NCBI GenBank assembly: GCA_937944055.1
Contig: CALDZJ010000057.1
Location: 1 to 59,480, forward strand
Direction of reading: 5' to 3'
Length of the DNA stretch: 59,480 nucleotides
From: an uncultured Verrucomicrobiales bacterium
Lineage (GTDB): Bacteria > Verrucomicrobiota > Verrucomicrobiia > Verrucomicrobiales > Akkermansiaceae
The translations under genes were made by a program, and so were the position numbers. A model generated the notes under the pieces. That model ran no database searches and was not told the origin of the DNA. It saw nothing but the letters and a program-made list of their open reading frames with translations. Positions 1-59,480 of the stretch are shown here, in pieces (within the stretch, counting starts at the first letter, position 1; each line of letters begins with the position of its first letter).

Positions 1-915
1 CCCATCGCCATTCGTAACGTCATCCACTACCTCACCGGCGTCCTTTCTCATCAAAAAACCCTCAATCATGAGTTCGACATCGGAGGCCCAGACATCCTCA
101 CCTACCGCCAACTCCTCCTCGGCTATGCTAAAGCCCGCCACCTCAAGCGCCTCATCATCCCCGTCCCCTTCTTCACCCCCGGCCTCTCCGCTCGCTGGCT
201 CTACCTCGTCACCGCCGCCAGCTACCCCCTAGCGAAGTCACTCGTAGAATCTCTCGTGAACGAGACCATCTGCAAAGACACCCAGCTCCACCAACTCGTC
301 CCCCAAGACCTCCTTAGCTACCAACAAGCGATCGATAAAGCCTTCGTCCGCATCGCACAGAACAAAGTCCCCTCCTCATGGTTTGACTCCCTCGCCTCCG
401 GCAAGCTGGACCCCGCCTTTCTCCAATCCGTCCAAGTCCCCTCCCACGGGGTCCTCTCTGATCGCCAAAGCGTCCCACTCACCACTCAGCGCACAGCCGC
501 CATCACCGCCGTCTGGTCCCTCGGTGGCACAGAAGGATGGCCCTCCATGAACTGGGCTTGGAAACTCCGTGGCTGGATCGATCGCCTCGTCGGCGGCACC
601 GGAATCCGTCGAGGTCGTCGCCACCCCAGCGAGCTCTTCCCCGGAGACGCCCTAGACTTCTGGCGAGTCCTCCTCGCTGACCAGAGCGAAAACCCCCACT
701 GCGCTCGCCTCATCCTCGCCGCCGAGATGAAAATGCCCGGTGAAGCTTGGCTCCAATTTGAAATCACCCAGGACCAACTCATCCAGACCGCCACCTTCAG
801 ACCAAAAGGCCTCCTCGGCCGCGCCTACTGGTATGCCGTCCTCCCCCTCCACCGCATTCTCTTCCCCCAAATGGCCAAAAAACTCGCCTCAGGAAAACAA
901 CCCAAAAAAAAATGA
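1..915 (+). CDS. SDR-family NAD(P)-binding protein with C-terminal DUF2867 domain (5' truncated)
   Basis: The frame is open from base 1, so the N-terminal Rossmann half lies outside the window and 304 residues are visible. The first visible stretch (IGGPDILTYRQLL, then IIPVPFFTP) is typical of the end of an atypical SDR domain. The remainder has the features of DUF2867: RRGRRHPSELFPGDALDFWR, then a conserved AAEMKMPGEAWLQFEI segment and a hydrophobic end with FRPKGLLGRAYW. Proteins of this architecture are annotated as SDR oxidoreductases of unknown substrate. A GTG at 256 is only an internal codon, because homology clearly extends upstream of it. The stop is TGA, showing that TGA terminates in this genome. 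Family assignment is confident; the reaction is unknown. Confidence 0.88.
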   Translation, partial: PIAIRNVIHYLTGVLSHQKTLNHEFDIGGPDILTYRQLLLGYAKARHLKRLIIPVPFFTPGLSARWLYLVTAASYPLAKSLVESLVNETICKDTQLHQLVPQDLLSYQQAIDKAFVRIAQNKVPSSWFDSLASGKLDPAFLQSVQVPSHGVLSDRQSVPLTTQRTAAITAVWSLGGTEGWPSMNWAWKLRGWIDRLVGGTGIRRGRRHPSELFPGDALDFWRVLLADQSENPHCARLILAAEMKMPGEAWLQFEITQDQLIQTATFRPKGLLGRAYWYAVLPLHRILFPQMAKKLASGKQPKKK

Positions 916-961
916 ACTATTCTAGACAAATCCAGCCGCCCAGAGCGTAATTATAAGCGTA

Positions 962-1660
962 ATGAAGAAAAACACCCTGATAACCATCGCCTCCATCGCG
1001 CTTCTCGCCACCGGCTCGGCGCGCACTTGGACCAGCGCTGATGGCTCCAAAACCTTTGAAGGAGAATTCATCTCCTGCTCTGAAGACAGCATCACCGTGA
1101 AACAAGGACTGAAAGAACGGACTTTTAAACTCGCCCTCCTCTCACAAGAAGACCAAGAATGGGCTAAAGCAGAAGGCATCAAAGTCGCCGCAGCCGCTGA
1201 AAACGCAGAAGCCGCCGAAGAATTCGCCAATAGCAAATTCGGAAAAGCCTTTCGTAAGCTCAAAAAATTAGACGGTAAGCGCTTCGCGAAACATGAACTC
1301 GGCGGACCTCCAAAGCTCTTTCTCCTCTACATCTCAGCCAGTTGGTGAGGACCTTGTAAATCCGGCGCCCCGCAGTTAGCGGAGCTCTACAACCAACAAA
1401 TCGCCAGCAACCCAAACCTCGAGATCGTCCACCTTTCACTCGATCGTAGCGAGGACGATGCCGCAACTTGGGCTCAGTCATTTAAGCAACCTTGGCCCAT
1501 CATCATCAATGAGGACATCGATCGCGAAACCCTCCTAGAACCTCACTTCCCAGACGGACGCATCAGCCTCCCCACCTACCTCCTCGTAGATCGTGAAGGC
1601 AAGGAAGTCGCCCGAGGAAAGAACGCCTCCTTCGCAGCAGCCAAAATCGAACAAGGCTAA
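962..1660 (+). CDS. Secreted SHD1-thioredoxin fusion, predicted selenoprotein (in-frame TGA = Sec129)
   Basis: A 232-residue protein if the TGA at 1346-1348 is read as selenocysteine. Residues 1-20 are a Sec signal peptide (MKKN then a hydrophobic core). Residues about 21-75 resemble an SHD1 domain (RTWTSADGSKTFEGEF, ending LLSQEDQEWA), common in Planctomycetes and Verrucomicrobia. Residues about 115-232 form a thioredoxin fold: beta strand LFLLYISASW, then TGA-GPCK at the position of the canonical WCGPC motif, helix GAPQLAELYN, and the cis-Pro motif SLPTYLLVD at Pro204. After the TGA the frame stays open and keeps thioredoxin features for 103 codons to a TAA, which does not look like decay. 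The predicted active site is Sec129-Gly-Pro-Cys132, acting in the periplasm on unknown thiols or disulfides. A SECIS-like hairpin follows the TGA. Alternatives are a recent TGC/TGT to TGA mutation or a sequencing error. Confidence 0.8.
1349..1388 (+). promoter_or_regulatory. Candidate bacterial SECIS element inside the thioredoxin coding region
   Basis: Directly after the TGA codon the RNA can fold into an imperfect hairpin. The upper stem is CCGC (1370-1373) paired with GCGG (1379-1382), closing a five-base loop AGTTA (1374-1378). Lower pairs are 1367-1368 with 1384-1385 and 1364-1365 with 1387-1388, with mismatches at 1369/1383 and 1366/1386. Bacterial SECIS elements lie just 3' of the UGA inside the reading frame and carry a G in the first two loop positions for SelB recognition; the second loop base here is G, followed by U. 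There are 25 bases from the UGA to the loop, within the range known for bacterial elements. The fold was done by eye. Confidence 0.6.
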
Positions 1661-1688
1661 CTGCTCCCCCTAGAAAAATCAAAATATC

Positions 1689-1721
1689 AGCAGCATCTAC
1701 GATCGCTGGATGCTGCTTTTT
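1689..1721 (+). terminator. Rho-independent terminator after the selenoprotein gene
   Basis: A perfect nine-base-pair stem, AGCAGCATC (1689-1697) with GATGCTGCT (1709-1717), has an 11-base loop and runs straight into TTTT. It lies 28 bases after the stop at 1660 and just upstream of the S9 peptidase. It contains the ATG at 1710, which argues against that codon being the peptidase start. Confidence 0.85.
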
Positions 1722-1757
1722 CATTCCAATTTTAAAACACAACTCTCTCAAATTCAC

Positions 1758-3785
1758 ATGCTGAAATTTCTCATTCCAATCGTCCTCACCTCACAAGCCT
1801 TAGCTGAACACGGCAGCACCAAGGCATGGTCCGAACAGATGACGAAGCTCTACCACCAGCAGGCAGCTCAAGTCCCTAACACCCAGCTCCCCCACCGCTG
1901 GTCTGAAAAAGCAAAACAGCTCCTCTTCCAGGCTAATCTCGATGGCTCCACCAAAGCTTATCAACTCGAACTCCAATCTGGAGAAATCACCGAGGCCCCC
2001 TTTGACAAAAATCAAAAAAAATCAATCGAAGCAAAAAATTTCGCTCCCGATCCTCAGGCCTTCGCCCCCCTAAACCGGAACCTCACCTCACCTGATGGGA
2101 TCTGGAAAGTCACCTTAGGAAAAGAACTCACCCTCACGAACCAAAAAACAGAAACCACCAAGAAGCTCCCAACCCCGCCACAGGGCTCACGCTATGATCA
2201 GGCCGTTCACTGGCACCCTGACTCCTCCTGCTTCTACCTGACCCACCGCACCCAGCATCCAGTCCACAAGCTCCACCTCGTCCAATCCTCGCCGAAGGAT
2301 CAGATCCAACCAAAGCACATCCCCGTCGATTACCCCAAGCCTGGTGACAAGCTCAACCTACCCCAGCCCATCATCATCTTTACCGATGACCGCGAGCCCA
2401 TCTCCGTCAAACCCGAGCTCATCAAAGACCCATTCCGTATCACCGACTTCCACTGGCATAAAAAAGGACACCTTCTCACCTTCACCCACATCCAGCGTGG
2501 ATTTGGAGAATTCCGCCTCATCGAGATCAATGCCCAAACCCGCTCTCAGAGAATCATCGCCAATGAGAAATCAGACAAATTCGTCCACGCCTTCGAGCAC
2601 TGCTACTACAAGTTCCTCCCCAAGACGCAGGAGCTCCTCTGGCTCAGCCAGCGTAGCGGCTATAATCACCTCTACCTCCTCGACCAGCGCAGCGGCAAGA
2701 CCATCCGCCCCCTCACCTCCGGCAAGTGGGTCCTCCGTAAGGTCCTCTCGGTCGATGAAGAAAAACGCCGCGCTCTCATCCAGCTCTGCGGCTACTACCC
2801 GAACCAAGACCCCTACTACCTCCACTACGCCCTCGTTAATCTAGACAACGCCAAACTCACCCTTCTCACCGAGGCTGATGGCTCGCATGAGCTCTCCTTC
2901 TCTCCGGATAAAGAGCACTACCTCACCAAATGGTCACGCGTTGACCACCCACCCGTCTTCGAGGTCCGTCGCACCTCAGACACCAAACTCATCTCCACCC
3001 TCAATAAACCTGAGATTAAGATCGATTGGCAGCTCCCAGAGCCCTTCGTCTGCAAAGACCGTAATGATGAATACGATATCCATGGCGTGATCTGGCGTCC
3101 CCGAAACTTTGAAAAAGGGAAAAAATACCCCGTCATCGAATACATCTACGCAGGGCCACACGGAGCATTCGTTCCTAAAAAATGGAGCAGCTGGACCGGC
3201 CATAAATCTGAAATCGCAGAAGCCGGCTTCATCGTCGTCCAGATCGATGGACTCGGCACCAATCACCGCGGCCAAAAATTCCAACAATTCGCTTACAAGA
3301 ACCTGAAGGACTCCGGCTTCCCTGATCGCATTAAATGGATGAAAACCGCTGCCCAGAAATACCCAGAAATGGACATCACCCGGGTCGGCATCTACGGCGG
3401 CTCAGCCGGTGGCCAATCCTCCACCGCAGCCCTCCTCCACCACGGAGACTTCTATAAAGCAGCCGTCTCAGACTGTGGCTGTCATGATAACCGCGTCGAC
3501 AAAATGTGGTGGAACGAACAATGGCTCGACTGGCCCATCAATGAGTCCTACCGCGAAAACTCAAACCGCACTCACATCAGCAAGCTCACCGGCCACCTCA
3601 TGCTCACCGTCGGAGAACTTGATAAGAACGTCGATCCCTCCTCCACCTACCAGATCGTCAACGACCTCATCGAGGCCGACAAAGACTTCACCTTCTACAT
3701 GATCCCTAACCAAGGACACGGCGCCGGATCTGCGCCCCACTTCCGCCGCAAGCGCATCGACTTCTTTAAACAACACCTCCAATAA
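1758..3785 (+). CDS. S9-family serine peptidase (DPP4/prolyl oligopeptidase-like), secreted
   Basis: A 675-residue serine peptidase predicted to cleave short peptides, probably after proline, outside the cytoplasm. The start at 1758 gives a signal peptide (MLKFLIPIVLTSQALA); the upstream ATG at 1710 lies inside the preceding terminator. The N-terminal two thirds contain propeller-like repeats (for example HWHPDSSCFYLTHR and LWLSQRSGYNHLYLLD) as in DPP4 homologues. The C-terminal alpha/beta-hydrolase domain has the nucleophile motif YGGSAGG with Ser at about 549, an acid in VGELDKNVDP and the catalytic His in NQGHGAG. Length and order match the S9B/S9C group. It is a single-gene unit, followed by a bidirectional terminator shared with the convergent ftsK. 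Confidence 0.9.
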   Translation: MLKFLIPIVLTSQALAEHGSTKAWSEQMTKLYHQQAAQVPNTQLPHRWSEKAKQLLFQANLDGSTKAYQLELQSGEITEAPFDKNQKKSIEAKNFAPDPQAFAPLNRNLTSPDGIWKVTLGKELTLTNQKTETTKKLPTPPQGSRYDQAVHWHPDSSCFYLTHRTQHPVHKLHLVQSSPKDQIQPKHIPVDYPKPGDKLNLPQPIIIFTDDREPISVKPELIKDPFRITDFHWHKKGHLLTFTHIQRGFGEFRLIEINAQTRSQRIIANEKSDKFVHAFEHCYYKFLPKTQELLWLSQRSGYNHLYLLDQRSGKTIRPLTSGKWVLRKVLSVDEEKRRALIQLCGYYPNQDPYYLHYALVNLDNAKLTLLTEADGSHELSFSPDKEHYLTKWSRVDHPPVFEVRRTSDTKLISTLNKPEIKIDWQLPEPFVCKDRNDEYDIHGVIWRPRNFEKGKKYPVIEYIYAGPHGAFVPKKWSSWTGHKSEIAEAGFIVVQIDGLGTNHRGQKFQQFAYKNLKDSGFPDRIKWMKTAAQKYPEMDITRVGIYGGSAGGQSSTAALLHHGDFYKAAVSDCGCHDNRVDKMWWNEQWLDWPINESYRENSNRTHISKLTGHLMLTVGELDKNVDPSSTYQIVNDLIEADKDFTFYMIPNQGHGAGSAPHFRRKRIDFFKQHLQ

Positions 3786-3817
3786 AGGGCCCCCAACCCA
3801 CCTCGCTCAAGAAAACC

Positions 3818-3853
3818 AAAAAAGCCCTCGATCTAAAATCGAGGGCTTTTTTT
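3818..3853. terminator. Bidirectional terminator between the S9 peptidase and ftsK
   Basis: A ten-base-pair stem AGCCCTCGAT / ATCGAGGGCT (3823-3832 with 3838-3847) with loop CTAAA, flanked by A6 on the left and T7 on the right. It can therefore terminate transcription from both convergent genes. Confidence 0.9.
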
Positions 3854-3908
3854 AGGACTCCATGTTCCAGGAAAAGCAAATCTGAGGCAGCCCTCAGCAT
3901 CGCACAGC

Positions 3909-6377
3909 TTAATCCTCCCCAGAGACCGAACCACAGCCCGGCAAGAGCACCTCGCGCGGCTTTGCACCATCCCCAGGGCCCACCATTCCGCGAGCTTCTA
4001 AAATATCAATCATACGGGCTGCCCGCGTATAGCCCAGGCGGAGACGCCGCTGCAAAAGCGAGGTACTCGCTTTTCCTTCTGCGCGGAGAACCTCGATGCA
4101 GCGCTCGATTGTTTCCTCATCTGCATCAGAAACCTCCTCCTCACCTCCCTCAGCCCCAGAGCCACCGCTCTCGATCACCTTCTGAATACTTTCTTCAAAT
4201 TTCTGCTCACTCTGATTCGCACAGAAATTCACGATCTGCTCCACCTCCTCATCAGAGACAAAGGCACCTTGCGCACGCTCTAACTTAGCAGAGCCCGGAG
4301 GCAAGAAGAGCATATCCCCCTTACCCACCAACTTCTCCGCCCCCTTATTATCCAAGATCACTCGGCTATCGAGCGATGACGAAACTTGGAAGGCAATCCG
4401 GCTCGGAATGTTCGCCTTGATAATCCCCGTCACCACATCCGCTCGCGGAGTCTGCGTAGCCACGATGAGATGAATCCCTGCCGCTCGCGCCTTCTGCGCA
4501 ATCCGCGCGATGCTTCCCTCCACATCTGCCGGAGCCGTCTGCATCAAGTCCGCCAACTCATCAATAATCACCACAATATACGGGAAACGATCTGGGATTT
4601 CCAACTCGTCCTCATCATCCTCAGAGGCCATCGGCCCTAAATCACCATCCTCGAAGGCCCTCGCCATCGACTCCACCGCTTCTTCATCCACGATCGATTC
4701 TAAATCCGCTTTCTCCTCCTCGCTAATTTCCTCCTCTTCAGGACGAACGCGCGCATTGAAGCTATCGAAGTTCCTCACCCCAAGCTTCGCAAAGACCTTA
4801 TAACGTCGCTCCATCTCATTCACGCACCACTTTAAAGCCCCCACCACACGGCGAGGATCAGTCACCACCGGCACCACCAAGTGCGGAAGCTTCGCATAAA
4901 CCTGCATCTCCACCACCTTCGGATCAATCATGATGAAACGAAGCTCATCTGGGCCAAATTTGTACAAAATACTCGTGATAATGGAATTAATACAGACCGA
5001 CTTACCAGCACCCGTCGCTCCAGCAACCAGGCAGTGAGGCATTGCCGCCAAATCACCCACCACCGTATTACCATAAACATCCTTACCAAGAGCCAAGGGG
5101 ATCTTCCGCTTCGAGCTGCGGAAGGCCTCATCCTGCAAAAGCTCACGTAGCGCCACCGCCACCTTCGTATCATTAGCAATCTCGATTCCCACCGTGTCTT
5201 TCCCAGGAATGGGAGCAAGAATATTAATGCGCTCCGCCTTTGTCGCACGCGCCAAATCAGCCTCCAACTGAGTGATGCGACTCACTCGCAGACCCAGTGC
5301 AGGATAAATTTCATAACGCGTGATGGTAGGACCACGCGTGATATCGCCCGCCGTAACCTCCACCCCGAAGGCTCGACAAGTCTCGATAATCATCGTCTGA
5401 GTCGCCAGTAATTCCTCGCTGAAATCCTCCGGCTCCTCCTCCTGCTCATCGAATTCTAACAAATCAAAGCCCGGTAACTCGTAGTTCTCAAAGCCCTCAG
5501 TGCTCAAGCCAGTATGGCTTGGCTTCTTCCGCTCGAAGGGCCGAGACCCCACCTCAGGGTTCGAGGTCCGCCGCGTCGATGAATCAATAATCTGCGGAGC
5601 CGGAGTTTCTCTCAACGGCAAAACCACCTGCCCATTCTCCTCCATCGCAGTCCCATCATCCTTAACCTCCAGCTCCTCCGTAGCAGCCTTCTTACGTGCC
5701 GCCTTCTTGCGCGCCGCAGGCTTCTGCACTAATGGCGTCACCGGCTGCGCAGGGCGTGCCAGCCCACGACGCTCCGCGATCCAAGCCCGGGTCGAAGCAC
5801 TGGCCGAGCGCACAAAAGCCACCGGATGCCATCCCATCAGAAGCATCAAACTCGCAAGATACACCCCTATCAATAAAATCGCTGAGCCAGCCGTCCCGAA
5901 AAGACTTCGGAAAAGATAATTCCCCAGACCCTCCCCCAGAGCGCCTCCAGACCAACTGCTCAGATGCACGCCTTTAAAAATCCCCAACACATTAAAGAGC
6001 GCCGCGCTCGCCAACATCAGAACCGTAAATCCCAAAACCGTCCGCATCCCCAAGCGGCTTTTATACCAAGCCACCGCGACCCCCAACCAAATCACCCCCG
6101 CCGCAACAAGGTAAGCTGCCGCCCCAAAAAGACCCACAAAAACCAAACCAATCAGAGCCCCAATCGGCCCGATCAGATTCCGCGTATCACCATCGACCGC
6201 CCCATCAGGGGCAAAGCTATCCACCACAACCCAACCCACAAAATCCACCGGAGTGTAACGCAAGAGCGAGAAAAACATCAAAAGCCCCACCACAATGAGC
6301 GCAATCCCGACCATCTCCTGGCCACCCTCTTTCGTCAGCACCGCGTGCTGTTTCCTCGGCTTATTCTTCTTGGCCAT
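3909..6377 (-). CDS. ftsK: DNA translocase FtsK/SpoIIIE
   Basis: An 822-residue septal DNA pump that moves chromosome termini during division. The N-terminal quarter carries four to five membrane segments (for example GIALIVVGLLMFFSLL). A basic linker includes KKAARKKAA, followed by an acidic stretch. The motor domain has Walker A GATGAGKS with Lys at about residue 459, FIMIDPK, Walker B IVVIIDELADLM and the ATQTPRADVVTG signature. The C-terminal winged-helix gamma domain (TSLLQRRLRLGYTRAARMIDILE), which reads KOPS-type sites, is present. The length is usual for compact FtsK proteins. It starts with ATG and lacks a visible ribosome-binding site. The gene is divergent from manA across about 170 bases and stands alone. 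Confidence 0.97.
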   Translation of the reverse strand: MAKKNKPRKQHAVLTKEGGQEMVGIALIVVGLLMFFSLLRYTPVDFVGWVVVDSFAPDGAVDGDTRNLIGPIGALIGLVFVGLFGAAAYLVAAGVIWLGVAVAWYKSRLGMRTVLGFTVLMLASAALFNVLGIFKGVHLSSWSGGALGEGLGNYLFRSLFGTAGSAILLIGVYLASLMLLMGWHPVAFVRSASASTRAWIAERRGLARPAQPVTPLVQKPAARKKAARKKAATEELEVKDDGTAMEENGQVVLPLRETPAPQIIDSSTRRTSNPEVGSRPFERKKPSHTGLSTEGFENYELPGFDLLEFDEQEEEPEDFSEELLATQTMIIETCRAFGVEVTAGDITRGPTITRYEIYPALGLRVSRITQLEADLARATKAERINILAPIPGKDTVGIEIANDTKVAVALRELLQDEAFRSSKRKIPLALGKDVYGNTVVGDLAAMPHCLVAGATGAGKSVCINSIITSILYKFGPDELRFIMIDPKVVEMQVYAKLPHLVVPVVTDPRRVVGALKWCVNEMERRYKVFAKLGVRNFDSFNARVRPEEEEISEEEKADLESIVDEEAVESMARAFEDGDLGPMASEDDEDELEIPDRFPYIVVIIDELADLMQTAPADVEGSIARIAQKARAAGIHLIVATQTPRADVVTGIIKANIPSRIAFQVSSSLDSRVILDNKGAEKLVGKGDMLFLPPGSAKLERAQGAFVSDEEVEQIVNFCANQSEQKFEESIQKVIESGGSGAEGGEEEVSDADEETIERCIEVLRAEGKASTSLLQRRLRLGYTRAARMIDILEARGMVGPGDGAKPREVLLPGCGSVSGED

Positions 6378-6550
6378 GATTCTTTACGAGAGAAAACTCA
6401 TCCTCCCCTGTGAGCACAAACATCTCATAACCACAGGCATTGAGGCAAGAATGAACTTACACCGAGCAATAAAGTCAGTTTTTCTTAAGCTAATCCCCTC
6501 CTAACTCTGCACTTGCAACGATTTTAATGCTTCCCCAAGCTGCAAACCCC

Positions 6551-7483
6551 ATGGAACCCCTCGTCTTCACCCCCATTTATCAAACCCGTGTCTGGGGCGG
6601 GCGCACCCTCGCAGAAAGCTATCAACGCCCCCTCCCAGACTCACAACCCTACGGCGAATCTTGGGAAATTTCTGACCGTGAAGCAGAACAATCCCTCGTC
6701 TCAGAGGGCCCCTTCGCCGGAAAAAGCCTCCACGAACTCTGGTCAAACCATCGTGAGGAAATCTTCGGAAAAAACCTCAGCGGCGAGCGCTTCCCCCTCC
6801 TCATCAAAATCCTCGATGCCCGGGATGATCTCTCGATCCAAGTTCACCCGCCAAAAGAAATCGCCCCCCAGCTCGGTGGCGACCCCAAAACTGAAATGTG
6901 GTACATCGCCGCTTGTGACCCCGGCGCCAAGCTCTACGTCGGCCTCAAACACGGCTCCTCTCGCGAATCATTCCAAGCCTCCCTCAGCAATGGCAGCGTC
7001 GCAAGCCAAGTCCACGCCATCACCCCAAAAGCGGGAGACTCCATCTTCATCGCCTCAGGCCGCCTCCACGCCATCGGGGCCGGCTTCCTCATCTACGAAA
7101 TCCAACAAAACTCCGACACCACCTACCGCGTCTTTGATTGGAACCGCATGGGACTCGATGGCAAAGCACGCGACCTCCACATCGAGGAATCGATGGCCTC
7201 CATCGACTTTGACGACTTCGAGCCCGGCATGGACCAGCCCCAAGGAAACACCCTCGCCTCCTGCGAGTACTTCGTCGTCGAGCAAGTCCACCTCCAAGCT
7301 GGCCAGCTCCTCAAAAACCCTAACGACCGCTTCTCCATCATCACCGTCGTCGCTGGAGAAATCACCTCGCCCAGCGGCCGCCACTTTCAAAAAGGCGACT
7401 TCTTCATCCTCCCAAAACACGCCGCCCCCCTCAGCGCCACCGCCCAATCAAAACTCCTCCAAACCTTCATCCCAAGCCCCTAA
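6551..7483 (+). CDS. manA: Mannose-6-phosphate isomerase, class I type
   Basis: A 310-residue cupin enzyme interconverting mannose-6-phosphate and fructose-6-phosphate and feeding GDP-mannose synthesis or mannose catabolism. The metal site is visible: SIQVHPP (Gln and His), KTEMWYI (Glu) and GRLHAIGAG (His). The N-terminus MEPLVFTPIYQTRVWGG matches short-type homologues, so I chose the ATG at 6551 over the one at 6527. The protein is shorter than E. coli ManA, as is usual for the Firmicutes/Verrucomicrobia type. It is first in a plus-strand run whose next gene has no normal start codon and may be read from the end of this one. Confidence 0.92.
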   Translation: MEPLVFTPIYQTRVWGGRTLAESYQRPLPDSQPYGESWEISDREAEQSLVSEGPFAGKSLHELWSNHREEIFGKNLSGERFPLLIKILDARDDLSIQVHPPKEIAPQLGGDPKTEMWYIAACDPGAKLYVGLKHGSSRESFQASLSNGSVASQVHAITPKAGDSIFIASGRLHAIGAGFLIYEIQQNSDTTYRVFDWNRMGLDGKARDLHIEESMASIDFDDFEPGMDQPQGNTLASCEYFVVEQVHLQAGQLLKNPNDRFSIITVVAGEITSPSGRHFQKGDFFILPKHAAPLSATAQSKLLQTFIPSP

Positions 7484-7490
7484 ATCCCCC

Positions 7491-7515
7491 ATTAAGCCCA
7501 TTAAACCCATTAAAA
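7491..7515 (+). repeat. Nine-base tandem repeat at the manA / exonuclease junction
   Basis: Three successive units, ATTAAGCCC, ATTAAACCC and ATTAAA(ATT), lie seven bases after the manA stop. In the exonuclease frame they read I-K-P-I-K-P-I-K. Because the unit is nine bases, expansion or contraction would keep the frame. Confidence 0.75.
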
Positions 7516-8108
7516 TTTCCGAAACCATCTTCACCGCCATCGACTTTGAGTCCGCTGGCACAGCCCCCGGCCGCAGTGACTCCCCCGTCCAAATCGGACT
7601 CGGAACCTGGACGCATGCTGACGATATCAGCGAGCCCTTCGTCTCCTTCCTCCACTGCGAGCAAGACATCACCTGGGCCGCTCAAAAAGTTCACGGCATC
7701 ACCCCTGATGACCTGCACGACGCACCCTCCCTCCTCTCCCTCTGGCCCACCCTAAAAAGCACCCTCGGGCGCGGCCCCATCGTAGCCCACGGACATGGCA
7801 CTGAAAAACGCTTCCTCCGCGCCTTCCCCGGCCATCGCTTCGGCCCATGGATCGACACCCTCCAACTTGCTCGCGCCGCCTGGCCCTCAGAAAAATCCCA
7901 CTCCCTCGGAGCACTTTGCACCTCCCTCGGCCTCCGCGAATTCTCCCAACACGCACCCAAGCGCACTTGGCACGATGCTCTCTACGATGCGCTTGCCTCC
8001 CTCGCCCTTCTCAAGCACCTTATCCTGGAATTTGACCTCGCAGATTCCCCCGTCGCCGTCCTCCTAAAACCAGACACCTCCGCCTGGCACCGCTCACGCC
8101 ATCTATGA
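7491..8108 (+). CDS. DEDDh-family 3'-5' exonuclease (DNA polymerase III epsilon-like), start codon unclear
   Basis: About 205 residues from the catalytic DEDD fold. Exo I is AIDFESAG (Asp-x-Glu). The Exo II segment reads IVAHGHGTEKRFL, where the usual Asp appears to be Glu. Exo III is the DEDDh form HDALYDA (His and Asp). Coding features begin right after manA, but I find no ATG, GTG or TTG in this frame between the middle of manA and the first catalytic residue. The start drawn here is the ATT at 7491. The alternative is a +1 slip of manA ribosomes at CCC-TAA (7478-7483), which would fuse the two proteins. The end overlaps aroB by four bases (ATGA). Substrate unknown; likely DNA or RNA trimming. 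Confidence 0.72.
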   Translation: MKPIKPIKISETIFTAIDFESAGTAPGRSDSPVQIGLGTWTHADDISEPFVSFLHCEQDITWAAQKVHGITPDDLHDAPSLLSLWPTLKSTLGRGPIVAHGHGTEKRFLRAFPGHRFGPWIDTLQLARAAWPSEKSHSLGALCTSLGLREFSQHAPKRTWHDALYDALASLALLKHLILEFDLADSPVAVLLKPDTSAWHRSRHL

Positions 8109-9184
8109 ACACCGTCTCCGTCAACCTCGGCTCCCGTTCCTACCAAATCCTCGTCGCCCCCGGCCTCCTCGCTGAAGCCGGCTCCCGCATCGCCGCCGCT
8201 GGCCTCACAGGCCGCGCAGCCATCATCACCGATGACAACGTAGCCCCCCATTTCCTCGCGAAAATTGAAAGCTCACTCGCCACCTCTGGATACCACAGCA
8301 GCTCCCACATCTTCCCCGCCGGTGAAGCCTCTAAATCGATGAACGAGGCTGAGAAACTCTCCCGCCAACTCATGCAAGCCGGGCATGACCGCTCCTCCTT
8401 CATCATCGCCCTCGGAGGAGGAGTCACCGGTGACCTCGCCGGCTTCGTCGCCGCCATCTTCTACCGCGGCATCCCTTTTGTCCAAATCCCCACCACCATC
8501 GTCTCCCAAGTCGACTCCGCCGTCGGCGGGAAAACAGGCGTAAATTCCCCTGAAGGAAAAAACCTCATCGGAGCCTTCCACCAACCGCGCCTTGTCCTCA
8601 CCGACCCCCAAAGCCTCCTCACCCTCCCCAGCCGTGAATTCCGCGAAGGCTTTGCCGAAGTCATCAAACACGCCGCGATCCGTGACCAAGAAATGCTCAC
8701 AGAGCTCGAGGCGCTCGACCCCCTAAACCAAGACGTCCCCGCTGAGCTCATCGCTCGCAACGTCGCAATCAAGGCCCGCGTTGTCGAAGAAGACGAACAA
8801 GAAACCTCTGGAGTACGAGCCCTCCTCAACTTCGGCCACACCATCGGCCACGGCATCGAGGCCTCCCTCCCCTACGGCACCCTCCTCCACGGCGAGGCCA
8901 TCTCACTCGGGATCCGCGCCGCGCTCCAACTCTCCGAAAAACACGCCGGACTCCCCCCCCACTCCAGCCAACGGATTCTCAAGCTCCTCGCTCACTTCCA
9001 ACTCCCCCTCGTAATGAAAGAAGACATCCCCACCGATCTCATCCTTGAAAAACTCTCCCGCGATAAAAAATTCTCCGGCGGAAAACGCACCTTCGTCCTC
9101 CTAGACCGCCTCGGCAACGGCATCACCTGCTCCACCATCCCCGCCGAAGACATCCCTCACGCAATCGATTCCCTACGCTCATGA
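8105..9184 (+). CDS. aroB: 3-dehydroquinate synthase
   Basis: A 359-residue enzyme of the shikimate pathway converting DAHP to 3-dehydroquinate with NAD and zinc in the cytoplasm. Diagnostic segments are the NAD-binding GEASKSM, the long GGGVTGDLAGF ... RGIPFVQIPTT core, VDSAVGGKTGVN, and the zinc ligands in FREGFAEVIKH, NFGHTIGHGIE and LLHGEAISLG. Length is standard. It overlaps the preceding exonuclease by four bases and the following MBL gene by four bases, so translation of the three is probably coupled. aroD, the next pathway step, is also in this window at 40.1 kb but in a separate unit. Confidence 0.97.
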   Translation: MNTVSVNLGSRSYQILVAPGLLAEAGSRIAAAGLTGRAAIITDDNVAPHFLAKIESSLATSGYHSSSHIFPAGEASKSMNEAEKLSRQLMQAGHDRSSFIIALGGGVTGDLAGFVAAIFYRGIPFVQIPTTIVSQVDSAVGGKTGVNSPEGKNLIGAFHQPRLVLTDPQSLLTLPSREFREGFAEVIKHAAIRDQEMLTELEALDPLNQDVPAELIARNVAIKARVVEEDEQETSGVRALLNFGHTIGHGIEASLPYGTLLHGEAISLGIRAALQLSEKHAGLPPHSSQRILKLLAHFQLPLVMKEDIPTDLILEKLSRDKKFSGGKRTFVLLDRLGNGITCSTIPAEDIPHAIDSLRS

Positions 9185-9798
9185 ACCTCCTCATCCACAC
9201 CGGCGGATACGTCCAGACCAATGGCTACATCCTCGCGCATGACAATGGCCCCTGCATCGTGATTGATGCCCCCGCTGGCATTGCTGACTTCCTAAAAAGC
9301 AACTCTCTCAAGCCCACCCACCTCCTCCTCACACACCAACACTTCGACCATGTTGAGGACGTCGCAGCCCTGCGCGCTGCTGGAGCGCGCGTCCATGCCT
9401 TCCAAGGATACGCCCCGGAAATCATCATGGAAAAACGCGTGCAAGAAATGGGCATTCCCGTGAACATCCCGCCCTATGAAGTTGATGAAATCATCGGGGA
9501 GAATGAGACTTTAGAAATCAGCGGGCAGCACTTCCACCTTGCTCACATTCCGGGTCACTCGATCGACTCCATCTCATTTCATCTCGCCTCAGAATCCTTC
9601 CTCTTTGCCGGTGACGCCCTCTTTCAGAGCAGCATTGGCCGCACCGATCTCCCCGGCGGGAATCACGAGCAACTCCTCGACTCCATCCGCCAAAAGCTCT
9701 ACCTTTTGCCAGACGGAACGGCAGTATTTCCCGGTCACGGTCCCCAGACGAGCATCGGCAGCGAAAAGAAAAACAATCCATTCTGCCCAGCCCCCTAA
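9181..9798 (+). CDS. MBL-fold metallo-hydrolase (glyoxalase II-like)
   Basis: A 205-residue metallo-beta-lactamase-fold hydrolase. It has the dinuclear metal motif THQHFDH (HxHxDH), a second His in HIPGHSIDS, the bridging Asp in FAGDALF followed by SIGRTDLPGG, and the final His in FPGHGPQTSIG. This set matches the YcbL / glyoxalase-II-like group, which hydrolyses thioesters such as S-lactoylglutathione or related compounds, but it lacks the C-terminal substrate domain of true glyoxalase II. The start overlaps aroB by four bases. The exact substrate cannot be read from sequence. Confidence 0.88.
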   Translation: MNLLIHTGGYVQTNGYILAHDNGPCIVIDAPAGIADFLKSNSLKPTHLLLTHQHFDHVEDVAALRAAGARVHAFQGYAPEIIMEKRVQEMGIPVNIPPYEVDEIIGENETLEISGQHFHLAHIPGHSIDSISFHLASESFLFAGDALFQSSIGRTDLPGGNHEQLLDSIRQKLYLLPDGTAVFPGHGPQTSIGSEKKNNPFCPAP

Positions 9799-9819
9799 AA
9801 ACAATCACCACCCACGCTC

Positions 9820-10401
9820 ATGATTCGTAGAACCCTTCTTGCCGTCCTCGCCCCAGCTCTCGTGCTGACTCTCGCCCTTCCCACAGCCTCAGGCATGGGC
9901 AAGCGGCCTAAGAAAAATCAACTCACCTTTCACATCGAAAGTGATGTCTCAGATGGCCCAAAAATGGTCTTCCCCCTCCAAATGGGGAATAAGAAACGCT
10001 TCTTCCAAAAAACACCCGTCACTTTTAATCGAGAAATCACCTCCCTTAAGCACTTCCCTGCGGAAGATGGGACCTACGGCGCCACCTTCACTTTTAGCAA
10101 AGCTGCCCGCACGCGCATCGCCGCCTTCACCAACCAAAATCAAGGGAAATGGATCGTCGCGATGCTCAACGGGCGAGCCGTAGACGGAGTCTATATTGAC
10201 GCCGCCGTCACCGATGGTCGCCTCGTCATTTGGCAAGGGATCAAGCAAGTCGAGATCATCCGCTTTGAATACGCCCTCCCCCTCACTGGCGAAAACCAGA
10301 AAGAATGGAAGAAACGCATCAAAGGCCATAACAAACAAAGGAAAGAAGCCATCAAGGCCGCTAAAGAAGCCCAAAAAGAACGCAACCGCCGCAAATCATA
10401 A
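9820..10401 (+). CDS. Secreted protein with a stand-alone SecD P1-head-like domain
   Basis: A 193-residue protein with a signal peptide (MIRRTLLAVLAPALVLTLALPTASG). Residues about 80-150 follow the pattern of the SecD/SecDF periplasmic P1 head: TFTFSKAARTRIAAFT, then a Gly-Lys (QGKW), then a short strand ending in NGRAVDGVYI and a DGRLVIWQG loop. In SecD this part sits between membrane segments and helps pull translocated proteins; here there are no other membrane helices. The C-terminus is a very basic, Lys-rich helix (KKRIKGHNKQRKEAIKAAKE). It lies three bases before an M23 peptidase. The SecD relation is my pattern match, and the function is unknown. Confidence 0.65.
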   Translation: MIRRTLLAVLAPALVLTLALPTASGMGKRPKKNQLTFHIESDVSDGPKMVFPLQMGNKKRFFQKTPVTFNREITSLKHFPAEDGTYGATFTFSKAARTRIAAFTNQNQGKWIVAMLNGRAVDGVYIDAAVTDGRLVIWQGIKQVEIIRFEYALPLTGENQKEWKKRIKGHNKQRKEAIKAAKEAQKERNRRKS

Positions 10402-10403
10402 CG

Positions 10404-11456
10404 ATGAAACTCCCCCACCCCCTCCACTTCATCCTCATTTTACTCCTCCCGCTAACTCTCAGCCTCAAAGCTGCAGAACCACTCAAACTCTCGCTCCCCA
10501 CCGACAATCGGGCCATCTTCGACGGAAAACCAGAAGACTTCTACATGTTTGTCTTTCGCGGAAACTCGAAGGCATGGACCGCAGGGCAATACGGCTTCGT
10601 CCGGAACCTCATTAAGACCCAAAAGGAAGGCGTCATCGCGACCAAATTCCATGAAGGGCTCGATATCAAACCCGTCAAGCGGGACCGGAACCAGAACCCA
10701 CTTGATGAGATTCGCGCGATCGCCAGCGGGCAAGTCGTCTACATTAATAAAAATGCCCGTGGCAGCGACTACGGGAAGTATCTCGTCATCCGGCACGATT
10801 GGGGATACGGGCCATTTTACAGCCTCTACGCCCACCTCGCGCGGATCGATGTCGAGCTAGAGCAGCGCGTCCTCGGCGGCCACGCCATCGCTAAGATGGG
10901 CTATACCGGAGTCGGCATCAATCGCACCCGCGCCCACCTCCACCTCGAGCTCTGCATGCTCTCCACCGTGAACTTCTCAGACTGGCTCGGTGCCCCCACC
11001 CCCCGCGGGAATTATGATGGCCGGAACCTCATCGGCCTAGACATCGCCTCCCTTTTCCTCGCTGCAAAAGAAAACCCACAGCTCACCATCCCTGCCTTCC
11101 TTGAAAGCGCCTCCCCTTACTTTAAAGTCGCGATTCCTCGAGAAGGAGAACTTGAAATCACTCAGCGCTACCCTTGGCTCAAAAAAGGAGACCACTCTAA
11201 GCCTAGCAAGGCCTACGAAATATCCTTCACGGACTCTGGCATACCCCTCTCCGTAGTGCCCAGCCACCGAGAAGTGACTCAGCCCTACCTCACCTACGTG
11301 CGCACCACCAGATCCCGCCATGAGCACTACACTCGCGGACGCCTCACCGGCACCGGCCGCCGTGCCAAACTCACCAAATCTGGAAAAAAATTCATCGCCT
11401 TTTTCACCAACGAATACACGAAACCCAAAACAGAAGCTAAATCTCCCTCCGAATAA
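10404..11456 (+). CDS. M23-family metallopeptidase (LytM-type), secreted
   Basis: A 350-residue predicted cell-wall endopeptidase or LytM-fold protein. Residues 1-23 are a signal peptide. The metal site is complete: His83 and Asp87 in FHEGLDI, then His144 in YAHL and the HxH motif AHLHLEL at 178-180. The fold region includes the usual GKYLVIRHDWG strand and GHAIAKMGYTG turn. The last 150 residues have no domain I recognise. Such enzymes cut peptidoglycan cross-bridges or regulate amidases in the periplasm. The gene follows the SecD-P1-like gene by three bases and precedes a RidA gene by six bases, so it probably lies in one transcript. Confidence 0.87.
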   Translation: MKLPHPLHFILILLLPLTLSLKAAEPLKLSLPTDNRAIFDGKPEDFYMFVFRGNSKAWTAGQYGFVRNLIKTQKEGVIATKFHEGLDIKPVKRDRNQNPLDEIRAIASGQVVYINKNARGSDYGKYLVIRHDWGYGPFYSLYAHLARIDVELEQRVLGGHAIAKMGYTGVGINRTRAHLHLELCMLSTVNFSDWLGAPTPRGNYDGRNLIGLDIASLFLAAKENPQLTIPAFLESASPYFKVAIPREGELEITQRYPWLKKGDHSKPSKAYEISFTDSGIPLSVVPSHREVTQPYLTYVRTTRSRHEHYTRGRLTGTGRRAKLTKSGKKFIAFFTNEYTKPKTEAKSPSE

Positions 11457-11462
11457 TACGCC

Positions 11463-11921
11463 ATGACACCTGAAGAAAAACTCACGGCCCTCGGTCTCAC
11501 GCTCCCAGAGGCAGCCACCCCCATCGGCTCATATCTTAATGCCGTCCGGAGCGGAAATCTCCTCCATATTTCCGGCGGGCTCCCCATCATCGGAGATGAA
11601 AAATACCTCGGCAAGGTCCCGAGTGAGTGTGACCTAGAAACAGCACAAACGGCTGCCCGCACCGCTCTTCTCACCCGCCTCGCCGTCATTAAAGCTGAGC
11701 TGGGATCTTTAAACCAAATCAGCCGCATTGTCTCACTCACTGGCTTTGTCAATGCCGAGCCTGACTTCACAGCTCACCCTCAGGTCATTAACGGAGCCTC
11801 TGACCTCTTGGTGGAAATCTTCGGCGATGCCGGCAAGCATTCCCGCGCCGCAGTGGGCTGCTCCTCGCTCCCCCTCGGAGTGTCCGTGGAGGTCAGCCTC
11901 GTCGTGGAGGTGAAAGCCTAA
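11463..11921 (+). CDS. RidA/YjgF-family protein
   Basis: A 152-residue protein of the RidA superfamily, which includes enamine/imine deaminases protecting PLP enzymes. It begins with MTPEEKLTALGLTLPEAATPIGSY, typical of the longer subgroup seen in proteobacteria and Verrucomicrobia. It continues with LLHISGGLP and ends with HSRAAVGCSSLPLGVSVEVSLVVEV, the usual trimer-interface and active-site end. The classical catalytic Arg of RidA in the RxxV segment is not clear here, so deaminase activity is not certain. It lies four bases before mnmH. Confidence 0.88.
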   Translation: MTPEEKLTALGLTLPEAATPIGSYLNAVRSGNLLHISGGLPIIGDEKYLGKVPSECDLETAQTAARTALLTRLAVIKAELGSLNQISRIVSLTGFVNAEPDFTAHPQVINGASDLLVEIFGDAGKHSRAAVGCSSLPLGVSVEVSLVVEVKA

Positions 11922-11925
11922 CTTC

Positions 11926-12984
11926 ATGGACCTCCCCGAGCGCATCTCCCCGCCATTTTCACTCGCGGATTATCCGGATATCATTGATGTCCGCTCGCCC
12001 TCGGAATTCCAAGAAGATCACATCCCTGGCGCTCTTAATTTACCCGTTCTGAGTGATGCCGAGCGGCATCGCGTAGGCGTTCTTAATGCCGAGAACCCCT
12101 TTGAAGCCCGCCGCCTCGGGGCGACCCTCATTACCAAAAACATCCACCAACATCTCGCCACGAGCTTAGCTGATCACCCTCGCAGCTTCGCACCACTCAT
12201 CTATTGCTGGCGCGGTAACCTCCGCTCAAACTCCATGGCACTGATCTTCCGCGCAATCGGCTGGCGCAGCCGAGTCATCCATGGCGGATATAAAGCGTGG
12301 CGCAAGTATCTCATGGAAGACATGGCTCTCACCATCTCTCCTCCCCGGCCGGAACTCATCGTCCTCGGCGGCCTTACTGGCTGCGGGAAAACACGCCTAC
12401 TCCACGAGATGAAACGCCAAGGCGCGCAGATTTTAGATCTCGAGGGCCTCGCAAATCATCGAGGCTCAATCCTCGGAAATGAGCCCGAAAGCGCCCAGCC
12501 GAATCAAAAATTCTTCGAGTCACAGCTCTGGCAAGCCTTCCGTAACTTCGATCCCGCGCGCCCCGTTTTCACGGAAGCGGAATCGAACCGCATCGGCCGC
12601 CTCCAATGCCCCCCGCCTCTCTGGAAGCGGCTTGGCGAAGGCCGCGTCATCCTGATCGACCTCCCCCTTCCTGAGCGTGCCAAGCTCCTCGCCGAAGACT
12701 ATCACCACTTTATCTCAGACCCCCAATTGCTCAAAGACAAGCTAGATGGCCTCCGCCGCCTACGCGGACACGAGCAAGTGGAGCAATGGCAGCAGCAAAT
12801 CGATCAGCAAGACTGGGACGGCTTTCTCCAATCAATCTTGGTCGATCACTACGATCTCTGCTACCGCAGTCCCGGGTCAAAAGACTCAGTCTATCCCGAT
12901 CCCGAGCGCAGCTTCCAGCCCCACTCCGCTAGCCGCGCTGACTTCGAGAAAGCCGCCGCCGAACTCATCGCACTCTATCAATAA
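11926..12984 (+). CDS. mnmH: tRNA 2-selenouridine(34) synthase
   Basis: A 352-residue enzyme replacing sulfur by selenium at the wobble 2-thiouridine of Lys, Glu and Gln tRNAs, via geranyl-thiouridine, using selenophosphate. The N-terminal rhodanese domain shows DVRSPSEFQEDHIPGALNLP and the catalytic Cys94 in YCWRGNLRS. The C-terminal P-loop domain has GGLTGCGKT (about 148-156). Length and order match E. coli YbbB. Known family chemistry needs SelD-made selenophosphate, so this gene shows that the organism handles selenium, which supports reading the TGA at 1346 as selenocysteine. It is last in the plus-strand run. Confidence 0.93.
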   Translation: MDLPERISPPFSLADYPDIIDVRSPSEFQEDHIPGALNLPVLSDAERHRVGVLNAENPFEARRLGATLITKNIHQHLATSLADHPRSFAPLIYCWRGNLRSNSMALIFRAIGWRSRVIHGGYKAWRKYLMEDMALTISPPRPELIVLGGLTGCGKTRLLHEMKRQGAQILDLEGLANHRGSILGNEPESAQPNQKFFESQLWQAFRNFDPARPVFTEAESNRIGRLQCPPPLWKRLGEGRVILIDLPLPERAKLLAEDYHHFISDPQLLKDKLDGLRRLRGHEQVEQWQQQIDQQDWDGFLQSILVDHYDLCYRSPGSKDSVYPDPERSFQPHSASRADFEKAAAELIALYQ

Positions 12985-13011
12985 AGCGAGCCCGCAAGAT
13001 TACCCAGAAAA

Positions 13012-13030
13012 GGCGCTCCCTTAGCGCTTC
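13012..13030. terminator. Weak hairpin at the mnmH / 13.0 kb convergent junction
   Basis: GCGCT and AGCGC pair around a short CCCTT loop. The minus-strand side is followed by CTTTTC and the plus-strand side by TTCTT. It overlaps the stop codon of the minus-strand gene. It is a plausible but weak shared terminator. Confidence 0.35.
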
Positions 13031-13764
13031 TTCCGAGGGACAGGAACCGACTCAGGAGCGAAGTGAAATTTGACCGCATCCCGAGGATTCTTCCCCTGAG
13101 CTTTATAAAAAAAGCACTGCATGCGCTGGCCGCTTTGTAGCTTCAGGTTATTTTGCCAAATCGCCTTTGATCCTCCCCCTTCAGGAACGTATCCCACCTT
13201 AATCGAGGTGGAGCCCACTTTCAGCGGCTTCATACTCGTTTTGCCTGGCCCCAGCCCGAAGGGCTTAGAACCAGCCATTTTAATCACCACAGTGGAGTCA
13301 GAAACATTCACAAATCGCATCTGCCCCAGCGGGAAAGATTTCCCATCATCTGGCAGCATCAAAAGCCTCGGATTATCCCAAGTCATATTCTCAGGATCGC
13401 GAAATAAGACCCCTAGGCTAATTCCTGAAGCGGGCATCCCTGCTTTTAAAAATTCTTTTCCGCTTCCGTCTTTCCCCTCTCTGAGAAGAATCCCACCCGC
13501 TCCGCCAGGAATGCTCGCTAACTTAGAAAAGGATCGCAGTCTAAGACGGATCGTTTTTGGCTGATCTCCCCCCGCATAGGTCACGAACCCAGGAGGGACC
13601 GCCCCCGGAGGAGCCTTGCGCTGCACGCGGATTCCATCTTTCAAATCCTCCGCCCATGTTGGTAATTCACCAAGAGGAATAAAGCGGACATGCTTAGGCG
13701 GTGCCTTGTCTTGTCCGTAGGCCAAAGTTGAGGCTCCGAGGGCTATGAGAAGAAGTCGTTTCAT
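13021..13764 (-). CDS. Secreted protein of unknown function
   Basis: A 247-residue protein with a clear signal peptide (MKRLLLIALGASTLAYGQ). The mature part is beta-rich by pattern, with alternating hydrophobic residues and many Gly and Pro. It contains RFVNVSDSTVVIKMAG and LKLQSGQRMQCFFYKAQ, which look like strands of an immunoglobulin-like sandwich, and it ends in a basic PVPRKKR tail. A single Cys is present. I recognise no named family. It is convergent with mnmH and in the same direction as the cassette protein upstream, 91 bases away, so it could share its transcript. Confidence 0.75.
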   Translation of the reverse strand: MKRLLLIALGASTLAYGQDKAPPKHVRFIPLGELPTWAEDLKDGIRVQRKAPPGAVPPGFVTYAGGDQPKTIRLRLRSFSKLASIPGGAGGILLREGKDGSGKEFLKAGMPASGISLGVLFRDPENMTWDNPRLLMLPDDGKSFPLGQMRFVNVSDSTVVIKMAGSKPFGLGPGKTSMKPLKVGSTSIKVGYVPEGGGSKAIWQNNLKLQSGQRMQCFFYKAQGKNPRDAVKFHFAPESVPVPRKKR

Positions 13765-13855
13765 GTTGAGAAAAAGAATAGCATATTGAGGAGGGGGGCA
13801 TCCAGCGAAAGCTTCTGCCGATTTCTAATCATGGGCCGGAGTCTAAGGCGTCTTC

Positions 13856-16800
13856 TTAAACTTCGTCCTCATTGAGCCAGCGGAAACTCTTAATTCTAAA
13901 ACGTCTGCCGAAGTCCGGAAATTCACCGTCCCGCACCGGGTTCAGGCCAGAAGCATCTGGGCGAAGAGGTTCAGGCAGCCGTTGCACGATCGCCTCGCAC
14001 CAAGCGCGGGCCCGGACCTGCCCTCCCACCAAGGCCTCCCCATAGGCCCTCACCACAAAGGTGTCTGAGCGCGCTGATAGGCCTGAGCCAATTGCCTGTA
14101 AAAGATCCGCCTGCGTCAGAAAACTCGGCGCTCCCCACGCCTTACTACTCGGCTTTAAGGTCTGCTCAATTTGAGTCGAGTCCTTGATATTATCTGGGTG
14201 ATTATAATTGGTGAGCGAGCGCCGATTATTCAGGGCGAAGACATCCTGCTGCCCAATTGAAGAATTCACCCCAGATCGCTCAATCGCGGCCTCCAAGGCG
14301 CCCTTTTCCCCCTCTTCATCATAGCTCAGGCGACGATTCACAAAGTCCGCAAGCGAGAGAAATGGCCCTCTCGCTCTCACCTGCTCCACAATCGCACTCG
14401 CTAAGCGCTGAATCTCAGCCTCATCTAAAATCCGCAGGCTATCCCAGGCGCGATCGGCCGAAACTTCATCTCCTGATGACCACTCCTCACGATCCCCCGC
14501 AATGATCCTCGGAAAGGGCGTCATCCCATCACTACGGCGATTTGCGGAGAGCACAGCTTTCCAAGCCTCCACACTCGTCGAGTTCACATTAAAGGCCCCC
14601 TCGTTCATGAGCACCATTCCGGCACGGTGAAAGTCCCCTATCTGGCTGCGATCAGTCCCGGGAAGCGCTTTCATCCGGGGATTCGGGAGCTCAGGGCTTG
14701 CGGAAGTGCTGGCCGCACGGTTGAGCTCGCTACTGCTCCCCGAGCTGAGAAAATACTCATCCCATAACTTATGATTCACTTCATAAGAAAGATCGTAGAC
14801 CAGATTCGAGTTCTCTGGCAGATCATGAAAAAAGGCCTTTCCATGATCGGCCCAAGTTTCCCGATCATCTCCCCTTTCAGTATTGTCAGACCACCCGATC
14901 GCCTCGGCAGAAAACCCATTAAATTCTTGTCCTTCTCCCTCGATGATCGGTGCGGTCCCCACTCGCCCCTCCAAGCCGAGGCGCGGATCAATCAAGGAGT
15001 TCCCAATCGCGTATGAGGGGTGCCAGATATACTCGGATATCTTGGCGTGCTGGAATTGCGCCAAAGAAAGCACGCCAAGCTCACTGCGAGGGATGTCAAA
15101 AAGGACCGTCCTCCTCGCCCCCTCACTGGGAGGCCCGAAGGGATTCCCAAGATTCCGGCCAGACTCATCCTTCACCGGAGTTTGCTCCGTCCAAGCCACT
15201 TCTTCATCGTAAAGATCCTTCGTATAAATTCCAAAAAACCATGGCCCACTCGCGACTCCATCACCCTGATTTCCAATGAGATTTTCAAAGGGAGAACGAG
15301 AGGCATAAGCCGCACGGAGATTCCAGTTCGCCACAAAGGCCTCATCCCACGCCTCAGGAAATGCCGCGAGCCCACTGCCGCTCGCCTCGACGTTTGATTG
15401 ATGCTCACGGAGCCAGCGCATGCGATACCCTTGCCGCGTTCTCCGATCCGGTCGGATCGTCACGACGGGATTCTCAATTTCTAAGAACTCGATATCTACG
15501 CCACTATTCGGGTCACTGGTATCGTGCACCCACGCCTCTGGCGGCTCCCGACCTGCGCCGAATTGTAGCGAGCAAGAGACGGCCGCCACCTGAGGGAGCT
15601 CGTCAAAATCCACCGCCGTCATTTCCGTGAGTGTCCCCACCGTCTTTAAAATCATCTGACTATCGTCACTCTGGGTAAGCTGCCCCTCTCCTCCAAAGAA
15701 GGCATCAGAAGGGACATACCAAAACTTCTTAGGAAACCAGGGAATGCCTCCCACCTCATCCGGATTCTCCTCATCAAATTCCGAGGCCGAGTGATAATAG
15801 TTATTGGCGAAGTCATAATCAGCCGTCGGGCTTAAGGTGTTATTTAACAGATTCTCATTGTCATATTCAGCCGCCTTATCTGGCAAAAAGACGAGGCACT
15901 CACCAGGCTGAAAAGTGACCTCCTCTAAGTGAAAATAGAAACTCCCAGTGTAGGCATCCTCATAAGCTGAGCTGCCGATCACAGGTCCATCTGGGCGAGT
16001 TCGCCCCCCAAAACTTAGCCAGTTCGCAAAACCGAGAAAAACCTCACGCCCTTCTCGATCCACCCGCCAAGCATCAGTTCGGAATCCTCGGCGTCCATTG
16101 ACCTGCAACATCGCCACGCTCGCTGGAAAAGTGAGCGGAACACTATACGGATTCCAGAGCACCACGCGGGGGAAATTATGAGAACGGATATTGTAGGGAA
16201 AGCGGCTGCCTGGAGGATTAAAGTGAGAGCTGAAAGTATTAAACATCGACCCCTCCACTAAGATCGGAGTCAGACTGGCCCGGTCCACGCCCTCTAAGCT
16301 CACCGGATTTAAATTCTGTGAACTCCCCTCTAAAACTTCCGGCAGGGTAAATTCCTGATCCGTTTCAGAAGGACGAGCCTCCAACGCATCCGGCGCTAAG
16401 TTCACGGACGAGCCCAACCTAGCCCAATCGCGAAGCACGCCGAACTTCGGAGCGGTCCGAGCGTGGCGGTTCCCTTCCCAATCGATCCCCTCCCGCTCAG
16501 CCTCCTGCGCATTTGCAGGTCCCACCAAGCGATCATTTACCGAAAGCCCCGCCGCTAAGACACGCCCGCCATCTACGATCGGATCGATATCCTGACCCTC
16601 ATTTAAAAATACCGTGAGATTTTTTTGCAGTCCTCCATCCCGCACATTCGCCAAAACCCCTTGGGAATGGACTGTGACATGATGGAAATTTGCCCGCCTC
16701 CAATCCGCGCCACTCGGGTGTAAAAAATCGAGCGATTGATTAGAAATGAGTCTCTCCTTTGGCGGGTTTTCTAAAGTCACCCGCTCACCCTCTTCTCCAA

Positions 16801-17572
16801 TCGCGCCCAATTCCGGAACCGAACCACCCAAGAGAGGATACAAGCGTTGCGGTCCGTCCTCAGCGGTTTCATGGCCACTCACTGCGACATTCGCCTTCAC
16901 CCCCAGATCTCCCACCCAAAATCCATAGTTCCCCGTGTGGGCCTCCCCTTCATAAACGCCCACCTGCGGAACGCTCACAAATTGATCAGCCTCACCATCT
17001 GTCGATCCCGGCCCGACGAGGCGCACGATTTCTCTCCCCGCCCCATCTTCCCCAGCACGCCCAAGGCCGATCTCCCCGGGACGTGCCGGAAGGACCGCAA
17101 GCCCGCCACCCAATGAACTCGCTCGCAAGCCCCCCTCATTTCCACTGACTAAATAGTTCTGCGGCTCATCCCAGCCACTCTCATCAGCACGGAGATCACG
17201 CAGCCCTCCGGTGGATTCATCACGCCGTAAAAACCCCTCTCCGTTCGCCCGAGTGGTCCGGTAAACCGCAGTCCAATGCTTCTGCCCATCCTCCTCAGAA
17301 TTTAAAAAATCCGTGGTGCTAGAAACCCGCTGATCTGGCCCTAACTCTCGCTGAAGCTCCCCCAGCGCAATCATCAAAGCCAAGCGCGCATTCGCCTCCG
17401 CTTCTGCCTGATATTGTCCATTCCGAGCAGACTTCACCTCCACCGTCGCCAAACTCAAAAAGGCAATCGCCACCGCCGTGAGCAGAAAAAGCACCATCAG
17501 CATGGAGATGAGCGCAAAACCGCGCTCCCTCACCCCCATCCTTTGGCCCGATAACTCACTCTTAAACATCAC
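13856..17572 (-). CDS. Verru_Chthon cassette protein A (large prepilin-like secreted protein)
   Basis: 1238 residues. The N-terminus is prepilin-like: a short basic leader ending RERG, then FALISMLMVLFLLTAVAIAF as the hydrophobic stalk, then the family signature ARLALMIALGELQRELGPDQRV. This is the hallmark of the Verru_Chthon cassette A family (TIGR02600, from memory), found in Verrucomicrobia as the first of a four-gene cassette A-D. Here no B, C or D partner is adjacent: gyrA lies upstream and a small secreted protein downstream. The start codon is GTG at 17572 with an ATG directly after it. The stalk predicts processing by a prepilin peptidase and assembly into a type II/IV-like fibre or pseudopilus, but the function is unknown. 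The C-terminal part resembles PilX/GspK-like organisation (FLSLADFVNRRL). Confidence 0.85.
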   Translation of the reverse strand: MMFKSELSGQRMGVRERGFALISMLMVLFLLTAVAIAFLSLATVEVKSARNGQYQAEAEANARLALMIALGELQRELGPDQRVSSTTDFLNSEEDGQKHWTAVYRTTRANGEGFLRRDESTGGLRDLRADESGWDEPQNYLVSGNEGGLRASSLGGGLAVLPARPGEIGLGRAGEDGAGREIVRLVGPGSTDGEADQFVSVPQVGVYEGEAHTGNYGFWVGDLGVKANVAVSGHETAEDGPQRLYPLLGGSVPELGAIGEEGERVTLENPPKERLISNQSLDFLHPSGADWRRANFHHVTVHSQGVLANVRDGGLQKNLTVFLNEGQDIDPIVDGGRVLAAGLSVNDRLVGPANAQEAEREGIDWEGNRHARTAPKFGVLRDWARLGSSVNLAPDALEARPSETDQEFTLPEVLEGSSQNLNPVSLEGVDRASLTPILVEGSMFNTFSSHFNPPGSRFPYNIRSHNFPRVVLWNPYSVPLTFPASVAMLQVNGRRGFRTDAWRVDREGREVFLGFANWLSFGGRTRPDGPVIGSSAYEDAYTGSFYFHLEEVTFQPGECLVFLPDKAAEYDNENLLNNTLSPTADYDFANNYYHSASEFDEENPDEVGGIPWFPKKFWYVPSDAFFGGEGQLTQSDDSQMILKTVGTLTEMTAVDFDELPQVAAVSCSLQFGAGREPPEAWVHDTSDPNSGVDIEFLEIENPVVTIRPDRRTRQGYRMRWLREHQSNVEASGSGLAAFPEAWDEAFVANWNLRAAYASRSPFENLIGNQGDGVASGPWFFGIYTKDLYDEEVAWTEQTPVKDESGRNLGNPFGPPSEGARRTVLFDIPRSELGVLSLAQFQHAKISEYIWHPSYAIGNSLIDPRLGLEGRVGTAPIIEGEGQEFNGFSAEAIGWSDNTERGDDRETWADHGKAFFHDLPENSNLVYDLSYEVNHKLWDEYFLSSGSSSELNRAASTSASPELPNPRMKALPGTDRSQIGDFHRAGMVLMNEGAFNVNSTSVEAWKAVLSANRRSDGMTPFPRIIAGDREEWSSGDEVSADRAWDSLRILDEAEIQRLASAIVEQVRARGPFLSLADFVNRRLSYDEEGEKGALEAAIERSGVNSSIGQQDVFALNNRRSLTNYNHPDNIKDSTQIEQTLKPSSKAWGAPSFLTQADLLQAIGSGLSARSDTFVVRAYGEALVGGQVRARAWCEAIVQRLPEPLRPDASGLNPVRDGEFPDFGRRFRIKSFRWLNEDEV

Positions 17573-17650
17573 ATCACTTATTCTTCAGAATACATTGCAC
17601 ATACATGAAATGCAAATCAGATTTTCCCATCTCCCCCATCCCAACAACGC

Positions 17651-17682
17651 AAAAGGGGAGAGAAGGAAACCTCCTCACCCCT
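17651..17682 (-). terminator. Terminator after gyrA
   Basis: On the minus strand a 13-pair stem with one mismatch (AGGGGTGAGGAGG with CCTTCTCTCCCCT) is followed by TTTT. It sits 29 bases past the gyrA stop and ends the gyrBA transcript before the cassette A gene. Confidence 0.75.
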
Positions 17683-17711
17683 ATACGAGCCTTTTAGTGC
17701 TAGTTTTATTC

Positions 17712-20348
17712 CTATTCTTCAGCAGGCGGCTCCTCAGCATCAGCAGAGCCCTCTTCAGCCAAGGACTCATCCACCTCATCATCTGGCATCACCCGCGCGA
17801 CTGCTTGAAGTTTCTCACCCTCATTCAAGGTGACCAGCTTCACGCCCTGAGCGTTCCGCCCAGTTTCCCGCACATCGGAAACCCGGATTCTGATACTCTG
17901 CCCGCCATCGGTCATAAGCATTAACTCATCAGACTCCTCCACGGCAAGGCTACCAATCACGGGACCCGTCTTCTCAGTGCACTTCATCGTCAACATGCCG
18001 ATCCCTCCGCGGTTCTTCGCCATATAGTCACCAAAAGGAGTTCTTTTGCCGAGTCCATTTTCAGAAGCCACCAGCAGGCGAGCTTCCTCAGTCACCACGG
18101 AAAGTCCGACCACAAAGTCTCCCTCCCTCGGTTTAATTCCGCGCACTCCGGCAGAATTTCTGCCCATTGTGCGAGCCTGCTCCTCATTAAAGCGGCAACT
18201 CATGCCGCGATGCGTCACAAGCATCACATCATTCTTCCCAGAGGTGAGGCGCACTCCAATCAGCTCATTTCCCTCATCCAACTTAATGGCGATGGTCCCT
18301 GCTTTTCGGTAATTTTTAAAATCGAAGAGGCTCGTCTTCTTCACCTTACCCGAGCGAGTCGCAAAGAACACGTTCCCCGCATCCTCCCGGAAAGTAATGT
18401 CCTCTCCGCTCTCCTCATCCGTGGTGTATTCTAAGCGTAAAACCGCTGCGATGCTTTCTTCTGGCTGAAGGTCCAAAACATTCTTAATACTCCGTCCCTT
18501 AGAAGCGCGAGAACCTTCCGGCAAACCATAAACTCGCTCCACATAAACGCGGCCGGTATTGGTAAAGAACATGAGGTAATCGTGCGCCTGAGCAGTGAAG
18601 AGATGCTCCACGAAGTCATTCTCCTCATCATCCGCAGCAGTGCGCGTCTCCATCCCCCGCACTCCTTTTCCACCGCGAGCCTGCACGCGATATTCACTCG
18701 CAGGCGTCCGCTTGATGTAGCCTCGATTACTCAAAGTCACGATCATCCCATCGTTCGAGATAAGGTCCTCGATCGCGATCTCGCCCTCATCAGGTAAGAT
18801 CGGGCAGCGACGCGGAGTGGCATGCTTTTCCTTAATTTCTAAAAGCTCCTCTTTGATGATGGCCAGCACCCGCTCCTCTCGGGCGAGAATATCAAGGAGG
18901 TCTTTAATCTCCGCGATGATCGCATCATACTCAGCCTTAATTTTATCCTGCTCCATCGCAGTGAGCTGATAGAGACGAAGCTCCAAGATCGCGTTCACCT
19001 GACGGTCCGTGAAGATATACTTATCCCCCACGATGCTTGGCTGACTCCGGATCAAGACGCCCAGAGACTCCGCAGTTGGCAGCTCAAAGTGATAGGCCTT
19101 GAGCTTCTGCCGAGCTTCCTCGCGGTTCTTAGAATCGCGAATCATCTTGATAAAATCATCGAGGTGACCCAACGCGAGCAAGTATGCTTCTAAATTTTCA
19201 GCCCGCTCCTCAGCTTTATTCAGAAGGAAACGTGTCCGGCGGATAATGACCTCACGGCGGTGCTCAATGAAAGCATCTAAAGCATCGAGGAGGCCGAGCT
19301 GCTTCGGGCGGCGCTCATGAATCGCAAGCATATTCACCCCGAAGGAGGTCTCCATCGCAGTGAGTTTGAAGAGCTGATTCACCACGACCTGCGGGCGCGC
19401 ATCCCGCTTTAGCGTGATCTCAATGCAGGTATCATCTGCGGAGAGGTCGCGCATTCCAGAAATATCGAGTAGGACCTTTTCACGGACTAACTCAGCAATG
19501 CGGATTTGCAAAGTAGCACGGTTCACCCCGTGTGGGACTTGACGGATGATGATCTGAGAAGCTCCCGTCTTACTTTCGGTGACCTCCATCACGCCACGCA
19601 TCTTAATGCTGCCGCGCCCAGTGCGGAAATAGCTATCAATTCCCTTATACCCTCGGATCTCACAGGCTGAGGCAAAGTCCGGCCCCTTAATGTGCCCCTT
19701 CATCTCCTCAATGGTGATGTAGGGATTATCGATCCGAGCGCAGACTCCATCGATCACCTCCCCCATATTATGAGACGGAATGTTCGTAGCCATTCCCACC
19801 GCGATTCCCGTTCCGCCATTGACCAGAAGGTTAGGGATCGAGGCTGGAAGTACGACTGGCTCCGTACTATTTTCATCGTAAGTGGTCTGGTGGTCTACCG
19901 TATCTTTCTCAAGATCGGTCAACATTGCAGACCCCATGTGGGTGAGGCGGGCCTCCGTGTATCGCATCGCAGCGGGGGCATCCCCCTCCACAGAGCCGAA
20001 GTTACCCTGACCGTTTACGAGCGTCTCGCGCATCGTCCACGGCTGAGCCATATTTACGAGAGTCGGATAGATCGCACCGTCACCGTGTGGGTGATACTTA
20101 CCCATCGTCTCACCGACGATACGGGCACACTTTAAGTGAGCCTTCGAGGCGGAGAGGGAAAGGTCATGGTGCATTGCATAGAGCAAGCGGCGCTGAGAAG
20201 GCTTCAAGCCATCACGCGCATCAGGCAAGGCACGGGAAATAATAACGGACATCGAGTAGTCCAAAAAGGACTTCGACATTTCATCGGCGACATTGATCGA
20301 TTCAATAAAGTCGCGTGGCGGGGTAGGTTCTGTGGTGTCGTCAGACAT
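17712..20348 (-). CDS. gyrA: DNA gyrase subunit A
   Basis: 878 residues; the DNA cutting and rejoining subunit of gyrase. The winged-helix active site has Tyr130 in AMRYTEARL. The C-terminal beta-pinwheel contains a GyrA-box-like QARGGKG, which marks gyrase rather than topoisomerase IV. The quinolone region reads HPHGDGAIYPTLVNMAQPW: the residues aligned with E. coli Ser83 and Asp87 are Gly91 and Pro95, so the usual water-magnesium anchor for quinolones is absent. The C-terminus is acidic (EEGSADAEEPPAEE). It follows gyrB by 19 bases and is surely co-transcribed. Confidence 0.98.
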   Translation of the reverse strand: MSDDTTEPTPPRDFIESINVADEMSKSFLDYSMSVIISRALPDARDGLKPSQRRLLYAMHHDLSLSASKAHLKCARIVGETMGKYHPHGDGAIYPTLVNMAQPWTMRETLVNGQGNFGSVEGDAPAAMRYTEARLTHMGSAMLTDLEKDTVDHQTTYDENSTEPVVLPASIPNLLVNGGTGIAVGMATNIPSHNMGEVIDGVCARIDNPYITIEEMKGHIKGPDFASACEIRGYKGIDSYFRTGRGSIKMRGVMEVTESKTGASQIIIRQVPHGVNRATLQIRIAELVREKVLLDISGMRDLSADDTCIEITLKRDARPQVVVNQLFKLTAMETSFGVNMLAIHERRPKQLGLLDALDAFIEHRREVIIRRTRFLLNKAEERAENLEAYLLALGHLDDFIKMIRDSKNREEARQKLKAYHFELPTAESLGVLIRSQPSIVGDKYIFTDRQVNAILELRLYQLTAMEQDKIKAEYDAIIAEIKDLLDILAREERVLAIIKEELLEIKEKHATPRRCPILPDEGEIAIEDLISNDGMIVTLSNRGYIKRTPASEYRVQARGGKGVRGMETRTAADDEENDFVEHLFTAQAHDYLMFFTNTGRVYVERVYGLPEGSRASKGRSIKNVLDLQPEESIAAVLRLEYTTDEESGEDITFREDAGNVFFATRSGKVKKTSLFDFKNYRKAGTIAIKLDEGNELIGVRLTSGKNDVMLVTHRGMSCRFNEEQARTMGRNSAGVRGIKPREGDFVVGLSVVTEEARLLVASENGLGKRTPFGDYMAKNRGGIGMLTMKCTEKTGPVIGSLAVEESDELMLMTDGGQSIRIRVSDVRETGRNAQGVKLVTLNEGEKLQAVARVMPDDEVDESLAEEGSADAEEPPAEE

Positions 20349-20367
20349 GAAAAATTAAAGGGTTCGA

Positions 20368-22977
<2,610 letters not shown>

Positions 22978-23017
22978 TTAAGGACTTTTTTTAGCCCAAG
23001 ATGCCAAGTGGAAAGCC

Positions 23018-23479
23018 TCAGGCACTAAAGCGATGATTCAGCCAAAAAGCGACGGCAAGAACGATCGCCAAAACGACTAATCCTGCCACCAACATCTTGG
23101 CAACTGCTGCCACCTCGGCACGCTCCCGATGAGCCTCAGAAACTCCCGTTTCCGGGCTGACTGATCGAGGCCGATGGGCCGAACGCGAGCGACGCCCTGA
23201 CGAAGAACGAGAAGCACCAGCACCGGAGGGCCCGCGTGCACTCCCCCGCTCGGATCGATCTGATTTTTCTAAGCGCCCAGTTCCCTTCATCTCGCGCGGC
23301 CTTACCGGGATCTTTTGCGGGGCTCCGGGGCGAGGCGCCGTAATCACCTCACCACAAGAAGGACATGGCCCTGTCACGCCCGCTAATGAGTCATCCACCG
23401 TCAAAGAAATTTCACAATGCTCACAAGAAAAGTGAATCACCTCTTCATTTGCCGCACTTTTTTCGTTCATGGTTGCCAT
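23018..23479 (-). CDS. Small zinc-ribbon protein with a C-terminal membrane anchor
   Basis: 153 residues from the ATG at 23479; a second ATG three codons later is equally possible. The longer frame to 23545 starts inside rnd and looks non-coding there. Residues about 18-50 form a zinc ribbon with CEHC and CPSC knuckles. A basic, Ser/Arg-rich, disordered middle (SRSSSGRRSRSAHRPRS) follows, then one membrane helix (MLVAGLVVLAIVLAVAFWL) at the end. This arrangement, cytoplasmic zinc ribbon plus tail anchor, is common in Planctomycetes and Verrucomicrobia and has no assigned function. It follows rnd and probably shares its transcript. Confidence 0.75.
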   Translation of the reverse strand: MATMNEKSAANEEVIHFSCEHCEISLTVDDSLAGVTGPCPSCGEVITAPRPGAPQKIPVRPREMKGTGRLEKSDRSERGSARGPSGAGASRSSSGRRSRSAHRPRSVSPETGVSEAHRERAEVAAVAKMLVAGLVVLAIVLAVAFWLNHRFSA

Positions 23480-23517
23480 TTTGCGTGAAATATCGCGGCA
23501 GTCCAACTCCTGAATTC

Positions 23518-24573
23518 CTAAAATCCTAAGAGGCCTCGCTGCCAATTGAGTAGCAAGCTATTTGAGCCCTCTTGCCCCCCCACAATTTGCTCCAAAACCC
23601 CACGAGAGGCGATCACGGATGGATCCAAGCCCAGATCTTTCGCTATGACGTTTCGCTTCTCAAGCTCCACCTTGAGCCTCGATTCAAAAGTCTCATCATA
23701 CTTCCGACGCTCACGCTTCGGGCGGCTCGGCCACTCGTCTTCAGGGATCCTCTGAGCTGACTTAATAGCCTCCTCAAGGCGCAAACGCCGATCCTGCCGA
23801 AGCATAGGCGGGAAACGTGGACTTTTCCCCTCCCCTAACTCCTGTGACCACGAAATTAGATCGCGATTAGCCGCCACCATAAAACTTGGGCGATTCCAAG
23901 CCGCCGCCTCAGCATCTCGCCATTCCCAGAGCGCTTTCAAAAAACGCAAACCGCTAGACTTAAGTTTCCCCGAGCCGTTAATCCGCCAAGATTCTTTCAC
24001 CTCCCCCTCACGGGCCACCACCTTGTCTTGCGCTGCCTGACACGATTCTAAAAACCAATCATAACGGCCCAGTTCCTTGAGCTTACTTTCGACAGCCTCA
24101 GCCAGTGGCAAGAGATAACGCACATCATTACGCGCATACTCCAACATCGTTGGGCTGAGTGGCCTCTTCCCCCAGTCAGCTTTCTGTGAGCTCTTTGAAA
24201 GCTCCACCCCGAAATACTGCTCCACCAAACTCGCGTAACCAAAGCGCTCATGCCCTAGAAGCTGGGCCGCAATTTGAGTATCAAAAAGCACGGGAGGCAC
24301 CATCTTCCATTCACGTAGCATCAGCGACATATCGTAATCCGCTCCATGCATCCAAATTTTAGCGTCTTTGAGCCAGTGAACGAGCGGTTCCAACGACTCT
24401 TCAGCGAGAGGATCTATGAGCTCCACCTCTTTTCCGAAGCAGACCTGCACTAGGCAAATGCGCTCAGAATGGCGATAAAGACTATCGGCTTCCAAATCTA
24501 AGCCCACTAATCCCGGGCCAGAAGGCAGGGCCTCTACCAGAGGGGCGACTTTGATGTATTGAGTTTCAGACAT
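23518..24573 (-). CDS. rnd: Ribonuclease D
   Basis: A 351-residue 3'-5' exoribonuclease acting on tRNA 3' ends and other structured RNA. The DEDDy motifs are visible: Exo I in VGLDLEADSL, Exo II in WMHGADYDMSLM, and Exo III in YARNDVRYLLPL with the catalytic Tyr. A C-terminal HRDC-type helical region follows (LKALWEWRDAEAAAWNRPSFMVAANRDLISW). Length is near the E. coli enzyme. It is preceded by the terminator of the upstream protease, with the T-run just before its ATG. Confidence 0.93.
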   Translation of the reverse strand: MSETQYIKVAPLVEALPSGPGLVGLDLEADSLYRHSERICLVQVCFGKEVELIDPLAEESLEPLVHWLKDAKIWMHGADYDMSLMLREWKMVPPVLFDTQIAAQLLGHERFGYASLVEQYFGVELSKSSQKADWGKRPLSPTMLEYARNDVRYLLPLAEAVESKLKELGRYDWFLESCQAAQDKVVAREGEVKESWRINGSGKLKSSGLRFLKALWEWRDAEAAAWNRPSFMVAANRDLISWSQELGEGKSPRFPPMLRQDRRLRLEEAIKSAQRIPEDEWPSRPKRERRKYDETFESRLKVELEKRNVIAKDLGLDPSVIASRGVLEQIVGGQEGSNSLLLNWQRGLLGF

Positions 24574-24577
24574 AATT

Positions 24578-24608
24578 AAAAAAGGGGTGAGGAAATCCCC
24601 ACCCCTTT
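24578..24608 (-). terminator. Terminator after the kexin-like protease gene
   Basis: On the minus strand AAAGGGGTG pairs with CACCCCTTT (nine pairs, with two more inner G-C pairs) and runs into TTT plus a further T-rich tract just before the rnd ATG. It separates the secreted protease from rnd. Confidence 0.85.
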
Positions 24609-24668
24609 GAAGCCTATAAAAATAACAGCTTAATTAAAACAAGATGCTTAATCGCTTTTATTGGAACC

Positions 24669-27600
24669 CTACCTTTCTTCAACTTTAACGCGGAAGAAGA
24701 GACGTGGACTTGATGGTGACGCATTAACCGGCACCCGATAAACTGCGACATCTCCCTCTACTCGATCAACGCTGGCAGACTGCACATCAGTCCAATCATC
24801 AAGATTGGTCGACTGCTGAGCTGTGTAGGTGAGGTGAGTGAGTGAGGTGTCAAAACCATATTCTACGAAGCTTCCATCGCCAGCCTCCACAAAAGTGGGG
24901 AGATATCTGGGAGTATCAGCAACGCGCACATCTCCTCCGAAGGCGTATTCCTCAAAAAGAGAGTAGCCATCACCATCATCTTCCAAGTCGCCCACACTCC
25001 CCAAGAAAGCAGTGAAGCTCATGTCAGGAACATAGGACAAGTCATCGAGGACGATTCCCTCGAAGGGCTCGAAAACATTCGGAGAACCACTTATGTTAAC
25101 GAAGGCCTCTTCAGAGAAATCTTTCCGATATCTCAATTGCACCCGGTGCCGACCAATCCCAATCGGATGGCGGATCAGTGCGAGATTAATGTCATCCGAA
25201 ACTCCGGCAAAACCTTGGAGCTCCTCGACGACCACCCCATCGACAAGAAATTCAAAAACATCTGTCGGATGCGAGTAGAGAAGCACATTGGCGTTGAAGA
25301 CTCCGGGCCCCTCAACCCAAGTCGCCATTGAGGCTGTTTGGCCATGACCAATTGCAGGAGAAGCTAAGACCAAGCCTTCGCTACCACCTGGGGCTGGACT
25401 TGCTGATTCAAAGCTCATTGGGTAGAAGATCATCCTCCCGTCAAACTCAGGAATAAAGCCCTCGATCGGACCAGCATCGGTCAAATCTGACATGAATTTG
25501 TCCATCTCGATGAATTCAACATTGTCAATCAGACCACGATCTTCACCGGCCGTGTTGGGAGCCGGTGACTTATCGCCATCTTTGGCATAAATCCAACGGA
25601 TGTCATTCGAGGAATTAGGAAGAACCACGGCGGTGGTGGCCCACTCTCTGATGCCATCAATGAAGGCGTCCCAAACTTCAGGAACATCCCCACCCCGATT
25701 AAACCAGAGTCGATCTGCCCCAGCTTCTGAGGAAGTTTTCCAATCAAACATCAGGACTCCACGGCCCAAGCTGTTGAATCCCAAGATCGAAGACTGCAAG
25801 TTATCCAAGCCAATTGCACTGCGCGCAGAGGACGCATCTTCGCCGGGACCATCACTATTGGTATCGATCACCTCAAAGTCCCATGGAGCATCTCCTCCAA
25901 AGAACGCAGGCATCCCGGTGAGCCCAATCGCATCACCGAGAGCGACGGCAGTGGGCGTTACCACAACTCTGACCTGGAAATTTCCAGTGGCATTGTTGCT
26001 GTCAGTTAGAGCGATCGGGAAGAAGAAAAGACCAGGGTCTGCAATACTTCCGGAGATTCTATTTGTGAGCGGATCAAAGGTCAGACCTTCGGGGAGATCT
26101 CCTACGAAAACATTCACAGCTCCGTTGGACTCCACCAAATAGTTGATTTCCTCACCTTGGCTCACAGTCAGAACCGCTGGACTCGTGAGGATGGGAACCG
26201 CCTCTACGGGTGCATCAGGATCAGGGACCCCATTGATGGTCAAAGTCGCATTCTGAAAGATTGCAGGATTTCCAGTGATTCTGTCAGTAATTCTGACTAC
26301 CCAATCCCCTGCAGATCCTTCACCCCAATTCCGGACCGTCATGAAGGTGAAGTTCGTGATACTATTTTCAGTATTCTCTTCATCGACTGCGTGAAGAATA
26401 CTCTGAGTTCCATTCGGAGAGATTAGAACAATTTCAAGGTCTGTGCGGCTCTGCGTAATCACTCGAGCTCTGAGCTCTACGTGCTCAACTCTTAGATTTG
26501 GAAATTCATTTCCATCTTCATCTTGAGTCATATCATAAGTGACTAAGAGGGAATTACCGTCGTTATCAGGGACAATTCCGCTATCATTCGGCAGGTCAGC
26601 CTCCCGCCCAGAGAAGACACGTAGTAAAGGCTGCTCAACAACTGGCCCTAGCTCTACGCGGTCACTATTAGCACCGGCGAGAGTCACAGCAGCTGTCGCG
26701 TCGACTAAACCGGCTCCGTATTTGTGGTTAAAGGTCAAGCCAGCCGCGTTCGTGATCCAATCAGGATCACTCGGATCGATTTGGAACGCAGAGCGAATAA
26801 GAATATCCTGAACTTCCCGCCAATTCAGATTCCGATTCTCCTCGAGCATTAAGGCGACTACACCAGAAACAAGAGGAGTTGCCGCGGAAGTACCGCCGAA
26901 ATCAGTCACATACTGCGAAGTGCGGATCTGAGTTCCATTCAGATCAAGGCCAATGCCAAAGGAAGTGGTAAGAATGCTTTGAGCACCTCCGGATGAGGGA
27001 GCCACCACCACTAGGTTGGAACCTTCCTCAGAGAAGACGGCCTGTGTTCCCGAGTCATCCACGGCTCCAACAGCGATGGTATACTTTGAGTTTGCATAGC
27101 CATCATAGTCAGAACGGTCGGAGATTTCACCGCCGTTACCAGCAGCCCAAACATAGATGGATCCGAGTGCTTCGTTACCGATCATCCGTCCCGTTTCGAC
27201 TCCATTCCGCAGGGCGTCTAAGGCCAATGGGCCAGGAGCATCCAAGTCGAGGGTGTCGTCTGTTGGGCCCCAGCTGTTGTTATAAACATCAATTTCATCC
27301 GGGGCGAAAAGGAGCGCTTGAGCCTCGGAAAGGTCATCAACGAGATCAGCTCCATCCTCGTTGCTTGGAAGGAGTCGAATCCCAGAAAGAGTTGCACGAG
27401 GAGCGACTCCTGAAATTCCTTCACCATTATTAAAGGAGGCGGCGATCAAGCCCGCCACAGCAGTTCCGTGATTTGCCTCCGGTTCAAAGGTAGCCGGTGA
27501 GTCTGCAGCGCCGTCACCAGGAAAAAGATTGAGATGAGGACCAGCGGCGTTCCCCACGAGATCGACATGATCGATGGCCACGCCATCATCTACCACGGCC

Positions 27601-28301
27601 ACGGTCACCTGATTACCGGTCGCGAGGTCTAGTGCGCCTTCCACGTTAATATCAACATTTGCTACACCACCATTTACACCTTCGTTATTGAGATACCATT
27701 GGTAGTTCGTGTCTGTTGCCTCAAGGGTATTCGGGGCGTAAAAAGGATCAGTAGGGATCAAGCGCTTGACCCGCTTTTTAGCAAAAATCGGCTCGGCTGA
27801 GATCACCTGAGGGTCACTGAGAACATTCGTCAATTGGCTAAGAACTCGGCCAGCTGAAGACTCTTCACAAATAGCGATGTTTGAACCCTCACGAAAGAGT
27901 CTGATTGACTGCATTCCGCAACGGGTTTTGACGGCCTCTAAGTCAGCGCCTTCACTGAGCATGACCAGGTAGCGATTCCGCAAGACGCGGCGCTCATTAG
28001 GGTTACCCATCTGGTCTGCAGGATAGAAGACGAGATACTTATCTGCATCTGCCTCAGAAGCGTGCGCGATCACGGTTGACGCTGAACCGGCAGCGACAAA
28101 ATCGACATGGAGGAATCCTCGCTCATCAACTCGGCCTATTTCATAGGTGCAGAGGGAAAGAGCAGATCTTTCACCACTCTGGACGAACTGAAACAATCCA
28201 TTTCCACTAGGACTGGTGTTGATTAAATCAGAAGCCACTTGGCCGAAGGCCGGAGCACTCAGGGCTAAGAGTGAGAGAATGGTCAATGAAGGTTTTTTCA
28301 T
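24669..28301 (-). CDS. Secreted kexin-type S8 serine protease with P-domain
   Basis: 1210 residues. Signal peptide MKKPSLTILSLLALSAPAFG. A propeptide-like segment is followed by the catalytic domain with Asp238 (VAVVDDGV), His278 (NHGTAVAG) and Ser in GGTSAATPLVSG; the DDG and GTSAATP forms are kexin/furin-like (S8B). A proprotein convertase P-domain follows (VEHVELRARVITQSRTDLEI ... NWGEGSAGDWVVRITD). Next is a putative Ig fold (VSQGEEINYLVES ... LTNRISG), then large beta-rich modules and a DGDGYSLFEEYAFGGD calcium-type motif near the end. The predicted role is extracellular proteolysis. It stands alone, with a terminator after it and a secreted gene upstream in the same direction. Confidence 0.92.
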   Translation of the reverse strand: MKKPSLTILSLLALSAPAFGQVASDLINTSPSGNGLFQFVQSGERSALSLCTYEIGRVDERGFLHVDFVAAGSASTVIAHASEADADKYLVFYPADQMGNPNERRVLRNRYLVMLSEGADLEAVKTRCGMQSIRLFREGSNIAICEESSAGRVLSQLTNVLSDPQVISAEPIFAKKRVKRLIPTDPFYAPNTLEATDTNYQWYLNNEGVNGGVANVDINVEGALDLATGNQVTVAVVDDGVAIDHVDLVGNAAGPHLNLFPGDGAADSPATFEPEANHGTAVAGLIAASFNNGEGISGVAPRATLSGIRLLPSNEDGADLVDDLSEAQALLFAPDEIDVYNNSWGPTDDTLDLDAPGPLALDALRNGVETGRMIGNEALGSIYVWAAGNGGEISDRSDYDGYANSKYTIAVGAVDDSGTQAVFSEEGSNLVVVAPSSGGAQSILTTSFGIGLDLNGTQIRTSQYVTDFGGTSAATPLVSGVVALMLEENRNLNWREVQDILIRSAFQIDPSDPDWITNAAGLTFNHKYGAGLVDATAAVTLAGANSDRVELGPVVEQPLLRVFSGREADLPNDSGIVPDNDGNSLLVTYDMTQDEDGNEFPNLRVEHVELRARVITQSRTDLEIVLISPNGTQSILHAVDEENTENSITNFTFMTVRNWGEGSAGDWVVRITDRITGNPAIFQNATLTINGVPDPDAPVEAVPILTSPAVLTVSQGEEINYLVESNGAVNVFVGDLPEGLTFDPLTNRISGSIADPGLFFFPIALTDSNNATGNFQVRVVVTPTAVALGDAIGLTGMPAFFGGDAPWDFEVIDTNSDGPGEDASSARSAIGLDNLQSSILGFNSLGRGVLMFDWKTSSEAGADRLWFNRGGDVPEVWDAFIDGIREWATTAVVLPNSSNDIRWIYAKDGDKSPAPNTAGEDRGLIDNVEFIEMDKFMSDLTDAGPIEGFIPEFDGRMIFYPMSFESASPAPGGSEGLVLASPAIGHGQTASMATWVEGPGVFNANVLLYSHPTDVFEFLVDGVVVEELQGFAGVSDDINLALIRHPIGIGRHRVQLRYRKDFSEEAFVNISGSPNVFEPFEGIVLDDLSYVPDMSFTAFLGSVGDLEDDGDGYSLFEEYAFGGDVRVADTPRYLPTFVEAGDGSFVEYGFDTSLTHLTYTAQQSTNLDDWTDVQSASVDRVEGDVAVYRVPVNASPSSPRLFFRVKVEER

Positions 28302-28376
28302 AGGAACTTGGAGTCAGGGGGTTTTATGTAAGGGGTGAATCTTGAAATTTATGATGCTTGCTTGCAGGTTCTATCC

Positions 28377-29894
28377 TTAGTTGAGAGTCAAGCGAACACG
28401 GGTGAAACATGGAAAATCGACGACAGGAACGCGACTAAACACGCTAATCTCGTCTTCATTATCAGTGACGATGAAGAAGTTCGGATCGGTGTCATCAATC
28501 GTGATCCAGACATCGAAGTCCGTGGTGTATTCGATGGTGTAAATCAATCGTGAGCCCACAGCTGGGCGTTTCTGGATTGTCAGGTCACAGTGCCCCGTGA
28601 AAGGATCCAAGAGCGGTGTGGGGTCAGGGACTGAAGCGGGGTCAAGTGGGTCTGTCTGGAGGCCAAATTCCTCAAGATTTGTGAAACCATCTCCATCAAA
28701 GTCCGCCTCTGGCAAGACAACATCATCATTCGACCCTGCCGGGAACGTCAGAGTCTGGAAGCCTGCGAAAGTGTCGACCAGATTGATATCCCAGCGAAAG
28801 AAGCGCACTGAAGAGTCGATCGTGTTGCCCACTTGGTTATTGCGACGGAACTCCAGCTCAGCGGTGAGATTCGCACCGGGACCGAAGAAATTTGGTCCAA
28901 GCTCAAAGCCACTCACCAAAGGGAGACCACCACCAGCGATCAGCTGAGACGAGGCTGCCTGACCAGCGGGGAAAGGCGGGAAGACGATTGCGTTTGTCGA
29001 GCGGTCACGAATCGCGAAGAACAGGCGATCATCAGCCAAGAAAGTTTGTCCGTTAATTCCTTCCCAAACAAAGTCTGAAACCACTCGGGGGTCAAATTCC
29101 TGAGCCCCGTTCGACCAACGCTCATCGTTCGTGAGGCGGAAGTCATTCCCCACACTGATTCCAGCCGAGGTGACCGAGCGCCCCCCTGGCCCAGGGACCG
29201 CTTCGACCATTTCGCGGAGCGGAATCGTCATTGCAAAATCGCGCGGAATCTCGGCGCTTGAGCCCAAAGCTGGGAACGTGAAAATATAGGATCCGGGAAC
29301 GATTTCATCACGCTGGCGCTCTAATTCAAAAGCGTTGTAGGGACGTGTTGAAACATAGTTCGTAATCTCAAAACCGCGCCCATTACGAGGATCATTCACA
29401 AGATCGTAGAAGACGACCTGGCTCATGTCGACCCACGGGAAGCCGCCGAGCGGTCTTGGCAAATCTGATGGAGGAGCCGAAAAGAGTGAAACGAGCGCCG
29501 TCTGGAAGGGCTCCACGTTGATGGCTGGGAGAGGCTGAGTGACCGAGACAAAGAGCCCGTTATCGCGGACTCCGTCATTGTTAAAATCAAAGGCCGTCAC
29601 CGAGAGCAGACCCGTTGTTCCACTCGGGCAAAAAATATTGGGAGCCTGAAACGTTTCAAAGGCTCCTGAAGCAATCAAAGCACCACTATCGTCCTCCTGA
29701 AGACAGGGGAGAAGTTGAAAAGAACCATCAACTAGAGTCACCTGCAAGGCTCCTCCTTGGAAGACCGACTCATTCGGACCCACCATCTGGAAATTCTTAA
29801 TATCCGAGAAGGATAGAATGGCCTGACCGTGGGCCGAAGTCGCGGAAAGAGCTAAGGCTCCCAGTATAGGCGCGGTGAGTCGTGCAATGTTCAT
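28377..29894 (-). CDS. Large secreted protein of unknown function with C-terminal DGDG calcium motif
   Basis: 505 residues from the ATG at 29894, which directly gives a signal peptide (MNIARLTAPILGALALSATSAHG); the ATG at 29921 adds nine residues. The body is beta-rich and has no family I can name. A calcium-binding-like DFDGDGFTNLEEFGLQTDP motif lies near residue 420, followed by an immunoglobulin-like end (IYTIEYTTDFDVWITIDD). The same kind of end occurs in the protease 75 bases downstream (TYTAQQSTNLDDWTDV). The two genes run in the same direction and may be expressed together; a protease-substrate relation is only a guess. Confidence 0.75.
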   Translation of the reverse strand: MNIARLTAPILGALALSATSAHGQAILSFSDIKNFQMVGPNESVFQGGALQVTLVDGSFQLLPCLQEDDSGALIASGAFETFQAPNIFCPSGTTGLLSVTAFDFNNDGVRDNGLFVSVTQPLPAINVEPFQTALVSLFSAPPSDLPRPLGGFPWVDMSQVVFYDLVNDPRNGRGFEITNYVSTRPYNAFELERQRDEIVPGSYIFTFPALGSSAEIPRDFAMTIPLREMVEAVPGPGGRSVTSAGISVGNDFRLTNDERWSNGAQEFDPRVVSDFVWEGINGQTFLADDRLFFAIRDRSTNAIVFPPFPAGQAASSQLIAGGGLPLVSGFELGPNFFGPGANLTAELEFRRNNQVGNTIDSSVRFFRWDINLVDTFAGFQTLTFPAGSNDDVVLPEADFDGDGFTNLEEFGLQTDPLDPASVPDPTPLLDPFTGHCDLTIQKRPAVGSRLIYTIEYTTDFDVWITIDDTDPNFFIVTDNEDEISVFSRVPVVDFPCFTRVRLTLN

Positions 29895-30048
29895 TTTAAA
29901 AGTTAAAGTAGGTATGCTCAAAGTAATTACATGCTATGCAACACTGAATCAACTGAAAATTTCTCTCCTAAGAAGTCTCCACGCTAAAAACAGACGCAAT
30001 TTTTCGGAGTCAAAATGAAGATTCTTGCGAGATGCGACAAGCGTAAAA

Positions 30049-31935
30049 TTAACGGATTCCCTTCAAAAGAAGCTCCGTATTACTCGTCGTTCGGGCGAGA
30101 TTCCTTAAAAGAGTCTCGATCGCCTCACCGATGGGCTGACTGGCCAAGTGTCGACGGATTTCTTGCACCCTCGGGAGCTCATCAGGATGGTAAAGGCGGT
30201 CGTCATTTCGCGTGCCACTCTGGGGGATATGAATCGCCGGGTAAATCCGCTGCTCAGCGAGCTCGCGGTCGAGACGCACCTCCATATTGCCAGTGCCCTT
30301 CAATTCCTCGAATATCACATCATCCATGCGACTTTCAGTCTCCACCAAGCAAGTGGCGAGAATTGTCAAACTCCCACCTTCCTCGATATTACGTGCTGCT
30401 CCGAAAAACTTACGGGTTTCGGTAATCGCCTTTGGGCTGATTCCACCTGAGCCAATTGGGCCTCCGCGCGCGGCATTATTGTATCCGCGTGCTAGACGGG
30501 TCAAACTATCCAACAAAATCACAACATCTCTCCCCTGCTCTACGAGGCGGCGAGACCTCTCCAAGACAAGATTGGCAACCTCCGCATGCCTCTTTGAAGG
30601 CTCATCAAAAGTAGAAGCAAAAACATTCTGCCCCACCATTTCCTCAAAGTCCGTGACCTCTTCCGGCCGTTCATCGAGGAGTAAAATCACCAACTCAGCC
30701 TCAGGAGCATTCATTTGAATGGCTCGCGCGATCTGCTTCAGTAAAATCGTCTTCCCCCCCCTTGGAGGAGCCACAATTAACCCCCTTTGCCCCTTGCCCA
30801 GTGGAGCCACCAAATCCACAACTCGCGTGGCCAGCCCCGCGCCATCATCCTCTCCCTCTAGCACAAAGCGCTCCTCTGGAAATAGGGAAGTCAGCGCATC
30901 AAAATGAGTCAATGACACCCGCTCAGAGATCGGCAACCCTTCAACCTCTAAGACCTCCGAGACGGAAAGATACTTATCCCGGGGACGTGCCCCTCTCACC
31001 AAAACCTTCATCCGTTGCCCTTCGCGCAAGTCATGTTGCTTGATCAATTCAAGCGGCACATGGAGATCATCGGGTGAGCTGCGGAAGCTTCGCAGCTCAT
31101 CTCGCAGCATCCCGAAGTTCCCTCCGGAGTATTCTAAAACCCCCTCACCCGTCACTCGAGTTCCATGTGTGGCATAGCATGAAACCACCGTGAAGACGAG
31201 CTGCGCCCGTGTGACTTGGTTCGGGATCCGCACCGGCAAGCGCTCCACCTCATCATAAAGATCACTCAGTGACTCATTCCGAAAGGTGTTCAAATCTAAT
31301 TCATCAGGAACCTCAGGCGGAGGTGGCGGAGGCTTCTCCTCCTGCTTTTTTTCCTGCTTTTCTTTCTTTTTTCTCAGCCCTTCCCCTTCTGACTTGGTCT
31401 CCCCTTCAGCCTCCTTTCCCCTTCTCACTTCATCACTCTCAGAAGGAATCTCATCTTCGATCACCGTTAAAATATCCTCATTTTCAGACAGCTCTTGCTT
31501 AGCGACCTTTTTCTTTGGAGCACTTTTCTTACCCGCTGCCTTCTTGCGAGCTTCTTGCGCTAAAAGAGCCGCCTTTGCCGCCACTTCTTGAGCCACTCTT
31601 GCCGCTTCCATCGCCGCCTCCGCTGCCGCTGCCGCCGCCAGCGCCTCATCCTCCACCTCATCAACCTCATCAACCTCGACCAGCTTCTCCGCTCGCCCAG
31701 ATTCCTGAGCAGCCTCTTCGATTTCTAAGGCCAATTCCGGCTCAGAAGCTGAGCGCCCCCCCTTTTTCTTCACGGCTTTTTTAGTCGCTTTTTTAGTCGC
31801 TTTTTTAGCGGATTTCTTCGCCGCTTTTTTAGTCGCTTTTTTTGCCACCTTCTTAGTGGCTTTCTTGGAGACCGCTTTGGTCAAAGACTCCTTCGGGCTT
31901 CCCGTGGGATCAATAGGCTCTTGCTCTTCAGTCAT
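30049..31935 (-). CDS. rho: Transcription termination factor Rho with long histone-H1-like N-terminal tail
   Basis: 628 residues, about 200 more than E. coli Rho. The extra N-terminus begins with a Lys/Ala/Thr repeat (KKATKKVAKK, and so on) resembling bacterial histone-H1-like proteins. It then turns acidic and alanine-rich (VDEVDEVEDEALAAAAAAEAAMEAA), then mixed Lys/Glu and poly-Pro. The Rho core starts near DELDLNTFRNESLSDLY. It includes the primary RNA-binding cold-shock-like domain (GEGVLEYSGGNFGMLR), Walker A PPRGGKT, Walker B RDVVILLDSLTRLARGYN and the R-loop end. Its start overlaps the coaE stop (ATGA), so translation is coupled. N-terminal insertions in Rho are known in several phyla and may bind RNA or drive condensation. 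Confidence 0.96.
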   Translation of the reverse strand: MTEEQEPIDPTGSPKESLTKAVSKKATKKVAKKATKKAAKKSAKKATKKATKKAVKKKGGRSASEPELALEIEEAAQESGRAEKLVEVDEVDEVEDEALAAAAAAEAAMEAARVAQEVAAKAALLAQEARKKAAGKKSAPKKKVAKQELSENEDILTVIEDEIPSESDEVRRGKEAEGETKSEGEGLRKKKEKQEKKQEEKPPPPPPEVPDELDLNTFRNESLSDLYDEVERLPVRIPNQVTRAQLVFTVVSCYATHGTRVTGEGVLEYSGGNFGMLRDELRSFRSSPDDLHVPLELIKQHDLREGQRMKVLVRGARPRDKYLSVSEVLEVEGLPISERVSLTHFDALTSLFPEERFVLEGEDDGAGLATRVVDLVAPLGKGQRGLIVAPPRGGKTILLKQIARAIQMNAPEAELVILLLDERPEEVTDFEEMVGQNVFASTFDEPSKRHAEVANLVLERSRRLVEQGRDVVILLDSLTRLARGYNNAARGGPIGSGGISPKAITETRKFFGAARNIEEGGSLTILATCLVETESRMDDVIFEELKGTGNMEVRLDRELAEQRIYPAIHIPQSGTRNDDRLYHPDELPRVQEIRRHLASQPIGEAIETLLRNLARTTSNTELLLKGIR

Positions 31936-32534
31936 GAAATATAAAATTGGTGGAGGAAACGGGAGAGCTGCCTTTCCAAAAAAGACAACTTACCTTCATT
32001 CCAAAAAACGACATCCCCCCGGGAGATCTTCTCCTGAATAGGAAGCTGTGCGTTGAGGATCGATGAGATCATCTTGTCTTCGAGGCGACTCCGCGCCCTA
32101 AGGCGACTTCTTTGCGTGGCCTCGGAGGTGGCCACAACCAGATTGAGCTCCTGATCAAAGTCAAATCCACTTTCAAAAAGAAGTGGCACATCAGCGACAA
32201 ATATCGTCGTTGAGGGGTTTTTAAAAGATTTCTCCCGTTTCTCAAGACATTCCTTTCTTACTTTCGGGTGTAAAACTCCCTCCAAATTTCTTCGCTGCTC
32301 CTCATCCTCAAAAACCAGCTCGCGCAATCGCACCCGATCTAAGGCTCCATTCTCCCCGCGAACCTCTTCCCCCAAAGCCTCAGAAATCTCAGCCAACACT
32401 TCTGCTCGCCTCAAGAAGCCCTGCACCACCTCATCACAATCAAAAAATGCGATACTCGGAAGGAGGCGGCGCATCATCTGCCCAGCAGTCGACTTCCCCG
32501 TGGCGATCCCCCCAGTCAATGCGTAAACCTTCAT
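31932..32534 (-). CDS. coaE: Dephospho-CoA kinase
   Basis: A 200-residue cytoplasmic kinase performing the last step of coenzyme A synthesis. The start at 32534 gives MKVYALTGGIATGKSTAG, with the P-loop GGIATGKST at its usual position; the frame extends upstream to 32609, but that part crosses the previous terminator and is not coding. Other CoaE marks are FFDCDEVVQ, LHPKVRKEC and FVADVPLLFESG. Length is normal. It lies after the pilus-operon terminator and is translationally coupled to rho. Confidence 0.94.
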   Translation of the reverse strand: MKVYALTGGIATGKSTAGQMMRRLLPSIAFFDCDEVVQGFLRRAEVLAEISEALGEEVRGENGALDRVRLRELVFEDEEQRRNLEGVLHPKVRKECLEKREKSFKNPSTTIFVADVPLLFESGFDFDQELNLVVATSEATQRSRLRARSRLEDKMISSILNAQLPIQEKISRGDVVFWNEGKLSFLERQLSRFLHQFYIS

Positions 32535-32575
32535 CACCAAGACGCTAACTTCCTCATGAGCAAATGTCTCTTCGC

Positions 32576-32611
32576 AAAAAAAAGTGGGACCTGCCTGAGC
32601 AGATCCCACTT
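32576..32611 (-). terminator. Terminator of the pilus-like operon
   Basis: On the minus strand AAGTGGGA pairs with TCCCACTT and, beyond a C/A mismatch, CTGC pairs with GCAG around a four-base loop. A T8 tract follows. It lies 19 bases after the secretin gene and 42 bases before the coaE start. Confidence 0.9.
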
Positions 32612-32629
32612 AAAATCTTTTGAGACCTT

Positions 32630-35224
32630 TTAGAGCCCTGGAGGAAGGACTCCGAGACCATCCACGGGGCCGCCGACTGCTGGCGCAGCAGGAACTCCGG
32701 TCGGATCTTGCCCATTCACGCGACGACCAGTGGCATCGATAATCTCAGCAGTCACGAAGACGATGAGGTTACTCTTGATGTGGTTCTGAGCCTTCGTCTG
32801 GAAGAGACGCCCGATGAAGGGAAGATCTCCAAGAATGGGCACTTTATCTTCCACACTTTGCACATCTTCACGCATCAGGCCACCCACGGCGACGGTGTAG
32901 CCATCATAGATGTTTAGACCAGTCTTCACGGTGCGGACTGAGAAGACAGGCATCTCAATGCGGTTCTCTGTGATGACAATCTGGACTGGGTTACCGAGAG
33001 CATCTGTAGCAGGCGAGGTGATCGGGCTGCCGTAGTTGATGAAGCCCTCAAACTCGACGATTGTCGGCGTAAAGCGTAGGTCAATAATGGAGTCATTTCC
33101 ATCGATCTGGGCCTCTACCTCAAGCGTGACACCTGTGTTCTTCGTATCGAAGGCCGAGGGAGTCGCCGGAGTCACGGGGAAACCGCTGCCTCCGCCACCG
33201 CCACCGACACCGCCGAACCCACCAGTCCCGCCGACCTGGTTCGGAAGCTCGGGTGGTTCATACTCAGTTGGGTAGATAAACTCGCGAATGATCTCGATGG
33301 TCGCATTCTGGCCGGGAAGCGCCACGATGCTGGGAGCCGTCATAATGTCAGCTCCTCTTTTCTGGGAGAGTCCACGCATGATGACCTGCAACTGACCACT
33401 ACTGAAGAGACCGGTCAAAGAAAGGATACCGGGAGCAACACTGGTCGCTTGCGCAGTCCGCTGTGGGTTATTCAAAATCGCATCAATGCTGTTTTGAGTC
33501 ACGGCGGCAGCACCACTGCGATTTCCTGCGGTGATGATGTTCGAGACGTTTTGCTGAGGAGAAGCCGGAATTCCGGGGATCTGAACTCGATCAACAGTTC
33601 CGATGAAGTCTTGGTTGGTGCGAGAGGCACCACTGCCGACCGTTCCACCACCGAGGAAGTAGTTACTTCCAAATCCGAAGGGAGTGGCGATCCAGTCAAA
33701 GCCTAACTCCTCGCCATTCTCCTGGGAGATCTCGACGAACTTAGTCGTGACTCGAATCTGGCGAGGCGTCGCATTAGCGGCAGCTTTCACGATTCCATCG
33801 ATCAATTCAAGATTCGTAGGAGTGTTACGGACGATCAGCGTGGAAGAGCTCTTCAAGAAACTTGCTGATGCGTTTGGCCCGAAGGAGACCCCGTTCTTCT
33901 TGAGAAGAGTGGTGATATCTTCGCGGGGCTTAATGCCGCCGCCACCAGCAGCGCCATCAGCAAAAGGATCGCTATCTAAAGCACCGCCACCGCCATCATT
34001 TCCGCTTGTGGTAATGAAGGTCTCAAAGGTGGGAGGAACCGTCCAGCGGCGCTGCACGATGTCTGCATCTGCGCCATCTCCAACGGGGAGGAGCGTCACG
34101 GCAAATTCGTCAACCTTGAAGCGTAGCTTCGCAGCATCACAGATATACTGGAGAGCGACGCGTAAGGGGACATTCTTGAGGTCCAACTTCTTGATTAAGG
34201 TGGCATTAGGATCAGCACTTGCGCCGAATCCATCTCCGGCTTCCGCATCAAGGGCTCCCCCATCTGCTGCTGCACCACCCTCGTCGATCACTTGAGGAGT
34301 GCGTACCACGAAGTTAATGCCCTTTTGAGTCTCATCGAGAGTGGTGTTATCCAGCTCAATGGAGCGCAGTCTCAAGAACTCGACCGCTTCTTCCACGGTG
34401 CTGTTGTTGAGTTTAAGCTCTGGGAGAATGATCTGGTTCAGCTTAGCTGTAATGGTGCGCTCACCAATTCCATCTGTCGAAGTCACGCCGGTAGAAATCG
34501 GGCCTGCTCCGAGAGGCGGCACTGCTAGCTCCCAAGCGCGATCCACTTCCATGAGCATCTTCGCGCGGGTTTGGTCATAAGCCGCACGGTAGTAATCTGA
34601 TTTAATCGCGGCACAACGCTCCATCCAACGGCGAGCTGCCTTGTTATAAGGATCGATGCGGATGACGTTCTTAAACTCTTCTTCAGCTTTATCGTAGAGA
34701 CCGAGATCGTAGAAGCCTTCACCCTTATAAAGAAGACGGCGGACCTTATCGACGTTTTTAGTATGCTCGTAGGTGAGAGAAGGATTCGTGCGGATCGGAT
34801 CGTCAAGATAGTCGAGCCCCTTCTTAGCGATCACGCTGCCGGGATCATTCTTTTCAACTTCATTGAGAAGTTCACGTGCCTCTTCATACTTACCTGTGCG
34901 GCGGTAGCGCTGGGTGAGTGCAATGGAGCCGTCAGAAAGGTGATCATTGAGGACCTTCCGGCGGGAAGTGGTAGAAGTTCCATATGGGAGAAGGCTGAGG
35001 GCCTCTTTGTAGTTCTGCACCGCAGCTTCATAGTTGCCTTCGGCGTAGGCTTTCCGCCCCTCCATGAGGAGTTCGTCCGATTTTGCCATATCAGCCTGAC
35101 GGCGGATGGCCTCCTGCTGAGCAAGGGATTGTCCATAACCCGTCTCGACTGAGACCGGCGCAATCACGAGAGCCGCTAAGGCAAACATGGTGCGATGGTT
35201 TAGGTGTGTGTGTCTCTTCTGCAT
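32630..35224 (-). CDS. Secretin-like outer membrane protein (Amuc_1098-like)
   Basis: 864 residues. Signal region MFALAALVIAPVSVETGYG, with a basic n-region if the first ATG is used. Residues about 45-220 are TPR repeats (LLMEGRKAYAEGNYEAAVQNYKEAL; KAEEEFKNVIRIDPYNKAARRWMER). N-domains follow (NVPLRVALQYICDAAKLRFKVDE; SFLKSSSTLIVRNTPTNLELID). A C-terminal secretin domain has VALPGQNATIEI, VGGLMREDVQSVEDKVPILGDLPFIGRLF and SNLIVFVTAEI. The VPxLGDxPxxGxLF motif is diagnostic for type II/IV secretins. A Gly-rich loop (GGTGGFGGVGGGGGGSG) sits in the barrel region. It is the last gene of the operon and would form the outer-membrane channel. Confidence 0.93.
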   Translation of the reverse strand: MQKRHTHLNHRTMFALAALVIAPVSVETGYGQSLAQQEAIRRQADMAKSDELLMEGRKAYAEGNYEAAVQNYKEALSLLPYGTSTTSRRKVLNDHLSDGSIALTQRYRRTGKYEEARELLNEVEKNDPGSVIAKKGLDYLDDPIRTNPSLTYEHTKNVDKVRRLLYKGEGFYDLGLYDKAEEEFKNVIRIDPYNKAARRWMERCAAIKSDYYRAAYDQTRAKMLMEVDRAWELAVPPLGAGPISTGVTSTDGIGERTITAKLNQIILPELKLNNSTVEEAVEFLRLRSIELDNTTLDETQKGINFVVRTPQVIDEGGAAADGGALDAEAGDGFGASADPNATLIKKLDLKNVPLRVALQYICDAAKLRFKVDEFAVTLLPVGDGADADIVQRRWTVPPTFETFITTSGNDGGGGALDSDPFADGAAGGGGIKPREDITTLLKKNGVSFGPNASASFLKSSSTLIVRNTPTNLELIDGIVKAAANATPRQIRVTTKFVEISQENGEELGFDWIATPFGFGSNYFLGGGTVGSGASRTNQDFIGTVDRVQIPGIPASPQQNVSNIITAGNRSGAAAVTQNSIDAILNNPQRTAQATSVAPGILSLTGLFSSGQLQVIMRGLSQKRGADIMTAPSIVALPGQNATIEIIREFIYPTEYEPPELPNQVGGTGGFGGVGGGGGGSGFPVTPATPSAFDTKNTGVTLEVEAQIDGNDSIIDLRFTPTIVEFEGFINYGSPITSPATDALGNPVQIVITENRIEMPVFSVRTVKTGLNIYDGYTVAVGGLMREDVQSVEDKVPILGDLPFIGRLFQTKAQNHIKSNLIVFVTAEIIDATGRRVNGQDPTGVPAAPAVGGPVDGLGVLPPGL
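35201..35214 (-). promoter_or_regulatory. CA-repeat motif near the secretin start
   Basis: Read on the minus strand this is GACACACACACCTA, 13 bases upstream of the second in-frame ATG (35188) and a few codons inside the longer frame. The same CACACACACCTA occurs before the Amuc_1100-like start. It may mark 35188 as the true start, although the longer start gives a better charged signal peptide. Confidence 0.35.
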
Positions 35225-35324
35225 GATCTGTTTGATTTATCGTTAATTTTTAGGGGGGTTGGAAAGCCTTTTCTTCAAAAGGTGACATTTTCCATGTCCC
35301 TCTCCGCGCCCGAGCTGAATTTTT

Positions 35325-36404
35325 CTACTGAGGGTCGCTTTTGGCTGCCATTTTGGGCAATGGAATTTCGCGAGTCTTCTCTTTATCATCGCCGATTTGG
35401 ACGACTACGGAAGTGGGCTTGCGGTCGTCTCCGAGTTTCACTTCCACCAGAGTAAAGGCGGGCTTTTCCCCACCACTTGGCAAAGAAAATGTGCCGTTTT
35501 CTTCCACCTTAAACTGCTTTGCCCCTTCACCAATCGCATTCAAGCTGAAGGTAACGGTGTGGTCGAACTGAGTGGCAGCCCGTCGCTGAGCGGCCGGAAG
35601 GTTAAAGGGTAACTCGTAGACTTTGCCTTTTTTGTTAGGCCGCTGATCCTCGACAATCGCCCAGTTTCTGGGGCGGCGGCCGGTAGGGCCATCTTCCTCA
35701 CGTGCATCGATCTCTTTTAAAAGAAAACGATCTTTCCCCGGGGCTGCCTTGAAAAAAGTATCCCCCTTTGAAATCGCTTCAGAGGCTGGGATGCGATTTG
35801 TCTGAGTCCGTTTGCCGAAGGCTCTGAACTGCAAATCAAATTGGTAGCCTTTTCCAAGCACACTCTTGAAGAGAAGGAGCCAGAGATCGCTTTCGACTCT
35901 CACGACTTCAAGCTTGGAAATGAGGTCTCCGTGACTCTTGGGGTCATTCGGATCAGTCTTCGCTTGGAATTCCTCAAGGTTGGTGAAACCGTCTCCATCT
36001 TGATCCTGCACCGGAGAATCAGAAAATGAAGGGTCGATCCGGTGGTCCACCCACCATTGGTTATCAATCGGAGGATGCACTGGGGCATCCATCGTCAGGA
36101 GATCGAGGGGCTCGCGGAGATTATCGCCACGGGTATAGAGATCCACACTGGTGAAGAGATCGACGGGGCGGCCCGCTGGGGTCGCTCGGCGCTCAATCGG
36201 GCTCGCCTCAGTCACGGAGCTCGTCACGAAGTCAGCCAAGTCTCCACCGGGGACAGTGACGTCATTCTTCTTAGGTGGGTTACTTGCGCCGAATTCCTCG
36301 TTGACGGCTTGGTTCCCACTAAAGCCGAGATAGCCGAGGCCTACGAGAACGAGGGCGCCACCACCGAGGGCTGCAATATGGTAATTTTGTTTGATCCAGG
36401 ACAT
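35325..36404 (-). CDS. Inner-membrane-anchored pilus-locus protein (Amuc_1099-like)
   Basis: 359 residues from the ATG at 36404 (MSWIKQNYHIAALGGGALVLVGLGYLGF), which places one membrane segment at the N-terminus with the rest in the periplasm. The frame extends upstream into the preceding gene, but that part is not coding. Residues about 135-160 hold a calcium-type motif (QDQDGDGFTNLEEFQAKTDPNDP). The remainder has two similar beta-rich halves (WLLLFKSVLGKGYQFDLQF; FTLVEVKLGDDRKPTSVVVQIGDD). Position, size and topology match Akkermansia Amuc_1099, between the Amuc_1100-like gene and the secretin. It probably bridges the inner and outer membrane parts, as PilP-like proteins do; this role is inferred. 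Confidence 0.82.
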   Translation of the reverse strand: MSWIKQNYHIAALGGGALVLVGLGYLGFSGNQAVNEEFGASNPPKKNDVTVPGGDLADFVTSSVTEASPIERRATPAGRPVDLFTSVDLYTRGDNLREPLDLLTMDAPVHPPIDNQWWVDHRIDPSFSDSPVQDQDGDGFTNLEEFQAKTDPNDPKSHGDLISKLEVVRVESDLWLLLFKSVLGKGYQFDLQFRAFGKRTQTNRIPASEAISKGDTFFKAAPGKDRFLLKEIDAREEDGPTGRRPRNWAIVEDQRPNKKGKVYELPFNLPAAQRRAATQFDHTVTFSLNAIGEGAKQFKVEENGTFSLPSGGEKPAFTLVEVKLGDDRKPTSVVVQIGDDKEKTREIPLPKMAAKSDPQ

Positions 36405-36420
36405 TCTTTGGTAGGTGTTA

Positions 36421-37440
36421 TTATTTGAGTTCTGGGAATTCTTTCTCCTCCATGAAGAGAAGGAGATCTGCACGGAGATAAATGACGAGCTCATCACCAC
36501 CGGAGACCTTGTTCAAGATCTGCTCGGATTTCATCATTTTTTCGGCTGATTCCTCTTCCCCTTCCATGACGATATCATCGCCAAAATCGTTCATCTCCTT
36601 CGGTTTAGCGGCAGAAGCTGACTGACCAGAGGACGGGATGGGTGAGGGATTTAAGATACGGACGAGGCGAGTCTCGAAGAAATACTCGTCAGAATTGGCA
36701 ATCTCAGCGAGAAACTTGCGGGCTGGGCCTTCTGCCGCCCTGACCACAAGCTCAAAAGGCATGCGATGGGCCACTGGAGGGAGTTGCTCAAAGGGAGATT
36801 TTTTTGCTCTCCCCTTCCCTTTCTTTGATTTCTTCTTGGGCCTAGGTCGCTTTGCATTCTTCCCTTTCTTTTGCCCGACGGCATCTGGCCAAGCTTCGCC
36901 TTTTTCAGCAGGGAGCTTCACACGAACGAGGTTTTGGACGGTGCCAATACCAGCTGCGGCGATGTTCTCGAAGAGATACTCCATCGCTCCAAGTTGGTAG
37001 GTCAAGATTCCGGTAGAACCTTCCTTGGGAGGGCCGCCGGTGTAACTTTCGAAGCCCAGGTTGAAGGACTTTGGAAGAGCGCCGGGCTCAGGGAAGAGCG
37101 CTTTCACCTTTGCAACTGTAGAACTCAGCTTTTCTGAGAACACCGCGCCAGTAACCTCTGGCAAATCCTCAGGACGGTAAGCGAGGAGCTTCTCGCGGGC
37201 TTCCTTTTGCTTCGCCAAAACGGCCTTAAGATTGTCCTCCTTCTCCTTTGCACTTTCGACAGTGGGATAAGGATCGAGGGTTTTCATTTTCTCAAGTTTC
37301 GATTGCTTGGCGGCGATCTCATTCTGAACCTCTTCTAGACTGGAGCTAAATTTAGATCCGAGAAAGATGATCAGAGCGGCGATTAATAAGGTGATGCAGA
37401 GTAGGCCTGCGAGGAACTTGTTTTCTTTGAACCAAGTCAT
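36421..37440 (-). CDS. Amuc_1100-like membrane-anchored pilus-locus protein
   Basis: 339 residues. One N-terminal membrane segment (FLAGLLCITLLIAALIIFLGSKF) is followed by a coiled coil (about 32-90, EVQNEIAAKQSKLEKMK) and a periplasmic alpha/beta domain, then a basic insert (KKGKNAKRPRPKKKSKKGKGRAKK) and a second domain with MPFELVVRAAEGPARKFLAEIANSDEYFFETRLVRI. This PilO-like layout is the one described for Akkermansia Amuc_1100, a TLR2-active surface protein. The basic insert is not something I recall from Amuc_1100. It lies between the PilM-like and Amuc_1099-like genes with short gaps (24 and 16 bases). Confidence 0.85.
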   Translation of the reverse strand: MTWFKENKFLAGLLCITLLIAALIIFLGSKFSSSLEEVQNEIAAKQSKLEKMKTLDPYPTVESAKEKEDNLKAVLAKQKEAREKLLAYRPEDLPEVTGAVFSEKLSSTVAKVKALFPEPGALPKSFNLGFESYTGGPPKEGSTGILTYQLGAMEYLFENIAAAGIGTVQNLVRVKLPAEKGEAWPDAVGQKKGKNAKRPRPKKKSKKGKGRAKKSPFEQLPPVAHRMPFELVVRAAEGPARKFLAEIANSDEYFFETRLVRILNPSPIPSSGQSASAAKPKEMNDFGDDIVMEGEEESAEKMMKSEQILNKVSGGDELVIYLRADLLLFMEEKEFPELK

Positions 37441-37452
37441 AATGATAATTGA

Positions 37453-37464
37453 TAGGTGTGTGTG
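37453..37464 (-). promoter_or_regulatory. CA-repeat motif before the Amuc_1100-like gene
   Basis: Read on the minus strand this is CACACACACCTA, lying between the PilM-like stop codon and the next ATG, whose first base is 13 bases from the motif. It is identical over 12 bases to the motif at the secretin start, and no Shine-Dalgarno sequence is present in the gap. Confidence 0.4.
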
Positions 37465-39219
37465 CTAGTTGAGTTTAATCGGCTTTGCGAGAGGGATGAC
37501 TAGCTCGAAGGGGGCTGCGTAGTCGCCTGTTTCTTCATTTGGTGAAGCCATGTTGAGCTTGATGATTTGGCTGTCTGGAATCTCTTTCCCATCCCACTCG
37601 AAGGTGAGAACGTCTGAGGTTTTCAGACGTTTCAGGATTTCTAGCACCTCGATATTTTTATTCAGGTGATAGCCTTTAATTGAAATAGAGTCAGCCATCT
37701 CTTTCCCTTCTTGCATCGAAGAGCTCCCGTAGTTGGCGGTCGCGAAACTGGCATCAATCACGGCTTCCGTGCTGCCATCACCCTCGAGGCTGAAATTAGT
37801 GCGGAATTCAAGGTCTGAAATCCAAACATTTTCGCTGATGAAGTGCTGAGAAATGTCATTCCAAATATCGATGGTGGATACGCGACCTCGCTCGGCTGCA
37901 GCGTAGGACTTGATGAGCTCAAGGCTTTCTTTTTCAGCCTTGAGAAGCTTCTCAATCTTGCGAGCGGGTTGCTCTAGGTTGATTTCTTCTTTCTCGAGAT
38001 CCGCTAAGAAGGCCTTGCCATCACCGACGGACTTCCCTTTGAAGCCGGCCCATGCCGCGAGTCCAGCCAGAAAGAGGCCCGAGGCCAGAATGAGTGCGGG
38101 CTTGCGGCGACTAATATCGCGCTGGGCTTGCACCACGTCTGGCACGAGGTCGATCCCGACCACGGATTTCTCCGCGGCACGGAGACCTAGTCCAACAATC
38201 TCGCCCAGCATGTGAGCCTCGCCTCCGAGAGTATCGACATCCACCCCTTTTCCAACGGAGATCCGCTGAAGAGGATTGAAGGTCTCGACTGGTAGGCTGA
38301 GCTTTTCCTCGAGGAATTCCCGGAGATAGGGAAGATTTGCGGAGCCCCCGGCGAGGAGCACCTTAGTAGGGGCACTTCCACCTTGCTGGCTGCGGAAAAG
38401 AGTATTGGTCCGCTGGATTTCTGCGGTGAGACGAGTCAGAGCATTACGAATCACGGTGCCCAGAGCGGCGGTGGCTTCATCAAGTTGACCGGCATGCCCA
38501 CCACCGAGGGTGACGAGACCAGTCGTTAGTTTACTATTCTCGGCTTCGGCGAAAGAGACATTATAGTCCTTCGCGATCGCACTCGTGAGGTTGGCTCCCC
38601 CGATCGAGACTGAACGAGTGAAAAATTTCCCTCCCTCGGCGTAGATGAGATTAGAAGTCTTCGCTCCGATATCTAGGAGGAGGATGCTTTCCTCCAGCCC
38701 CTGGTAGTTATAGCGGAAGGCATTATAGAGAGCGATGGGGGCACAATCAACGAGGCGCGTGCCTAGACCAGTTTCTGCAACCACTGAGTTCAGATCATTG
38801 AGAGAGTCTGACTTGATCGCAACAATGACCACTTCTGTCTCGATGCCTCCCGTCTCGAGCTTTTCCCAGTCCCAGACGACCTCATCGATCGGGAAAGGAA
38901 CATTTTGCTGAGCCTCGAACTTGACGAGCTCATCCATATTCTCTTCCTCCAGGGGGGGGAGCTTAACGAAGCGGACAAAAACCGACTGACCAGAGAGGGC
39001 ATAAGCAGCTTTTTGATTGCCGACCTTGAGCCCTTTTGCGAGCTCTTTGATGGCAAGTTGAACCTGTGGGATGCGGGCAGCCTCCGTTGCTGGATCGGCA
39101 AGGATGCTTGTCGCTCCGTAAGACTTTAAAACCAAGCCTTTCTTGGTCTGGGCAAAAAGGCCCATGGAAATCCGTTGGGATCCGATATTGAGTGCGATAA
39201 TCGACTGTTGATCAGCCAT
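37465..39219 (-). CDS. pilM: PilM-like actin-fold ATPase fused to a membrane PilN-like part (Amuc_1101-like)
   Basis: 584 residues. Residues 1-350 form the PilM/FtsA-type actin fold: IALNIGSQRISMGL (phosphate 1), ILLLDIGAKTSNLIYAEGGKFFTRSVSIGGANLT (phosphate 2) and VLLAGGSANLPYLREFLEE (adenosine motif). A membrane segment near residue 375-395 (ALILASGLFLAGLAAWAGF) is followed by a coiled coil and a small periplasmic domain (VWISDLEFRTNFSLEG ... SISIKGYHLNKN), which resembles PilN. One chain thus joins the cytoplasmic ring protein and its membrane partner, as in Akkermansia Amuc_1101. It lies second in the operon. Confidence 0.88.
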   Translation of the reverse strand: MADQQSIIALNIGSQRISMGLFAQTKKGLVLKSYGATSILADPATEAARIPQVQLAIKELAKGLKVGNQKAAYALSGQSVFVRFVKLPPLEEENMDELVKFEAQQNVPFPIDEVVWDWEKLETGGIETEVVIVAIKSDSLNDLNSVVAETGLGTRLVDCAPIALYNAFRYNYQGLEESILLLDIGAKTSNLIYAEGGKFFTRSVSIGGANLTSAIAKDYNVSFAEAENSKLTTGLVTLGGGHAGQLDEATAALGTVIRNALTRLTAEIQRTNTLFRSQQGGSAPTKVLLAGGSANLPYLREFLEEKLSLPVETFNPLQRISVGKGVDVDTLGGEAHMLGEIVGLGLRAAEKSVVGIDLVPDVVQAQRDISRRKPALILASGLFLAGLAAWAGFKGKSVGDGKAFLADLEKEEINLEQPARKIEKLLKAEKESLELIKSYAAAERGRVSTIDIWNDISQHFISENVWISDLEFRTNFSLEGDGSTEAVIDASFATANYGSSSMQEGKEMADSISIKGYHLNKNIEVLEILKRLKTSDVLTFEWDGKEIPDSQIIKLNMASPNEETGDYAAPFELVIPLAKPIKLN

Positions 39220-39224
39220 GATAG

Positions 39225-39236
39225 TATATGTGTGTG
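39225..39236 (-). promoter_or_regulatory. CA-repeat motif before the PilM-like gene
   Basis: Read on the minus strand this is CCACACACATATA, followed by CTATC and the ATG; a second CACACAC lies 5 bases further upstream (39241-39247). It resembles the CACACACACCTATC tract before the Amuc_1100-like gene. Confidence 0.35.
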
Positions 39237-39272
39237 GCTCGTGTGTGAGGTGGATCTAACTGAGAAAGAAAT

Positions 39273-39908
39273 CTAGCGATTGTTCTTCGGCTTCACTTCG
39301 GCATATCGATCATACCAAAGAGGGGCGAAAGGAGTCTGGGTTTTGTCAAGAAGGGGGAATTTTTGAGTCACTTCGACTCCCTTGAGCGAATCACGCCACC
39401 AGCCTTTTTTGGCCCCATGGTTGAAGAAGCCCACCATGGCACCATTCCACTCGATCTCTCCACCAATGGCCTCTAGGTCACTCTTGCTAGCGCGGTCCTT
39501 ACCAGTGATGCGCTTCAGCGTATTCGGTGAAAGATAGATCGAAACATACTGTTCCTCATCGGTTGGGAAGTTCACGTAAGTGACAGTCTTCTTAATCCAG
39601 TATTTTTTCCGATCCTGCCCTTTTACGACCACGTTCCAATTGACCTTGATCTCGTCTAGATATTTATCCTTAGGCTCATCCTTTAACTTCTGAACCTGTA
39701 GCTTCACCTCCACTTCTAGCCAATCCTTCGGTTTGAAATTCTTACCATTTCCATCGTTAATGTTTGGTGACTGGAGATCATCGAACTCCGGATCGCCCAC
39801 ATCGAAGACCGCTTCCTTAGAGAGAGTGAGCTGCCCAAAAACGACGGGGGAGAAAGCCACCGAACACGCGAGAGGCAGGAAAGATCTGCAGATTCTAGAA
39901 ATACTCAT
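39273..39908 (-). CDS. Amuc_1102-like secreted protein, first gene of the pilus-like operon
   Basis: 211 residues from the ATG at 39908, giving a signal peptide (MSISRICRSFLPLACSVAFSPVVFG); the upstream ATG at 39932 would add eight residues. The mature part is beta-rich: LTLSKEAVFDVGDPEFDD, WLEVEVKLQVQK, DEIKVNWNVVVKG, TYVNFPTDEEQYVSIYLSP and GAMVGFFNHGAKKGWW. Size, position and fold type match Akkermansia Amuc_1102, a beta-sandwich protein of the same locus. Its role in the machine is unknown. It lies 53 bases before the PilM-like gene and is divergent from aroD. Confidence 0.82.
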   Translation of the reverse strand: MSISRICRSFLPLACSVAFSPVVFGQLTLSKEAVFDVGDPEFDDLQSPNINDGNGKNFKPKDWLEVEVKLQVQKLKDEPKDKYLDEIKVNWNVVVKGQDRKKYWIKKTVTYVNFPTDEEQYVSIYLSPNTLKRITGKDRASKSDLEAIGGEIEWNGAMVGFFNHGAKKGWWRDSLKGVEVTQKFPLLDKTQTPFAPLWYDRYAEVKPKNNR

Positions 39909-39973
39909 AAATTCGTGAAAGTTCTCAGACAACCTAGGAAATCCGAATAGGGCACGGCTAGCAAAAAACGGGG

Positions 39974-39997
39974 AATCGCTTGCTTTTTTTAGCGATT
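39974..39997. promoter_or_regulatory. Inverted repeat in the pilus operon / aroD divergent region
   Basis: AATCGCT (39974-39980) and AGCGATT (39991-39997) are perfect arms around a T-rich ten-base spacer. It lies between two divergent starts, about 66 bases from the pilus operon start and 68 bases from the aroD start, a position suited to a regulator site. No sigma-70 promoter is convincing on either side. Confidence 0.35.
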
Positions 39998-40065
39998 GAC
40001 AGGGTCAAACGATTATGAGCGAAGCCTTTTGACAAATTCCCTCGATCAAGCCCAAGCTGCCACCC

Positions 40066-40761
40066 ATGAGGCCACGCTCCCAGATCACCCGTGCCATTGA
40101 GCGAAATTCTCCGCTCGTTGTCGGAGCCGCCTCAGAGCTGACAACGCTCTCCAAGCTCCCAAGTGACCACTGCGACATCGTAGAACTCAGGCTCGATTCA
40201 TTATGCGGCCAAGCCAAGGAGCCCCAAATTGCACAGGTGATCGATTTTGCACAATCCTCTCCCCTTCCACTCCTCATCACCGCTCGCGGACCCGACGAAG
40301 GTGGGCAATCTCAGTGGTCGGTCGCCGATCGCGCCGCCGCGTATCGCAGCCTCCTACCCTATGCCTCGCTCATCGATATTGAGTTACGGGACTTCCCTAC
40401 CCTCTCAGACATCATCGAGGAGGCTCGGCAAGCTGAGGTTTTAGTCATTGGCTCCTTTCATCATTTTGAAAAAACCCCATCGCTCGATTTCCTCGTCGCC
40501 AAAAAGCTGCCCCACCTCGTCGATGTTCATAAATTTGCACTCATGGCAAATTCCCTCGCAGACATCAAAACCCACTGCTCCTTGATCGACTCATTCTCAG
40601 ATCAAAAACTCTCGATTATGGGCATGGGACCACTGGGAGCCGCCGCGCGTCCTCTGATGGCGCAAGCCGGATCACTTCTGAATTATGGCTTCCTCGGCGA
40701 TACCCCCACCGCCCCGAACCAATGGCCCGCCAAACTCCTCAAGGCCGCCATCTCGGTCTAA
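40066..40761 (+). CDS. aroD: Type I 3-dehydroquinate dehydratase
   Basis: A 231-residue shikimate-pathway enzyme converting 3-dehydroquinate to 3-dehydroshikimate through a Schiff base. The barrel motifs are ELRLD (residues about 40-44), the catalytic His132 in SFHHFEKTP, the Schiff-base Lys156 in VDVHKFALMA and the closing GPLGAAARP. Length is normal for type I enzymes. It is divergent from the pilus operon and its stop overlaps the end of the convergent dinG gene by four bases. Confidence 0.93.
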   Translation: MRPRSQITRAIERNSPLVVGAASELTTLSKLPSDHCDIVELRLDSLCGQAKEPQIAQVIDFAQSSPLPLLITARGPDEGGQSQWSVADRAAAYRSLLPYASLIDIELRDFPTLSDIIEEARQAEVLVIGSFHHFEKTPSLDFLVAKKLPHLVDVHKFALMANSLADIKTHCSLIDSFSDQKLSIMGMGPLGAAARPLMAQAGSLLNYGFLGDTPTAPNQWPAKLLKAAISV

Positions 40762-42743
40762 GGGACGATCTTCACCGGGGCCGGAGGCAAAGCCGCCAAA
40801 AACGTCTTCCCGTAGCGCTTGGTCACCACGCGATTATCCAAAATCACCACCATCCCCTCGTCCTTTTTGGTTCGGATTAAGCGCCCCACGCCCTGCCTGA
40901 GCTTGATCACGGCCTCGGGCACCGAATACTGCATAAAGGGGTTTCCTCCTTCCGCCTCGATCTCTTCCAACCGCGCAGCGGTAAGAGGATGATCTGGCAC
41001 CGCAAAGGGGATCCGCGTAATAATCACATTACTGAGAGCCTCCCCCGGCACATCCACCCCCGCCCAAAAACTCTCGGTCCCGAAAAGGACACTATTCACA
41101 TCTTGGCGGAATTCTTCCACCATCTTTTGCCGAGGCATCCCCATCCCCTGCGCCAGCAAGCGCCAGCCATGCTCGTGGAAAAAATCCTCCATCGTCTCTG
41201 CCACGGATCTTAGAAGTCGATGGCTCGTAAACAGGACAAAAGCCTTCCCCTCCGTCTTAATGAGGACCCGTTCGATCCAGTGAATGAGCATCTTCTCATA
41301 ATCATCATCTCGGGGATCAGGCATCGACTTCATAACATAGATCGACATCTGTTTTTGATAGTCAAAAGGACTACCGATTTTCACCGCTGGCACATGTTGC
41401 GCGCCCACTCTTTCTCTAAAATAAGTCAACTGATCATCGCCCGTCCCCAGAGTCGCACTCGTCGTAATGCAGGTCTTATCCGGCCCGAATAAAATCGGCC
41501 GCAGGCGGTCTGCCACCTTAATTGGAGCCGCCATCAGCACGAACTGGGTCCCCTCATACCCTGACTTCTCAACCCAATAGACACTCCCCCCATCCTCCTG
41601 ATCCAGAAACATCTTTAGCCCCCCGTGCATCTCGCGCAGCCGCCGCGCCCCCTCCATCAGCTCGCTCTTGCGCGTATCATCCTCCGTCTCCTCAGCCACC
41701 TCCTCGATCGCAGTCCAACACTCCCGTAAAGGCCCCGCCAGAGTATTCTCTACCAAGTCCGGATTCCGCACGCGGCACTCCCGTCCCCACTCGCCAAATT
41801 GAACCACCTCCCCAATGTTCCCAAAAAATTCATCAGCCTCCTCCAGCACCTTCTGAGCGCAAGCCATCGCCTCCTCCGCCTTTGCATACTTTAAAAGCCC
41901 TTTCCCCGTCTTAGGATGATACAGTCTTTGTAAATCAAAGCGTAACCCCGCCTGACTCAGACGCAGCCCTAGTGACTTTGCCGCCACCGCCTCCAAGGTA
42001 TGAGCCTCATCAAAAATCACAAAATCATTCGGCACCAGAAAGCCACTCGGCTCGTTCTCGTTCACCTCCTCATCCGGATTTAAAAGCGAGAAAAACAGAC
42101 TGTGATTCACCACCAAAACCCGCGCGCTCTGCGCCAATTTTCGCGCCTCTTGGAAAAAGCAATTTCCCCGGGGCCCACAAGTCCGCTGCGTGCAGATGTG
42201 CGATTCACTACACACCTGTAACCACACCTTGAGTGAGGGCTCAAAGTCCAAGTCACTCTTCGTCCCATCCCGTGTCCCCTCCGCCCATTTCCAAATTTCC
42301 ATTAGCTCCTCCTGCTCACTTGAAGTGAAAAGATCACCCCCATGATCCATCGCCCTCCGCAGCCTCAAAGGACATAAATAATTCCCCCGCCCTTTTAACA
42401 AAGCCGCCTCGAATGGCTCCGCCAACAACTTCCGCACAATCGGCAAATCCTTCCCGATCAACTGCTCTTGCAAGTTAATCGTATGCGTTGAAATCACCGC
42501 CTTCTTCCCCTCTCGCAGCGCATACTCCACCGCCGGAATCAGATAGGCCAAAGACTTCCCCACCCCCGTTCCCGCCTCCACCACTAGCGAGCGCTCACCC
42601 TCTAAAGCATCAGCCACCTCACCTGCCATCTGCTGCTGCTCCGCCCGGTATTCAAAGTCAGGTGACTTTGAAAGCATCCCCGTTTCCGAAAACACCATCC
42701 GCATCTCATCCCCAAAAGAACTACCACCACCGAGCGAAATCAC
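40758..42743 (-). CDS. dinG: DinG-like ATP-dependent DNA helicase (XPD family)
   Basis: A 661-residue superfamily 2 helicase with a 5'-3' direction typical of XPD/DinG. Walker A is EAGTGVGKS with Lys63, followed by VISTHTINLQEQL (Ia). A four-Cys iron-sulfur cluster is marked by CSESHICTQRTCGPRGNC with Cys spacing as in DinG. VIFDEAH is motif II. The C-terminal half has VLFTSHRLLR, SFWAGVDVPGEALSNVIITRIPF (motif V) and RQGVGRLIRTKKDEG (motif VI). The start is GTG at 42743; an ATG 14 codons in is also possible. It probably removes R-loops or G-quadruplexes in repair. Single gene. Confidence 0.93.
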   Translation of the reverse strand: MISLGGGSSFGDEMRMVFSETGMLSKSPDFEYRAEQQQMAGEVADALEGERSLVVEAGTGVGKSLAYLIPAVEYALREGKKAVISTHTINLQEQLIGKDLPIVRKLLAEPFEAALLKGRGNYLCPLRLRRAMDHGGDLFTSSEQEELMEIWKWAEGTRDGTKSDLDFEPSLKVWLQVCSESHICTQRTCGPRGNCFFQEARKLAQSARVLVVNHSLFFSLLNPDEEVNENEPSGFLVPNDFVIFDEAHTLEAVAAKSLGLRLSQAGLRFDLQRLYHPKTGKGLLKYAKAEEAMACAQKVLEEADEFFGNIGEVVQFGEWGRECRVRNPDLVENTLAGPLRECWTAIEEVAEETEDDTRKSELMEGARRLREMHGGLKMFLDQEDGGSVYWVEKSGYEGTQFVLMAAPIKVADRLRPILFGPDKTCITTSATLGTGDDQLTYFRERVGAQHVPAVKIGSPFDYQKQMSIYVMKSMPDPRDDDYEKMLIHWIERVLIKTEGKAFVLFTSHRLLRSVAETMEDFFHEHGWRLLAQGMGMPRQKMVEEFRQDVNSVLFGTESFWAGVDVPGEALSNVIITRIPFAVPDHPLTAARLEEIEAEGGNPFMQYSVPEAVIKLRQGVGRLIRTKKDEGMVVILDNRVVTKRYGKTFLAALPPAPVKIVP

Positions 42744-42964
42744 AGCCGCTTTTAGCCCCTTCCTAATCGAAAGCCCACCCTTAATCGAAATTCTCCCCCA
42801 GCACCTAAATCATCATCTCCTAATCCCCCCATCACTCGATTTTTCAGGGACTCTTAAAAAGAACCCTCCGCTAAAAAAGTTCCCCGCTCAGATCCACCCC
42901 CTCACATGAAAAACTCCACATTACACAAAAGCACACCCCTCCTCCGCTTCAGAATTGCAACACT

Positions 42965-43966
42965 ATGAAATACTTAGCTCCACTCCTCATACTCGCCATC
43001 GGTATCTCGATCGGATGGCTCGGCAAACCAGCGCAAAAAAACTCGGAATCCCAATCCTCACAGGCGGAAGCCTCCGAGGCCGACCGCGTAAAACCATCCA
43101 CTCGCAAGATCACAAAACCCGATACCCCAGTCGCCGCAAAGGAAGAAGCCTCCGCCTCTCCCTCCTCGCGGAGCAACCGACCAGCCGGACTCACAATCCC
43201 AGAAGACGCCGACTCTCCTCTTAACGCCTACCTCCCCCAGATCGAGGACATGATGAAACGAAGGCAAATGAGCAATGCTAAGCTTCGTATTAAAAAACTC
43301 TCCGCTCAACTCAAGCTCACCCCTGAGCAAGAAAAAGCCCTCCAAAAAGCCGCCGCCGATTTCAAAATCGACTTCTCAAGCATGACCACAGGGAACTTCA
43401 ACCCATCCCAACTCAGCGGAGCAGACGCCTTTGAAAGCACCCTAGATGACATCCTCAGCGAGGAACAAAAAGACGATTATGAGGACCTAAAAAAACGTGA
43501 GTTGGCGAACCGCATCGAAAGCCGTGCCCTCCAAGAACTCGCCCAGATCAGTGAGCTTGACCTCAGCCAAGAACAGAAAGACCTCGCCTATGAGCTCTTC
43601 TATCAACAATCAGAAAAATTACTCAACAGTGGAAACCCCACCGATAACTTCGCGCTCTCGCTCAGCGGTCAAGGAATCAACCAAGCAGATATTGTCGGGA
43701 TCGAGATGACCCCAGAAGGCCTCCCCCTCAGTCCCGATGGCCCAAACAGCACTCAAGCGGGCAGACAACAGATCCTCGAGCAGTTCCAAGCAGACCAAGA
43801 AAGAAGGCGGAACGAAAAAGTCGACCTCCTGCGCCCCATCCTAAATGAAAGCCAGATCGAACAATACCGCGAAAGCTTAGCCGCGCAGCAGCCTCCCATC
43901 ATGGACTTCTCAGATGCCATGTTCATAGACGGACAAGAACCCAGCACGAATCCCGCCGGAGAATAA
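42965..43966 (+). CDS. Membrane-anchored periplasmic coiled-coil protein with LTxxQ/Spy-like motifs
   Basis: 333 residues. The N-terminus is a single membrane anchor or uncleaved signal (MKYLAPLLILAIGISIGWLG), followed by a disordered Ser/Ala-rich linker. Three helical repeats carry motifs like the LTxxQ of Spy/CpxP: LKLTPEQEKALQ (about 118), LSEEQKDDYEDL (about 165) and LSQEQKDLAYELF (about 198), and the end is a charged helix (FQADQERRRNEKVDLLRPILNESQIEQYRESL). Spy-like proteins are periplasmic chaperones or stress sensors, but here similarity is limited to the motif. It precedes the M3 oligopeptidase by 42 bases. Confidence 0.72.
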   Translation: MKYLAPLLILAIGISIGWLGKPAQKNSESQSSQAEASEADRVKPSTRKITKPDTPVAAKEEASASPSSRSNRPAGLTIPEDADSPLNAYLPQIEDMMKRRQMSNAKLRIKKLSAQLKLTPEQEKALQKAAADFKIDFSSMTTGNFNPSQLSGADAFESTLDDILSEEQKDDYEDLKKRELANRIESRALQELAQISELDLSQEQKDLAYELFYQQSEKLLNSGNPTDNFALSLSGQGINQADIVGIEMTPEGLPLSPDGPNSTQAGRQQILEQFQADQERRRNEKVDLLRPILNESQIEQYRESLAAQQPPIMDFSDAMFIDGQEPSTNPAGE

Positions 43967-43984
43967 GGCAAGATTGCATTTCTC

Positions 43985-44014
43985 GCTCCATGGGCTAATT
44001 AATCGCCCATGAGC
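43985..44014 (+). promoter_or_regulatory. Hairpin holding the start codon of the M3 peptidase gene
   Basis: CATGGGC (43989-43995) pairs with GCCCATG (44005-44011) around a nine-base loop, and GCTC/AGC extends the stem outward with one bulged C. The ATG at 44009-44011 is in the right arm. If formed, it would hide the start codon; as DNA it could be an operator. Confidence 0.45.
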
Positions 44015-46057
44015 GACTCGCATCCCTTTCTCTCCTCCGATTTCCAAATCAAATGGTCCACCCTCACCCCAGACCACATCGCTGCTGACATCCGCAAAGC
44101 GATCGAAACCGGCAAGGCCAACATCGCCCAGATCAAGTCCATCACTCCAGACGCCGCCACCTTTGAAAACACCTTCGGAGCCCTCGAAAACGCCACCGAG
44201 GACCTAGACCGCTCATGGGGCCGTGTCAACCATCTCGACTCCGTCGCTAACTCAGACGCCCTGCGTGAAGCTCTCAATGAAATGCTTCCCCTCGTCTCCG
44301 AGTTCTCCTCCTCCATCTCGCTCGATGGAGAGCTCTGGACCGTCCTCAAATCCTTCGCCGAATCAGACACCGTCCCCCAACTCAGCCCCATTCAGCAACG
44401 CTTCATCTCAGAAACCTGCGCTGACTTCAAAGGAGCCGGAGCTGACCTCGCTCCCGATGCTAAAAAACGCATGTTCGAGATCAACAGCGAGCTTGCCCAA
44501 GAAACCCAAAAATACGGCGAAAATGTCCTAGACTCCACCAACGCCTGGGAGCTTTACCTCAGCGATGAGTCCCTCCTCGCCGGACTGCCAGCCTCTGCCA
44601 AAGCCTCCGCCGCAGAAGACGCCGCCTCAAAAGGCAAAGATGGCCAGTGGCGCTTCACCCAGCAACACCCCTCGATGTATCCCATCATGCAATACGCCGA
44701 GAGTGACTCCCTGCGGAAAGAAGTCTGGGAAGGAAGCTGCACCATCGGATACGGAGGAAAGCACGACAACTCAGAACACATCGCCACCATCATTAAGCTT
44801 CGTCAGGAAAAAGCCGCCCTCCTTGGCTTCGATAACTTCGCTGACCAAGTCCTCGAACGTCGCATGGCCAAAAGCGGAAAAGGCGCGCTCGATTTCACCA
44901 CCAATCTCCACGCCAAAATCCACGATCGCTTCCAAGAAGAAACCCGCGAGCTCCAAGACTACAAAGCCCAAAAAACCGGCACCCCATCCGGCCCGCTGGA
45001 ACCATGGGAAATCGCCTACTGGACCGAGAAACAGCGTAAGGAGCTCTACGCCTTCGATGATGAAGCACTCCGCCCCTACTTCCCCGTCGGCCAAGTGATG
45101 GATGGCCTTTTCTCCCTCACCTCAAAGCTCTTCGGCATTCAGATCTCCCCCTCAGAATCTGAAACATGGCACCCTGAAGTCACCTTCTACCAGATTAGCG
45201 ATCACGCCTCCGGCGAGCACCTCGGCTCCTTCTACGCCGACTGGCACCCGCGCGAATCAAAACGCGGCGGCGCTTGGATGAACTACCTCGAAACAGGCCT
45301 CCCCCCACAAGGTGAAAAAACCCGCACTCCCCACCTCGGCCTCATCGTAGGTAACATGAGCAAGCCCACCGCCGATACCCCCGCCCTCCTCACCCATCGT
45401 GAAGTCGAGACCGTCTTCCATGAATTTGGCCACCTCCTTCACCACCTCCTCTCCAACGTCGAAATCAAATCCCTCGCCGGCGTCAATGTCCCCTGGGACT
45501 TTGTCGAGCTCCCCTCCCAGATCATGGAAAACTTCTGCTGGGATCGCGACTCGCTCGACCTCTTCGCCAAGCACCACGAAAGCGACGAAACGATCCCCGA
45601 TGAACTCTTCGAAAAAATGATCGCCGCGCGAAACTACATGTCCGCCTCCGGCTTCATGCGCCAACTTGCCCTCGGCAAACTCGACCTCGAAGTCCACCTC
45701 AACTTCGAGCAATACCAAGGCCGTGACCTCGATGAAGTCGACCGTGAAATCCTCGCCGACTACAAAGCGAAACTCGCCACCGATGGCCCCTCCATGATCC
45801 GCCGCTTTAACCACCTCTTCTCATCCCCCGTCGGCTACGCCGCCGGATACTACTCCTACAAGTGGGCTGAGGTCCTAGACGCTGACGCCTTCACCCGCTT
45901 CCGCAAAGAAGGCATCCTCAACCCCGAAACAGGCATGAGCTTCCGCCACGAGATCCTCGCCAAAGGCAACTCCCGCCCCGTCGACGAATCATACCGCCAA
46001 TTCATGGGCCGCAACCCTGATCAAACCGCCCTCCTAGAGCGCTCCGGATTATCATAA
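44009..46057 (+). CDS. M3-family oligopeptidase (oligopeptidase A-like)
   Basis: A 682-residue cytoplasmic zinc peptidase degrading short peptides such as cleaved signal peptides. It has the thimet motif VFHEFGHLLHHLL (HExxH) with a third ligand Glu downstream in FVELPSQIMENFCW, and the conserved MSASGFMRQLALGKLDLEVH and PVGYAAGYYSYKWAEVLDADAF segments of the M3A group. No signal peptide is seen. Length equals E. coli PrlC. The start codon lies in a strong hairpin and has no Shine-Dalgarno sequence. It may be co-transcribed with the upstream coiled-coil gene. Confidence 0.95.
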   Translation: MSDSHPFLSSDFQIKWSTLTPDHIAADIRKAIETGKANIAQIKSITPDAATFENTFGALENATEDLDRSWGRVNHLDSVANSDALREALNEMLPLVSEFSSSISLDGELWTVLKSFAESDTVPQLSPIQQRFISETCADFKGAGADLAPDAKKRMFEINSELAQETQKYGENVLDSTNAWELYLSDESLLAGLPASAKASAAEDAASKGKDGQWRFTQQHPSMYPIMQYAESDSLRKEVWEGSCTIGYGGKHDNSEHIATIIKLRQEKAALLGFDNFADQVLERRMAKSGKGALDFTTNLHAKIHDRFQEETRELQDYKAQKTGTPSGPLEPWEIAYWTEKQRKELYAFDDEALRPYFPVGQVMDGLFSLTSKLFGIQISPSESETWHPEVTFYQISDHASGEHLGSFYADWHPRESKRGGAWMNYLETGLPPQGEKTRTPHLGLIVGNMSKPTADTPALLTHREVETVFHEFGHLLHHLLSNVEIKSLAGVNVPWDFVELPSQIMENFCWDRDSLDLFAKHHESDETIPDELFEKMIAARNYMSASGFMRQLALGKLDLEVHLNFEQYQGRDLDEVDREILADYKAKLATDGPSMIRRFNHLFSSPVGYAAGYYSYKWAEVLDADAFTRFRKEGILNPETGMSFRHEILAKGNSRPVDESYRQFMGRNPDQTALLERSGLS

Positions 46058-46084
46058 GCTTAACTCAGCCAAGATCCGGCGGCC

Positions 46085-46381
46085 TCACTCCTCCCGCTTG
46101 ATCCCTAGCTCCTTAAGCAAAAGCCCATCTAGATCATCTTCACTAGGTTTTAGGCATTCAGATTTCCCAAAGCGCACGATCTGTAGCCGCTTCTCAGTCT
46201 CTCCGATTGCTAAAAAAATATCCTGCACACGTAGGCCCGAGTAGCGCGTCCCGATCACCTTACCAAAGAAGCGTCCATCCCCACCCGCACTGGTCATCAT
46301 CTCGCCCGACTCAGTGCTGAAGTCACTAAAATGTTCACGGATTGCCGCATCGATGTGCTTTTGAATTTCTACAGTGTTCAT
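46085..46381 (-). CDS. Small protein of unknown function
   Basis: 98 residues, MNTVEIQKHIDAAIREHF at the N-terminus, then a GGDGRFFGKVIGTRYSG loop and a beta hairpin LRVQDIFLAIGETEKRLQIVRFG. No signal peptide or membrane segment is present. I do not recognise a family. It lies 46 bases downstream of prfC in the same direction and could be the last gene of that transcript, convergent with the M3 peptidase. Codon use resembles its neighbours, so I think it is real. Confidence 0.6.
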   Translation of the reverse strand: MNTVEIQKHIDAAIREHFSDFSTESGEMMTSAGGDGRFFGKVIGTRYSGLRVQDIFLAIGETEKRLQIVRFGKSECLKPSEDDLDGLLLKELGIKREE

Positions 46382-46427
46382 GACTTCATGATCGGTCTTC
46401 TTTTAATTCCCCCTTCACCTCCCTCAC

Positions 46428-48098
46428 CTAAGCATGATTTCGGAAAATCAGATGCTCATTGCGCTCGTGAAGATTACCGACGAGGTAAGGTGAGGTCAAG
46501 AGCACGACCCATTGCCCATCTTGATCACGGGCAATGACGCAGCCCGAGGGCAACTCCACGGCAGGCGGCTCACGCTCACTGCGAGACCGCTCCGCTTCCT
46601 TTTCCTCGAACCACTGCACCACCGTCCAGCGAGGATGTTCTAGGCGAGTTTCCACCTGATACTCAGAAAGAAGTCGCGCTTGTAAAACCTCAAACTGGAG
46701 GGGCCCCACCGCCCCCAGGAGAGGAACCGCCTGCGCGCTATTGTGGACTTGGTAAGCCTGAGCGACTCCTTCTTTCATCAGCTGCTCCATCCCAGCGCGA
46801 TAGCGTTTCACATTAAGCGTGTCACTATTCATAATATAAGTGAAGCACTCGGGGGTGAAGCGAGGCATCTCTTGATACTCGATCTTAGGATCACTCGTGA
46901 GCGTGTCGCCAATGAGGAATTGATAGTTTCCCACCAAAGCGAGAATATCTCCCGCATAGGCTGTATCAAGAGTCTCGCGATCTTGGCCGAAGAGCTTCTG
47001 GGCATTGGCAAGCCTGACTTTCTTCCCCGATCGTTGATCAATCACCTGCATATCCCTCTGGAACACCCCAGAAACAATGCGGATAAACACCGCGCGGTCA
47101 CGATGACGCGGGTTCATATTAGCCTGAATTTTAAAGACGAAACCCGAGAAATGCTCACTCTGCGGGGCAATCAGCTGATCCTGACTCAGGCGCCCAGCCG
47201 GAGGCGGAGCCATTTCTAAAAAGCTCTCCAGCATGTTCTGCACGCCGAAGTTATTCATAGCGCTCCCGAAGTAGATCGGCATCTGCTCCCCCGCCAAAAC
47301 CCGTGCCAGATCAAGCGGCTCGGTGAGGCCATCTAAGAGTTCCACCTCCTGAAGGACACTTTCATAAAGTTCATCACTCAAAGCTTCACGCACCTTCTCA
47401 TCCTCGATCCCCGCGACCTCAAGCGGGGCTTTAAACGCCCCATGCGCCGTCCGCTCGAAGAGATTCACCTCCGCCTTCATCCGGTCATAGACCCCGCGAA
47501 AACGAGGACCATCTCCGAGCGGCCAATTCACGGGAGCCGGAGCCAGTTTAAGAACTCTTTCAAGCTCATCCATCAGCTCCAAGGGCGGGCGCGAAGGCCG
47601 GTCCATCTTATTCACGAAAACAAAAATCGGAACCCCACGGCGCCGACACACCTCGAATAATTTTAAGGTCTGAGCCTCGATGCCCTTACCAGCATCAATC
47701 ACCATCACCGCCGCATCCACCGCAGAAAGCACCCGGTAAGTGTCTTCAGAGAAATCGTGGTGCCCAGGAGTATCCAGCAGATTGACGCAGCAGCCTTGAT
47801 ACTCGAATTGCAGCACGGTGGATGAAACAGAAATCCCCCGCTCCTTCTCCATCGTCATCCAGTCACTGGAAGTCGCTTGCTGCTCCCGCTTAGAGGTCAC
47901 ACTACCAGCCAAGCCGATCGCGCCTCCATAAAGGAGGAGTTTTTCCGTCAGAGTCGTCTTACCCGCATCTGGGTGAGAGATGATGGCGAAGGTGCGCCGC
48001 CGCGCGATCTCACGAGCGACAGAACTGGGCACCTGATTCGAGGAATCTGAAGTGGTCAAAACAGAGAGACGGGTAACTTGCCCGCGAGTGATTAGCAA
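46428..48098 (-). CDS. prfC: Peptide chain release factor 3
   Basis: A 556-residue GTPase that recycles RF1/RF2 after termination. G-domain motifs are SHPDAGKT (G1), DTPGHHDFSEDTYR (G3) and NKMDRPSRPP (G4), with the RF3-specific VNWPLGDG and a C-terminal QFEVLQARLLSEYQVE. The N-terminus is about 25 residues longer than E. coli RF3 if the first ATG is used; the homologous part begins near VAREIARRRTFAII and no closer ATG exists. Efficient termination at TGA could compete with selenocysteine insertion, but nothing here shows a link. Confidence 0.96.
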   Translation of the reverse strand: MLITRGQVTRLSVLTTSDSSNQVPSSVAREIARRRTFAIISHPDAGKTTLTEKLLLYGGAIGLAGSVTSKREQQATSSDWMTMEKERGISVSSTVLQFEYQGCCVNLLDTPGHHDFSEDTYRVLSAVDAAVMVIDAGKGIEAQTLKLFEVCRRRGVPIFVFVNKMDRPSRPPLELMDELERVLKLAPAPVNWPLGDGPRFRGVYDRMKAEVNLFERTAHGAFKAPLEVAGIEDEKVREALSDELYESVLQEVELLDGLTEPLDLARVLAGEQMPIYFGSAMNNFGVQNMLESFLEMAPPPAGRLSQDQLIAPQSEHFSGFVFKIQANMNPRHRDRAVFIRIVSGVFQRDMQVIDQRSGKKVRLANAQKLFGQDRETLDTAYAGDILALVGNYQFLIGDTLTSDPKIEYQEMPRFTPECFTYIMNSDTLNVKRYRAGMEQLMKEGVAQAYQVHNSAQAVPLLGAVGPLQFEVLQARLLSEYQVETRLEHPRWTVVQWFEEKEAERSRSEREPPAVELPSGCVIARDQDGQWVVLLTSPYLVGNLHERNEHLIFRNHA

Positions 48099-48137
48099 CT
48101 CTCCCGATCACTTCAGAAAAATAAATGACCGTGAATG

Positions 48138-48710
48138 CTACTCCTCCGCGATCACCTTCGTCTTAGCCCAATCATCCCCCAGCCTTCTCCCCGCTCCCAC
48201 ATTCCCGCTACGCGACAGCATGATGAAGCACTCGATCACGCCGAGAAGCGGAACGGCAAAGAGAAGATTCCGAGTCGCCCCCGTGACCCAGTCTCCGCTG
48301 AGAGAAGCACCCTCCTCACTCACTGCTCTGATTCTCATCGCCTTTTTGCCGATGCTCTGCCCATCGAGGAAGGGAAGGCTATCACGAGTCAACATGACCA
48401 GCCCAATCACGGCATATTGTAAAAAACCTGAACCCGTAATGAGTAAAACGAGATAGCCAATGAAGCTCGCCGCGATGCCATCAATCAGCAGCCCCAACAG
48501 GCGCTTCACCAAGTCAGTCTCCACCCCATCAGACGCCGATGCGGAAATCTCTTCAACGGGCTCAGGCTCCGACTTAGGCTCGGCGGCGGGAGCAAGCTTA
48601 GAGGGAGAGCTCTGATCTGGCTCAGCCTGATCAAGCGCGCTCACCGGCGGCCGCACGGGCGGAGCCGTCTTAATGGTCGGTTTAGGAATCGCTTTCTTAT
48701 CTTCAGCCAT
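48138..48710 (-). CDS. RDD-family membrane protein
   Basis: 190 residues. The first 90 are a disordered Lys/Pro/Ala/Glu-rich cytoplasmic region. The RDD domain follows with the namesake pattern in [22 protein letters not shown], a second membrane segment ([14 protein letters not shown]), the conserved [19 protein letters not shown], and a third segment ([19 protein letters not shown]) ending in [16 protein letters not shown] proteins are small membrane proteins, some linked to ion exchange, with no general function known. It lies 39 bases before prfC and probably shares its transcript. Confidence 0.9.
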
Positions 48711-48737
48711 AATCCGAGCTTAGCATCAAATGAGCAA

Positions 48738-49808
48738 TTGGGCGAGGTCCGTCCGCTTTTTCATTCTTTTTCACTCCCCTCGCTCTTAGATTTCCTCGCA
48801 CTCCCCTGCCTCTCGCCTATCCTTGCCGCATCTGAAAAAACCTTCCATTTCCATGACTCGATTTGCGCCGCCACTGGCGCTCGCTCGCTCGAGGTGAGCG
48901 AAACGATCCAAGAACTCTGGAGCGGCTATGGGGAAATTTTACGCATCAAGTTGCAGGGAACTCAGCCCGCCTCAGTCATCGCCAAACACGTCCACTTCCC
49001 CAAAGATGGAACTCATCCACGGGGGTGGAATTCTAAGCTCGCTCATCAACGGAAGCGCAAATCCTACCAGATCGAGAGGGCGTGGTATGAGCATTGGAGT
49101 GAGCGCTGCGGGGAGCAAGCGCGCGTCCCAAAGCTCCTTCACCTCGATCAAAGCGCAGAGCAATCCCTCCTCCTCCTAGAAGACCTAGATGCATCCGGCT
49201 ACCCACTCCGCCTCAGCACTCCGTCTCCCGCGCAAGTCCGTGGCTGCCTTGACTGGCTGGCCCACTTTCACGCCACTTTCATGAATGCCGCACCTCAGAA
49301 GCTTTGGCAAAAAGGCAGCTACTGGCAACTCGAAACCCGGAGTGAGGAACTCGCCGCGCTCGCTGATCTAGAGCTCAAAGAAGCAGCTCCAACGCTCGAC
49401 CGGATCCTAAATAACGCGCGCTATCAAACGATCATTCACGGCGATGCCAAGCTAGCGAACTTCTGCTTTGCAGAAACCCACCCTGCGGTGGCCGCAGTGG
49501 ACTTCCAATACGTCGGCGGTGGATGCGGCATGAAGGACCTCGCCTACTTCCTCGGATCTTGCCTTGATGAATCCGCCTGTGAGAGGCAAGAATCCGAGCT
49601 CTTGACCTACTATTTCACGAGTCTCCGGCGCGCCCTCACCAGTGAGCAAGCGGCGGTCGATGCCGATGCTCTGGAACAAGAATGGCGCGCACTTTTTCCA
49701 ATTGCCTGGGCTGACTTCCATCGTTTCCTCAAAGGCTGGAGCCCCGGACATTGGAAAATCAATTCCTACAGCGAGCGGATCTGCCGCGAAGTCATCAACT
49801 CGCTCTAA
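48738..49808 (+). CDS. Kinase-like protein (ecdysteroid-kinase/APH-type phosphotransferase fold)
   Basis: Up to 356 residues. The protein-kinase-like fold of the APH/EcKL group is supported by the catalytic loop [13 protein letters not shown] (HGDxxxxN), the metal Asp in [22 protein letters not shown] and a Lys in [11 protein letters not shown]. Related bacterial proteins are annotated as oxidoreductase- or choline-kinase-like phosphotransferases of unknown substrate. The start is doubtful: the only frame start is TTG at 48738, and the first 35 residues are C/T-rich and unlike homologues, whose similarity begins near [16 protein letters not shown]. Only 27 bases separate it from the divergent RDD gene. 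Confidence 0.8.
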
Positions 49809-49851
49809 AGTTTGCAGGAAGCCACAAGTTCAACCAAGATCTGCCGTAACA

Positions 49852-50538
49852 ATGAGTGAACCTGAGAAGCCCCCTAGGCAAAAAAGAGACAAAGATCATA
49901 AAAATCCTAGCCGCCCCACTCGCCCCACTGCCCCCAACAAGGCGGAAACCGCTCTCCTCCCCGCCTTTCCCGGCCTTCCGCTAGAGAAAATCCTTGTCCC
50001 TAAAACCGAAGCCGACTGCCAATCTGCACTCGCCGAGATATGGGCAGCTGGCATCACCGGCTTCGATACCGAGGCAAAGCCCACCTTCCGCAAAGGCGAA
50101 GTCAGCAGCGGTCCGCACGTCGTCCAATTTTCCCTCAGCGACAAGGCCTACATCTTCCAACTGCGAAACGAGGCTTGTCAAAAAGCAGCCGCCACCATCA
50201 TCGCCTCAGAGGAGATTTTGAAAGTTGGCTTTGGTCTCAAAAATGACCACAAGCAGATCCGTAAGCGCCTCGGGATAGACCTCACTCAGGTCCTCGATCT
50301 GGATCAAATCTTCCGGAAGATGGGCTACGCGGGGCAAATCGGAGTGCGAGGCGCGATCGGGGTGCTTTTAAAACTCTGCTTTAAAAAGTCCAAGTCCACC
50401 ACCACCAGTAATTGGGCCCTCGCAGAACTCAGCGAGCGGCAACTCAGCTACGCCGCTAATGATGCTTACGCCGCTCTGAAAATCTTAGAAAAATTGCAAG
50501 AAAAGGGACTAGTCGGGGAAGACGGAGAGCTTCTCTGA
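49852..50538 (+). CDS. 3'-5' exonuclease, WRN/RNase D-like DEDDy fold
   Basis: 228 residues from the ATG at 49852; the frame is open further upstream but only as a shadow of the kinase gene. A basic disordered head (about 1-45) precedes the exonuclease domain: Exo I in GFDTEAKP, Exo II in KVGFGLKNDHKQIRKR, Exo III in YAANDAYAALKI with the DEDDy Tyr. A GAIGVLLKLCFKKSKSTTTSNWA segment matches WRN-type enzymes. No other domain is present. Substrate, DNA or RNA, is not decided by sequence. It is the third DEDD exonuclease in the window, after those at 7.5 and 24.0 kb. Confidence 0.88.
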   Translation: MSEPEKPPRQKRDKDHKNPSRPTRPTAPNKAETALLPAFPGLPLEKILVPKTEADCQSALAEIWAAGITGFDTEAKPTFRKGEVSSGPHVVQFSLSDKAYIFQLRNEACQKAAATIIASEEILKVGFGLKNDHKQIRKRLGIDLTQVLDLDQIFRKMGYAGQIGVRGAIGVLLKLCFKKSKSTTTSNWALAELSERQLSYAANDAYAALKILEKLQEKGLVGEDGELL

Positions 50539-50556
50539 GCCCCTCAAAAATCCACG

Positions 50557-50976
50557 CTAGCCACCGGCAAAGACCGGCTGAAAGCCCGCTTCGCAGAGGA
50601 TCTGCTTCACCTCCTCACGCTTATCGCCCTGAATCTCAATGCAGCCATCTTTCACCGTGCCACCCACTCCGCAAGCCCTCTGCATCTTCTTGGCGAGTTC
50701 CTTCTTCTCGGGAAGGCCGATGCCCGTGAAATTCTTCACCACCGTGACCGCCTTCCCACCACGATGAGCGGTCTGCCGCACGATGTCCACTCGCCCACGC
50801 TTCATGTTTTTTGCCCCACGCCCGGAGCCCTCTTGCTGCGCTTCCTCCGGCTCAGCTGGCCCAGCTGGCAAATCGCCCAAAGCATCCAGAGCCCCTGCCG
50901 CAAAGGGATTTTGAACTTCGAGTTCCTTCTCTTGCTCCGCCTTTAAGCGTGCTGCTTTTTCCTTTCGCCGGCTCAT
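50557..50976 (-). CDS. SUI1/YciH-like translation factor
   Basis: 139 residues from the ATG at 50976. The frame reaches to 51063 but only inside the previous gene. A Lys/Glu-rich head (MSRRKEKAARLKAEQEKEL) and a linker lead to the eIF1-like SUI1 domain: GKAVTVVKNFTGIGLPEKKELAKKMQRACGVGGTVKDGCIEIQGDKREEV. The bacterial relatives (E. coli YciH) affect start-codon fidelity. It lies five bases after the cobA-hemD fusion, at the end of the heme operon. A start-selection factor is of interest in a window with few ribosome-binding sites, though no link is shown. Confidence 0.92.
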   Translation of the reverse strand: MSRRKEKAARLKAEQEKELEVQNPFAAGALDALGDLPAGPAEPEEAQQEGSGRGAKNMKRGRVDIVRQTAHRGGKAVTVVKNFTGIGLPEKKELAKKMQRACGVGGTVKDGCIEIQGDKREEVKQILCEAGFQPVFAGG

Positions 50977-50981
50977 TTCTT

Positions 50982-52490
50982 TTACTTTGCAAAGTGCTTG
51001 AGAATCGTCTGTACCAGTCCCTCGATGTCGTGCTGATCTGACTCGATCGATGGAGCACCGCATTGTGCTTGGAAGGCTCGATGAGTGACGGGGCCGATGC
51101 AGGCAGCCTCACAGCCTTCTGGCCAATCGAGGTCCATTTTGAAAAAATGATCCACCGTAGAGCCGCTGGTGAAGGTGATCAGATCCGCGCCTTCCTCTCG
51201 GAGTTGCTCCGCCGCTCCCGTGGGGTCACTCGTCTCAGAAACCGTCCGGTAGGCCAGGCAGCTATCAACAATCGCACCGAGCTCCATGAGGCCATCATAA
51301 ATCACATCACGCGTCTCCTCAGCCTTGATCCAGAGGATTTTTTGATGCTCCACACTTTCGTTCTTAAAAGCCTCGATCAAGCCCTCCGCTACGAATTTTT
51401 GAGGGAGTAAATCGACCGCGTAGCGATACTCTCGGATCTTCGCCTCCGTACTGGGCCCGATCGCGGCGATACGGCATCCTCCCAAGCTGCGCGCGTCTTG
51501 ATAGGTCGCATAAAAGGCATCGAAGAATCGCTCCACCCCATTCGGGCTCGTAAAAACGAGCCAGTCATAAGTATGAGACTCGGCAACCGATTCCGCAAAG
51601 CCCTGCTTATCCTGAGGATGCTCGATACGGATGGTGGGCAGCTCGATGACGTCTGCGCCCAGCTCAGCGAGGCGCTTGCTCAGACCACCTGCTTGCTCTC
51701 GGGTCCGAGTGACCACAATCCGTTTGCCAAAGAGCGGGCGAGTCTCAAACCAATTGATCTTTTCACGCTCGCGAACCACCTCTCCAATCACGGCCACAGC
51801 GGGTGATTTAAAATGCGCCTCCTCCACAATGTCAGCGATCGTCTCGAGAGTTCCCTGCACCGTTTGGTGCTTTCCGGTAGTGGCCCAACGGGTCAGTGCA
51901 ATTGGCGTCTCCACGGCCGCTCCACCCTTCATGAACTCCTCACAGATCCCTCGGAGGCGCGAAACACCCATCACGAAGACTTTGGTGCCCGGTGTCTGAG
52001 CGAGCTGTTCAAAATCGAGTGAAGTCTCGCCCTTTGTCGGATCTTCATGACCCGTGAAAATAGTCAACTGCGAGCAATGATCCCGATGCGTGACCGGGAT
52101 CCCCGCATAAGCTGGGCCTGCGATCGTAGAGGAGATTCCGGGCACAATTTCAAAAGGCACCCCTGCTTCCGCCAGCTCGGCGGCCTCTTCTCCCCCCCTG
52201 CCGAAGATCATCGGATCGCCCCCCTTGAGACGTGTCACGACCTTTCCTTGCAGAGTTTTCTCCACGATGAGGGCATTGATCTGATCCTGCGGAATGGCAT
52301 GATCTGCCGCGCGCTTTCCGGCGAAAATGAGCTCACAGCCCTTCTTGGCCCAGCCGAGCAACTCCGCGCTAGAGAGAGCATCATACACCAGAACATCGCA
52401 CTTCTCGATGCACTCTTTTGCCTTCAGCGTGACTAATCCCAAATCGCCGGGACCTGCGCCGACGAGGTAACAAATTCCCTGCTTACTCAT
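50982..52490 (-). CDS. cobA-hemD: Uroporphyrinogen-III C-methyltransferase / uroporphyrinogen-III synthase fusion
   Basis: 502 residues with two enzymes of tetrapyrrole synthesis. Residues 1-245 are SUMT: VGAGPGDLGLVTLKA, GKVVTRLKGGDPMIFGRGGEE, EIVPGISSTIAGPAYAGIPVTHRD and FVMGVSRL. Residues about 255-502 are HemD: KRIVVTRTREQAGGLSKRLAELG and the C-terminal LITFTSGSTVDHFF. The pair makes uroporphyrinogen III and then diverts some to precorrin-2 (siroheme, cobalamin). It overlaps hemC by four bases (ATGA), so hemC, hemD and cobA activities are made together. Confidence 0.95.
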   Translation of the reverse strand: MSKQGICYLVGAGPGDLGLVTLKAKECIEKCDVLVYDALSSAELLGWAKKGCELIFAGKRAADHAIPQDQINALIVEKTLQGKVVTRLKGGDPMIFGRGGEEAAELAEAGVPFEIVPGISSTIAGPAYAGIPVTHRDHCSQLTIFTGHEDPTKGETSLDFEQLAQTPGTKVFVMGVSRLRGICEEFMKGGAAVETPIALTRWATTGKHQTVQGTLETIADIVEEAHFKSPAVAVIGEVVREREKINWFETRPLFGKRIVVTRTREQAGGLSKRLAELGADVIELPTIRIEHPQDKQGFAESVAESHTYDWLVFTSPNGVERFFDAFYATYQDARSLGGCRIAAIGPSTEAKIREYRYAVDLLPQKFVAEGLIEAFKNESVEHQKILWIKAEETRDVIYDGLMELGAIVDSCLAYRTVSETSDPTGAAEQLREEGADLITFTSGSTVDHFFKMDLDWPEGCEAACIGPVTHRAFQAQCGAPSIESDQHDIEGLVQTILKHFAK

Positions 52491-53407
52491 TTTAAATTTT
52501 CAAAAAGTTGCTGGGCCACTTCGAGCGGGACCACACCGCTGGCTCTGCTCTTACGAGGCGAGCCGGGATTCTCAGGAAAGACGCGTGCCCCCATCTCTAA
52601 ATGCTCACCTGTGAGGGTAGACCACACCCCAATCGGAGTGGAGCAACCAGCATCGAGCAGTCTCAAAAATTCACGCTCTGCCGTGATGCGGTTCCAAGTA
52701 TCGAGATCATTTAAGGCATCAATCAACTCGCCGCTCTCCTCATCACCTCGGCGGATTTCTAAGCCCACAGCCCCTTGCCCGGCAGCCGGGAAAAAACTCC
52801 GCTCCGGGAGACACTCCACGAAGACGGGATGGCGATGAATCTCGAACATTCCCTCCGTCTGGTAGCCGAGTCGGCTCAGGCCAGCTTCCGCCAGAATAAT
52901 GCCATCGTAGTCCGCATCCATCGCCGCCTTCTCCATGCGCGTCGGCACATTACCACGGAGATCGACAATCTTCACACCCGGCTTCAAGAACTGCAACATG
53001 CGTGCGCGACGCACCGAACTGCTTCCCACGCGCGATCCCTTCCGCACTTCCGACCACGGGATTTTCCCCACCCACACATCGGCCACCGGAGCGCGCTCCA
53101 GCACCGAACGCAGCTGAAAAGGCGGCTCTAAAACAGTGGGCAAATCTTTAAGACTATGCACCGCCACATCAATCTCCCCCTTCTCCAAAGCCACCTCGAG
53201 CTCCTTAATAAAAACCCCCTTATCCCAAATCCCCTCCACCTTTGCGACCTCGCTCAATGCCACATCCGTCCGGCGGTCGCCCGTGGTCTTGATAATCACC
53301 CTCTCCACCTCTAAATCTGGAAAATGAACAGCCAGCGCCGCCTCTGTCATCTCAGCCTGCTTCAGGGCAAGGGCGCTGCCACGCGTTCCGATTTTTAAGG
53401 TCTTCAT
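52487..53407 (-). CDS. hemC: Hydroxymethylbilane synthase (porphobilinogen deaminase)
   Basis: A 306-residue enzyme joining four porphobilinogen units into hydroxymethylbilane. Visible marks are GTRGSALALKQAE at the N-terminus, KDLPT with the catalytic Asp in VAVHSLKDLP, the Arg-rich VGSSSVRRARML, and the dipyrromethane cofactor Cys in LDAGCSTPIG. Length is normal. It lies three bases after hemA and overlaps cobA-hemD, giving the pathway order hemA, hemC, hemD. Confidence 0.97.
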   Translation of the reverse strand: MKTLKIGTRGSALALKQAEMTEAALAVHFPDLEVERVIIKTTGDRRTDVALSEVAKVEGIWDKGVFIKELEVALEKGEIDVAVHSLKDLPTVLEPPFQLRSVLERAPVADVWVGKIPWSEVRKGSRVGSSSVRRARMLQFLKPGVKIVDLRGNVPTRMEKAAMDADYDGIILAEAGLSRLGYQTEGMFEIHRHPVFVECLPERSFFPAAGQGAVGLEIRRGDEESGELIDALNDLDTWNRITAEREFLRLLDAGCSTPIGVWSTLTGEHLEMGARVFPENPGSPRKSRASGVVPLEVAQQLFENLK

Positions 53408-53410
53408 AGT

Positions 53411-54424
53411 TTAGTCGTTCACAGTTGGAAGAGAGCTTTTATCAATCTCTTCACGGATGATTTCTTCGCAGAGCAGAAGCTGCTCCTCCCGCCGCTTCCT
53501 CGCCTCATCTGCCATCTCTTGCAAGGTATCAATATCGTAAAGATAGACCTCATCAATCTCACCGACCTCTGGATCAATGTCACGAGGGACCGCAATATCC
53601 ACCATGATCAGCGGGCGGAATTTACGCTTACGCCGCACAGCCTCGACGTGCGCCGGCTTCACCACAAAGTGCGGAGCACCCGTCGCGGCGATGACCACAT
53701 CCAAATGAGTCAACTCCTCTTCCCAACCGCGAAAGGGCACGGCGCGGCCACCTATTTCATCCGCCAAGTCCGCCGCCTTATCAAAGGAACGATTTGTCAC
53801 CATCACCGAGGAGGCTCCGCGCGATTGCAGGGCCCGGGCTGTCTTACGGCTCATCTCACCCGCTCCGATCACCATCACCGAGCTCCCCTTCAGCTTCCCA
53901 AAAACCTTCTCGGCTAACTCTACCGAGGCCCCCGCCACCGAGGTCGCCCCTTCCTGAATCGCAGTGTGAGTGCGCACACGCTTCCCCACGCCGAAGGCCT
54001 TTTGAAAAAGCTTATTGAGGACCGCCTTCGTCGCCCCGCCATCCAGCGATCTTTGGTAAGCCTTCTTCACTTGGCCGAAGATCTCCGTCTCCCCCAGCAC
54101 CATCGAGTTCATTCCGCTGGCCACTCGGCAAAGATGCTCCGCCGCTCCACGCGCCTCATGATGATAAAAAACCCCCTCTCGAGGGCCGGAGTAATCACGC
54201 TGACCACAGATCCACTCCTCCAGCTCCGCCACCCCACTCCCACCATTCACGACAGCGTAGTATTCCGTGCGATTACAAGTCGATAAAACCACCCCTTCTA
54301 AGACATCACCCGCCGATAAAAGCATCTCCACCTCCCGATCCAAGCCCCCTTCCGTAAGCGCAAATCTCTCCCGCACCTCCACGGGTGCAGTCTCATGATT
54401 CAGGCCAAGACAGACGAGTTTCAT
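53411..54424 (-). CDS. hemA: Glutamyl-tRNA reductase
   Basis: A 337-residue NADPH enzyme reducing Glu-tRNA(Glu) to glutamate-1-semialdehyde, the first C5-route step of heme synthesis. The start at 54424 (MKLVCLGLNHETAPVEVRERF) gives the catalytic Cys50 in STCNRTE, the same position as in E. coli. The longer frame to 54544 lies inside the upstream gene. The NADPH domain has SVMVIGAGEMSRKTARAL, and VDIAVPRDIDPEVGEIDEVYLYDIDTL is typical. It is shorter than E. coli HemA at the dimerisation end, truncated after about 337 of 418 residues. Its ATG overlaps the stop of the ccsA-like gene (TGATG). Confidence 0.94.
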   Translation of the reverse strand: MKLVCLGLNHETAPVEVRERFALTEGGLDREVEMLLSAGDVLEGVVLSTCNRTEYYAVVNGGSGVAELEEWICGQRDYSGPREGVFYHHEARGAAEHLCRVASGMNSMVLGETEIFGQVKKAYQRSLDGGATKAVLNKLFQKAFGVGKRVRTHTAIQEGATSVAGASVELAEKVFGKLKGSSVMVIGAGEMSRKTARALQSRGASSVMVTNRSFDKAADLADEIGGRAVPFRGWEEELTHLDVVIAATGAPHFVVKPAHVEAVRRKRKFRPLIMVDIAVPRDIDPEVGEIDEVYLYDIDTLQEMADEARKRREEQLLLCEEIIREEIDKSSLPTVND

Positions 54425-55224
54425 CACAGCTTTGCAAAGACGAAGAGCGAGAGAATAAAGAGCAAGGTCAAACCGATCGCAAGATGCCGCCCGGGCATCC
54501 CACGGACGAAATGGATCCCGAGCAAAACAGCATAAAGAACCCAAGTGATCGTCGCCACGATGAGGTGGATATTCATCGAGCCTGACTTCATAAAAAGACC
54601 CGCCACGATTCCCGCCGTCAACACCAGCCAGCCCACCAAGGCAATCCGCGCCATCGCCTGCACCAAGCGCTGCACCGAGGGCATCCCCTGCACGAGCCCC
54701 CCACTAAGATTTCGCGATTTTAACCGACCATTCAGCACCAAAAACATCACCCCCGCCACCGCCGCCAAGGCCAGCGCTCCATAGGATAAAACCGAAAGCG
54801 CAGCGTGAGTCTCACGCCAGTGATCGACCACCTCTGCCCGTTCCACCCCAGCCGCAAAAGAGCCCGGAATGAGCGCGATGACTTGCAAAACCACCACCAA
54901 CGGAGCAGTGAAAACCCCCAACAACGAGAGCCGATAAGCACTCCCCGTCACAAGATAAAAAAGAGTCAGAGACCAAGCGAGAAATAGGCAAATTTCACCC
55001 ACATCACCGAGCGGACATCGCCCCCTGAGCTCACCCCGCCACCCCAGCGCCATCAGCTGAGCGCCGAAGGCCAGAGCCATCCATAAAAAAGCAGCCCGCC
55101 CCGGCTTCTCTGCCCTCATCGCCAACACCCCCAGAACACCCCCCGCTGCCGCAAGAGCTGTCGCAATGATGACCCAGCCAATTCCCATGCCCATGTAACT
55201 GGCCTCAAGCCGCGCAGCTTTCAA
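54424..55224 (-). CDS. HemX/CcsA-like cytochrome c assembly membrane protein
   Basis: 266 residues with seven or eight membrane segments, for example WVIIATALAAAGGVLGVLAM, FTAPLVVVLQVIALIPGSF and LVLTAGIVAGLF. HemX/CcsA features are the GDVGEICLFLAWSLTLFYLV segment and conserved His residues (VVDHWRETHAALSVLSYGALAL; HLIVATITWVLYAVLLGIHF), likely heme ligands. In other bacteria this gene precedes hemA, as here, and may tune HemA level or handle heme; it lacks the WWD-type motif of full CcsA. A later ATG (MGMGIGWV, ten codons in) is also possible. Confidence 0.85.
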   Translation of the reverse strand: MKAARLEASYMGMGIGWVIIATALAAAGGVLGVLAMRAEKPGRAAFLWMALAFGAQLMALGWRGELRGRCPLGDVGEICLFLAWSLTLFYLVTGSAYRLSLLGVFTAPLVVVLQVIALIPGSFAAGVERAEVVDHWRETHAALSVLSYGALALAAVAGVMFLVLNGRLKSRNLSGGLVQGMPSVQRLVQAMARIALVGWLVLTAGIVAGLFMKSGSMNIHLIVATITWVLYAVLLGIHFVRGMPGRHLAIGLTLLFILSLFVFAKL

Positions 55225-55272
55225 GCGCAGAACAAAAAGAAGGAAGAATTATTCTTACGCAGCGGGCGCAGC

Positions 55273-56106
55273 TCACTCCGCCAATCGCTCCAGCAAGCTC
55301 TTAACCAGCGGCATCATACGGATGATTTGCTGAGCTTGCTCGCTACGGGAACCCCGCTCCCGGCCAGCGAGGTGAAGCTCAAGAAAAGGAGAGAGCTCAC
55401 TGCGGAGTCTGACATTCCCCGCCCAGCCCTTTTGCTCCATCAGCTCCCTTAATGAAGCCTGCATCGCTGCCGGACCACTCAGCTCGGCCAGCTCACTCGC
55501 GCTCCCGCCACCACTGAGCTTCAGAAAACCAAGCATCTCCTCCTGATTCGTGCCGCAGCGCTCCCAAACCCAAGCAGGCAGATCATCATCATACAACGGA
55601 GGATAAAGCACAATGCGCACACCCAGCTTGCTCTGATGAGACGTAAGGTATTCCGCAAATCCGTATGCGAAAGCCAGCCCTGCACCATCTCCCGCCTGAG
55701 GAACCGCCAAAACAAAAGGCCTCTCTGATTCACGCTCCCCCGCCTTAATCCAGAGAGTAGGCCACAGGAGGCCAGCCGCCGAATCACTTTGGGATTTAAA
55801 GACTTCATAACCCAGATTCTCAGGACCAAAGGTCCCTAGGCTCATCGCGGCAACTTGCCGGAGCGCCTTCTGCCCAGCCTCCGTCCCCAGATCTCGCTCG
55901 CCAATCATACTCTGCGTCTTCTTTAAATAATCCTCCATCTCAGCAAGACTCACCTCTCCCACGATCGGCTCGCTCTCCTCCTGATCGGCATTAGCCCCAA
56001 GATACAGCGCGATACAGATCGAGAGAATCAGCAAGGCCGGAATCACGGCGATCGCCACTTTAATAGCACTCATCCGAGTGCCTTTCAGTTCAGGATGAGT
56101 GGTCAT
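55273..56106 (-). CDS. Membrane-anchored protein, possibly a degenerate M28-type peptidase
   Basis: 277 residues. One membrane segment near the N-terminus (AIKVAIAVIPALLILSICIALYLG), then a periplasmic domain. The order NLGYEVFKSQ, PTLWIKAGERESERPFVLAVPQAGDGAGLAFAYGFAEYLTS, VRIVLYPPLYDDDLP follows the M28 aminopeptidase core (bridged strand, zinc Asp loop, helix, strand), but the usual His and Asp ligands are missing, so it is probably inactive. It overlaps the lpxB stop by four bases and lies 48 bases before the ccsA-like gene. The M28 link is a weak pattern match. Confidence 0.6.
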   Translation of the reverse strand: MTTHPELKGTRMSAIKVAIAVIPALLILSICIALYLGANADQEESEPIVGEVSLAEMEDYLKKTQSMIGERDLGTEAGQKALRQVAAMSLGTFGPENLGYEVFKSQSDSAAGLLWPTLWIKAGERESERPFVLAVPQAGDGAGLAFAYGFAEYLTSHQSKLGVRIVLYPPLYDDDLPAWVWERCGTNQEEMLGFLKLSGGGSASELAELSGPAAMQASLRELMEQKGWAGNVRLRSELSPFLELHLAGRERGSRSEQAQQIIRMMPLVKSLLERLAE

Positions 56107-57272
56107 TTTGAAAGCAAAAGGGCGACTTCACGAGCCGCGCGTTGATGAGTCCCAGGTTCGCCAAGCCGAGAGGCCGCCTCGAGAAGCTCAGCCGATAAAT
56201 CCTCCCGCAATTGTAGATCTTTCAAATACCGCCCTAGCCACAAAGCCACCTCATAAGAATTCGCCTCAGATTGGATGAACTCCGGCACCACCTCACGCTC
56301 GGCGAGAATGTTAATGAGGCCGATGTACGGCAACTTAATGAGTTGGCGAGCCATCAGATAAGTCGGCCAAGCCACTTGATAAACAAGGCAATAAGGCATC
56401 CCATAATAAGCCGCCTCCAGAGTCGCCGTCCCGCTCGCCACCACCCCACAAGTCGCCTGCTGCATCAAAACCTGACTCCCACCATCTTGAATCTCGATCA
56501 GCCCCTCCGGTAGAGCGCTTTGCGCAAGCGCCGCCCGCATCACACGCCCCACTTTATCGCTCGCCGCCGCCGCCACGAAGCGCAGCTCAGACTTCTCGTC
56601 CAAAAAATCCACCAGCCGATGCACCGCCTCCAACATCATCGGAAAGAGCCGACTCACCTCACGACTTCTACTCCCTGGAAAAAGCCCCACCGTATTTGAA
56701 AGACGCGTTGAACCTCCCTCCCTCGTTAAATGCCCCGTCCCACCAATTCGCTTCTCCTCCAACTCATCCACCAAAGGGTGCCCCGCACAGCGACTCCGCA
56801 AGCCCGCCTCCTCAAACAAAGGCACCTCAAAAGGGAAGAGGCAAAGCATCAAGTCATGAGTCTTGGCGATTTGTGGAATGCGCCTCTTATTCCATGCCCA
56901 AACTTGCGGCGCAACATAGTGAACAATCCGAACCTCTGGCGCCCTCTCATGCACCTGCTTCGCCAAGCGGAGATTAAAACCCGGATAATCCACCAAAAGC
57001 AAAACATCCGGCTTCCAGTCCAACAGATCAGCGAGCGCCCGATCAAAGCGCTCCTTAAACCACCCATATCGACGCAGCACCTCCCACACACCCACCACCG
57101 CGGCATCATCCACCCAATCCTCCACAGCCCCATCTGCAAAAGCCGCCATCTCAGCCCCCCCCAGACCACGGAAAGAAACCTCCCCCCATTCACCCTGGAG
57201 GGCCTCCATTAACTCGGCCCCGTGCGTGTCTCCACTCACCTCACCGGCCACCACATAAACCGCTATACTCAT
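56103..57272 (-). CDS. lpxB: Lipid-A-disaccharide synthase
   Basis: A 389-residue inner-membrane-associated GT19 glycosyltransferase joining UDP-2,3-diacylglucosamine and lipid X to lipid A disaccharide. Marks are VVAGEVSGDTHGAELM, the membrane-side VVGVWEVLRRY, DYPGFNLRLAKQ, HYVAPQVWAWNKRRI and GLFPGSRSREVSRLFP, then SGTATLEAAYYGMPYCLVYQ. Length matches E. coli. Its presence shows a gram-negative outer membrane with lipid A. It is first of the minus-strand operon leading to heme genes and is divergent from the TPR gene. Confidence 0.96.
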   Translation of the reverse strand: MSIAVYVVAGEVSGDTHGAELMEALQGEWGEVSFRGLGGAEMAAFADGAVEDWVDDAAVVGVWEVLRRYGWFKERFDRALADLLDWKPDVLLLVDYPGFNLRLAKQVHERAPEVRIVHYVAPQVWAWNKRRIPQIAKTHDLMLCLFPFEVPLFEEAGLRSRCAGHPLVDELEEKRIGGTGHLTREGGSTRLSNTVGLFPGSRSREVSRLFPMMLEAVHRLVDFLDEKSELRFVAAAASDKVGRVMRAALAQSALPEGLIEIQDGGSQVLMQQATCGVVASGTATLEAAYYGMPYCLVYQVAWPTYLMARQLIKLPYIGLINILAEREVVPEFIQSEANSYEVALWLGRYLKDLQLREDLSAELLEAASRLGEPGTHQRAAREVALLLSK

Positions 57273-57381
57273 CGTCTGAGCGGATGCTACGTCAGATCAA
57301 GCTTTTGCCAAACTGCAAATCGCTTCACAAGGGCTTGCTTCTCTCTCCCCAAGGCGTTAATTCATCAAAACAAGTCGCACT

Positions 57382-58287
57382 ATGTCCGAAAAAAACGCTC
57401 CAAAGCCCGAATCTGGCCCCAGCCCCATCGGTGAGATTTCTCAAGAACCCTCAGCCTTTGAGTCCTTTCTCGATGCCAACCAAAAAAAACTGATCCTCAT
57501 CGGGATCCTCGCGATCCTCGGACTCATCGCCTACGTCATCTTCGATGGCCTCAGCAAACTTTCCGCCCAGAACGCCGCCGGTGAAGTCGCCGCCGCGCGC
57601 AGCATCCCAGAGCTCGATGCCGCCAGCAAAAATCACGAAGGATCAAATGCCGGAGGCAGCGCTCTTCTCCTCAAATCCCAACTCCTCTGGCGGGATCAAC
57701 AGCGCCAAGAAGCTGTCGAAGCCGTAGAAACATTCATCAGCTCCTACCCAGACCACCCTGCAATTGGCAACGCCCACGCCAGTCTCGGATCCTACAAACA
57801 ACAGATGGGGCAGATCGAAGAAGCCAAAACCGCCTTCCTAAAAGCCTCAGAAACGGAAGGATCATCCGCCAGCTCCCTCGCCCTCCTCTCCCTCGGCGAC
57901 CTCGCCCGCAGTGCCGGAAATGATGACGAAGCCAAAGCCCTCTACGACCGCATCATCAGCGAATATGAAGATCGCCACTTCCAAGTGAAATCAATGGCCC
58001 GTGATCGCCTAAAACTCATCGGAGTCGCCGCCCCCACCGAAAAGGCTCCTACTGCCACAGAGCCAAACACCCCTCAGAACACCCCCTCAGTCACCTCAAA
58101 ACCCCTCACCATCCCAGGCCTTCCACCCCTCACCACCCCGGGTCAAAAAACTGACGATGCCAAAGAAACCGATCCAAAAGAAGACGGAGAACTTGGTGAA
58201 CTCCCAGATCTAGAACTCCCAGAAAAATCACAAGGAAGCGAACCCGCAAAACAGCCCGCCCCCCCCACACCTGCACCCGCAGAATAA
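57382..58287 (+). CDS. Membrane-anchored TPR protein (YfgM-like)
   Basis: 301 residues. A short cytoplasmic head ends in FESFLDANQKK, followed by one membrane segment (LILIGILAILGLIAYVIFDGL), then a TPR-rich periplasmic domain (LLLKSQLLWRDQQRQEAVEAVETFISSYPDH; ASLGSYKQQMGQIEEAKTAFLKA; LALLSLGDLARSAGNDDEAKALYDRII). It ends in a Pro/Thr/Glu-rich disordered tail. The arrangement matches YfgM-type proteins that contact the translocon or BamB, but the Pro-rich tail is not typical. It precedes the bactofilin gene by 74 bases. Confidence 0.85.
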   Translation: MSEKNAPKPESGPSPIGEISQEPSAFESFLDANQKKLILIGILAILGLIAYVIFDGLSKLSAQNAAGEVAAARSIPELDAASKNHEGSNAGGSALLLKSQLLWRDQQRQEAVEAVETFISSYPDHPAIGNAHASLGSYKQQMGQIEEAKTAFLKASETEGSSASSLALLSLGDLARSAGNDDEAKALYDRIISEYEDRHFQVKSMARDRLKLIGVAAPTEKAPTATEPNTPQNTPSVTSKPLTIPGLPPLTTPGQKTDDAKETDPKEDGELGELPDLELPEKSQGSEPAKQPAPPTPAPAE

Positions 58288-58361
58288 CGCGAACTCCCTG
58301 AATTCATTCTTTCCTTATCCCGCATCCTGATCCAATAATCACCCAATAACCATTACCAACC

Positions 58362-58910
58362 GTGTTCGAAAAAATCATCAGCAAGTCTCCTGAAGACGCT
58401 CCAGCACCCCGTCAAGCCCCTCAAGCTCCAGCCGCCACCGCGGCCACCGATGCACCTGCCAAAGCAGCTCCATCTTCCAGCAGCTCCGCCGCCGGTGGAC
58501 AACGTAACATTCTCAGCAATGACGTTCACATCAAGGGATCCGTCCGCTTCACGAATGACCTCCTCGTCGACGGTCGCATCGAAGGCGAAATCAGCTCTGA
58601 TGGCGCCCTCACCGTCGCCGAAAATGCCCACATCAAGGCCGAGATCAGCACCAAATCAGTCGTCATCTACGGCAAAGTCCACGGGAACATCGTCTGCACC
58701 GACCGAGTCGAGATCAAAGCAAGCGCCGAAATGGTCGGCGACGTCAAAGCAGGCACCCTCTCCATCGAGCCCGGAGCCATCTTCGTCGGTAAATCAGAAG
58801 TTGGCACACCCTCCTCGGCTCCCAAAAAAGCCTCTCCCCAAGGAAACTCCAAAAAGCAACCCGCGAACAACCCCTCTCAAAAGGACGTTGCCAGCGCTTC
58901 TGCTTCCTAG
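58362..58910 (+). CDS. Bactofilin
   Basis: A 182-residue polymer-forming cytoskeletal protein starting at GTG (MFEKIISKSPED). A disordered Ala/Pro/Ser-rich head (about 10-48) leads to the DUF583 right-handed beta-helix: NDVHIKGSVRFTNDLLVDGRIEGEISSDGALTVAENAHIKAEI, then VIYGKVHGNIVCTDRVEIKASAEMVGDVKAGTLSIEPGAIFVGK. Bactofilins self-assemble without nucleotide and help shape the cell or localise enzymes. The tail is again disordered. A second gene, with a zinc ribbon, follows in the same direction. Confidence 0.94.
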   Translation: MFEKIISKSPEDAPAPRQAPQAPAATAATDAPAKAAPSSSSSAAGGQRNILSNDVHIKGSVRFTNDLLVDGRIEGEISSDGALTVAENAHIKAEISTKSVVIYGKVHGNIVCTDRVEIKASAEMVGDVKAGTLSIEPGAIFVGKSEVGTPSSAPKKASPQGNSKKQPANNPSQKDVASASAS

Positions 58911-58941
58911 GTCCCTCTAAGTCGTATTCCCTCGAACGACC

Positions 58942-59480
58942 TTGGCCTTCGGATTTTTCAAGAAAGACAAGAACACGGGACCCATCGAGGTCACTTGTCC
59001 TTTGTGCGAACATAGCCAGCAGGAATCTCCGCTGGCCGTCTCCTCCTATTGTAAAGGCTGCAAAGCATACCTCTCCTTCGAGAAAACTGGCGAAATCACG
59101 GCCCGGGCTCAAGCAAGCCCAGATCCCTTCGCCCATCGCCCCGCCCAGCCCAAAATCGACATCGAATACAAAGCACGCGAGGAAGCCCCCATCACTCCAG
59201 CCGCAAAAAAAGCAACACCTGCACCCGCAGTAACGAAACCTGCACCCGCAGCAACGAAACCTGCACCCGCCGCAACGAAACCTGCACCCGCCGCAACGAA
59301 ACCTGCACCCGCAGCAACGAAACCTGCACCCGCAGCACCCGCACCCGCAGCACCCGCACCCGCAGCAACGAAACCTGCACCCGCCGCACCCGCACCCGCA
59401 CCCGCCGCGCAAGAGCAGGAACAAGAGCAGGAACAGACCCAGGAAGACCTCCCTGAAATCAAGCCCCTCCTCGGCTCTGC
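58942..59480 (+). CDS. Zinc-ribbon protein with PAPA repeats, probably a bactofilin-type gene (3' truncated)
   Basis: The frame opens after a stop at 58918-58920 and stays open to the window end. The only plausible start is TTG at 58942 (MAFGFFKKDKNTGPIEV). A zinc ribbon follows with knuckles CPLC and CKGC (VTCPLCEHSQQ ... YCKGCKAYLSF), then a disordered region of KPAPAAT repeats and a Gln/Glu-rich stretch. Zinc ribbon plus linker before a bactofilin domain is an arrangement I recall from Verrucomicrobia, and a bactofilin is directly upstream; the domain itself, if present, lies beyond the window. Confidence 0.7.
   Translation, partial: MAFGFFKKDKNTGPIEVTCPLCEHSQQESPLAVSSYCKGCKAYLSFEKTGEITARAQASPDPFAHRPAQPKIDIEYKAREEAPITPAAKKATPAPAVTKPAPAATKPAPAATKPAPAATKPAPAATKPAPAAPAPAAPAPAATKPAPAAPAPAPAAQEQEQEQEQTQEDLPEIKPLLGS
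59215..59403 (+). repeat. 21-base tandem repeat encoding KPAPAAT
   Basis: The unit is AAACCTGCACCCGCAGCAACG with small changes (GCA/GCC). It repeats about six times, then shorter GCACCCGCA units continue. All are in the frame of the zinc-ribbon protein, so it is a protein linker. The opposite strand also has open frames here, which are only shadows. Confidence 0.85.

Follow-up and report, generated by a model that had tools for sequence, protein, structure and literature searches.

Does the single in-frame TGA in a thioredoxin-like gene of an uncultured Verrucomicrobiales bacterium terminate its protein product, or does it encode selenocysteine (Sec, U)? The predicted selenoprotein gene lies on the forward strand at positions 962–1660 of the window, the 59,480-nucleotide stretch of DNA analysed here, and it spans 232 residues, from the ATG at 962 to the TAA stop codon at 1658–1660, with homologues along its full length. 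The 232-codon frame is open save for one TGA at 1346–1348, after which it runs for 103 codons to the TAA, while under the standard code the open reading frame (ORF) ends at the TGA after 128 residues. With the TGA read as U, residues 128–132 are W-U-G-P-C and residues 202–206 are S-L-P-T-Y. Comparison with homologues suggests that the TGA encodes Sec129, the first residue of a U-x-x-C motif. The TGT at 1355–1357 would supply the resolving Cys132, which is Cys in 48/48 long Sec rows and 20/20 Cys rows of the homologue alignment, the rows having been picked by the motif itself. The codon at 1571–1573 encodes Pro204 of S-L-P-T-Y, a Pro in 47/48 Sec rows and 20/20 Cys rows, which we take to be the cis-Pro of the thioredoxin fold on the basis of its role in that fold.

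The coding character of the frame has also been probed by comparison of substitution rates and by a survey of the window. Among eight homologue pairs, dN is 0.17–0.47 versus a dS of 1.07–2.5 on both sides of the TGA, with dS saturated in 2 of the 16 half-gene values. Among the 41 ORFs retained across the window with a minimum length of 100 codons, this gene was the only TGA-ended ORF with a domain-like extension; the two other TGA extensions of at least 40 codons in the window (41 and 44 codons) appear by eye to be noise. Two repetitive regions were also observed in the window. Positions 59212–59435, near the contig end, contain 12- to 63-base tandem repeats with low-complexity translations, and 12/24-base repeats at 31775–31863 code for a segment rich in K and A early in a minus-strand ORF of 628 residues.

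Distribution of TGA- and Cys-Type Homologues

The family survey covered 260 genomes of the same family, 249 of which contain some match, with matches listed down to E ~3e-17. Among the matches listed, 64 of the 260 genomes have a TGA inside the match (TGA-type genomes). The homologue DNA was read in 49 of these 64 (L020, L023–L051, L075–L094), together with 20 TGA-less genomes (L055–L074). The TGA falls at the Sec129-equivalent residue in 49/49 of the TGA-type genomes read, and the motif [AG]-S-[WT]-U-x-x-C is present in 48/49, the exception being W-U-P-S-A in genome G183 (L090). The genomes read yield 59 distinct U-x-x-C stretches. Because the TGA recurs at the same residue in every TGA-type genome read, the comparison indicates that it is neither a chance event nor a sequencing error, and so TGC or TGT at 1346–1348 is not expected on resequencing. 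The preliminary description of this DNA had placed the TGA where the first Cys of W-C-G-P-C belongs, followed the thioredoxin frame for 103 codons beyond it, and anticipated that standard annotation would truncate the protein at 128 residues. Each of these points holds: the first by translation and by the recurrence of the TGA just described, the second by a match to PF13905 in the frame (42.4 bits, cut-off 27), and the third by the loss of the redox domain under the standard code.

A Cys codon occupies the Sec position in 20/20 of the TGA-less genes read (TGC in 17, TGT in 3). Thus, the Cys that the preliminary description had named as support for Sec at position 129 is what relatives lacking selA carry, in all 20 read. 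The occurrence of the TGA follows that of selA, for which 70 family genomes have a match, 69 of them above the cut-off. The gene is found in 58 of the 64 TGA-type genomes, and the other six all have selB above the cut-off; five of these six also have selD above the cut-off, each with a TGA. Because selB is present in all six and a TGA-bearing selD in five, the lack of a selA match in these genomes probably reflects an assembly gap. Among the matches listed, 56 genomes have a TGA-less match that spans the active site, and selA is found in 0/56; 12 of the 70 selA genomes are without a TGA homologue among these matches. The association between TGA and selA (Fisher p ~1e-38) is descriptive, as the genomes are related and the counts are not independent events. 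Furthermore, selD was absent from the three Cys-type genomes tested (G006, G256, and G134; E up to 1e-30).

The Sec and Cys forms are also separated phylogenetically. In a tree of 81 thioredoxin domains, the 61 Sec rows and 20 Cys rows are split by one branch with support of 97/93; the tree is unrooted and gives no direction of Sec/Cys change. Of 387 genomes drawn from across the phylum, 89 yield a match with E no higher than 1e-10, and TGA-bearing matches occur in this family only.

A few individual loci depart from the general pattern. The homologue in G183 (L090) no longer has the resolving Cys, and its genome, at 96% completeness, contains selB and selD and no selA match. In G236 (L040), the head of a Sec homologue is in a different frame from its thioredoxin part and the match contains a TAG, which suggests a broken copy or an assembly error. 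A gene in G013 (L118, G013:C1:8700-9600), from a genus without selA, was considered as a counter-example to the Sec reading and rejected. Its TGA occupies the Trp position just ahead of a C-G-P-C that is itself intact, and the G010 copy of the gene (L119) encodes W at this point. As judged from these sequences, the Cys-type gene of G013 is a broken copy or a sequencing error and not a Sec case.

Selenocysteine Machinery of the Source Genome

The source genome, 92.45% complete, is a 2.59-Mb draft assembly of 108 contigs. Genome searches identified selA (486 bits), selB (307 bits), and selD (380 bits), all above the NCBIfam cut-offs, and a tRNA-Sec (selC) with the anticodon TCA that scores 59 bits, above the Rfam gathering score. 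Consequently, selA, selB, and selC, whose absence the preliminary description had named beforehand as refuting, are all found in the genome, along with the selD for which it had also proposed a search. The selD gene has one TGA inside; this gene (L010, contig C45 of the source genome, G000) is a predicted selenoprotein itself, with ASCGGUASK around its TGA.

A Predicted SECIS Hairpin Downstream of the TGA

A bacterial SECIS hairpin is predicted on the forward strand at 1364–1388, in which a core pairs 1368–1373 with 1379–1384 and the loop AGUUA (1374–1378) follows 25 nt after the TGA. In the window gene, five of the six core pairs are formed, the remaining one (1369–1383) being C-A. The loops of the Sec genes are AGUUG, AGUUA, AGUUU, or AGGUU.

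The conservation of this hairpin was probed by comparison with synonymous sequences in which the protein was kept and codons were redrawn by usage. The 59 distinct U-x-x-C stretches form a mean of 5.32/6 core pairs versus 3.04 (sd 0.11) over the 1000 resampled sets, with the Sec-gene mean reached in 0/1000, and the 20 Cys genes form a mean of 2.9/6; both controls use the same chosen helix. Thinning at 85% identity leaves 39 stretches with 5.33 pairs versus 3.14. As the hairpin was picked out by folding these genes individually, the slide control for the pair counts is somewhat biased towards it. Changes on both sides of a pair occur at 4/6 core pairs (16 cells versus 2.3 shuffled), and the mean core energy is -6.9 kcal/mol for Sec genes and -2.2 kcal/mol for Cys genes. 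These comparisons suggest that the hairpin is kept beyond synonymous expectation, with good comparative support.

Other tests of the hairpin gave null results. The stability of the window-gene hairpin alone is no higher than that of dinucleotide shuffles (z of 0.13, -0.03, -0.80, and 0.24), and RNAalifold predicted no consensus pair on the 59 rows. An Rfam search of 900–1800 returned three chance-level matches far below the gathering score, and a search of the whole window at the gathering score returned no match. A covariance model of the hairpin run over 22 sources scored the window at 52.2 bits, and on the source genome it revealed no second convincing site (window 2.2e-10, next E 1.14). 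The homologous stretch of the Cys genes gives weak matches (L057, 19.2 bits, E 0.0024; L059, 12.1 bits; L072, 9.8 bits), which do not imply a hairpin, as the model includes coding sequence.

Limits for a bacterial SECIS are given in PMC13188914: a loop of 3–9 nt with G in the first two positions, a stem of at least 4 bp, a spacing of 16–37 nt, and an energy of at most -7.5 kcal/mol. The window gene falls within these limits (loop AGUUA, spacing 25, -10.4 kcal/mol), as do 31/59 Sec genes, 3/20 Cys genes, and 19/295 resamplings. The strict limits, as stated there, are failed by 28/59 Sec genes.

Domain Organization and Presumed Export

The thioredoxin-like domain (1244–1618, forward strand; approximately residues 95–219) is identified by Pfam matches above the cut-offs and by matches to sequences of solved structures. 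The best Pfam match is to PF13905 (Thioredoxin_8) at residues 118–214, and PF00578 (AhpC-TSA), PF08534 (Redoxin), and PF00085 (Thioredoxin) also match above their cut-offs. All 14 members of homologue set A3 match Thioredoxin_8 at an E limit of 10, with a best E of 7.9e-18. The domain contains both the CxxC-type motif and the cis-Pro.

The thioredoxin-like domain is preceded by a head (1022–1186, forward strand; residues 21–75) that was assigned from a sub-threshold match to PF03983 (SHD1) and a profile link. PF03983 scores the head at 11.8–12.6 bits, under the cut-off of 23.7, and 3/14 members of set A3 match it at an E limit of 10, with a best E of 8e-4. With a profile built from 48 heads, two proteins of the source genome that pass the Pfam SHD1 cut-off are recovered (L104, E 6.8e-12; L103, E 2.4e-6). 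Across nine loci, the profile also finds the window gene, L105, L021, L022, L053, and L054, the last four originally fetched by their likeness to the window protein, and it does not find L106. The SHD1 label of the preliminary description thus stands in part: the profile joins the head to Pfam-positive SHD1 proteins, and the Pfam match of the head itself stays under the cut-off. 'SHD1-like' appears a fair name for it. In a predicted structure of poor confidence (mean pLDDT 46.8), the head is modelled as four strands followed by a helix.

Similar domains were observed elsewhere in the source genome (G000). The protein L105 (contig C62) combines a Cys thioredoxin-like domain (K-C-S-A-C) with a C-terminal SHD1-like domain, the reverse of the window order, and L021 and L104 carry SHD1-like heads on proteins that look hydrolase-like by eye. 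The SHD1-like head is, as far as these sequences indicate, a module common to unlike proteins.

The N-terminus (962–1021, forward strand; residues 1–20) resembles a signal peptide by eye, with cleavage guessed before R21, and because of this resemblance the protein is presumed to be exported. Homologues begin with similar N-terminal stretches, likewise as judged by eye. Some genomes contain tandem Sec thioredoxins, with three in L075 and two each in L076, L077, and L078. There are also short Sec paralogues without the head, several of which start in a lipoprotein-like manner by eye (e.g., L078 and L094). The tandem and lipoprotein-like paralogues argue for a real, selected role of these proteins. 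Two to three Sec thioredoxins lie close together in L042, L043, L045, L046, L048, L051, L079, and L039 as well, and the motif T-U-G-P-C is present in several of the clustered loci. Of the flanking genes, the one upstream and the S9-type peptidase downstream (named by eye) recur solely within the genus, and none of the gene neighbours points to a substrate or function.

Proposed Mechanism and Alternative Readings

Computation identifies a recurrent TGA at the recoding site, the Sec machinery, the Cys counterparts, the hairpin, and the thioredoxin domain, and the selenocysteine reading is strongly supported by this comparative evidence; the preliminary proposal that the TGA specifies Sec in a redox motif is thereby borne out as a predicted Sec insertion. 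It is very probable that translation of the gene yields a single exported selenoprotein of 232 residues, in which Sec is inserted at the UGA via SelB and the hairpin and takes part in UxxC redox chemistry. From these features we infer the following scheme for insertion, export, chemistry, and the role of the head. First, the ribosome would read the UGA at 1346–1348 as Sec with the aid of SelB, Sec-tRNA, and the hairpin at 1364–1388, and would continue to the TAA. Once exported, the protein would carry an SHD1-like head of the SH3 type, and its thioredoxin-like domain would present Sec129-Gly-Pro-Cys132. Outside the cytoplasm, Sec129 would serve as the nucleophile on a disulfide or other oxidised substrate, and Cys132 would resolve the mixed selenenyl-sulfide. 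As a guess, the head probably serves to position the enzyme at a partner or a surface. The likely function is that of an exported UxxC thiol-disulfide oxidoreductase.

The identity of the reaction is the point on which the strongest competing explanation differs. It is possible, but unlikely, that Sec is inserted into a peroxidase-like enzyme related to AhpC/TSA rather than a disulfide oxidoreductase; PF00578 and PF08534 do match above their cut-offs, and Sec would be expected to favour peroxide chemistry. The best matches are instead to Thioredoxin_8 and to solved chains of the thioredoxin, tryparedoxin, and TlpA/ResA type, and the motif is U-x-x-C and not the T-x-x-U given for Sec peroxiredoxins in PMC13188914.

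The amount of full-length protein made is at issue in a second alternative, in which Sec is inserted only if selenium is plentiful and a functional secreted SHD1-like fragment ending at Trp128 is otherwise produced. Sec insertion at UGA competes with termination. Furthermore, the 48 long Sec genes have the head before the UGA, and other proteins encoded in the genome bear heads of this type. This dual output is nevertheless very unlikely, as the short paralogues have no head at all and a product ending at Trp128 would retain the first part of the thioredoxin domain, which is unlikely to be stable alone.

It is more improbable still that the TGA is a true stop, in a pseudogene or through a sequencing error, with only the 128-residue SHD1-like protein made. 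The standard-code ORF does end there, the hairpin alone is not unusually stable, and stray TGAs exist in homologues, as in the selA-less G013 at the Trp before C-G-P-C. This explanation is difficult to reconcile with a TGA at one residue across 49 separate assemblies, with a dN well below dS past the TGA, with the uniform use of Cys, and not an assortment of codons, by the 20 relatives read that lack the TGA, and with selA or selB in all 64 TGA-type genomes. Finally, UGA reassignment occurs in other bacteria, but the insertion of another amino acid without Sec machinery has a negligible chance here, given the tRNA-Sec (TCA), selA, selB, and selD of this genome, the several window ORFs that end in TGA, and the second in-frame TGA at the end of several homologues (residue 230 in L033) that is still a stop.

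Significance of the Family

The family would add to the known repertoire a UxxC selenoprotein that is confined to one lineage, bears a head domain, and is apparently exported. The standard code loses the redox domain in the TGA-type relatives too, whereas the Cys relatives are read whole. The family also displays a clean Sec/Cys split that tracks the machinery, together with a SECIS hairpin that has comparative support. It is conceivable, if somewhat doubtful, that one verrucomicrobial family has built a dedicated extracytoplasmic selenium redox system, in which a single clade of Sec thioredoxins gave rise to several forms, soluble with an SHD1 head or lipoprotein-like, with as many as three genes in a row and no return to Cys in the rows studied, and which may keep the Sec trait in the lineage. 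The family makes testable why this lineage puts its selenium into extracytoplasmic thioredoxins.

Comparison with Known Systems

An SHD1-Sec-thioredoxin family was not found in Pfam, NCBIfam, Rfam, or the largely open-access literature searched. Literature searches for SHD1 with thioredoxin returned yeast and plant work only, and nothing was found for SHD1 domain with Planctomycet. The combination, which the preliminary description had regarded as undescribed, is thus without a counterpart in the sources searched, and it now represents a lineage-specific family and not a one-off.

The nearest solved sequences are the bacterial chain 4fyu and tryparedoxins; thioredoxin and TlpA/ResA-type chains are also among the best matches. 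The tryparedoxin/Thioredoxin_8 enzymes, including 4fyu, provide the best Pfam and solved-structure matches, which cover the thioredoxin part only; these are Cys enzymes that are not known to carry an SHD1-like head. The TlpA/ResA/DsbE proteins are exported CxxC thioredoxins that function as periplasmic thiol-disulfide oxidoreductases. The window protein differs from them in having Sec and an SHD1-like head, and it matches no NCBIfam model above any cut-off, the nearest being ResA (34 bits) and TlpA (29 bits), far under the cut-offs of 170 and 230, respectively.

Among selenoproteins, the UxxC type is known from the 119 families of Table 1 in PMC13188914, which include thioredoxin (PF00085) and a thiol-disulfide isomerase-like family (cd02966). 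As described in that table, these UxxC proteins resemble the window protein in their thioredoxin-type domain with Sec first in UxxC. The Table 1 entries name no head domain or SHD1, and the main text of PMC13188914 makes no mention of Verrucomicrobia. The isomerase-like and Redoxin UxxC entries, whose reference sequences are MGB1650493.1 and HEU0032618.1, respectively, may overlap with the present family.

The closest relatives are the Cys-type SHD1-like thioredoxins of the same family and phylum, which share the two-domain layout, a similar length, and 28–38% identity. These homologues differ in having Cys at position 129, in lacking selA (the 56 listed genomes), in not keeping the hairpin, and in forming a separate branch. 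Thioredoxin-like selenoproteins of the UxxC type are a known kind; an SHD1-headed family of them, with tandem and lipoprotein-like paralogues, was met in none of the sources searched.
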